This document shows, piece by piece, positions 1 through 32,777 of a DNA stretch of 32,777 nt. The notes beneath the pieces are model-generated. The model ran no database searches. It saw only the letters and a list, made by a program, of their open reading frames with translations, and had not been told where the DNA came from. The translations under genes and the position numbers were made by a program. The stretch lies in assembly GCA_035656635.1 (NCBI GenBank), contig DASRSD010000158.1, positions 1 through 32,777 of the forward strand, read 5' to 3'. The DNA comes from Pirellulales bacterium. Lineage in GTDB: Bacteria > Planctomycetota > Planctomycetia > Pirellulales > JADZDJ01. Position 1 is the first letter of the stretch. Each line of letters begins with the position of its first letter.

Positions 1-1
1 C

Positions 2-199
2 TCGGCCCGTTACGATTGCGGCGGCGAAGATCATTACCACCTCCGCGATTTGAAAACCGGCGAGGTGCGAGATCTGCCGGTTGATTTCGACCCGCGATTG
101 CTGGAAAAGCTCAACCCGCAACTCTTGGAAAAACTCGCCCGCGACGGCTTTCAAGTGACCGGTTACCGCCTGGAAGTGCTGGGACGCTTCAAGCGGTAG
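2..199 (+). CDS. C-terminal fragment, possible Fur-family metal-dependent regulator (5' end outside window)
   Basis: An open frame enters from the left edge and stops at TAG 197-199, giving 65 residues of a C-terminus. The residues DHYHLRDLKTGEV early on and GFQVTGYRLEVLGRF near the end resemble the dimerisation/metal-binding domain of Fur-family repressors, where a His-rich strand is followed by a helix and a final beta strand reading roughly 'GF.V..h.leI.G'. The usual C-terminal CxxC zinc pair is absent here. The DNA-binding half lies outside the window, so the family call rests on this short stretch only. Another small regulator or an unrelated alpha/beta protein is possible. The next gene on the right is convergent (polX, minus strand), with a palindromic repeat between them. 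Confidence 0.45.
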   Translation, partial: SARYDCGGEDHYHLRDLKTGEVRDLPVDFDPRLLEKLNPQLLEKLARDGFQVTGYRLEVLGRFKR

Positions 200-203
200 C
201 GCG

Positions 204-366
204 GAATGTTTAACCACAGAGGACGCGGAGGAACACGCAGGCCGGAAATTTATAAGGAAACCAGGAACCTAGGAAAGCAAGAAAGGAAGATCGGACAATC
301 TCTTTGCTCCTGCTTTCCTGGCTTCATTATAAAATCTTTCTTCTCTCCATCCTCTGCGGTTAAAAA
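204..366. repeat. Nested imperfect palindrome between convergent genes
   Basis: Outer arms: TTTAACCACAGAGGA (209-223) pairs with TCCTCTGCGGTTAAA (350-364) with one mismatch. Inside lies a second inverted pair: CCAGGAA followed by AAAGCAAGA on the left (about 261-282) matches the reverse complement of TGCTTTCCTGG (311-321) after skipping a ~7-nt CCTAGGA-like duplication. The 173-bp spacer between the Fur-like fragment and the 3' end of polX is almost entirely this structure. No convincing gene is present: the open frame across it is an accidental shadow. It may also serve as a bidirectional transcription end. Confidence 0.7.
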
Positions 367-372
367 ATCCGC

Positions 373-2199
373 TCACTTGCGTCCCAGCAGTTTTTTGATT
401 TGCGTCCACGGCCGGGTGTTGGCCACGTCGGCTTTGGTTAGCCCTGCTCGCCGGGCTTGCAGAATGCCGAACCGCATGACGTCCAAGCCCGCCACGCTGT
501 GGGCATCAGTCGAAATAACCACCGGAATGCCGCGCTGCCGGCAGGCGGCGCAGTGAATGTCGTCCAAATCGAGCCGAGCGGGATTGCTATTGAGTTCCAA
601 GATTTTTTTGTGCTTGAGCGCGGCTTCGTAAACCGCTTCCAAATCGACATCGTACGATTTGCGGCGGTTGATGATGCGGCCTGTCGGATGGGCGATGGCG
701 CACACGTTCGGGTTGGCCAACGCATCGACAATCCGCTTGGTGATTTGCTCGCGCGGTTGGTTCTGGCCAAAGTGAACGCTGGCGACGACCCAATCGGCCT
801 GGCTGAGGCATTGATCGTCCAAATCGAGCGAGCCTTTTTCCAGAATGTCGACTTCTACGCCTTTGAGCACCGTGAAGCCTCGCAGCTTTTCGTTGAGCTT
901 GTCGATTTGTTCCCACTGTTTTTTCAGCCGGTCCGCATTCAAGCCGTTGGCCACGCTCACACGGGGCGAATGATCGGTAATGGCAATGTACTTCAGCTCC
1001 AGCGATTGAGCGGCGGCAACCATTTCTTCCAGCGTGGCCTTGCCGTCGGAGGCATCGGTGTGCATGTGCAGGTCACCGATCATGTCGCTCAGCTCGATGA
1101 GGTGCGGCAATTTGTTTTCCGCCGCCCAGGCAAATTCCCAGCGATCTTCTCGCAATTCAGAGGGAATCCAGGGCAAATCGAGCGTGGCGTACACGTCTTC
1201 TTCCGTGCGCCCAGCGATGTAAATTCCCTCGACGCTGTCGTCATTCGATTCTGCGACCGCCGCTTTTTTCGTTGGTTTGGTTTTCGTTTTTTCAGTCGAG
1301 GCGGTTTTTTTCTTGTCCTTTGCTGGCACAACTACTTGGAACACGCCGTATTCATTGATTTTCAAACCCCGATCTTTCGCCATGCCGCGGAGCACCACGT
1401 TGTGTGCCTTGGAGCCGGTGAAATAAACCAAGGCCGCGCCGTATGACTTGGCGGGCACAATGCGTAGATCCACCTGCAGGGCGTTGGCCAACTGGACCGA
1501 CATTTTTGTTTCGCCGCGCGCAAGCACGCTAATGACGCTTTCAAACGCGCCGAAGTGATCCATCACTTCCGTCACGCGGTCGCTTTCGACCAGCATGTCC
1601 AAATCGCCGATGGTTTCTCGCCCGCGGCGGTAGCTGCCGGCCAATTCCATTTGCTGCACATGTTTGCAAGCCTGCATGTGCGCTAGCAGCGCCTGGGCAT
1701 ACACGTCGGCTTCGGCCCAATACAACCGAGCCACTTCCGGCGAAGCAGCGAACGCCAATCCGGCGAGAATGGCCGCCTCGGTCTTTTCACCAAAGCCCTT
1801 CAGTACTCGCACCTGCTGCGCTTCGCAGGCTGCTTTCAACTCTTCGAGGGTTTTAATTCCCAACTCTTTGTGCAGAAGCGCCGCTTTTTTCGGCCCCACG
1901 CCGGGAATGCGCAACAGCGCCAGCACGCTGCTTGGCACCTGGGCTTGCAATTCCACCAGCATGGGAAGCGAGCCGGTGGCCACCATGACTTTGATTTTCT
2001 CGGCCAGCTCCGCGCCGACGCTGGAAATTGCCGTTAGCTTTCGCTCTGGATCCGCCGCAATTTTTTCCAGCGGCTCCGATAAATCGCCAATCGTGCGCGA
2101 AGCATTTCGATACGCTCGCACCCGGAATGGATTGGCATTTTGAAATTCCAGAATGTCGGCGACCAAATCGAAGGCAGTGGCAATCTCGGCGTTTTTCAT
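373..2199 (-). CDS. polX: DNA polymerase/3'-5' exonuclease PolX
   Basis: Family X DNA polymerase fused to a PHP phosphoesterase, a bacterial base-excision/gap-filling repair enzyme. N-terminal 8-kDa-like and helix-hairpin-helix regions cover about residues 1-150 (IPGVGPKKA at 98-106 is an HhH). The nucleotidyltransferase signature GSYRRGRE is at 188-195, with catalytic acids D199 and D201 in GDLD and a third acid at D244 (VDLR). The PHP domain begins near 373: GDLHMHTDASDG supplies H378 and H380, ITDH supplies D409/H410, and later VASVHFG, IAHPTGR and STDAHS complete the metal site. At 608 residues it is slightly longer than the usual ~570, mainly because of a Lys/Thr-rich linker (about 292-318) between polymerase and PHP parts. 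The start ATG (2197-2199) has no clear Shine-Dalgarno. It follows metG on the same strand, separated by a heptamer-array repeat. Confidence 0.95.
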   Translation of the reverse strand: MKNAEIATAFDLVADILEFQNANPFRVRAYRNASRTIGDLSEPLEKIAADPERKLTAISSVGAELAEKIKVMVATGSLPMLVELQAQVPSSVLALLRIPGVGPKKAALLHKELGIKTLEELKAACEAQQVRVLKGFGEKTEAAILAGLAFAASPEVARLYWAEADVYAQALLAHMQACKHVQQMELAGSYRRGRETIGDLDMLVESDRVTEVMDHFGAFESVISVLARGETKMSVQLANALQVDLRIVPAKSYGAALVYFTGSKAHNVVLRGMAKDRGLKINEYGVFQVVVPAKDKKKTASTEKTKTKPTKKAAVAESNDDSVEGIYIAGRTEEDVYATLDLPWIPSELREDRWEFAWAAENKLPHLIELSDMIGDLHMHTDASDGKATLEEMVAAAQSLELKYIAITDHSPRVSVANGLNADRLKKQWEQIDKLNEKLRGFTVLKGVEVDILEKGSLDLDDQCLSQADWVVASVHFGQNQPREQITKRIVDALANPNVCAIAHPTGRIINRRKSYDVDLEAVYEAALKHKKILELNSNPARLDLDDIHCAACRQRGIPVVISTDAHSVAGLDVMRFGILQARRAGLTKADVANTRPWTQIKKLLGRK

Positions 2200-2202
2200 A
2201 CA

Positions 2203-2292
2203 AAAGCAGGCGGCATGCGGCGGGGGGCAAAAGTTCGGATTTCAATTCACCCGATTTTGAACCGCCTGCTGCCTGCTGTCTACTGCCCGCTT
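2203..2292. repeat. Heptamer-period inverted repeat filling the metG-polX spacer
   Basis: The spacer between the metG stop (2295-2297) and the polX start (2199) has two arms. AGCAGGCGG (2205-2213) is the exact reverse complement of CCGCCTGCT (2262-2270). The right arm continues as 7-nt units: GCCTGCT, GCCTGCT, GTCTACT, GCCCGCT (2264-2291). The left arm is also roughly 7-periodic: AGCAGGC, GGCATGC, GGCGGGG. The layout is the same as the arrays flanking the four-helix-bundle gene at 17439-17891, but with a different unit and no gene inside. Confidence 0.65.
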
Positions 2293-2294
2293 CG

Positions 2295-4499
2295 CTAGTG
2301 CACGCGGTGGCCGGGTTTGGCGCCGCTGTCGGGCGAAAGCAAAAATACTTCGTCGCCGCCGCCACCGGCTGCCGTAACCATGCCTTCGCTCAAGCCAAAC
2401 TTCATTTGCCGCGGTTGCAAATTGGCCACGCAAATTACGAGCCGGCCCACGAGTTTTTCCGGCTGCGGGTATGCTTTTTTGATGCCGGCAAACACGGTTT
2501 TCCGCACATCGCCGCCGAGGCTCAGCGTGAGCTTGAGCAACTTGCGGGCGTCGGGAACTTCCTCGGCAGTGAGAATGCGGGCCACTCGCAAATCGATTTT
2601 AGTGAAATCGTCGATGGTGCATTCCGCGGCGAGCGGCTCGGCGGCCAGCGCCTCGGGACCATTGTTGGAAACAGACGAGGTTTGAGCTGCGAGGGAGGAG
2701 GGATTAGCCCCGGCGGCCACGCCGGGTGAAGCGGATGTAGTCGACTCGGTTGGTTTACTCTCTTCGATCATGGCTTGCACCTGTGCAGGTTCAACTCGGG
2801 TGAGCATTGGTTTGAATTTGTTGACGCGCGTGCCTACCAGTGGCGTTTTGGCTTGGTCCCAATGCGTGATTGGATCGTTGAGCAATTCGCCGGCTTGCTT
2901 GGCCAGTTCCGGCAAAACCGGAGCGAGGTAAATGGCGAGTTGGCGGAAGAGATTCAAGGCGACTGTGCAAATATCTTGTAGCTCTTTGGCGCGAACCGGA
3001 TCTTTTCGAAGCGCCCAGGGAGCTTTTTTGTCGACAAATACATTTGCTTGGTCGGCCAAAAACATGGTTTCGCGCATTGCACTGCCGAAATCACATCGCT
3101 CATACGCATCTGCAATAATGTCCCCATAATCCCTAGCCGAATTGAAATAACTCCAACCTGTTCGTACTTCAAGACTTTCTGGGCCTGAATCTTTCTCTGA
3201 GTAAGGAACGTAGTTATTCGACAATCCCGTCTCTTCCACAAACCTCGCGGTGCGGCTGGCGAGGTTCACGACTTTGCCGACGAGGTCGGAATTCACTTTC
3301 ATCACAAACTCGTCGGGGTTCAAGTCAAGGTCGTCGACGCGCGAACTGAGTTTGCTAGCGTAGTAATAGCGCAAGTAGGCCGGATTCAGATGCTTCAAGT
3401 AAGTCGACGCTTGGATGAACGTGCCCTTACTCTTAGACATTTTCTCGCCGCCGACGGTGAGAAAGCCGTGAATGTGAACTTTCGTCGGCAATTGAAAGCC
3501 GGCGATTTGTAACATGCCGGGCCAAAACAGCGTGTGGAAGTAGGTGATGTCTTTGCCGATGAAGTGATGAATTTCGGAAGCTGGCGCGTCATCGCTCCGC
3601 TGCGCATCGCGGCTAAACGGTGAGCCGATTTGCGAATTCCCGTTCCGCGGCCACCACGTTTCAAACTTCTGGCCATTTTTTTGGCACCACTCGGTGAGCG
3701 AGGCCATGTAGCCGATCGGGGCGTCGAACCATACGTACCAATAATTGCCGGGGCTGTCGGCAATTTCGAAGCCGAAGTACGGCACCGGGCGGGAAATATC
3801 CCAATCGTGCAGCGGCTCGTTGAGAAAATGCCCTTTCAAATAATTGGCCACTTCGGATTGCAGCGGCGAGTGTTCGTCGCCGGTCTGTGACCACTGGCTC
3901 AAGAATGCGTGCAGCTTTTCCAGCTCAATAAATAAATGTGGCGCACTGCGCAGCTCCGGCTTGGCCCCCGAAAGCGTGCTGACGGGGTCGATCAAATCGC
4001 TGGGGCTGTAGGTTGAGCCACAGTTGTCGCACGTATCGCCGTATTGATTGGGCGATTTACACTTGGGGCACGTGCCCTTCACAAATCGATCGGCCAAAAA
4101 TGTTTTTGCCGCCGGATCGTACAATTGGGTAACTTCGCGCTCGCGCACCATATCGGCGGCCCGCAGCGATTTCCAAAATTCGCCGCACAGCCGCCGGTTT
4201 TCCGAACTATGCGTGCTGCCGTAGTTGGCAAAATCGATGTGAAAGCCCGTGAAATCGCGCAGGTGCTGCTCGCGCATGTCGGCAATCAGCGCTTCTTCGC
4301 TGCGGCCTTCTTGCCGGGCGCGAATCATAATGGCCGTGCCGTGTGTATCGTCGGCGCAAATGAAAATGCAGTTATTGCCACGCAGCTTTTGGAACCGCAC
4401 CCAAATGTCGGTTTGGATGTACTCGACCAGGTGGCCCAAATGGATGGGCCCATTGGCGTAGGGAAGCGCGGCGGTAACAAGAATTTGGCGAGCGGTCAT
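2295..4499 (-). CDS. metG: Methionine--tRNA ligase (MetRS) with C-terminal tRNA-binding domain
   Basis: Charges tRNA-Met with methionine in the cytoplasm. The class I signature appears as [11 protein letters not shown] (residues 13-23). The zinc knuckle has C144, C147, C157 and C160, and KMSKS is at 353-357. The anticodon-binding helical domain includes [14 protein letters not shown], and a C-terminal EMAP-II/OB-fold tRNA-binding domain begins near residue 630 ([14 protein letters not shown]). A low-complexity Ser/Ala/Thr linker joins the last two. The length (734 aa) fits a long MetRS with this appended domain. Oddities: about 24 extra residues (285-308) just before the conserved [17 protein letters not shown], and a visibly AT-richer patch around 3060-3245 within the anticodon domain. 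The start ATG is at 4497-4499 with no strong Shine-Dalgarno. It is probably cotranscribed with polX downstream. Confidence 0.97.
3576..3647 (-). repeat. In-frame extra segment inside metG
   Basis: This stretch encodes residues 285-308 of MetRS. In most MetRS proteins the Trp-containing loop leads almost directly into the HHFIGKD motif, whereas here [11 protein letters not shown] and [13 protein letters not shown] intervene. The DNA contains a repeated GCGATG on the coding strand, flanked by CGCG on both sides. It looks like an inserted repeat kept in frame. The boundaries are approximate and no copy of it elsewhere in this window was identified. Confidence 0.4.
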
Positions 4500-4594
4500 G
4501 TGAACTTGGGCTGGGCTGCTGGCGCAATCGACTGGTGAAGCCGGACATTGTAGGGCAGATATGGCCTACCACGGAATGGGAAATTTTGGCCGCG

Positions 4595-4815
4595 TTTTCA
4601 CCACAAGCGCGCAGTCAGCGAGAGAGCAGGATTAGCCGCAAATGAACGCGAATGCACGCAAATAAAAACGGAAGGCCGGCAATGCGTCACAAGTTGTTTA
4701 TGTTCATCCTTATATATTCGCGTTTATTTGCGTTCATTTGCGGCAGTAACGAAAGCTGCTCCGTGTCTCGGTGCCTCCGTGGTGAATTTCCGTTGAAAAA
4801 ATCGGAAAGCTGCTC
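4595..4815. repeat. Nested inverted repeat (AAATGAACGC-type core within TTCACCAC/GTGGTGAA arms)
   Basis: Core arms: GCCGCAAATGAACGC (4635-4649) and its exact reverse complement GCGTTCATTTGCGGC (4730-4744). Next to them the sub-blocks GCAAATAAA and GCGAAT occur in swapped order on the two sides. The outer arms TTCACCAC (4597-4604) and GTGGTGAA (4779-4786) pair exactly. An 11-bp direct repeat GAAAGCTGCTC (4751-4761 and 4805-4815) brackets the right outer arm. No credible coding sequence lies here. It occupies the first half of the 578-bp metG to protease spacer (divergent genes). Confidence 0.75.
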
Positions 4816-4874
4816 TTGCACTGAAAATGGGCGGCGGTTGCTCTTGTGACAACGACGCCGGTCTACGATGATCT

Positions 4875-5077
4875 CACCTCCCAGACTCCAGGGAAGGGTG
4901 TTGGGTTCGCGGCAACGAGCCGTGTCAGCCTGTTCCGAGGAACGCAATTCAGCCTGCCATGCGGACTGAATGTGAGCCATCGGTGGTCGGCAAGGAAGCC
5001 GACTTCAGGCAGACACCGGCCGCGTTTTCGTGTTTGCGCTCCCTGGAGGACACCATTGCGATCCAAGGAGGGAGCGC
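4875..5077 (+). promoter_or_regulatory. Hairpin-rich candidate 5' leader, last hairpin masking the Shine-Dalgarno
   Basis: Four perfect-stem hairpins follow one another before the start codon at 5078. They are GTTCC/GGAAC (4932-4943), ATTCAG/CTGAAT (4947-4952 with 4966-4971), GTCGGC/GCCGAC (4986-4991 with 4998-5003), and GCGCTCCCT/AGGGAGCGC (5036-5044 with 5069-5077). The last stem includes the ribosome-binding site GGAGGGAG (5067-5074) and ends at the base before ATG, so when folded it would block initiation. A weaker stem may exist at about 4875-4900. It does not match a riboswitch class that I can recognise. It may be a cis-regulatory RNA or translational switch. The promoter was not identified with confidence. 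Confidence 0.45.
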
Positions 5078-6763
5078 ATGAATTTGGCATTCCTTGCGGC
5101 GGCGATGATTTCGTTGGCCGCCCCGGGCGATAGTACCTTCATTCCGACAGCCGAGCCGCAAGCTGCAGCACTGGGCGATTGGCCAATTTCGCGCGGCGGC
5201 GAAATGCAATTCGTGCAGTTGGGCTATGCGCCAACCGGCGACACGATGCTTTTGGATTTTGGCGCCGAATGGTGCGGCTTCTGCCGGCAAATGAGCCCCG
5301 TCGTTGGCTCCATTCAGGCCGAAGGCTACCCAGTGCGCCGCGTGAATGTCGATCAGGAGCGCGCACTGGCCAATCGCTTTGGCGTGCAAGGGCTCCCCTG
5401 CTTCATCATGCTGGTGAACGGCAAGGAAGTGGATCGAGTGGAAGGGGCCACGGATCGCAACCGGTTAATGGCCATGTTTACCCGCAACGGCGTCGGGCCG
5501 GCGGTGAATGCAGCGCGCGGGCAATCGCCGGGAATGGTCGCCACTTCCGGCGCGGCAATTCCCTTCCCGCCCACGCAGCCAGCTTCGGCTTCGCCGGGCG
5601 ATCCAAATGTGGGATCCGGCGGCCGTTTTGTTTCCCGCACCGATACATTGGCCAGCAATGGCACTTTTTCCGCGCGCAATTCAGCGATTCCTCAATACAA
5701 CGATCAGCGAAACGATCCGCGAGATAACCTGCCCGTCAGTTCGCCGATGGAGAGCACTACCAGTTTGCCGCAAGCATACGATGCTTTATTGCGGGCTAGT
5801 GTGCGTTTGAGAATCGAAGATGAAACTGGCATTTCGCGCGGTTCGGGAACCATAATTGACTCCCGGCAAGGCGAAGCGCTGATCATTACCTGTGGCCACA
5901 TGTTCCGCGAAGCGGCGAAAGATGGAAAAATTTGGGTCGATTTATTCGGGCCTGGCGCTCCGCAAGGCGTGGCGGGGAAAGTGATCGATTACGATTTGAA
6001 TTCGGAAGTAGGCTTAATTCGCATTGCCACGAAGTATCCTCTGACAGCCGCCCGGTTAGCGCCGGCCGGTTATGTGGTCCGAGCTGGAGATAAAGTGATC
6101 AGCATGGGCTGCGATGGCGGAGCTGACGCCACGCCGCGGGAAACCCGGGTGACTTCCATCAACCGTTATGCGGGCGCAGCCAATTTGCAGGTGGCCTTTC
6201 AACCGGTGCAAGGCCGCAGCGGAGGCGGGCTGTTCACTCCCGAGGGTTGGGTGGTGGGCGTGTGCTTTGCAGCCGATCCCATAGCAGGCGAAGGATTGTT
6301 TTCTGCTTTGCCAACGCTGTGCGCAGAGTTGGATCATGTCGGCTTGTCGTTCGTGTATACAGGGCCATCGGCCGAAGGGGTCCAGCTTGCAGCCGGCGGC
6401 CGACAACCGCGGCATAGCATTGAAACCGCACAAGTCGAAAGCCAAAGCTTCGATGGCAAGCGGTATTCGCCAGATGGCGGCAATGTCATGCGCGATCGCC
6501 AAGTGCAATTGACCGGCCAAATTCAGTCGGTTGGAGTGACGCCCACGGCATTATCGGACCGCGGTGGGCAGCAATTATCGCCCGACGAACTGGCGGCACT
6601 GCAAGCGATTAGTCATGAAACCGAAGGGGCCGAAGTCATTTGCATTGTGCGGCCGCAAGGAAATCCGCAAGGGGCGAGCGAGTTTATTGTCATAAACCAC
6701 GCCTCGCCCGCCTTGTTGGAGCAACTGACGGCCCAACAGTCCCCAGCGACCGAGCGGCGCTAA
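5078..6763 (+). CDS. Thioredoxin-domain / trypsin-like serine protease fusion protein
   Basis: A 561-residue protein with a short hydrophobic N-terminus (LAFLAAAMISLAAPG) that may be a signal or anchor. A thioredoxin-fold domain spans about 45-140 with WCGFC at 65-69 and the cis-Pro loop GLPCF near 105-109. A Pro/Ser/Asn-rich linker follows (about 145-235), then a chymotrypsin-fold domain (about 240-420). Its His is H274 (ITCGHMF) and its Ser is S381 in GRSGGGLF. The position usually held by the catalytic Asp (before 'lAll') reads SEVGLIRI, so E310 may replace Asp, although D304 or D306 lies nearby. The ATG at 5078 is chosen because GGAGGGAG precedes it by the right distance. The upstream extension would place codons inside the leader hairpin. 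Likely exported or membrane-associated, combining redox and proteolytic quality control (inference). Confidence 0.85.
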   Translation: MNLAFLAAAMISLAAPGDSTFIPTAEPQAAALGDWPISRGGEMQFVQLGYAPTGDTMLLDFGAEWCGFCRQMSPVVGSIQAEGYPVRRVNVDQERALANRFGVQGLPCFIMLVNGKEVDRVEGATDRNRLMAMFTRNGVGPAVNAARGQSPGMVATSGAAIPFPPTQPASASPGDPNVGSGGRFVSRTDTLASNGTFSARNSAIPQYNDQRNDPRDNLPVSSPMESTTSLPQAYDALLRASVRLRIEDETGISRGSGTIIDSRQGEALIITCGHMFREAAKDGKIWVDLFGPGAPQGVAGKVIDYDLNSEVGLIRIATKYPLTAARLAPAGYVVRAGDKVISMGCDGGADATPRETRVTSINRYAGAANLQVAFQPVQGRSGGGLFTPEGWVVGVCFAADPIAGEGLFSALPTLCAELDHVGLSFVYTGPSAEGVQLAAGGRQPRHSIETAQVESQSFDGKRYSPDGGNVMRDRQVQLTGQIQSVGVTPTALSDRGGQQLSPDELAALQAISHETEGAEVICIVRPQGNPQGASEFIVINHASPALLEQLTAQQSPATERR

Positions 6764-6917
6764 GACCCGGCGGTGATCTGCGCCCAGCGGTGGTTCGATC
6801 GGACCATCTGAATTGATCGGCTTTGCCGGCACATTCGGCATCGTCGGCGAATCTGCTGTAATCTTGGGGCCAAGCACGCTCTATGGCCTAAAGTTCCCTA
6901 GGCGCGATGCCACGTAA

Positions 6918-8300
6918 ATGGGGCGGACATCGAGGGGAGCTTTGCACATTGTGTTGGGCTTTTTGTTGTTGATCGTCATTAATTTGACCGTTGGGTACGC
7001 GCTGGCCTTGTGCTTGCACCGGCCAGATTTGCTTCCCGCGGCGGTGCGCGAACGATTCCCCGCATTCGCGTTGCCGACGCTAACTTCCGCCGCCGCGATG
7101 CCAAACGTTGCTTCCGCATCGCTTGTGCAAAATTTCCCGGCGGCCAATACCAACATGACGAAGCCGTTCCCTTCGCCGACAGCCGATCCTGCATTGTCAA
7201 CAACTATTACGCCGCTGGATTCACCCCGGGCCAAACCGGCTAGTCAGCAACCATCTTCGGCCCCGCAGACTGGCGCGGCGGAACACGCGGTGGTGAAGTT
7301 TCAAGACGATTTGCAAGGTTATCGCGACAATCTGAACACGCTGAACGAGCAAGTACGCCAGCAATCGGCCGAGCCAAATCCACGCAATGTGCAGGGCTTT
7401 GTCACCCAATTCGATCAACTGACCGACCATTATCTGCAGCGGCAAGAAGAGCGGTTGCAATCGCTCCAAGGAAATTCGGCTTCAGCCGACCCTGCTTGGG
7501 CCCAGCCGTGCCTGGCTGCCGCACAGCACCAGGCGGCGGCAATCGAAAGCACTCGGGAAACGTTGTCGGGGACGGGCGAGTTAGCCGACGCGGCTGCCGC
7601 TTGCCGCCAATTCCTGTTGGCGACCGGCAACTTAGCCAGCGCCAACCAATCACTGCAGGAGGAGCTCGATCGTACTTTGAACCGCGTGCGCGCAATGCCG
7701 CCCACCGCAGGCAACGAATCTTTAATTTCGAGCGAAGCATCCGCGCCCGAGGCTGGCGCCGAGGCGCCCGAAGTAATGTCGTCAGATAATTTGGAGCGTG
7801 CGGTCGCGGAATTCATTGAACTGCAGGCCGAGGGCGCGCAAAAATTCAGCGTGGCCCTGGTCGAAATTGATCAATTGGCCACGATTAACGCGCAACATGG
7901 CCAGGCAGTCAGCAATCGCATTTTGCAGGCCATCGAGCAAACTTTTATTTCGCTTACGCCCCGCAGCACATTGGCCAAAGATTCCCAACGGCAGCAGTTG
8001 CTCTATTTTCAGCTTGATGTTGCCGTTCGCGATGCCACGCGCGGCGTGGAACAAGTACGGCAACGCATTGCCGCCGCCAACTTTCAGCACGACGAAAACC
8101 GGGTATTGGTGACCATCAGTTGCGGCGTGGCTGAAGCCATCGGCGAGGAGCAACCCCAAGACATTGTCGCACGATTGCTGGCCATGCTCCGCGAAGCTCA
8201 GCGATATGGACGCAATTGCACGTTTTTCCAAGAAGGCAAACATTCCGCGCCTGCCATTCCACCCACGGTGGTTGTGGAAGCCCGGGTAATCGAAGTGTAG
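6918..8300 (+). CDS. Membrane-anchored protein with degenerate GGDEF (diguanylate-cyclase-like) domain
   Basis: 460 residues. One N-terminal transmembrane segment (about 11-33, IVLGFLLLIVINLTVGYALAL) is followed by a Pro/Ala/Ser-rich stretch. A helical, probably coiled-coil region covers roughly 115-245. A C-terminal domain (about 290-440) follows GGDEF topology: FSVALVEIDQLATINAQHG matches the 'DiDhFK.iND.yGH' strand-helix and VLVTISCGVAEA matches the 'vTvSiGvA' strand. The GG[DE]EF loop itself is replaced by QQLLYFQLD and the FK.iND residues are altered, so cyclase activity is unlikely. It may bind nucleotide or act as a scaffold. The next gene, 18 bp downstream, is a PilZ protein, which suggests a c-di-GMP-related pair. 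The ATG at 6918 has only a weak ribosome-binding site. Confidence 0.7.
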   Translation: MGRTSRGALHIVLGFLLLIVINLTVGYALALCLHRPDLLPAAVRERFPAFALPTLTSAAAMPNVASASLVQNFPAANTNMTKPFPSPTADPALSTTITPLDSPRAKPASQQPSSAPQTGAAEHAVVKFQDDLQGYRDNLNTLNEQVRQQSAEPNPRNVQGFVTQFDQLTDHYLQRQEERLQSLQGNSASADPAWAQPCLAAAQHQAAAIESTRETLSGTGELADAAAACRQFLLATGNLASANQSLQEELDRTLNRVRAMPPTAGNESLISSEASAPEAGAEAPEVMSSDNLERAVAEFIELQAEGAQKFSVALVEIDQLATINAQHGQAVSNRILQAIEQTFISLTPRSTLAKDSQRQQLLYFQLDVAVRDATRGVEQVRQRIAAANFQHDENRVLVTISCGVAEAIGEEQPQDIVARLLAMLREAQRYGRNCTFFQEGKHSAPAIPPTVVVEARVIEV

Positions 8301-8318
8301 CGAAAGATTGAAATTACC

Positions 8319-9692
8319 ATGAACACGATCTCCAGCAATTCCGACGCTGTGGCCAATCCATCGGGCGTGGCGACTTTAAGCAATGGAAGCCAAGAAGCCG
8401 CCAATCAATTGCAGCGACGAGGCGAAGTGCTGGTAGCGCTGGGACGCCGGGCAGTTGCCGTGCCCGGCTGGCGTACGCTGGCGTACGATGCGGCGGCATT
8501 GGTGGCGGAAACACTGAATACGGACCAATTCGGCGTGGCCGAGCTCTCGACCGATCGCACCAGCCTCACCGTGCGCATGGCCGCCACCGACAACGAAGCC
8601 CAAGAACATGCGCTGCCGCAGGCCATACCGTTCGCCGAAGCGACATCGCTGGCTGGTTACGCGCTGAGCATGGCCCAGCCCGTGGCGACAGACGATCTTT
8701 CCATCGAGTCGCGCTTTCAAGACCGGTTGCTGCGGCATCGCGGTCTGCAATCTGCCGTGGCAACCCCGCTGTTGCACGGCAATGCCTCGTTCGGCGCGCT
8801 CATCATTGCCGCCAAGCAGCCTAGGGTGTTCGCGATTGACGAACTGCAATACTTCGAAACCATCTCCCACATGGTCAGCGCCACCATCGCGCATGAACGC
8901 GCTCGTGAGGAATTGGAGCAGGAACGACGCTTTCAAGGCGCCATGCTCGATTCCACCCCCGCGCTCATCCTGACGCTATTGCCCGGTGGCCAAATTGCTC
9001 AGGTAAACAAAACGGCTTCGAAAATTTTAGGGTTTAAGTCGGGCGAATTACAGGAACAAACCCTGTGGAACGTATTACTCCCGTCCGACGAGTTAAAAGC
9101 CTTTCAGCAGGCCTTCGGACAAGTGGCTCCTGGCGGCAATCCCGTGCTCGTGGAAAGCTGGACACTGACGAAAGCGCACGAACGCCGCAAAATCCATTGG
9201 TCGCTGGCCGGATTAGCGAACAAAATCGGCCAGCTGGATCGCATCGTCATGACGGGAATTGATGTCACTCGTCAACGTGAAGTGGAGGCCGAGCTGGCTC
9301 AAGTTCGTGGTTCCACCGCCGGCGATGCCAGCCAAGAGCCCCAGCCGTTTAGTGTCATTCCGGCCGGCAAGCACGGCGATCGCCGGCAGCGCACCCGCCG
9401 GGCCTTCCCCTACGTGCAAAAAATTGCCCCGCTGATCCCTGGAACATCACCTGAAAATCATGAATACCGCTCGGTCCGCTGCCGCGACATTTCGCCGACG
9501 GGTTTTTCGTTTCTCTCGCCCACGCCGCCCGATTTCCAAGATTTAATCGTGGCGCTGGGCGCCGATTCCACGACGACCTATTTGGCCGCCCGGGTCATGC
9601 ACGCCACGATTGTGGAGCGCGACAACAAAGTTGCGTACATTGTCGGCTGCCGCTATTTGTCTCGCGCTGAACCGGATGGTCCCCAAGCGTAA
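8319..9692 (+). CDS. GAF-PAS-PilZ sensory protein (putative c-di-GMP receptor)
   Basis: 457 residues, with three domains by sequence pattern. A GAF domain (about 35-195) includes AVATPLLHGNASFGALIIAAK. A PAS domain (about 203-325) has the typical opening FQGAMLDSTPALILTLLPGGQIAQVNKTASKILGF, ending in ITGIDVT-like sequence (MTGIDVTRQREVE). A C-terminal PilZ domain (about 352-450) has both c-di-GMP contact motifs: RxxxR within RRQRTRR (355-361) and DISPTG (390-395), plus the late VGCRYL strand. No membrane segment or effector domain is present, so output is presumably by protein interaction. It starts 18 bp after the degenerate GGDEF gene and is probably cotranscribed. Its 3' end converges with nupC. 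PilZ binding motifs look intact, so this is the member of the pair most likely to bind c-di-GMP. Confidence 0.85.
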   Translation: MNTISSNSDAVANPSGVATLSNGSQEAANQLQRRGEVLVALGRRAVAVPGWRTLAYDAAALVAETLNTDQFGVAELSTDRTSLTVRMAATDNEAQEHALPQAIPFAEATSLAGYALSMAQPVATDDLSIESRFQDRLLRHRGLQSAVATPLLHGNASFGALIIAAKQPRVFAIDELQYFETISHMVSATIAHERAREELEQERRFQGAMLDSTPALILTLLPGGQIAQVNKTASKILGFKSGELQEQTLWNVLLPSDELKAFQQAFGQVAPGGNPVLVESWTLTKAHERRKIHWSLAGLANKIGQLDRIVMTGIDVTRQREVEAELAQVRGSTAGDASQEPQPFSVIPAGKHGDRRQRTRRAFPYVQKIAPLIPGTSPENHEYRSVRCRDISPTGFSFLSPTPPDFQDLIVALGADSTTTYLAARVMHATIVERDNKVAYIVGCRYLSRAEPDGPQA

Positions 9693-9756
9693 TCAGACAG
9701 CTTCGACGATCGCCTGAAGGCCCAGCCTGCCGGCTAATTTTAAATAGCGAGCGTAA

Positions 9757-11508
9757 CTACTTCGCGGCGGCCGATTTCTTGTCCGTCGAGCCTTTCGCTG
9801 ATGGGGCCGGGACGGACGGGGCCGGCGCGGATGGGGCTGGGGCGGACTTCGCGGGCGATGCTTTCTCCGACGATGTTTTATCGGTCGCGGACTTTTCCGT
9901 CGAAGCCTTGTCGGAAGGCGCCACCTGACTTTTTTCTGACGATGCAGGAATAGCATTTCCCACGGGAATGGCTTGTTTTTGATCCGTCGCGGCGGCGGTT
10001 TCCGCACCGGTAGTCGAAGTGGCCGCTGAGGGTGCTTCGGCCGTGCTGGGCAAAAGTATCCCGGCAATCGACGCATTGAGCAGCGTGGCAGTAAAGCCCA
10101 CGAATAATGCTCGCATCCCCAACCGCGCCAAATCGTGCCGGCGATTGGGCGCCATGCCGCCGATGCCGCCGAGCTGTATGCCCACCGAGGAGAAATTTGC
10201 AAATCCGGTTAAGGCAAAAGCGGCCAATTGAAACGACCGCGCACTCATTTCATTGCCCGCAATCATGTCCTTCATTTTCAGAAATGCAACGTGTTCGTTG
10301 ATGGCCAATTTCGTTCCCAGCAAACTGCCAACGTGCCCTGCATCTTTCCACGCCACGCCCATCAAAAACGCAACTGGCGAAAAGATCCAACCGAACATTT
10401 TGCTGAGCGAAAGGCCTTCCATCCACGCCGGCGCGGTTTCCACCGTGAAGACGTGCAGCCAAATCAACAGTGGCCGAATGCCCGAAAGCAGCGCGTCGAA
10501 CATAGCGACAAAGGCAATGAACACAATCAGCATGGCGGCGACATTTAGTGCCAGGCTCAATCCGTCCGAAGTACCAGCGGCACACGCATCCACCGTGTTC
10601 ACATACGGCGATTTGTCCATTTTCATTTCGCTTTGGCCGCCCGTTTCCGGCTTGCTGACTTCCGGCAAAAACAGCTTCGACAAATACAAGCTGCAGGGGC
10701 AAGCCATGACGCACGTGGTAATCACCGCCACGGGATTGGCCCCATAGCTGATGTAAACCGCCATCAAGCCGCCGGAAATGTGCGCCATGCCGCTGGCCAT
10801 GAGTACAAACAATTCGGAATTCGTCATCCGTGGCACGTAGGGCCGCACAATCAGCGGCGCTTCGGTCTGTCCCATAAACACGTTGGCGGCGACCGAAAGC
10901 GTTTCCGCGCCGCTGGTGCGCATCAAGTACAACATCACTTTGGCAAATAGCTTGACCAACCGCTGCAAAACGCCAAGGTGGTAAAACACCGTGAACAGTG
11001 CCGAAAAGAACAGAATCGGTGGCAGCGCCACAAACGCAAACTGAAAAGCGTATCCGGTCGGAAATAGCCGCGCCCACGTGCCTCCGGCATCCGCAGGCCG
11101 TGGATCATACAAGTTGCCAAATACAAACTTTGAACCTTCCTGCACAAAGTTCAACATCTGCTGCACTACCCAGCCCATGCCCTCAATTGCCGTGTGCACA
11201 AATCCTACTTTCAGCACCAAGATCGCCAGTATCGCTTGCAGTCCAATTCCCCAAACAATCGTGTGCCAATTCACGGCCCGTAAATTGGCGGAGAATACGG
11301 CCACAATGCCAAAAAAGAAAATCACGCCTGCCACAGCCTGCCCATGGGGACCAATGGTCTCGCGTGCATAAAATGCGGCCAAGCCGATTCCAACAATCAC
11401 GGCCAAAATCGCCAAGCGCCAACTGATGGGCGTCGGCTTGTAAATTTCCGCGGGCGGCGGAGCATCGTGCACATCGACGGGGGTTTCCAGCGATTTCGGC
11501 GGCTGCAT
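9757..11508 (-). CDS. nupC: NupC-type concentrative nucleoside transporter (CNT family)
   Basis: A multi-pass inner-membrane symporter that imports nucleosides with Na+ or H+. The CNT core signature appears as GQTEAPLIVRPYVPRMTNSEL followed by MASGMAHISGGLMAVYISYGANP. Hydrophobic segments begin at ISWRLAILAVIVGIGLAAFYA and recur throughout, and a later GFANFSSVGIQLGGIG motif is typical of the C-terminal half. I place the start at ATG 11506-11508 (MQPPKSLETPVDV), giving 583 residues. The longer open frame upstream overlaps cdd and has no transporter-like sequence. The protein ends in a ~75-residue low-complexity tail of Ser, Lys, Ala and Pro (EKSATDKTSSEKASP, PAPSAPAPS), which is not part of the family core. 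cdd lies 103 bp upstream on the same strand, consistent with a pyrimidine-salvage operon. Confidence 0.93.
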   Translation of the reverse strand: MQPPKSLETPVDVHDAPPPAEIYKPTPISWRLAILAVIVGIGLAAFYARETIGPHGQAVAGVIFFFGIVAVFSANLRAVNWHTIVWGIGLQAILAILVLKVGFVHTAIEGMGWVVQQMLNFVQEGSKFVFGNLYDPRPADAGGTWARLFPTGYAFQFAFVALPPILFFSALFTVFYHLGVLQRLVKLFAKVMLYLMRTSGAETLSVAANVFMGQTEAPLIVRPYVPRMTNSELFVLMASGMAHISGGLMAVYISYGANPVAVITTCVMACPCSLYLSKLFLPEVSKPETGGQSEMKMDKSPYVNTVDACAAGTSDGLSLALNVAAMLIVFIAFVAMFDALLSGIRPLLIWLHVFTVETAPAWMEGLSLSKMFGWIFSPVAFLMGVAWKDAGHVGSLLGTKLAINEHVAFLKMKDMIAGNEMSARSFQLAAFALTGFANFSSVGIQLGGIGGMAPNRRHDLARLGMRALFVGFTATLLNASIAGILLPSTAEAPSAATSTTGAETAAATDQKQAIPVGNAIPASSEKSQVAPSDKASTEKSATDKTSSEKASPAKSAPAPSAPAPSVPAPSAKGSTDKKSAAAK

Positions 11509-11611
11509 GCGATTGAACCTAGATAAGGCCAGCGTGCGGGTTAGAAAAGAGAGGCGTAAAAAGATGATAACTTGCCGTTTGCCGCTGCACCACGGGGTGA
11601 GGCAAAGCCAT

Positions 11612-12049
11612 TCAGGTCGAGAAAACAAACCGCCCCGGCAGTAGGGTTTGCATATTGGTCTCCTGCACACCTTGGGGGGCGTTGGGCCGGTCGGAATCGA
11701 CGAGCAGAATCGGCAATTCGGGGGCAAATTCCACCAGCACCTGCCGGCACGCTCCGCAGGGCGAATGTCCGCCGGGCGTGGCCACGGCCATGGCAATCCA
11801 ATTGTTGTCTGGGCCCGTTTTGCCTTCCCCCGCAGCCACCGCACTGACAATTGCCGACCGCTCCGCACAAATGGTCAGCCCGTAGGAAGCATTTTCGACA
11901 TTGCAGCCAGTGAAGATTTTTCCAGACGCCGTAACCAAAGCCGCTCCCACATGAAACTTGGAGTACGGCGCATGGGCCTGTTGGCGAACTTCACAGGCGG
12001 CCAAAATCAGCTTTTGACGCTGATCTGGGGTCAGAGTTTTTGTGGCCAT
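11612..12049 (-). CDS. cdd: Cytidine deaminase
   Basis: Hydrolytic deamination of cytidine and deoxycytidine to (deoxy)uridine, using zinc. The 145-residue length matches the small homotetrameric class. Substrate-binding NVENASYG is at 50-57. The catalytic motif CAE is at 61-63 (zinc ligand C61 and proton shuttle E63), with further zinc ligands in PCGACRQ (C98 and C101). The ATG at 12047-12049 begins a normal N-terminus, and no clear Shine-Dalgarno precedes it. It is the first gene of a two-gene unit with nupC and is divergent from the methyltransferase gene with a very short gap, so the promoters of both must lie close together or overlap the coding starts. Confidence 0.97.
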   Translation of the reverse strand: MATKTLTPDQRQKLILAACEVRQQAHAPYSKFHVGAALVTASGKIFTGCNVENASYGLTICAERSAIVSAVAAGEGKTGPDNNWIAMAVATPGGHSPCGACRQVLVEFAPELPILLVDSDRPNAPQGVQETNMQTLLPGRFVFST

Positions 12050-12114
12050 GATGCTTGTTGTATAACATGCAAACTGCCATTCCTCAACAGGCCAACTTTC
12101 CGCTGTGGTCTTCC

Positions 12115-12705
12115 ATGGATCTCAAAACTTTGCGCGCTTACGAGCAACATGCCCATGCGTTTGCCAGCGATTGGCACGCACAGCCGCCGCCAATCGATTT
12201 GCACGCGGTTGTTCGAAAGTATTTTGTACCCGGGGGCCGTACCGCCGATATTGGCTGCGGCAGCGGGCGCGATACGGCCTGGCTGGCGGCCGAGGGATAT
12301 CCTGCCGTCGGCTTCGATTCTTCCGCCGCGCTATTGGCCGAAGCCCGGCGACGCTACCCGCACCTGCGGTTTCAACTGAGTGCGCTACCCGATCTGCCGG
12401 ACATTGCAGACAACAGTGTTACGAATGTTTTGTGCGAAACCGTCATCATGCATTTGGATTCCACGCTGATCGATCTGGCTGTTCGCAGGCTGATGGCTAT
12501 TTTGGAGGCTGGGGGAACGCTGTATCTCAGCTGGCGGGTGACCAGCGGCTCCAATCAGCGCGATGAACACGGCCGGCTTTACACGGCTTTTAATTCCTCG
12601 TTGGTCGTCAACGCGCTGCCGAATACAGAAATTTTGCTCGATGAGCAAGTCAGCAGCGCGTCATCCGGAAAAACCGTTCATCGCGTGGTGGTCAGAAAGA
12701 AATAA
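12115..12705 (+). CDS. Class I SAM-dependent methyltransferase
   Basis: A 196-residue Rossmann-fold methyltransferase. Motif I reads TADIGCGSGRDTAWLA (43-58), followed by the acidic loop VGFDSS (65-70), and NSVTNVLCETVIMHL matches the motif IV region. This resembles small orphan methyltransferases of the Methyltransf_11/25 type, and the substrate cannot be told from sequence. ATG 12115 gives the family-typical beginning (MDLKTLRAYEQHAHAFASDW). In-frame alternatives at 12067 (ATG) and 12055 (TTG) would add 16-20 residues without family similarity, and neither has a good ribosome-binding site. It is divergent from cdd. Confidence 0.8.
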   Translation: MDLKTLRAYEQHAHAFASDWHAQPPPIDLHAVVRKYFVPGGRTADIGCGSGRDTAWLAAEGYPAVGFDSSAALLAEARRRYPHLRFQLSALPDLPDIADNSVTNVLCETVIMHLDSTLIDLAVRRLMAILEAGGTLYLSWRVTSGSNQRDEHGRLYTAFNSSLVVNALPNTEILLDEQVSSASSGKTVHRVVVRKK

Positions 12706-12826
12706 TGGTTTGCACCCAGACAGCATGATGGCCTGCTTCACGGCATGAATTTGGCCTGCCCGCTGCAAACCTGCTATGCTGTTTCCTGCGGAAGCGATCA
12801 GGCAAAGTAGTACCAGGAGATTTTTG

Positions 12827-13663
12827 ATGAACGCCGCGAAGTGGTTCGTCCCGTTAATGTTATTTGCCGGCGCAACTTGTTGCTTCGGCCAAACCACACC
12901 TCCGCCGACTAGCGCGCCCGCTGCAAAAGCCGCCTATGCCGCGGCAGCCAAAGCGTACGATATTCCCACGCGCAAGGGCGTGACCGACAGAGTGCTGGTT
13001 CTTGCACCCAACGAACCCAAAGCGGCCGTTATTTTACTGGCCGGCGGCAATGGCGGCCTGCAATTAACTCCCAGCGGCGGCATCACCACGCTGGCGGGAA
13101 ATTTCTTGATCCGCAGCCGGCAGATGTTTGTCGACGCGGGATTGCTCACCGTGATTGTCGATGCTCCTTCCGACCATCAAACGGCGCCGTTTTTAATTGG
13201 CTTTCGTGTCACACCGCAAAATGTGGCCGATATGCAGGCGGTGATTGCCTGGGTGAAGAAACAATATAAATTGCCCGTGTGGCTGGTCGCGACCAGCCGC
13301 GGCACGCAATCGGCAGCGTATGTGGCGACTTCGCTGACGGGCGCCGACGGCCCAGACGGCCTGGTGCTGACCTCAAGCATTCTTAACGACAACAAGGAAG
13401 CGGCGGTTCCCAGCATGGCTTTGAATCGGGTGCGCATTCCCGTGCTGATTGTGCACCACACGCAAGATGGCTGCAGCAAATGCCCCTACAGCGACGTGCC
13501 GGCCCTGCTGGCCAAATTTTCCGCCGCGCCTAAAAAGCAATTGATCCCCATTAGCGGCGGGCAAAGCACCGGCGACCCCTGCGAAGCCAGGTCGCACCAC
13601 GGCTTCAACGGGAACGAGCAGGAAGTGGTGACGCAAATCGCGAATTGGATTACCGCAAAATAG
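12827..13663 (+). CDS. Secreted alpha/beta-hydrolase-fold protein
   Basis: 278 residues with a signal peptide (residues 1-21, WFVPLMLFAGATCCFGQ). The beta strand AAVILLAGGNGGLQ carries the oxyanion-type loop. The nucleophile elbow is ATSRGTQSA with S157, the acid is probably D214 (VHHTQDGC), and the catalytic histidine is H257 or H258 (SHHGFNG), in the order expected for an alpha/beta hydrolase. Cysteines near 216-219 and 252 might form an exported-protein disulfide. AGGAG 8 bases upstream supports ATG 12827 over the upstream in-frame start. The substrate is unknown: esterase, lipase-like or peptidase roles are all possible. It seems to be an independent gene followed closely by a PPOX-fold protein gene. 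Confidence 0.8.
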   Translation: MNAAKWFVPLMLFAGATCCFGQTTPPPTSAPAAKAAYAAAAKAYDIPTRKGVTDRVLVLAPNEPKAAVILLAGGNGGLQLTPSGGITTLAGNFLIRSRQMFVDAGLLTVIVDAPSDHQTAPFLIGFRVTPQNVADMQAVIAWVKKQYKLPVWLVATSRGTQSAAYVATSLTGADGPDGLVLTSSILNDNKEAAVPSMALNRVRIPVLIVHHTQDGCSKCPYSDVPALLAKFSAAPKKQLIPISGGQSTGDPCEARSHHGFNGNEQEVVTQIANWITAK

Positions 13664-13723
13664 TTTGACCTACACTTGCATGGGGCATTCATCTCGACGG
13701 AAACGAATCGGAGGCGCCGGCCC

Positions 13724-14284
13724 ATGGCCAAGTTTTACAACGAACTGAACGACATGCTGCGCGAATTCATCGCCGCGCAACACATGTTCTTTAATGCGTC
13801 GGCGCCCAACCAGGGCCGCTTGAACATGTCGCCCAAGGGGCTCGATACGTTCCGGATTCTCAGCGATCGTCGGGTCGCATATCTCGACCTCACCGGCAGC
13901 GAGTGCGAAACTGCCGCTCACCTAGCCGAAAACGGCCGGCTGACGCTGATGTTTTGCAGCTTTGACGAAAAGCCGCTCATTTTGCGGCTGTATGGCCGTG
14001 GATGGGTCGTTCATCCGCGCGATGAGCAATGGGCCGAGCTGCGGCCAAATTTCCCCGATCTTCCCGGCGCGCGACAAATTATTGTGCTGGATATCGAATC
14101 GATTATGACCACTTGCGGCTTTGCCGTGCCCCGGTACGAGTTCCTTGGACAGCGCGCCACGCTGAACGAATTCGTGTGCAAAATGGGGGACCAAAAAATG
14201 GACGAATACCGCCGCCAAAAAAATCAAACCAGCATCGACGGCCTGCCGACGCTTTTGTTTGAAGACGCGCCGCAACAAGTTTAA
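13724..14284 (+). CDS. Pyridoxamine 5'-phosphate oxidase-fold (PPOX/FMN-binding split barrel) family protein
   Basis: 186 residues. The pattern HMFFNASAPNQGRLNMSPKGLDTFRIL, then YLDLTGSECETAAHLAENGRLTLMFCSF and LRLYGRGWVV, matches the PPOX-like flavin/F420-binding split barrel found in many general-stress and uncharacterised proteins. The basic residues in the first strand-loop would contact a flavin phosphate. GGAGG nine bases before ATG 13724 fixes the start and removes a 16-codon upstream extension. The reaction is unknown, and it is not expected to be PdxH because the C-terminal PdxH signature is missing. Two compact hairpins follow the stop codon. Confidence 0.8.
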   Translation: MAKFYNELNDMLREFIAAQHMFFNASAPNQGRLNMSPKGLDTFRILSDRRVAYLDLTGSECETAAHLAENGRLTLMFCSFDEKPLILRLYGRGWVVHPRDEQWAELRPNFPDLPGARQIIVLDIESIMTTCGFAVPRYEFLGQRATLNEFVCKMGDQKMDEYRRQKNQTSIDGLPTLLFEDAPQQV

Positions 14285-14286
14285 TC

Positions 14287-14333
14287 CGCGGTTCAGCCGC
14301 GAGAGCGTCATAAAGCCGGCGATGGTATCGCCG
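14287..14333 (+). terminator. Two adjacent hairpins after the PPOX gene, possible terminator or palindromic repeat
   Basis: CGCGG/CCGCG (14287-14301, 5-nt loop) and CGGCGAT/ATCGCCG (14317-14333, loop GGT) lie directly after the stop codon. Only a short T run (CGTTTAG) follows, so intrinsic termination is uncertain. A repeat element is an alternative. Confidence 0.35.
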
Positions 14334-14379
14334 CTCGTTTAGGGTGGTAGCATTTAGCGGAGCGCGCAAAAACCCAACC

Positions 14380-14694
14380 ATGCACTACTTATTATCTTAC
14401 GAAAAAGCCCTCGACCACGCCCAGCGCGAGCCGCCGCATCAGGCTGCCCATCGCGATCATGTTCGCTCAGCACTGTCTCGCGGCGAGTTGGTTCTCGGCG
14501 GCCCGCTGCTCGATCCGGCCGACGGCTCCAACATGCTTTTATTCCGCGCCGACTCCGCCAGCGCAGTGGAAAAGTTTGCCAAAACCGATCCGTACGTGAC
14601 CGGCGGCATCATCACCCGCTGGCACATCCGCCCCTGGCAAACCGTCTGCGGCAAAGGCGCCGAATGTTTGCTGCCGGATTTTAAGGTTCAGTAG
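14380..14694 (+). CDS. YciI-like (DGPF-fold) family protein
   Basis: 104 residues. The pattern MHYLLSYEKA, then HQAAHRDHVRSALSRGELVLGGPLLDPADGSNMLLFRADSASAVEKFAKTDPYVTGGIITRWHIRPWQ is the standard YciI family layout: a ferredoxin-like alpha/beta dimeric fold with a conserved His (R..H) and the GP/GG turn followed by 'DP(Y/F)'. The family is linked to small-molecule or dehalogenase-like chemistry, but the biochemical role of stand-alone members is generally unassigned. ATG 14380 is chosen because the family's first beta strand begins there. The in-frame upstream ATG adds unrelated residues. Confidence 0.85.
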   Translation: MHYLLSYEKALDHAQREPPHQAAHRDHVRSALSRGELVLGGPLLDPADGSNMLLFRADSASAVEKFAKTDPYVTGGIITRWHIRPWQTVCGKGAECLLPDFKVQ

Positions 14695-14752
14695 GTTAGG
14701 AAGGAACATCATGCGCGAACGGAGGGACCTAAACGGCGTATTGAAAAGCAAA

Positions 14753-14782
14753 TTGTGCGATCCAAATCACAAGGACTATAAT
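14753..14782 (+). promoter_or_regulatory. Predicted sigma70-type promoter of the toxin-antitoxin pair
   Basis: TTGTGC (14753-14758), an 18-bp spacer, and a perfect TATAAT (14777-14782). The antitoxin ATG lies 20 bp beyond the -10 and is preceded by AGGAG. In many type II systems the antitoxin represses such a promoter, but no clear operator palindrome was seen. Confidence 0.6.
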
Positions 14783-14802
14783 AGTTCTAGCAGGAGAACA
14801 AG

Positions 14803-15021
14803 ATGACTGATTCACTTCAACAAGCCTTCGCCGAGGCAGCAAAGCTTCCAGCAGCGGAGCAAGAGCTTTTGGCCACACGAATGCTTGCCGAAATGGCAAG
14901 TGAAGATGAATTCGATCACCACATTGCCCGTACGTCCGACAAACTTGCAATATTAGCGCGTGAAGCACTGGCCGAGTACCGAGCCGGATTGACCGAAGAA
15001 CTCGACCCGGATCGTCTATGA
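14803..15021 (+). CDS. Putative antitoxin of a type II toxin-antitoxin module
   Basis: A 72-residue acidic, helical protein (AFAEAAKLPAAEQELLATRMLAEMASEDEFDHHI, ending LTEELDPDRL). The LP..EQ..LA..ml.Em pattern is common in small 'addiction module' antitoxins that partner RelE/ParE-fold toxins. It has a good promoter (TATAAT 14777-14782) and ribosome-binding site (AGGAG), and its stop codon overlaps the start of the next gene by 4 bp (ATGA, 15018-15021), which indicates translational coupling. No DNA-binding domain can be assigned with confidence, so repression of its own promoter is only inferred. Confidence 0.7.
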   Translation: MTDSLQQAFAEAAKLPAAEQELLATRMLAEMASEDEFDHHIARTSDKLAILAREALAEYRAGLTEELDPDRL

Positions 15022-15287
15022 TTTCCCGCACGACGCGCGGCTTTCGAGAATTGTTCGCGACATTGCCGGCACAAGTCCAGCGGCAAGCAAGGCATTCCTA
15101 TCGACTGTTTCGGAATAATGTCGAGCACCCTGGTTTGCACTTCAAGCAAGTCCACACCGACCCACCAACGTTTTCAGCACGCGTAGGTATCAGTTATCGG
15201 GCAGTCGGCGTAAAAGATGGCGACGTAATAACGTGGTTTTGGATTGGTTCACACGCTGATTATGAAAAGCTGCTTAAACAGCTATAA
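15018..15287 (+). CDS. RelE/ParE-superfamily toxin
   Basis: 89 residues, basic N-terminal half. The family pattern is clear: F.ELFATLPAQVQRQARHSYRLFRNN, then HPGLHFKQV, the strand SARVGISYRAVGVKDGDVITWFWIGSHADYEKLL. The 'W.WIGSH.(D/E)Y..ll' ending is typical of ParE/RelE-like toxins. Whether it is an mRNA endonuclease (RelE) or a gyrase poison (ParE) cannot be decided; the Arg and His positions are compatible with RelE-type RNase. It overlaps the antitoxin by ATGA, has no promoter of its own, and converges with the phosphorylase gene 20 bp away. Confidence 0.8.
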   Translation: MISRTTRGFRELFATLPAQVQRQARHSYRLFRNNVEHPGLHFKQVHTDPPTFSARVGISYRAVGVKDGDVITWFWIGSHADYEKLLKQL

Positions 15288-15307
15288 GGCGATCCCTGCA
15301 AGAACCA

Positions 15308-16597
15308 CTAATTCGCTCCAATCCGCTCGACGATTAGCAGCGAGGGAGAAATCGGCTGCTCGGAAACGGTGATCGCCTCGGTCACCATTTTTTTAGCCGT
15401 CTCGGCTTTGGCGGGCGGGGCGAAGAGGCGCACTAGCGGTTGCCCCTTTTCGATTTTGTCTCCCAGGCGAACCAGCATTTCCAGGCCAGTGGAAAAATCG
15501 AGCTTGTCGCCCAGCTTTTGCCGGCCGCCCCCAAGTTCGATAATCGCAAAGCCAAGCTGCTCGACGTTCATGGTGGCAATGCAACCGGCACGGGAAGCAG
15601 TGACTTCGGAAGCCGGGGCGATCGGGCGTTTGGCATCGAGATTGCCGCCTTGGGCTGCGACCATTTCGCGGAATTTTTCCAGGGCTTTGCCGGAGCGGAT
15701 CAATTCCAGCAAGCGATTGCCGGCGGCGGTGGGCGATTGTTCCAGCCCGGTCGAAACCAGCAGCTCCGCGGACAGCGCAATGCACAGCCCGAGCAAATCG
15801 TTGGGGCCTTTCCCTTGCAGCGTGGCCACGCTTTCGTCCACTTCCACGGCGTTGCCCGCCATGCGGCCATGCGGCTGATTCATGTCGGTCAGCAGGGCCG
15901 TGGTGCGTACGTTCATTCGCTCACCGGTGGCCACCATGGCCTGAGCGAGCGCGCGGGCATCTTCTTGTTTTCGCATGAACGCGCCGCTTCCCCATTTCAC
16001 GTCGAGAACCAAGGCGTTCAATCCCTCGGCCATTTTTTTGCTCATGATGCTGGCGCAGATGAGCGGGATGCTGGGCACGGTACCGCTGACATCGCGCAGG
16101 GCGTACAGTTTTTTGTCGGCTGGCACCAGATCGGCGGTGGCGCCGGTAATGACGCAGCCGACTTTTTCCACAACCTGGTGAATCTCTTTTTCGTTCAAAT
16201 TAGTGCGGAAGCCGGGGATCGATTCCAGCTTGTCGAGCGTGCCGCCGGTAGCCCCCAGTCCGCGGCCGGAAATCATCGGCACTTTCAGGCCGCAACAGGC
16301 CAGCAGCGGCGCGATGACGAGCGAAGTTTTATCGCCAATGCCACCGGTGGAATGCTTATCGACCAGCGTGCCAAAGCCTGCCGGCCACTGTAATGTGGCG
16401 CCGGAGCGAAGCATCACGTCGACCAGGGCGGCCGTTTCCGCTGGATCCATGCCGCGGAAAAAAATGGCCATGGCCAGGGCCGACATTTGATATTCCGGCA
16501 CTTCGCCGCGAACGAAGCCCCCCATGAATTCAGCAATTTCGTCGGTCGAAAGCGCATGGCCGTCGCGCTTTTTCATGATCACGGCGACAGGATTCAT
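15308..16597 (-). CDS. deoA: Pyrimidine-nucleoside phosphorylase / thymidine phosphorylase
   Basis: Phosphorolysis of thymidine, deoxyuridine or uridine to base and (deoxy)ribose-1-phosphate. The 429-residue length fits the homodimeric NP-II family. The N-terminal helical region begins MNPVAVIMKKRDGHALSTDEI. The phosphate-binding and signature region reads DKHSTGGIGDKTSLVIAPLLA followed by SGRGLGATGGTLDKLESIPGF. A C-terminal domain includes KLDFSTGLEMLVRLGDKI. deoA (thymidine phosphorylase) and pdp (broad pyrimidine specificity) are hard to separate by sequence, so the symbol is provisional. The start ATG 16595-16597 overlaps the punA stop (ATGA) and has GAGG upstream inside punA, showing translational coupling. 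It is the last gene of the deo-type operon. Confidence 0.95.
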   Translation of the reverse strand: MNPVAVIMKKRDGHALSTDEIAEFMGGFVRGEVPEYQMSALAMAIFFRGMDPAETAALVDVMLRSGATLQWPAGFGTLVDKHSTGGIGDKTSLVIAPLLACCGLKVPMISGRGLGATGGTLDKLESIPGFRTNLNEKEIHQVVEKVGCVITGATADLVPADKKLYALRDVSGTVPSIPLICASIMSKKMAEGLNALVLDVKWGSGAFMRKQEDARALAQAMVATGERMNVRTTALLTDMNQPHGRMAGNAVEVDESVATLQGKGPNDLLGLCIALSAELLVSTGLEQSPTAAGNRLLELIRSGKALEKFREMVAAQGGNLDAKRPIAPASEVTASRAGCIATMNVEQLGFAIIELGGGRQKLGDKLDFSTGLEMLVRLGDKIEKGQPLVRLFAPPAKAETAKKMVTEAITVSEQPISPSLLIVERIGAN

Positions 16598-17430
16598 GAT
16601 TTTGCCTCTTGCTCCAACACGCCCAGCACGATGGTGCGCACCTTGTGTTCGGCGGCGGCGCCAATGGCGACCACTTCCTCGCCGGTGGTTGGCTTGGGAT
16701 TGGGATCGTCGGGCCGGCACTCGTTGGTCACCGTCGAAAGCGCCAGCACGCGCAAGCCAGCATGAACGGCCACAATGACTTCAGGCACGGTCGACATGCC
16801 CACCACGTCGCCGCCGATTTTACGCACGAAGCGCTGCTCGGCCCGGGTTTCGTAATTCGGCCCGGAGACGGCCGCATACGTGCCACAATGGGCCACAAAA
16901 TTCGATTTCCGCGAGATTTCCAGCGCACGGCTGATCAGATCACGGTCGTAGGGCTGGCTCATGTCGGGAAAGCGCGGGCCGAGCGAATCTTCGTTGATGC
17001 CGATCAGCGGATTGCCCAACATCAGGTTGATGTGATCTTCCATCACCATTACATCACCGGAGCGATAGAGCGGGTTCAATCCGCCGCAGGCGTTGGAGAC
17101 AATCAGCAGGTTGATGCCCAAGGCCTTCATCACGCGCACCGGCAGCGTGATTTTCCACATGGGATAACCTTCGTAAAAATGAAATCGGCCTTGCATGGCC
17201 ACTACCGGCAGCCCGGCGAGCGTGCCGCACACCAGTTGCCCTTTGTGGCCGATGGCGGTGGACACAGGAAAGTGTGGGATTTCTTTGTACGAAATGTTCG
17301 TGGGCGATTCGATGGAAGCGGCCAGATTTCCCAGTCCCGTGCCAAGGATAATGCCCGCTCGGGGTGTTTGCGGCCAGCGAGCGCGAATGAACGCAGCGGC
17401 GTCGGCGATTTTGGGAAGTTGGTGGAGCAT
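16594..17430 (-). CDS. punA: Purine-nucleoside phosphorylase (trimeric class)
   Basis: Phosphorolysis of purine (deoxy)nucleosides, mainly guanosine and inosine types. The 278-residue length and motifs fit the trimeric NP-II-type PNP: GIILGTGLGN (phosphate loop), GHKGQLVCG, MQGRFHFYEGY, VSNACGGLN, DHINLM, SGPNYETRAE, GMSTVPEVI, and TNECRPDDP where E. coli-type hexameric PNPs differ. The start ATG 17428-17430 has no Shine-Dalgarno, because the bases immediately upstream belong to the repeat arm of an inserted element. It overlaps the following phosphorylase by 4 bp. It is placed with deoC upstream, apart from the inserted four-helix-bundle unit. Confidence 0.95.
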   Translation of the reverse strand: MLHQLPKIADAAAFIRARWPQTPRAGIILGTGLGNLAASIESPTNISYKEIPHFPVSTAIGHKGQLVCGTLAGLPVVAMQGRFHFYEGYPMWKITLPVRVMKALGINLLIVSNACGGLNPLYRSGDVMVMEDHINLMLGNPLIGINEDSLGPRFPDMSQPYDRDLISRALEISRKSNFVAHCGTYAAVSGPNYETRAEQRFVRKIGGDVVGMSTVPEVIVAVHAGLRVLALSTVTNECRPDDPNPKPTTGEEVVAIGAAAEHKVRTIVLGVLEQEAKS

Positions 17431-17438
17431 AAGGAAAT

Positions 17439-17466
17439 GCAGAAAGCAGAAGGCAGAAGGCAGAAA
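17439..17466. repeat. Left heptamer array of the four-helix-bundle unit
   Basis: Four 7-bp units read on the plus strand: GCAGAAA, GCAGAAG, GCAGAAG, GCAGAAA. The array begins 8 bp from the punA start codon. It is inverted relative to the array at 17864-17891, so the two form terminal inverted repeats around the gene between them. Confidence 0.85.
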
Positions 17467-17486
17467 CAGTTGGAGAACTGGTTTGA

Positions 17487-17846
17487 CTACTCCTCTTTTG
17501 CGTTTTTAATGATGGTGACAAAAATTGCGATTAACTCTTCGGCTTCCGCTCTCAGCGATACCAACCGATCGGGCGTAATAATTTCTCCGTCTTGCAACAA
17601 TTCAAACCAGTACGAAACTTCTTCCAATTCCATCAATGCAATGTTTACTTTAGCAGCGAATTCATGACCGCTACGTGCTCTCGTCGCTTCCCTAAAATTT
17701 GCGCCGACTCCCATGCCCGCGCGAAGCAATTGATCGGCGATCCGTTGTCCTTCAAGCGTTTTAGGCAAAGCCCGAGCAAGCCGCAAGATACGCAGAGCAA
17801 ATTCTTTTGTTCGCAGTTTTAGATCTGCCCAGCGCTCATTTGGCAT
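17487..17846 (-). CDS. Four-helix-bundle protein (23S rRNA IVP / Avd-like family)
   Basis: 119 residues, nearly all helical. It carries the family pattern LKLRTKEFALRILRLARALPK, then ADQLLRAGMGVGANFREATRARS, then HEFAAKVNIALMELEEVSYWFELL, ending in a final helix LVSLRAEAEELIAIFVTIIKNAKEE. This is the family known from intervening sequences of 23S rRNA genes and, as Avd, from diversity-generating retroelements. Here no rRNA, reverse transcriptase or variable repeat is nearby. I choose ATG 17844-17846 (MPNERWADL): the open frame extends further, but the extra codons translate the heptamer array (RRQKAEGRLE) and the deoC end. No ribosome-binding site is clear. The function is unknown; other members form pentameric nucleic-acid-binding barrels. 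Confidence 0.85.
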   Translation of the reverse strand: MPNERWADLKLRTKEFALRILRLARALPKTLEGQRIADQLLRAGMGVGANFREATRARSGHEFAAKVNIALMELEEVSYWFELLQDGEIITPDRLVSLRAEAEELIAIFVTIIKNAKEE

Positions 17847-17863
17847 TTCAACAGTTCTTTCTA

Positions 17864-17891
17864 ATCTGCCTTCTGCTTTCTGCCTTCTGCC
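17864..17891. repeat. Right heptamer array of the four-helix-bundle unit
   Basis: Units on the plus strand: ATCTGCC, TTCTGCT, TTCTGCC, TTCTGCC, the reverse complement of the GCAGAAG-type units at 17439-17466. The array ends 4 bp before the last base of the deoC stop codon. Confidence 0.85.
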
Positions 17892-17895
17892 TTGG

Positions 17896-18606
17896 TTAGT
17901 ATCCGGCGCCGGTCGATTTTCCGCCGCCGATGATTGGTTCCGGTGCGCTGGTGCCAAGGCGCGTGCAGCCCAGTTCCTGCATTTTGAGCGCTTCAGCCTG
18001 CGTGCGCACGCCGCCGGCCGCTTTAATGCCCACTTGCTTTGGCGAGTGCTTCCGCATCAAGGCCACATCTTTTTCCGTGGCGCCTTTGTAGTTGTAATCG
18101 CCGCTGGCTTGCTTGACGAATCCGAAGCCGGTGGAAGTTTTCACGTAATCGACTCCCAGCTTGCCGCAGATTTCGCAGAGCTTGATTTTCCACTCGTCCT
18201 TGGTGAGATAATCATTCTCGAAAATCACTTTCAAAACGGCTTTATGCTGCCGGGCTACGTCGAGGACAGCTTTGACGTCGCGCTCCACAAAATCCCAATC
18301 TTCGCTCATGACTTTGCCGATGTTCACAACCATGTCGAGCTCGGTGGCGCCGTGCTCGCAGGCCAGCTTGGCTTCGGCGGCCTTGATTTCCGGAGCGTTG
18401 CTGCCGTGTGGAAAGCCAATGACCGTGCCCACCGCCACGCCAGAACCACGCAGGCGGTCGGCAGCCAGCTTCACGGCGTACGGTTTAATGCACACGCTGG
18501 CCACACTTAATTGCTTGGCCTTTTCGCAGCCTGCGTGCAGTTCCTTATCGGTCAGCGTGGGATGCAACAGGGCTAGATCGATCAATTTGGCAAGATCAGC
18601 AGACAT
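17896..18606 (-). CDS. deoC: Deoxyribose-phosphate aldolase
   Basis: Cleaves 2-deoxy-D-ribose-5-phosphate into acetaldehyde and glyceraldehyde-3-phosphate, the last step of deoxynucleoside breakdown. 236 residues, a TIM barrel. The Schiff-base lysine is K156 in GVDYVKTSTGF. The second catalytic lysine is K195 (VGIKAAGGVRT), and the conserved acid is D91 in TELDMVVNIG. IGFPHGSN is at 63-70. The start is ATG 18604-18606 (MSADLAKLID); the longer frame adds 22 residues with no family match. It is the first gene of the minus-strand operon. Its stop is followed within 5 bp by the repeat arm of the inserted unit, so translational coupling to punA has been interrupted. Confidence 0.96.
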   Translation of the reverse strand: MSADLAKLIDLALLHPTLTDKELHAGCEKAKQLSVASVCIKPYAVKLAADRLRGSGVAVGTVIGFPHGSNAPEIKAAEAKLACEHGATELDMVVNIGKVMSEDWDFVERDVKAVLDVARQHKAVLKVIFENDYLTKDEWKIKLCEICGKLGVDYVKTSTGFGFVKQASGDYNYKGATEKDVALMRKHSPKQVGIKAAGGVRTQAEALKMQELGCTRLGTSAPEPIIGGGKSTGAGY

Positions 18607-18711
18607 GGGCTCACTCGCAAATGAATTGATGGGATGAATCCTGCATTTTACGCGGCAGAAACTCAGTGCCAAGTGGCGAGAACCGAAACATGCGTGCTGC
18701 GAGCGTGGCCA

Positions 18712-18736
18712 TTCGCCGGCCGCGCTGGCCGGTGAA
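18712..18736. promoter_or_regulatory. Strong hairpin in the deoC-hisI divergent spacer
   Basis: TTCGCCGGCC (18712-18721) pairs with GGCCGGTGAA (18727-18736) with one G-T pair and a 5-nt loop. It sits in the 208-bp spacer between divergent deoC and hisI, which otherwise shows no feature. It could be a regulator site, a structured leader or a repeat. No known deoR-type operator is recognisable. Confidence 0.35.
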
Positions 18737-18814
18737 CCGTTCGTCGGCTATCCTTGTCTTGCCCTTCGCAACTGCCATATTCTTTTGTGGGCCCTCCACA
18801 CGGAACCGCAGTCC

Positions 18815-19210
18815 ATGGAACTATCGCTAAACATTCCCGACTTTTCCAAGGGGGATGGCCTGCTGCCGGCCATCGCTCAAGATGCCCAAACCGGCGAAGT
18901 GCTGATGCTCGCTTGGATGAACGCAGAAAGCTACGCCCAAACAGTCGCCTCGGGACAGGCGGTTTATTACAGCCGATCGCGCGGGAAGCTGTGGCGAAAA
19001 GGAGAGGAAAGCGGGCACACGCAGCAAGTCGAAGGAATTTTCGTCGATTGCGACGCCGATACCATTTTGCTCAAAGTGCGGCAAGTTGGCCCTGCCTGCC
19101 ATGAAGGCTATCGCAGCTGCTTTTTTCGCCAACACTCGCCCCAAGGGTTTGAGATTGTGGCCCAGCGGCTGATCGATCCGTCGACGGTGTACAAAAGCGG
19201 CCATCCATGA
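18815..19210 (+). CDS. hisI: Phosphoribosyl-AMP cyclohydrolase
   Basis: Opens the purine ring of phosphoribosyl-AMP, the third step of histidine synthesis. 131 residues, stand-alone with no fused HisE pyrophosphohydrolase. The signature includes [35 protein letters not shown], the metal site [10 protein letters not shown] (C79, D80, D82) and the zinc cysteines C95 and C102 in [16 protein letters not shown] 18815 gives the family N-terminus; an in-frame ATG 30 bp upstream adds no conserved residue. Other his genes are not in the window, so the pathway is dispersed, as is usual in planctomycetes. Confidence 0.95.
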
Positions 19211-19259
19211 TGGGCCGGATTAATTCGGCCGTGCATTGATCATGACGCTTTGCTCTGAT

Positions 19260-19667
19260 TCATTTTCCTTCACTCTCCGACGCGTCGGGCAGCAACCAAT
19301 CGGGAATGCGTTTCGGCTTGCCACTGCGATCAATGCACGCCACAATGCTGCGGCCCCGGGCCAGCAACTCGCCATCTCGGAACACTTCGTAAGCATGCTC
19401 CATGCGCGCTCCTTTGGCTCGCACCACACGGCACCGCACGGTAAGCAAATCGTCGAAGCTGGCGGGCAGAAAATATTCGCAGCCGATTTCCACTACCACG
19501 AGCATTAAGCCCGACTCTTCAACCGCACGATAGCTTTTCCCCACGGCACGCAAAAACTCCACGCGGGCCTGTTCAAAGTAGATGAAATAATTTGCATGAT
19601 GCAGCCGGCCTTGGCCGTCGGTTTCCTGGTAACGCACTCGAATCTGCGTATCGTGCTGGGAAAGCAT
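19260..19667 (-). CDS. Acyl-CoA thioesterase, YbgC/4HBT hot-dog family
   Basis: 135 residues forming a single hot-dog fold. The motif RVRYQETDGQGRLHHANYFIYFEQARVEFLR matches the 4-hydroxybenzoyl-CoA thioesterase/YbgC pattern 'YxDTDxxGxxxHANYxxxFExAR'. The usual catalytic Asp of the first motif corresponds to the TDGQG segment here (Y..TDGQG). A C-terminal strand RSIVACIDRSGKPKRIP completes the fold. It probably hydrolyses short- or medium-chain acyl-CoA; a Tol-Pal-associated role as for YbgC is possible but no tol genes are nearby. The start codon (19665-19667) lies just inside a short-period repeat and has no Shine-Dalgarno. Confidence 0.88.
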   Translation of the reverse strand: MLSQHDTQIRVRYQETDGQGRLHHANYFIYFEQARVEFLRAVGKSYRAVEESGLMLVVVEIGCEYFLPASFDDLLTVRCRVVRAKGARMEHAYEVFRDGELLARGRSIVACIDRSGKPKRIPDWLLPDASESEGK

Positions 19668-19678
19668 GGGGTGGGGAA

Positions 19679-19715
19679 CTGGTGGTCTGGTGCCTGGTGG
19701 TCTGGTGTCTGGACC
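19679..19715. repeat. Short-period direct repeat upstream of the thioesterase
   Basis: A 15-bp unit CTGGTGGTCTGGTGY occurs twice in tandem (19679-19693 and 19694-19708), followed by CTGGACC. Each 15-mer is itself an 8-mer plus a 7-mer. It covers the thioesterase leader on the minus strand and may supply or disturb its promoter/leader. Confidence 0.7.
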
Positions 19716-19851
19716 TGAAAGTCTAACGTGGATGCGGTTTGAGCATCGACAACAACCTTAATCGATTTTCTGGACCGATGCGATTGCGAAGTCTGGCTTT
19801 GCTGTCCGGTGAGCGCGCCCTTTAACCCTAAGGCCGCTTTACCGCAGCACG

Positions 19852-19880
19852 TTGACGGAACTTTTAGCAGCCTTTATATT
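19852..19880 (+). promoter_or_regulatory. Predicted sigma70-type promoter of the ACT-domain gene
   Basis: TTGACG (19852-19857), exactly 17 bp, TATATT (19875-19880). Transcription would start near 19887, leaving a ~77-nt leader before ATG 19964. It is the best promoter match in the intergenic DNA of the window. Confidence 0.6.
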
Positions 19881-19963
19881 TGCAGTTCGTACGCATGCAT
19901 CCTGGGAAAGGTTTACTCGACGGTTTGCCGCCGGCTGGCTCTTTCTAGCGTTACAAATACCGC

Positions 19964-20455
19964 ATGAGTTTTGGAGAAGGCACTAGCACCGATTTTGCCA
20001 CCATGCGAGGACGAAACTATCCGTCCATTCGCCAATTCACGGTTTTTTTGGAGAACCGCGTTGGCCAGTTGCTGGAGGTGGTGCGGCGGTTCGAGGGAAG
20101 CCGGGTCAAAATTGTCGCGCTGTCAATTACCGATTCCTCCGAGTGCTGCTTCGTGCGGTTCTTGCTCAGCCATCCAGAGCAAGGACGGGAAATCTTAGAA
20201 CGGGCCGGCCTAGCGATGATCGAAAGCGATTTGATCGGGGTAGAACTGCCCGAGGGGCATCAGCCGCTATTGCAAGTGTGCACCGCCCTGCTGCAGGCCG
20301 AGGTGAACATCATTCAGGCCTATCCACTACTGGTGCGTCCGCATGGGCGGCCGGCGGTGGCGCTGATGGTCGACAACATCGAAATGGGCTTGGAAACGCT
20401 GGGCAGCAAAGGTTTCACCATGATTACCGAAGCCGATTTATCAGAAGACGAGTGA
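19964..20455 (+). CDS. Tandem ACT-domain regulatory protein
   Basis: 163 residues. The first ACT repeat runs about 20-85: RQFTVFLENRVGQLLEVVRRFEGSRVKIVALSITDSSECCFVRFLL. It has the ACT hallmark of a strand followed by the ligand-binding turn 'N.pG.L' (here NRVGQL). A second repeat (about 92-155) has VCTALLQAEVNIIQAYPLL and VALMVDNIEMGLETL. No catalytic domain is attached, so a small-molecule (amino-acid) sensor or subunit of an enzyme is likely; the ligand is unknown. ATG 19964 is taken as the start; ATG 20003 would still keep both ACT repeats. A 56-codon membrane protein gene follows 4 bp after the stop. Confidence 0.85.
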   Translation: MSFGEGTSTDFATMRGRNYPSIRQFTVFLENRVGQLLEVVRRFEGSRVKIVALSITDSSECCFVRFLLSHPEQGREILERAGLAMIESDLIGVELPEGHQPLLQVCTALLQAEVNIIQAYPLLVRPHGRPAVALMVDNIEMGLETLGSKGFTMITEADLSEDE

Positions 20456-20459
20456 CCAA

Positions 20460-20630
20460 ATGGCAAGCAGGTTTGTTGCCGCGCTGACGTTGGTGATTGG
20501 AATTGTGGCACTCGTCCTCGGATTTTTAGATGGCAACTCACTGGAAGCGGTAAAGTTCGGCATCGCCGGTTCGATTTTGATGGCCGGAAGCACCATCGCC
20601 TTGGCAATGATCGAAAGGCCAAGAGCATAA
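20460..20630 (+). CDS. Small two-helix membrane protein, unknown function
   Basis: 56 residues, MASRFVAALTLVIGIVALVL then GFLDGNSLEAVKFGIAGSIL then MAGSTIALAMIERPRA. Two predicted transmembrane helices (about 5-23 and 33-50) are joined by a short polar turn, with a charged C-terminus. The ATG is 4 bp after the ACT-gene stop and 14 bp before the next gene, so the spacing supports a real cotranscribed gene. It has no recognisable family. Confidence rests on tight packing and composition only. Confidence 0.6.
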   Translation: MASRFVAALTLVIGIVALVLGFLDGNSLEAVKFGIAGSILMAGSTIALAMIERPRA

Positions 20631-20643
20631 TCCGCCGGCCGAG

Positions 20644-21429
20644 ATGACAAACTCCGGAACCGCTTGGCGATGCTTGAATTGGACAGCGTTGATATTTGCG
20701 CTGGTTTATCCGGCGCTGCTCACGTGGGTCTACTTCACTCTCTTGGCCAGCGCAACGGAGGCAGTCCAGCGGGACGCGTATGGAATCGGCAAAGCAATTC
20801 AATTCGGCCTGCCGCTGGTGTGGGTTGGCTGGGTTTGCCGGCTGCCGCTGCGCTGGCCGAAATTTACTACCCGCGGTCTGGCGGCAGGCATTATTTTTGG
20901 ATTGGTGTTCGGCGGCGCGGCGGTGGCGATTTATTTCGAGTGGTTCAAATCTGCAGGGTATTTCCACGATGCCGCCGGAAAGATGAGCCGCCGGTTGGCC
21001 GAAATGGGAGTACAAAAGCTGGCCATTTATGCGGCCGTGGGGTTGTTTTATTCGCTGATTCACTCGCTGCTGGAAGAATATTACTGGCGGTGGTTTGTGT
21101 TTGGGCAACTGCGGCAATGGCTTTCGTCACGTAGCCCAGTTTCTCCGAAACTGGGGACCGAGTCTCGGAGAGACTCGGCAACGTGGACGGCCATCGCCAT
21201 TTCCAGCCTCGCTTTTATGGCGCATCACGTGATTGTGCTGGGCACGTATTTTGGTTGGGTCAGTCCTTGGACGTATTTGTTTTCGATCGCCACGGCCATT
21301 GGGGGTGCCTTTTGGGCCTGGCTCTATCAGCGCAGCGGCTCAATTTACGGCCCTTGGATCAGCCACTTGCTGCTGGATGCTGCCATCTTTGGCGTGGGTT
21401 ATGACTTGATGCGCACGGCGACGGGCTAA
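20644..21429 (+). CDS. CPBP-family intramembrane metalloprotease (CAAX-like)
   Basis: 261 residues with several transmembrane helices. The family motif EEYYWR (144-149) holds the metal-binding or catalytic glutamates, HH at 194-195 (SLAFMAHHVIVL) is the second motif, and the third is H241 in GPWISHLLLDAAIF. These match the EExxxR / FxxxH / HxxxD arrangement of Abi/CPBP proteases that process or degrade membrane peptides. Oddity: residues about 163-179 (between the EExxxR helix and the HH helix) are encoded by a twin-hairpin insert that disrupts a cytoplasmic loop but keeps the frame. The ATG is 14 bp after the small membrane gene. Confidence 0.85.
   Translation: MTNSGTAWRCLNWTALIFALVYPALLTWVYFTLLASATEAVQRDAYGIGKAIQFGLPLVWVGWVCRLPLRWPKFTTRGLAAGIIFGLVFGGAAVAIYFEWFKSAGYFHDAAGKMSRRLAEMGVQKLAIYAAVGLFYSLIHSLLEEYYWRWFVFGQLRQWLSSRSPVSPKLGTESRRDSATWTAIAISSLAFMAHHVIVLGTYFGWVSPWTYLFSIATAIGGAFWAWLYQRSGSIYGPWISHLLLDAAIFGVGYDLMRTATG
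21129..21179 (+). repeat. Twin-hairpin palindromic insert inside the CPBP protease gene
   Basis: Two back-to-back perfect hairpins with 9-bp stems and 3-nt loops: CCCAGTTTC-TCC-GAAACTGGG (21135-21155) and CCGAGTCTC-GGA-GAGACTCGG (21158-21178). The loops TCC and GGA are complementary to each other. ACGT occurs just before the first hairpin (21129-21132) and just after the second (21180-21183). If ACGT is a target-site duplication, the net insert is 51 bp, exactly 17 codons, which explains why the frame survives. Confidence 0.7.
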
Positions 21430-21465
21430 AGTCATTCGCGGGTGCCGGCTCAAGCAGCGAGCGAA

Positions 21466-21484
21466 GGCAACATGCGATGTTGCC
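21466..21484. repeat. Perfect hairpin downstream of the CPBP protease gene
   Basis: GGCAACAT (21466-21473), loop GCG, ATGTTGCC (21477-21484). No T run follows, so it is more likely a repeat or operator than an intrinsic terminator. The rest of the 352-bp spacer (21430-21781) shows no gene. Confidence 0.45.
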
Positions 21485-21781
21485 AACCAGCCACCGGGTT
21501 TCGCAAGTGCATCGCGCAATCAGCATGGACGCCCGCTTTCGTCCCTAATTTACCACCTGCGCTGCCCGGCGGTGTATGACGCGGACCCGCCAATGCGGCA
21601 AAAAATCATCATAATAATCCATTCGCCGCCGACACCGCTGCAACCCATATTTGCCTGGCGAGAGCGCCGTGCTGCGATGATCACCCGTCGATACTCTTGG
21701 CGATCTCAATTTCAGCGTTCTTGTCGAAGCGATGCATTTAGCACGCTTCTTTGCTTCATTACTATTCACGGGAACATACGC

Positions 21782-22525
21782 ATGTGCTTGAAAAACCGAT
21801 TTTATCTGGCGGTTGCGGTCAGCGCGTTGTGCTGTTCGTCGGCATGGTTGATCGCGGCCGGAACAGCAAAGGCAGAAGATCAAAACACACCGGCACTGCA
21901 AAGCAATCAGCCAGACAACCAACCGACCGAACAAGCGAGCGACCCATCAAGCGCCGCGCCCGTTCAATCCACCGAACCGCAGCCGATTCAACTTTCCGGA
22001 AAAGGACGACAGGCCTCGGAAAAGTTCCAGCTGCAGCCGGGTCTGTGCGTGATTGAGCTCAATCACGACGGCGATTCGAACGTCATCGTAAAGCTGCTCG
22101 ACAGCAACGGCAAGGAACTCGACACCGTGTTCAACCAAATCGGCAGGTTCAACGGCCAGCGCGCCATTAACGTGCCCAAAGGCGGCACTTGCTTGTTGGA
22201 TGTGCAAGCCGATGGCAATTGGTCGGCCAACATCCGTCAGCCGCGTACCACCGAAGGCCAAGGCACCCCTTGCACGCTGGAAGGCCGCGGGTACAAGGCC
22301 ACGCCGTTCTTCAAGCTCGACAAGGGTTTGGCCGAGTTCAAATTGAAGCACCAGGGCGAGGAACGCTTCAAGGTTGTGCTGCTGGACCAGAACGGCCGCC
22401 CGATCGAATATTTGATCAACACGATTGGCCCGTTCGATGGTTCCAAGCCGGTTTCGATTGAAGAGCCGGGCTTGTACTTCTTGAACGTCAGCGCCGATGG
22501 CAATTGGACGGTCGACGTGCAATAG
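21782..22525 (+). CDS. Secreted protein with two tandem copies of a ~70-residue domain
   Basis: 247 residues. Signal peptide about 1-32 (YLAVAVSALCCSSAWLIAAGTAKAE), then a Gln/Pro/Ser-rich low-complexity stretch (about 33-72). Two homologous copies follow at about 82-152 and 177-247. Both run: F(Q/K)L..GL...(E/K)L.H.G...(V/F)(I/K)V.LLD.NG, then a block aligned as FNQIGRFNG or INTIGPFDG, then a strand and C/Y.L(D/N)V.ADGNW. The Asp-Gly-Asn-Trp ending is identical in both. I do not recognise a named family; a beta-sandwich adhesion or carbohydrate-binding role is plausible. ATG 21782 is used because the signal peptide begins there. It ends before a strong terminator. Confidence 0.75.
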   Translation: MCLKNRFYLAVAVSALCCSSAWLIAAGTAKAEDQNTPALQSNQPDNQPTEQASDPSSAAPVQSTEPQPIQLSGKGRQASEKFQLQPGLCVIELNHDGDSNVIVKLLDSNGKELDTVFNQIGRFNGQRAINVPKGGTCLLDVQADGNWSANIRQPRTTEGQGTPCTLEGRGYKATPFFKLDKGLAEFKLKHQGEERFKVVLLDQNGRPIEYLINTIGPFDGSKPVSIEEPGLYFLNVSADGNWTVDVQ

Positions 22526-22565
22526 TTCGTAAAGCACGGAGCAAAATCGTTACGTAGAAAAACAG

Positions 22566-22602
22566 CAAGCCCGGGGACGGAAATCCCCGGGCTTGTTTTA
22601 TT
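22566..22602. terminator. Rho-independent terminator between convergent genes
   Basis: CAAGCCCGGGG (22566-22576) pairs perfectly with CCCCGGGCTTG (22585-22595), 8-nt loop, followed by TTTTATT. It ends the duplicated-domain gene. On the minus strand it lies just beyond the 3' end of the thioredoxin-like gene, with a less clear T run, so it may serve both. Confidence 0.9.
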
Positions 22603-22642
22603 GGTCACGGATTCATTGCGAAACCACGCCAAGCGAACGAAA

Positions 22643-23218
22643 TTACTTCAAAATCTTGGCGGTGTCTGCGACGATTTTTTCATCCATCTCGTCACTCAAT
22701 TCGCCAGGCGCAATGGCGCGGTTGGCCACGACGGTGCCCTTCACATAAATCAACACGGTAGTTTCCACCTGCGGATTGATTTTATAGGCTTCCGGGCCAT
22801 TGGGTTGCTCGGCAGGCACAACAAAGGCCACATTCTCAACCTTGGTGTCGTTCACGATTTCTTTGCTGGACTTCGCCAACTCGTCGGGCTTATCGCCCAA
22901 TAAGCTCACGAACGACGCCATGTTGTGCTCGTCTTTGTTTTGGGCCACGACGGCATCTAAGCGCTTTACCAAGCGGGCCAGCGCGCGATCGGGCTTGCGG
23001 GAAAAAACCATCACCACGGGACGGTTTCCCATTTTGCAGCGGTAACAAAGCTGCTGGCCAACAGGCACGCCATCGTCAGGAGCGCCGGCGACTTTGGTCA
23101 CTTGGTAAGAATCGAGCGTTTCGCCAGGTTGCGGACCACTGCGGAGTGCTTCAGCACGGGTGGCTGATGCCATCATCAGCACTGCCAGCGACAAACCCCA
23201 TGTTGCAACTCGGTTCAT
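22643..23218 (-). CDS. Secreted thioredoxin-like protein
   Basis: 191 residues with a signal peptide (about 1-22, SLAVLMMASATRAEA). The mature part has CYRC at 58-61, followed by MGNRPVVMVFSRKPDRALARLVKRLDAVV, a beta strand then helix like the start of a thioredoxin fold. A late NVAFVVPAEQPNGPEAYKI and VLIYVKGTVVANRAIAPGEL complete the pattern found in planctomycete secreted thioredoxin-like proteins. Whether CYRC is redox-active is unknown. AGGAG sits about 9 bases before ATG 23218, supporting the start. It converges with the duplicated-domain gene across the terminator. Confidence 0.75.
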   Translation of the reverse strand: MNRVATWGLSLAVLMMASATRAEALRSGPQPGETLDSYQVTKVAGAPDDGVPVGQQLCYRCKMGNRPVVMVFSRKPDRALARLVKRLDAVVAQNKDEHNMASFVSLLGDKPDELAKSSKEIVNDTKVENVAFVVPAEQPNGPEAYKINPQVETTVLIYVKGTVVANRAIAPGELSDEMDEKIVADTAKILK

Positions 23219-23785
23219 CTTTTCAAACTCCTATCGGGACACAAAAAACGCCAGAAGCTAACGCTTCTAGCAATCAAGCACGGAAGCCAGCTTTCCGCCG
23301 GGCGAGGCTTCCGTGGAAACATTTAATTCAATTGTGGCAGGGAGGCCAACTTGTGGGTAGGACCAGACCATGGCTGGCAAGCAGCGCTGGCTGGTAAGGC
23401 AGGCTGTTTCATTTCGCCAATTTGGCGAACATCTGTCTGCCTTGATGGTATGACAATCGTTAACTTAGATCAAGGATACGACGTTTCGCCCCACTCGCAA
23501 CTAGGGTGCAGCCGTAGGGCTTGTACCAAAATAAGCGGGGTCCAAGGGCCTCACAATGCGAAATTTGCAGTTTTATTGAAGTCGCCCGGCGGCTGCTCCA
23601 GGCTGCTGTTGCCCGCTCCCTGAGAGTTAACATTCTTGCATATCGAACGGCCACTTCGGTAGAATTTGTGTGGTGGGAAGAGCGATTGCATTCTGCAGTT
23701 TACTTTCCCCTACTTTTGACTGTACGCTGCCAACTTACGCTCGCACAGCCTTCCGCATATTACATCACACATCGGAGGTGGATTT
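23219..23785. other. 567-bp spacer with several palindromes, no gene seen
   Basis: This gap lies between two divergently transcribed genes. Palindromes: AGAAGC/GCTTCT near 23251-23267, CGGAAGCC/GGCTTCCG near 23281-23317, and TTCGCCAATTTGGCGAA (23413-23429), which is nested in AAGGCAG/CTGCCTT (23396-23402 and 23437-23443). A candidate promoter is at 23636-23665. Open frames here lack ribosome-binding sites and family similarity, so no gene is called. Confidence 0.55.
23636..23665 (+). promoter_or_regulatory. Predicted promoter of the aldehyde dehydrogenase gene
   Basis: TTGCAT (23636-23641), an 18-bp spacer and TAGAAT (23660-23665). It lies 120 bp before the start codon. The match is moderate. 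Confidence 0.4.
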
Positions 23786-25261
23786 ATGGCGACTGCCGTT
23801 GAACCCAAAACACGCAAACCGCAAATTCGAGAAACGCAATGCTTGATTGGCGGCAAATGGCAGCCAGCCAAAAGCGGCAAGACGTTTGAAACGATCAACC
23901 CGGCGACCGAAGAAGTGATTGCCAAAGTGGCCGAAGGGGATGCCGCCGATATTGACCTGGCCGTGAAAGCCGCCCGCAATGCGTTTGAAAGCGGACCGTG
24001 GCACAAAATGGATGCGCGTGACCGCGGGAAGTTGATGAATCGCCTGGCCGATTTAATCGAAGAGGAAATCGACGAACTGGCTGCGCTGGAAACGCTTGAC
24101 AATGGCAAACCCATTCGCGACAGCCGGGCAGCCGATTTGCCGCTGACCATTGATTGCCTCCGCTATTACGCCGGCTGGGCCGACAAGCTCCACGGCCAAA
24201 CCATTCCGGTGCGCGGCAATTATTTCACCTACACTCGTCGCGAACCGGTGGGCGTGGTCGGCCAAATTATCCCTTGGAATTTCCCAATGCTGATGGTGGC
24301 CTGGAAATGGGGTCCCGCCTTGGCTGCCGGCAACACCATTGTGATGAAGCCCGCCGAGCAAACTCCGCTCACTTGCCTGAGGATGGCTAAATTAGCGCAG
24401 GAAGCCGGCTTCCCAGATGGCGTGATTAACGTCGTTCCCGGTTATGGTCCAACCGCGGGGGGCGCACTGGTGAAGCATCCCGACGTCGACAAGGTGGCCT
24501 TCACCGGCTCGACGGAAGTCGGACAAATCATCATGCGTGACGCCGCCGGCACATTGAAACGAATTAGTTTGGAGCTGGGTGGCAAAAGCCCGAACATTGT
24601 GTTTGCCGACAGCGATTTGGATGCCGCTGCCGCCGGCGCTCATCTCGGGTTGTATTTCAACCAGGGCCAATGCTGCTGTGCCGGCAGCCGGTTGTTTGTG
24701 GAAGATAAAATCCACGACAAGTTTGTCGAAAAAATTACGGCCATGAACGGCAAGCGCAAGCTGGGCGATCCGCTCGATCCGACGACCGAGCAAGGACCGC
24801 AAGTCAACAAAGAGCAGTTCGACAAAATTTTGGGTTACATTGAGTCGGGCAAAAAAGAAGGCGCCAAGTGCGTCACCGGGGGGGAGCGATTCGGCAACAA
24901 GGGTTACTTTATTGAGCCGACGCTGTTCACGGGCGTGACCGACAAGATGAAAATTGCCGAAGAGGAAATTTTTGGCCCAGTCATGTCAATTTTGCGGTTC
25001 AAAGATGTCGACGAAATTGTCCAGCGTGCCAACAAAACCAATTACGGTTTGGCGGCCGCCGTGTGGACCCGCGACGTGGCCAAAGCCCACTTGCTGGCGA
25101 AGAAGCTCAAAGCCGGCACGGTGTGGATTAACTGCTACGACGTGTTCGACGCCGCCGCCCCGTTCGGCGGCTTCAAGCAAAGCGGCATTGGTCGCGAATT
25201 GGGCGAACGCGGTTTAGACGCCTATACCGAATGGAAAACGGTGACTGTGAGCTTGGATTAA
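23786..25261 (+). CDS. NAD(P)-dependent aldehyde dehydrogenase
   Basis: 491 residues, full-length ALDH superfamily member. N-terminal cofactor-binding residues include [34 protein letters not shown] and FTGSTEVGQ. The general base is E263 ([12 protein letters not shown]). The catalytic cysteine is C297, the middle of GQCCCAGSR (cysteines 296-298). The C-terminal end reads [28 protein letters not shown]. The CCC triplet resembles ALDH1/2-like enzymes that oxidise acetaldehyde and other small aldehydes, but substrate range cannot be read off. A strong GGAGGTG Shine-Dalgarno precedes ATG 23786. It stands alone and ends at a strong terminator. It could oxidise acetaldehyde made by DeoC, which is speculative. 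Confidence 0.95.
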
Positions 25262-25304
25262 GACGACCGAACTTTTTAATTCAGCACTTAAAAATGTGGC
25301 TTAG

Positions 25305-25337
25305 CGCCCACAGGATAATTTATCCTGTGGGCGTTTT
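25305..25337 (+). terminator. Rho-independent terminator after the aldehyde dehydrogenase gene
   Basis: CGCCCACAGGATA (25305-25317) pairs perfectly with TATCCTGTGGGCG (25321-25333), with a 3-nt loop and a TTTT tail. It is 43 bp after the stop codon. Confidence 0.9.
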
Positions 25338-25457
25338 GAGTTGGTTCGATATATAATTGGCGAAGGAATCGAACGGCGGGCGTTTTCTTGCTTTGCCTAA
25401 AATAGCTATATTTTTATCATCGAGAGTGACATACCGTTGTCATACCCGTCGGTAATC

Positions 25458-26090
25458 ATGAGTATCCAGCCAAGTATCACTGCCATTCCGTCAACCCCGG
25501 GCTCGATACCTGTCGTTAGTGGTGCAGCAGTATTGCGCCGGTTTACGGTCGACGAATATCATCGGATGATAGAAACTAGTATCTTGGACGAGAACGATAA
25601 AGTGGAACTGCTTGATGGCTGGATTGTCCAAATGCCTCCTGTCGGCCCATCTCATTTTGCATGCATTCAAAGAATCGCTCGAGTACTCAGTTCGCTACTA
25701 CCGAAAACCTGGCATGTTCGCCCGCAAGGACCGCTTACTTTGTCCGCCAGCGAACCCGAGCCTGACGTGACAATCGCCAAGGGGGATATTCGCGATTGGA
25801 CGGACAGGCACCCTGGTGGCAGTGATGTTGCGCTGGTGATTGAAGTTGCCGATACTTCGTTGGCCCGAGATCGAAATGCTAAGCAGCAGCTTTACGCTGG
25901 CGCGGGAATTGCCGAATACTGGATTGTAAACTTGGCTGATCGTCAACTTGAAATACACCGCGAACCTCAGACAACGGCCACAGGGCCAGAATACCGACGT
26001 CGCGAAATCATTGCGGCTTCGGAAAGCGTTCGTCTTGTGATTGAAGAACAAGAGGTTGGCGAAATAAAAGTTGCCGAACTGTTGCCATAG
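25458..26090 (+). CDS. Uma2 (DUF820) family PD-(D/E)XK nuclease-fold protein
   Basis: 210 residues. The family layout is visible: FTVDEYHRMIETSILDENDKVELLDGWIVQMPPVGPSH, then LSASEPEPDVTIAKG with the conserved metal-binding Asp, then VALVIEVADTSLARDRNAKQQLYAGAGIAEYWIVNLADRQLEI with the 'EV..(S/T)L..D...K...YA..GI.EYW(I/V)(I/V)' signature. The E and K of the EV...K motif complete a restriction-nuclease-like active site. Members are abundant in cyanobacteria and planctomycetes, with unproven biological roles. ATG 25458 is preferred over an upstream TTG. The gene and its upstream DNA are visibly AT-richer than the neighbours, suggesting horizontal gain. Confidence 0.88.
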   Translation: MSIQPSITAIPSTPGSIPVVSGAAVLRRFTVDEYHRMIETSILDENDKVELLDGWIVQMPPVGPSHFACIQRIARVLSSLLPKTWHVRPQGPLTLSASEPEPDVTIAKGDIRDWTDRHPGGSDVALVIEVADTSLARDRNAKQQLYAGAGIAEYWIVNLADRQLEIHREPQTTATGPEYRRREIIAASESVRLVIEEQEVGEIKVAELLP

Positions 26091-26151
26091 CGCGAGATTC
26101 TTGGTACGGAGATTTTCTGGTATGCGCTGAGTTGCTTTCTCCATTTAAAAC

Positions 26152-28449
26152 ATGCGTAAACCAAAATCTGGGGGTGGCTGGCAGGCGGTGTGGTACACGC
26201 TCCGCAAGGCGCGGGAAGCCGGTGGCCTGTGGCGATTCTGGAAAGCCATGCGCAGCAAGAACGCGTGCAAAACCTGTGCGCTGGGCATGGGCGGCCAGGC
26301 CGGCGGCATGGTGAACGAGGCGGGACACTTTCCCGAGGTCTGCAAAAAATCGCTGCAAGCCATGGCGGCCGACATGCAGGGGGCCATCCGTAGCGAATTT
26401 TTTTCCACGTATTCGCTGGCCCAGTTGCAGCATTTCTCGCCGCGAGAACTGGAAGCCTGTGGCCGATTGACGCAACCGCTGCTGCTGGTGTGCGGCGAAA
26501 ATTATTATCAGCCCATTTCCTGGGACGCGGCCCTGGAAAAGATCGCCGCGAAGCTACGTGCGACGACCGCCGACAACACGTTTTGGTACGTTAGTGGCCG
26601 CAGCTCCAACGAAGCCGGCTTTCTCCTGCAACTTTTCGCGCGGCTGTACGGCACGAACAACGTCAACAATTGCAGTTATTACTGCCACCAGGCCAGTGGC
26701 GTGGGTCTGGGCAGCGTGCTCGGCAGCGGGGCAGGCACCGTGCAACTGGAAGATATTGAACAGGCCGATTTGTTTTTCTTAATCGGCGGTAATCCGGCCA
26801 GCAACCATCCGCGGTTGATGACGTTGCTGAAAAACCTGCGCCGCCGCGGCGGGAAAATTATTGTCATCAATCCAGTGAAGGAAACCGGCCTGATCAATTT
26901 CCGAGTGCCCAGCGACGTGCGCAGCATGTTGTTCGGCACGGAAATCGCCAATTGGTACGTGCAACCGCACATCGGCGGCGATTTGGCGCTATTCACCGGC
27001 ATCGCGAAACGAATTGTCGAATTGGGCGCGCGAGATGAACAATTCCTTAGCGACCATTGCCAAGGCTGGCCGGCGCTCGACGAGAAATTGCGCACCACAT
27101 CGTGGGATGAAATTGAACAAAAATCGGGCGTTTCGCCGGCGGAGATTGACGATATCGCCCGTCGTTATGCCGCTGCTCAGCATGTCATTTTCGCCTGGAC
27201 CATGGGCATCACACATCACACCCACGGCGTGCAAAACGTGCAGGCCATTGCCAATGTTGCACTATTGCGTGGCATGGTCGGCAAAGCGGGTGCGGGCTTG
27301 TTGCCGATCCGCGGCCACTCCAACGTGCAAGGCATGGGCACGGTCGGCGTCACGCCGCAACTGAAGGAAGCGGTTTTCCAAAGGTTGCAGTCGCACTTCG
27401 GTGTGAAGCTGCCGACAGCATTGGGCATGGACACGATGACTTGCATGGAAGCGGCGGCTGCAGGCAAACTGAAATTCGGTCTTTGCCTGGGCGGGAATTT
27501 GTATGGCTCCAATCCTGATGCTGCGTTCGCGGCCGCCGCACTGGGCAAGCTCGATTTGCTCGTCTATCTCAGCACAACACTCAACACAGGCCACGCGCAT
27601 GGGCTCGCCCAAGAAACCATTATTCTACCGGTTCTAGCTCGCGATGAAGAGCCACAGCCGACCACGCAAGAGTCGATGTTCAGTTACGTGCGGCTGAGCG
27701 ATGGCGGCCCGCAAAGACACGAGGGCCCCCGCAGCGAAATTGAAATCATCGCCGATTTAGGGCACCGCGTATTAGAAAACAGCACACCCATCGATTGGCG
27801 CGAAATGAGGCAGACCAAAGAAATTCGAGCGGCGATTGGACGGATTGTGCCGGGGCTAGCGCCGCTGGCGGAAATCGATCGCACTCGGCAGGAATTCCAA
27901 ATTGCCGGGCGCACATTTCACCAGCCGCGGTTTGCAACCGCCAGCGGCAAAGCACAATTGTTCGTTCACGATCTGCCGGAGTTGGCGGGAACAAATTCAG
28001 TCAAGCAATTGCGGCTGATGACCGTGCGCAGCGAGGGGCAATTTAACACCGTGGTCTATGAAGATTACGACATCTACCGCGGCATCGACCGCCGTGATGT
28101 TGTTCTGGTGCATCCCGATGACATCGCTCGCCTGGGCTTGCAAGCCAACCAGCGCGTTACCGTCCGCAGCCAAATCGGGCAAATGCCTGGCATGTTGGTC
28201 TCGCCGTTTCCGGACATTCGGCCGGGCAACGCATTGATGTATTATCCCGAGGCCAACGTGCTGGTTCCGCGCACGGTCGATCCGCAATCCAAAACCCCGG
28301 CTTTCAAAAACGTATTGGTCACGCTGGAGCCGCTGGATGTGAGCCGGCAGACGAATGACCGAACCACCGCGCTTACTACCGCCGCAAACAGAAACGGCGA
28401 GACTGCCACCGATTTGCCAAATAGTCGCAAATCGATGCGCGCGTGTTAG
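26152..28449 (+). CDS. FdhF/YdeP-like molybdopterin oxidoreductase, alpha subunit type
   Basis: 765 residues of the formate dehydrogenase/DMSO reductase superfamily, closest by pattern to the FdhF-like/YdeP subgroup. An N-terminal cysteine-containing segment (SKNACKTCALGMGGQAGGMVNE) replaces the classical CxxC...C iron-sulfur motif. The catalytic domain includes YVSGRSSNEAGFLLQLFARLYGTNNVNNCSYYCHQASG. There the Cys of YYCHQ sits where the molybdenum ligand is expected. Further blocks are FLIGGNPASNHPRL, TMGITHHTHGVQNVQAIANVALLRGMVGKAGAGLLPIRGHSNVQG and a C-terminal cofactor-binding fold. No adjacent FdhD, accessory subunit or electron-transfer gene is present, so it is an orphan. The substrate and physiological role are unknown. 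The start ATG 26152 lacks a strong Shine-Dalgarno. Confidence 0.85.
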   Translation: MRKPKSGGGWQAVWYTLRKAREAGGLWRFWKAMRSKNACKTCALGMGGQAGGMVNEAGHFPEVCKKSLQAMAADMQGAIRSEFFSTYSLAQLQHFSPRELEACGRLTQPLLLVCGENYYQPISWDAALEKIAAKLRATTADNTFWYVSGRSSNEAGFLLQLFARLYGTNNVNNCSYYCHQASGVGLGSVLGSGAGTVQLEDIEQADLFFLIGGNPASNHPRLMTLLKNLRRRGGKIIVINPVKETGLINFRVPSDVRSMLFGTEIANWYVQPHIGGDLALFTGIAKRIVELGARDEQFLSDHCQGWPALDEKLRTTSWDEIEQKSGVSPAEIDDIARRYAAAQHVIFAWTMGITHHTHGVQNVQAIANVALLRGMVGKAGAGLLPIRGHSNVQGMGTVGVTPQLKEAVFQRLQSHFGVKLPTALGMDTMTCMEAAAAGKLKFGLCLGGNLYGSNPDAAFAAAALGKLDLLVYLSTTLNTGHAHGLAQETIILPVLARDEEPQPTTQESMFSYVRLSDGGPQRHEGPRSEIEIIADLGHRVLENSTPIDWREMRQTKEIRAAIGRIVPGLAPLAEIDRTRQEFQIAGRTFHQPRFATASGKAQLFVHDLPELAGTNSVKQLRLMTVRSEGQFNTVVYEDYDIYRGIDRRDVVLVHPDDIARLGLQANQRVTVRSQIGQMPGMLVSPFPDIRPGNALMYYPEANVLVPRTVDPQSKTPAFKNVLVTLEPLDVSRQTNDRTTALTTAANRNGETATDLPNSRKSMRAC

Positions 28450-28486
28450 TGTGGGGCCGAAAATTCTTACTCAGCCAAGCAGTGAC

Positions 28487-30178
28487 CTAACGCCGCTTGA
28501 ATTTGCGAAAGCCGACGAGTACCGCGCCACAAACGGCCAAGAATATTGCCGACGGTTCCGGCACCGCTGCAATGCTCCAGGCCAGGCCATATTGTTCGAT
28601 CGGCGGCGCGCCAGCGATGGCAACATCGTTGACCTGGATGCTTACCGTGCCTGATTGCGGTAGGAGAAATTCCAGTAGTTGCTCGTTGTCGGTGGTGCTG
28701 ATGGAATCGGCCACGAGGCTGCCGTTGACCAACACGCTTAAATTCAAGTCGCTCAGTATTTGGGGGGTGAAAATATCTGCGGAATCGGCAATGTTGTTGT
28801 GGTTACTGTCGGTCCAAGTGATGTGGCGAAGCCAGTCGAGCGTGACATTGATTTGGCTGCCAGCCGCTTGCGGCGCGTTCAAGGTGTAGGTAGTGGTGGC
28901 TGTGCTGGAAATGTTATTCAGATCCCAGCCAATGGGATTCACTGTTCCGGCCCCCTGCTGGCCGGCGGTGTATTGCTGAAAAAGTTTGGCGCCGTCGACC
29001 TGCCCGGCGCCGGAATCAACATCCAACGGAGCTGTCACCTGCAGCACGCCACCCACCATGCTGCTAGCGCGCGGTTGCCAAGGAGCGCCCGGACTGAGGT
29101 TCGGCGGGCCGCTGGTCGATGGGAGCACCTTCCCCAACACTTGATCGGCACTATTCATCATCGTGGCTTTAATGACCAAGGGGCTGGTGCTTAGTCCGTG
29201 GCTTTCGCCGTAGCCAATTTCCTGAGCCATCATGCCGGCCACCAGTGCCGAGGAAACACTGGTGCCGTTGATACCGCTGCTCCAATAAGTTGCCGGATTG
29301 CCGGGCGTAAATTCGTTGCTGGCCAGCGTGGTATTCGTGCCCGGGGCAACTAAATCGGGCTTGTCGCGGCTGCCAATTCCGGTGGGACTGTTGATTGGGC
29401 CTGACGCACTGGTGCTAAACACCTGGTTGTAATTCAACACCGTGCTGGCAGTGATGGGGCCTGCATTGGGATCTCCTACCGGCACTCCAGTGCGGCCGAC
29501 GGTGACCACGTTGTACGCGCTGCCAGGACTGCGAACGGGTGCGGGTGGAAATTCTTGAAGGAGAACTTCATTGTTGGAATCGCGTGTTGCAGTGATATTG
29601 CCGGCCGCAACGGCAATGTTCACGCCTTGTTGGGCGGCCCAATCGAGAATTAAATCGATTCGGTCGGTACCGTTGGTATTGACCCCTGCTCCCCAGTTCA
29701 GCGACAGGTTAAGCACATTCGCCCCCTGTGAAACTGCATAACCGACGCCGTTCATCACCACGTCGTCCGTGCCAAACATATCGTTGACATCCAGCACCCG
29801 GGCATTGATGTACTGCGCATCGGGAGCCAGCCCAGTATGCGTAGGGTCGTTGCTCAAAATGGCGCTGGCCATCAGCGTGCCGTGCCCTTCTACAGAATTA
29901 TCGGTGGCCGATGTGTCACCATCGCCGACGAAGTTAGCGGCGGCCAGCAAACGAGGGTGGCCCAACGAGGTGTTCCCGGCGAGCACGGGATGAGTGGACG
30001 CCACGCCGCTGTCGACAATCCCGACAATCACGCCAGTGCCGCTGCCGAATTCTTGGCGTGAAATGTCGCCGTGAATGGCCAACACATCGGCGTCGTCCGC
30101 ATCGCTTGGCGATGGGCTGAGCAAAACTGCTGCCAGCAATGCCATGCCTGCCAGCAGCACAATATGAACCACCTTCAT
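28487..30178 (-). CDS. Secreted subtilisin-like (S8) serine protease with PEP-CTERM anchor
   Basis: 563 residues. Signal peptide (1-27, KVVHIVLLAGMALLAAVLL). Subtilase triad: D56 (VGIVDSGVAS), H99 (EGHGTLMASA) and S307 (NGTSVSSALVAG), with oxyanion N194 (VAAGN). A C-terminal beta-rich region follows, and the last ~25 residues are a PEP-CTERM sorting signal: VPEP motif, hydrophobic helix (SAIFLAVCGAVLVGF) and a basic end (RKFKRR). This predicts processing by an exosortase encoded elsewhere and surface or EPS-matrix location. GGAG precedes ATG 30176-30178; a 14-residue longer start is unlikely. It is convergent with the oxidoreductase gene, and mutS lies upstream on the same strand with a 161-bp gap. 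Confidence 0.93.
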   Translation of the reverse strand: MKVVHIVLLAGMALLAAVLLSPSPSDADDADVLAIHGDISRQEFGSGTGVIVGIVDSGVASTHPVLAGNTSLGHPRLLAAANFVGDGDTSATDNSVEGHGTLMASAILSNDPTHTGLAPDAQYINARVLDVNDMFGTDDVVMNGVGYAVSQGANVLNLSLNWGAGVNTNGTDRIDLILDWAAQQGVNIAVAAGNITATRDSNNEVLLQEFPPAPVRSPGSAYNVVTVGRTGVPVGDPNAGPITASTVLNYNQVFSTSASGPINSPTGIGSRDKPDLVAPGTNTTLASNEFTPGNPATYWSSGINGTSVSSALVAGMMAQEIGYGESHGLSTSPLVIKATMMNSADQVLGKVLPSTSGPPNLSPGAPWQPRASSMVGGVLQVTAPLDVDSGAGQVDGAKLFQQYTAGQQGAGTVNPIGWDLNNISSTATTTYTLNAPQAAGSQINVTLDWLRHITWTDSNHNNIADSADIFTPQILSDLNLSVLVNGSLVADSISTTDNEQLLEFLLPQSGTVSIQVNDVAIAGAPPIEQYGLAWSIAAVPEPSAIFLAVCGAVLVGFRKFKRR

Positions 30179-30339
30179 TGCGTTCTCCGTTCCACACTTG
30201 GCCCTGGCGCCTTGTGCCAAAGGCCCCGATTGCTCCTTTTAGCATCTTACCAAGCGATTCAAAGCAATGCCCGCTTTTGGCAAAAAAGGAGACCCTAGGG
30301 GCAAAAAAGCCCCGAACTGACGAAAGCAAGCGCCGCCGG

Positions 30340-32777
30340 TTAGCGCGGCCGCGTCTGAGGCGTGCCTGGAAGTTCGCCCAGCAATTCGCTCTGCCACTCG
30401 TGCAACTTTTGCAGTGCCGCCATTGGGGTAAGCGAGTCCAAGTCTAAGCAGCGGACTTTTTCCACCAGCGGATGTACTTCTGCAGCAAACAGGGTCAACT
30501 GCAAATCGCCTGCGCGTGTTTTTTTCCCCCGCACGCCAATTTTCGGCCGCCCTTCGCTATCCAAATGCTCCTGCTCTAGCTGCGCGAGAATTTGTTTGGC
30601 CCGATGGTTCACTTCTGCTGGCACGCCGGCCAGTCGGGCCACGTGAATGCCATAACTTTTGTCAGCCGCTCCTTCCAATATTTTGTGTAAAAACACGACC
30701 TGCTCGTCCCATTCGCGGACCGCCACGTTCAGATTGCGGACGCTCGACAACGTTTTGGCCAAATCGGTCAACTCGTGGTAATGCGTGGCGAAGAGCGTGC
30801 GGCAGCCGCTGTGATCGTGCAAATACTCGACCACCGCCCAGGCCAGCGACACGCCGTCGTAAGTGCTGGTGCCGCGCCCAATTTCATCTAAGATCACCAA
30901 GCTCCGCGGGGTAGCGGTGTTCAAAATGCGGGCGGTCTCGGTCATTTCCACCATAAAGGTACTTTGGCCGCGGCTCAACTCGTCGCTGGCGCCGACTCGG
31001 GCGAAAATGTGATCGGCCAATCCCATCGTCGCTTCGCGCGCCGGCACGAAGCTGCCGATTTGAGCCATGAGTGTCATCGATGCGACCTGGCGAATGTACG
31101 TGCTTTTGCCGGCCATGTTGGGGCCGGTGATGAGCAAAATCAGCCCTTCGTCGGGCGAGGCCACGGTATCGTTGGGCACGAAAGAACCGTCGGGCAACAG
31201 GCCGTCCAGCACCGGATGCCGACCATCGCGAATGGCCAGCACCGGCTCATCCACCAGCGTCGGCCGGCAGTAATTGCGGGAGCGTGCCAAATCTGCCAGG
31301 CCGACCAGCACATCCAATTGCGCCAAGGCTGCGGCAGTGGCTTGCAGCCGACGCACTTGGCCGGCGACAAACTCACGCAGTTCCATAAACAGATCGTATT
31401 CAAGGTGCTTGGCGCGTTCATCGGCGGTTAGAACTTTTTCCTCGTACTCTTTGAGTTCCGGCGTGATGTAGCGCTCCGCATTTTTCACGGTTTGCTTGCG
31501 GATGTAGTTTTCAGGAATTTTGTATCCATGGCTGTGGGTGACTTCGATGTAGTAGCCAAAAACCTTATTGAAGCCGACCTTCAAATTGGCGATTCCGGTT
31601 CGCACTGCCTCTTCCGCCTGATAACGCGCAATCCATTGCTTGCCGCCGGTGGCCAATTCGCGCAGGCCGTCCAATTCAGCATGGTAGCCGGGTCGAATAA
31701 TGCCCCCCTCGCGGCTTTGCAATGGACAATTTTCCACCATCGCCGTTTCCAAGCGCTCGCGAATTTCAGGGTACAGATCTATCTGGATGTCCAGATGCGA
31801 CAGCAGCTCACTGCGCCGACCGGTAATTTTAGCTTTCAGCGCCGGCAAGGCCGCCAGAGTTTGACTCACGTGACTCAAATCGCGCGGACTGGCTCGACCG
31901 GTGATGATTCGTGCCAGCAGCCGTTGAACATCGTAAATGCCGCGCAGCTTTTCGCGCAGATCGCCGGTCAAGCGAGCATCGGCCACCAACTCCGCAATCG
32001 CATCCAGCCGCTGGTTAATGGGTGCGATTTCTGCCAGCGGATTGGCGACCCATTCGGCCATTAAACGCGAGCCCATTGACGTGACTGTCCGATCGAGCAC
32101 CGCCAACAGCGTTCCCTCACGACGGCCATCACGGAGCGTATGCGTGATTTCCAAACTGCGGCGTGTCGATTGATCGATTTCTAAAGTACTTCCGGCGTGA
32201 TAGCGCAGCAGGCGATCCAAATGCGAAAGCGACGCTTTTTGCGTTTCGCGCAGGTAATCCAAAATCGCGCCTGCTGCCCGAATGGCGAGTACATCGGTTC
32301 CCGCATCGAAACCAAAGCCTTCCAGAGTAGCGGTGCCGAAATGGGAGGTCAGCAATTCGATCGCAGTCGGCAGCGAAAATGCCCAGACGGGGCGCCGCGT
32401 AAACAATGTCTTTTCCTGGAGTTGGCCGTTCGAAATTACCGGCGATGCGTGGCCAGCGGCCAGCGGTAAGTGGCCGGTGGATTGGCCATTTTGATTGCCG
32501 ACCTGTCCAACTTGCGGAATGCCTGCCAGCGGAACGGGCAAATCTTCTTCAATCAAACACTCTGCTGGAGCGATGCAGGCCAATTGATCTGCCCATCTGC
32601 TTTGCGGAACGGTGGCCGCTTGAAAGCGTCCGGTCGAAAGCTCAACCCAGGCCAAACCGATGTTTCCTTCAGCCTGTTCTCTGGGCGACGTGACAAGCGC
32701 CGCCAAATAATTATTTTCCCGTGGATCGAGCAGCGCCTCGTCGGTCAACGTGCCGGGGGTTACGACCCGAGTTACTT
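30340..32777 (-). CDS. mutS: DNA mismatch repair protein MutS, N-terminus cut by the window edge
   Basis: Recognises mismatches and, with MutL, starts repair. The frame is open to 32777 with the conserved TRVVTPGTLTDEALLDPRENN near the edge, so about 100 residues of the N-terminal mismatch-recognition domain are missing only because the window ends. The core and clamp domains follow. The ATPase domain has Walker A GPNMAGKSTYIRQ and the Walker B/signature region DEIGRGTSTYDG, with the ATHYHEL motif after. Oddity: a low-complexity insert between IPQVGQV and KTLFTRRPVWAF is encoded by a 7-bp-period array (32450-32484). The C-terminal end is at 30340. No gene upstream can be seen. Confidence 0.97.
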   Translation of the reverse strand, partial: VTRVVTPGTLTDEALLDPRENNYLAALVTSPREQAEGNIGLAWVELSTGRFQAATVPQSRWADQLACIAPAECLIEEDLPVPLAGIPQVGQVGNQNGQSTGHLPLAAGHASPVISNGQLQEKTLFTRRPVWAFSLPTAIELLTSHFGTATLEGFGFDAGTDVLAIRAAGAILDYLRETQKASLSHLDRLLRYHAGSTLEIDQSTRRSLEITHTLRDGRREGTLLAVLDRTVTSMGSRLMAEWVANPLAEIAPINQRLDAIAELVADARLTGDLREKLRGIYDVQRLLARIITGRASPRDLSHVSQTLAALPALKAKITGRRSELLSHLDIQIDLYPEIRERLETAMVENCPLQSREGGIIRPGYHAELDGLRELATGGKQWIARYQAEEAVRTGIANLKVGFNKVFGYYIEVTHSHGYKIPENYIRKQTVKNAERYITPELKEYEEKVLTADERAKHLEYDLFMELREFVAGQVRRLQATAAALAQLDVLVGLADLARSRNYCRPTLVDEPVLAIRDGRHPVLDGLLPDGSFVPNDTVASPDEGLILLITGPNMAGKSTYIRQVASMTLMAQIGSFVPAREATMGLADHIFARVGASDELSRGQSTFMVEMTETARILNTATPRSLVILDEIGRGTSTYDGVSLAWAVVEYLHDHSGCRTLFATHYHELTDLAKTLSSVRNLNVAVREWDEQVVFLHKILEGAADKSYGIHVARLAGVPAEVNHRAKQILAQLEQEHLDSEGRPKIGVRGKKTRAGDLQLTLFAAEVHPLVEKVRCLDLDSLTPMAALQKLHEWQSELLGELPGTPQTRPR
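32450..32484. repeat. Heptamer array inside mutS
   Basis: Five consecutive 7-bp units on the plus strand: TGGCCAG, CGGCCAG, CGGTAAG, TGGCCGG, TGGATTG. A nearby inverted pair is TTACCG (32436-32441) and CGGTAA (32464-32469). The segment encodes Gly, Gln, Ser, Thr and Ala-rich residues (about 30) that are not expected at this position in MutS, so it is probably an in-frame insert. Confidence 0.6.

Follow-up and report, generated by a model that had tools for sequence, protein, structure and literature searches.

The STRR heptanucleotides of cyanobacteria are intergenic tandem heptamers, and REPINs are moved by RAYT transposases. Intervening sequences (IVSs) are found as curiosities in certain rRNA genes, their origin being unclear and the function of their protein unknown; in Coxiella burnetii the 23S rRNA IVS, which carries an S23p ORF, is 428-444 nt long and has a 28-bp terminal stem and tandem GACAGAT heptamers upstream of the ORF, RNase III cleavage occurring at the first repeat, and the S23 protein of Xanthomonas is a pentamer (PMC4990558). 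The GGGAATC repeats of Xanthomonas form 70 and 75 convergent pairs in two genomes, and the available part of that paper names no gene family with them and contains neither the term S23 nor the term four helix (PMC4692102). The TAACTGA repeats of Beggiatoaceae are dispersed tandem heptamers, almost always in direct orientation and inverted in a single case (PMC4679880), and the heptanucleotide sites of Geobacter are dispersed and partly paired on opposite strands (PMC2700814); the authors of both studies interpreted them as potential regulatory sites.

The window, which is the whole stretch of 32,777 nucleotides that was analysed, contains between deoC and punA a unit composed of inverted GGCAGAA-type heptamer arrays flanking the gene of a four-helix-bundle protein (Table 1). 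We consider it probable, with good confidence, that this unit represents one copy of an IVS-type mobile element, widespread in bacteria, in which an S23-family gene lies between inverted 7-bp (or 8-bp) arrays and which occupies the gap between co-directional genes right after the stop codon of the upstream one.

Table 1. Features of the deoC-punA region in the window
Feature	Position	Strand	Basis or remark
Whole element, 458 bp	17436..17893	(-), orientation as deoC and punA	Outer limits of the inverted arms; element-free 3-bp gap in G036; orthologous element in G001
5' arm, four purine-rich heptamers AAGGCAG AAGGCAG AAAGCAG AAGGCAG A	17865..17893	(-)	Begins 2 bp past the deoC stop codon
3' arm, complementary C-rich heptamers TTTCTGCCTTCTGCCTTCTGCTTTCTGCATT	17436..17466	(-)	Ends 5 bp ahead of the punA start codon
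Four-helix-bundle gene, S23/23S_rRNA_IVP family, 119 aa	17487..17846	(-)	PF05635, TIGR02436, structure model, fold matches
deoC, upstream host gene	17896..18606	(-)	Name from the initial annotation; 236-aa query used in relatives
punA, downstream host gene	16594..17430	(-)	ORF; name from the initial annotation

The initial annotation had described a unit of about 453 bp that fills the gap, ends in inverted heptamers and surrounds an intact four-helix-bundle gene. The unit is present, with a measured length of 458 bp, and the gene is intact, its product matching the Pfam family 23S_rRNA_IVP with 68.8 bits (cut-off 33.8) and the NCBIfam model TIGR02436 with 86.5 bits. Each array contains about four 7-bp units, and the inverted arms are 90% complementary over 29 nt with a 17-nt core that is 100% complementary. 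The gene was also rightly taken to be AT-richer than its neighbours, the GC content, measured over 200 bases at a time, being 43-51% across the unit and mostly 51-65% on both flanks. The RNA of the element was predicted to fold with -151.9 kcal/mol (z -2.8), and 0 of 100 shuffles were equally good. The deoC stop codon TAA occupies positions 17896-17898 and the punA ATG positions 17428-17430; excision would leave 7 bp between the two genes and not about 12 bp as was first estimated. The proposal that the insertion stripped punA of its Shine-Dalgarno sequence is unsupported, since by eye none is present before punA in the window or in the element-free relative G036, and the claim that translational coupling was broken by the insertion is likewise unsupported.

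In the genome from which the window was taken (G000), three S23-family genes were found, all of them bracketed by inverted arrays, which together with the existence of element-free sites supports the earlier suggestion of a small element that uses heptamer arrays as its ends. The expectation that other copies would be bracketed by inverted heptamers held, but the heptamer was not the same, the three copies having three different ones. An empty deoC-punA site, anticipated in relatives, was found in other families of the order (in G036 punA comes directly after deoC with a gap of 3 bp, and in G020 it is close behind) but not in the congener G001, which has an orthologous element at this site with the S23 gene broken by a frameshift. 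An 18-mer array pattern, with up to two mismatches allowed, gave 87 matches in G000 and 1 for the reversed control, and gene-less arrays are dispersed over about 30 sites of this genome. GCAGAAG arrays gave 46 matches in G000 and 69 in G001, and zero in 34 of the 40 genomes. Many arrays are single-armed and mixed arrays also occur; moreover, some gene-less paired arrays were seen by eye near gene ends at other sites.

Matching inverted arms were found for 159 of 201 entries of S23-family genes (one gene was entered twice). The period was 7 bp in 116 and 8 bp in 11 of the armed loci (127 clearly periodic), and other periods from 4 to 12 bp were represented by 0 or 1 locus each. Because 42 of the 201 genes were without detected arms and 32 of the 159 armed loci without a strict period, part of this set may consist of genes that have settled in the host or of copies in decay. 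The heptamer unit varies among elements, whereas within any one element both arms agree, and such arms were seen in cyanobacteria as well. In G000 and its relatives 57 of 69 loci were bracketed; among 828 mismatched arm pairs the rate was 1.6%, and of 67 distal windows none was positive. The proportion was 56 of 80 in named genomes (2.2% of 640 null pairs), these loci, some of them orthologous copies, being the best 80 of at least 591 stretches by similarity to an S23-type query, and phylum frequencies are withheld for this reason. Window-type loci were bracketed in 25 of 29 cases (null, 11% of 290) and IMG/VR loci in 13 of 19, or 11 of 14 once near-duplicates were collapsed. As controls, arms were detected at 1 of 23 deoC loci and at 0 of 100 random placements. 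No rRNA was found at 20 further loci of the 201, mostly those with low arm scores. Phage records gave no match to one S23-type query, yet 19 IMG/VR contigs carry an S23-family gene; a scan of a genome-contig collection with a single protein gave no match.

Presence and absence of the element at identical sites were observed among congeneric genomes and among cyanobacterial plasmids that are 90-94% identical. Such contrasts were found between the plasmids of Calothrix and those of Tolypothrix, Aulosira and N. carneum, between Nostoc C052 and pNe_5 on the one side and C057 on the other, and between G001 and G000 at several sites. Since remnant units were found at some G000 sites lacking an element, some of the empty sites may be losses. 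One gap was occupied by different elements in different genera. In G160 similar copies were found at unrelated sites (93% over 298 bp and 81% over 424 bp), the homology being confined to the element within the approximately 2.7 kb compared. No target-site duplication was recognised by eye at the junctions, where the homologues are too divergent. At the level of sequence comparison it was found that the arrays form the ends of the element, that the latter is present or absent at fixed sites in related DNA, that similar copies lie at unrelated sites and that gene-less derivatives have the same arms; the element appears to be mobile.

It could be argued instead that there is no intrinsic mobility, the arrays growing by slippage at cistron junctions and the S23 genes being acquired by horizontal transfer of the usual kind and by array-to-array recombination. 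Congeners differ in the type of array at the same site (L044, L051), and mixed and single-armed arrays would also fit this explanation, which we nevertheless regard as unlikely: slippage does not produce inverted arms of the same unit on both sides of a single gene family, as seen at 159 of 201 loci, with control genes lacking them, and intra-genome homology limited to the element requires a copying step. Somewhat less probable still is the movement of the arrays by a host Y1 (HUH) transposase, as RAYT moves REPINs, with the S23 gene as a passenger. Short extragenic repeats that form inverted pairs, number in the tens and occur mainly in one genus are REPIN-like, and Y1_Tnp is present in 32 of 40 genomes; it is, however, distributed with no association to the S23 gene (22 of 27 genomes that have it, 10 of 13 that lack it), the G007 genome (one contig, completeness 95) has four S23-gene matches and zero Y1, and no second gene is present inside the window element according to the ORF list of the window.

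The predicted structure of the window protein (pLDDT 94.9) consists of four helices, and in the fold search it matched 2rld and 2gsc best, then Avd (4dwl, E 0.055) and also the DGR reverse-transcriptase complexes 8ub7, 8ub8, 8ubb and 8ube (E 0.11-0.46). This likeness of fold would suit a retroelement acting in trans, with an Avd-like protein, a reverse transcriptase encoded elsewhere and movement via cDNA; three S23-type members match the NCBIfam Avd model, far under the cut-off, and an RNA intermediate would be consistent with elements that run in the direction of the host gene. We judge such a retroelement improbable, since the window protein has no match to the Avd model at E <= 0.001 and RVT_1, present in 12 of the 27 genomes that have the S23 gene and in 7 of the 13 that lack it, has no association with the gene among the 40 genomes, being absent from G000, G001, G010 and G021, which have 3, 9, 7 and 8 gene matches, respectively. 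The early observation that rRNA and reverse transcriptase are lacking holds for the window, where the Rfam scan returned no family at gathering score, and, as regards reverse transcriptase, for the genome, with 0 matches to RVT_1 in an assembly 95.6% complete.

Element ends abutted a stop codon in 99 of 275 cases, whereas five shifted controls gave 4-11 of 275, and of 135 elements 80 lay behind a stop codon in the sense orientation of the upstream gene, 18 in the antisense orientation and 10 in both. Abutment to the start codon (77 of 132, 53 in the shifted control) was discarded as a signal, being uninformative with gene ends that are ORF-based. In the arms of 115 elements 147 G-U and 159 A-C mispairs were counted; as the two are equally common, there is no sign of a sense-strand pairing constraint on the arms at the RNA level, and this candidate was rejected. 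A host regulatory module, with the inverted arrays as intercistronic hairpins tuning operon expression and the protein as their regulator, would agree with the location between co-directional genes, the stable hairpin and the gene-less pairs near gene ends, but is very improbable given that many sites differ between congeners, that different elements share one gap across genera and that the arms are without RNA-strand preference.

The distance between heptamer units was found to correlate with that between proteins (Mantel r 0.385; maximum of 500 permutations 0.089); in the S23-type class alone the correlation was not significant (r 0.118, permutation maximum 0.175). For the alignment of units, made on 87 elements, mostly S23-type and some not, the null was run with 30 restarts and the real data with 200. 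The core AG[GT] occurs in 64 of 80 S23-type units and 7 of 48 window-type units, and the core GA[AT]T in 5 of 80 and 29 of 48, respectively, both cores having been chosen on the very elements counted. The unit of the window, AAGGCAG, has the S23-type AG[GT] and lacks GA[AT]T, and is an exception to the subfamily rule. The type of unit tracks the protein subfamily broadly, the window copy excepted, and shared descent alone could explain the correlation. In 21 element pairs compared for concerted change of both arms, both within-element scores were above both between-element scores in five (L057/L067, L215/L230, L215/L225, L076/L081, L212/L223), and most of the remaining pairs fail this pattern, some of them, such as L103/L105 and L217/L228, including an element without good arms; concerted renewal of both arms may be taken as a lead only. 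A rule of terminal AG dinucleotides at S23-type ends (26 of 92, with an AG share of 13% arm-wide) was rejected as too weak.

If the window unit is a copy of an IVS-type mobile element, as preferred here, its S23 gene would be expressed through read-through from the host operon, and such expression would select orientation and cistron junctions. By analogy with the published Coxiella rRNA IVS, the arms may pair in the transcript and be cut there by RNase III, so that rRNA or a junction of two cistrons would tolerate the insertion. The S23 protein may bind its own arrays and, with host enzymes, aid the spread of the element and of gene-less arrays. Since the Coxiella 23S IVS has the same plan, heptamers included, the rRNA IVSs look like the branch of an operon-gap element family that has lodged in rRNA. 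It is tempting to go further and to regard the S23 elements as forming their own class of mobile DNA, one in which neither a transposase nor a reverse transcriptase can be recognised. The four-helix protein would then recognise a heptamer typical of its subfamily and would carry arrays, both full and gene-less, to the cistron junctions that follow stop codons; the arms would be renewed together and the units change in concert, and ribosomal IVSs and much of the dispersed bacterial heptamers would be products of this class. This wider proposal is tentative, possible rather than probable, and is weakened because the window unit is without the core typical of its protein subfamily.

An element family of this kind, spanning many phyla and with several copies per genome in some, would join two puzzles, the rRNA IVSs and the unexplained dispersed heptamer repeats. 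The role of the S23 protein and the spread of IVSs become testable, as the putative substrate flanks each gene, and many genes annotated as "four helix bundle protein" (at least 591 stretches in one scan) would be re-labelled as parts of mobile elements.

Compared with REPIN/RAYT, the likeness lies in a gene-bearing copy accompanied by many short repeats, some of them inverted pairs, mostly in one lineage; the window element differs in being without a Y1 transposase, in its four-helix-bundle protein and in its tandem-heptamer units. With the Avd of DGRs the window protein shares the four-helix fold, but no reverse transcriptase was found in its own genome and the protein has no Avd-model match. 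The STRR and the Xanthomonas GGGAATC repeats are likewise intergenic tandem heptamers; the heptamers analysed here form the arms of S23 elements. The Beggiatoaceae and Geobacter repeats share dispersed tandem heptamers with the S23-element arrays. The rRNA IVS, as far as its description extends, is alike in protein family by name, in a length similar to the 458 bp found here, in terminal inverted repeats and in heptamers beside the ORF; it is lodged in rRNA, whereas the window element lies between protein genes, and the arrays were checked here on both sides at 201 loci.

The unit that the initial annotation placed between deoC and punA was confirmed when its coordinates and layout were rechecked (see the table below). 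Read in the direction of the genes, the deoC stop codon is followed by 2 bp, four purine-rich heptamers, 18 bp, a gene of 119 codons plus its stop codon, 20 bp, the complementary heptamers and 5 bp before the punA start codon. The encoded protein was assigned to 23S_rRNA_IVP (Pfam) and to TIGR02436, 'four helix bundle protein' (NCBIfam), and its predicted structure consisted of four helices (pLDDT 94.9). The closest solved structures were 2rld and 2gsc of the S23 family, followed, at weak E-values of 0.055 to 0.46, by Avd (4dwl) and the reverse-transcriptase complexes of diversity-generating retroelements (DGR).

Features of the interval between deoC and punA in the window
Feature	Position	Strand	Remark
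deoC stop codon	17896-17898	minus	
Element	17436-17893	minus	occupies most of the 465 bases between the deoC stop and the punA start
punA start codon	17428-17430	minus	read with the genes

A family of elements outside rRNA that resemble the intervening sequences (IVS) of rRNA genes, with an S23-family gene between inverted arms, is a real and general feature. The gene was found in 27 of the 40 genomes searched, the source genome included. Of 72 loci fetched, L070, L075 and L079 were cut by contig ends and dropped, and the gene position was entered by hand for L096 and L120. Arms, counted at an inverted-arm score of at least 13, were present in 57 of the remaining 69 loci, compared with 1.6% of 828 pairs whose left and right sides came from different loci; of 67 distal windows none had them. 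The period was 7 bp in 45 of the 69, and each of the other lengths between 4 and 12 was seen in 0 to 3. Named genomes spanned Treponema, Planctomycetota, Chloroflexi, Cyanobacteria, Bacteroidota, Acidobacteria, Proteobacteria, Verrucomicrobiota, Clostridia and more. Among the best 80 of the 591 loci listed for them, 56 had arms, with a period of 7 bp in 46 and of 8 bp in 10; mismatched pairs reached 2.2% of 640. Units of 8 bp flanked the S23 genes at L180, L187, L182, L196, L225 and L230, several of these in Bacteroidota. Of 294 genomes of the phylum, 68 contained the closest relatives of the window protein, with arms in 25 of 29 loci; the mismatched-pair null, 11% of 290, was elevated because the arms of these loci resemble one another. 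Contigs of IMG/VR had arms in 13 of 19 loci (11 of 14 with near-duplicates collapsed). Among the controls, arms were present in 1 of 23 deoC loci (30 less two with this element and five cut ones) and in none of 100 random placements within own-genome loci. Over all sets, in which one element is entered twice (L258 = L298), 159 of 201 entries had arms, that is 104 of 137 of the S23-type class and 55 of 64 of the window-type class; on at least one arm 116 of the 159 passed the 7-bp period test and 11 the 8-bp test, and each remaining period between 4 and 12 was passed by at most one entry.

The source genome (G000; 4.9 Mb, 190 contigs) contains three S23-family genes, as found by a PF05635 search. 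The proposal that such genes are bracketed by the same inverted heptamers held in part: all three lie between inverted heptamer arrays, but the heptamer differs each time (GGCAGAA in the window, TAGAGAG-like at L001, TAGTGGC-like at L002). When two mismatches were tolerated, the GCAGAAG pattern gave 87 matches in this genome against one for the reversed pattern, spread over roughly 30 separate places. Twenty stretches with these arrays were fetched, some of which were gene-less inverted pairs spanning about 90-130 bp and others single arrays, some interspersed with other heptamers, e.g., GGGGAAT. At one mismatch there were 69 matches in the congener G001, 46 in G000, 11 in G006, 4 in G036 and a single one in each of G003 and G024, while the other 34 of the 40 genomes had no match; the GCAGAAG arrays are an amplification mainly within one genus. 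Contigs C120 and C156 of G000 start within such arrays, so that assembly apparently failed across the repeats and their true copy number may exceed the counts. When ten gene-less sites of G000 were compared with G001, arrays were present at L034, L041, L050 and L052, degenerate at L043, reduced to a remnant at L048 and absent at L045; L051 corresponded to an inverted pair of a different heptamer, L044 was mixed and L046 had no match in G001.

deoC was found in 30 of the 40 genomes, with punA beside it at seven of these loci. The empty junction anticipated in relatives was found in G036, as a 3-bp gap, but the congener also holds the element, its gene frameshifted, in a region of 85% mean column identity. 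G020 showed a short gap, three other loci with gaps of about 100 to 380 bp showed no match to the window's protein, and the same-family genome G002 had no punA beside deoC within the fetched stretch. The gap in G008 (L136:2190-2490) contained a different structure, present twice, around a GGGGAGAGG-type hairpin.

One gene pair is separated by 21 bp from stop to start in G000 (30 bp without homology) and by 525 bp with a window-type element in G001; the 21 bp resemble leftover units, and loss is therefore possible. The same gap in G024 and in a named Planctomycetaceae genome (L183, arm score 12, slightly below the threshold used) contained S23-type genes with other arms. Eight further elements were compared between the two congeners. 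The counterparts were plain gaps for L063 and L114, remnant arms for L121, a derivative that kept the heptamer but has no gene for L094, another inverted repeat, of GGAGACACAGAGGCACGGAGA type and likewise without a gene, for L001 (L354, on C10 of G001) and sequence without the element for L106 and L122 (about 0.9 kb of other sequence in the latter); L002 cannot be judged. In plasmids 1 and 2 of Calothrix brevissima an integrase gene is followed by an element with GGGTGTA arms and then by the next ORF; at this site the gap is 3 bp in the plasmids, 90-91% identical, of Tolypothrix PCC 7601, Aulosira laxa and Nostoc carneum. The element behind a traM-like gene in Nostoc C052 and N. edaphicum pNe_5 has GGGAACA arms. 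In two Nostoc C057 plasmids (94%) it is absent and its place is taken by about 50 bp, part of which is not in the occupied version, and the inverted array of ATCC 53789 shares the left end of the element but encloses no gene.

Copies also occurred at unrelated places. In G160 one pair of elements was 93% alike over 298 bp and a second pair 81% alike over 424 bp, with no further homology in the fetched surroundings, and G253 holds a copy 90% identical over 429 bp to one of them. S23 genes of different subfamilies adjoin homologous flanking genes in different genomes at L111, L113, L173 and L204 (a PAPS reductase domain next to both L113 and L204, and in L113 also a GTP_EFTU-domain gene on the opposite flank), possibly a second hot spot.

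The position relative to host genes was studied for 140 elements with an arm score of at least 15 (median 479 bp) and ORFs of at least 100 codons. Element ends lay within -12 to +6 of a stop codon in 99 of 275 cases, whereas five shifted controls gave 4 to 11 of 275. Of 135 elements, 80 had a sense stop at the 5' end, 18 had an antisense stop at the 3' end and 10 had both. The elements thus tend to follow the stop of the upstream gene and to read in its direction. Such a bias can come either from targeting or from selection favouring copies that are tolerated and expressed in the short gaps of operons. An S23 element of pNe_5 (L315), between two genes annotated as ribonucleotide reductase subunits, has the opposite orientation and is an exception to this rule.

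Alignment of the units of 87 seven-bp elements gave A-G-[G/T]-N-N-N-[T/C] (G 89%, A 75%) with an information of 3.42 bits, column-permuted data reaching at most 2.83; nine 8-bp elements followed a related pattern. By eye, the closest relatives of the window protein often had GATTNNN or GAATNNN units. Among 128 elements with 7-bp arrays, an AG[GT] core was present in 64 of 80 S23-type and 7 of 48 window-type units and a GA[AT]T core in 5 and 29, respectively, both patterns having been picked from the very elements counted. Array similarity correlated with protein identity over the 128 (r 0.385; permutation maximum 0.089) and within the window-type class (0.474; 0.197), and not significantly within the S23-type class (0.118). 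The upstream arm had more G than C in 107 of 115 elements and less in 6. At a site shared by two genomes of one genus (L057 and L067; 78% DNA identity over 3 kb), the units are of GGGATTC and GGGGTCA type, differing on both sides; the arms seem to change in concert. Since unit type is tied to protein subfamily, binding of the array by its S23 protein is the leading guess, with the caution that the window's own unit, AAGGCAG, contains AG[GT], lacks GA[AT]T and is an exception to the trend.

The transcript of the window element is predicted to fold into an arm-closed hairpin (-151.9 kcal/mol, z -2.8, none of 100 shuffles as good), and RNase III would cleave element-carrying mRNAs at the arms, at little cost to the operon. 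Arm mispairs in 115 elements were equally often G-U (147) and A-C (159), which argues against selection on the arms at the RNA level. Neither RVT_1 (12 of 27 genomes with the gene, 7 of 13 without) nor Y1_Tnp (22 of 27 and 10 of 13) was associated with the gene. The way in which the elements move may be of a new kind.

In the literature searched, from which subscription journals were largely missing, no link of S23 or four-helix-bundle genes to heptamer arrays outside rRNA was found; the parts of PMC4692102, PMC4679880 and PMC2700814 that were available describe dispersed heptamers without an S23 link. The Coxiella IVS, as far as the part of its published description that was available goes (PMC4990558), is alike in length, protein, stem and heptamers, and this likeness makes common descent with the present elements the natural reading.
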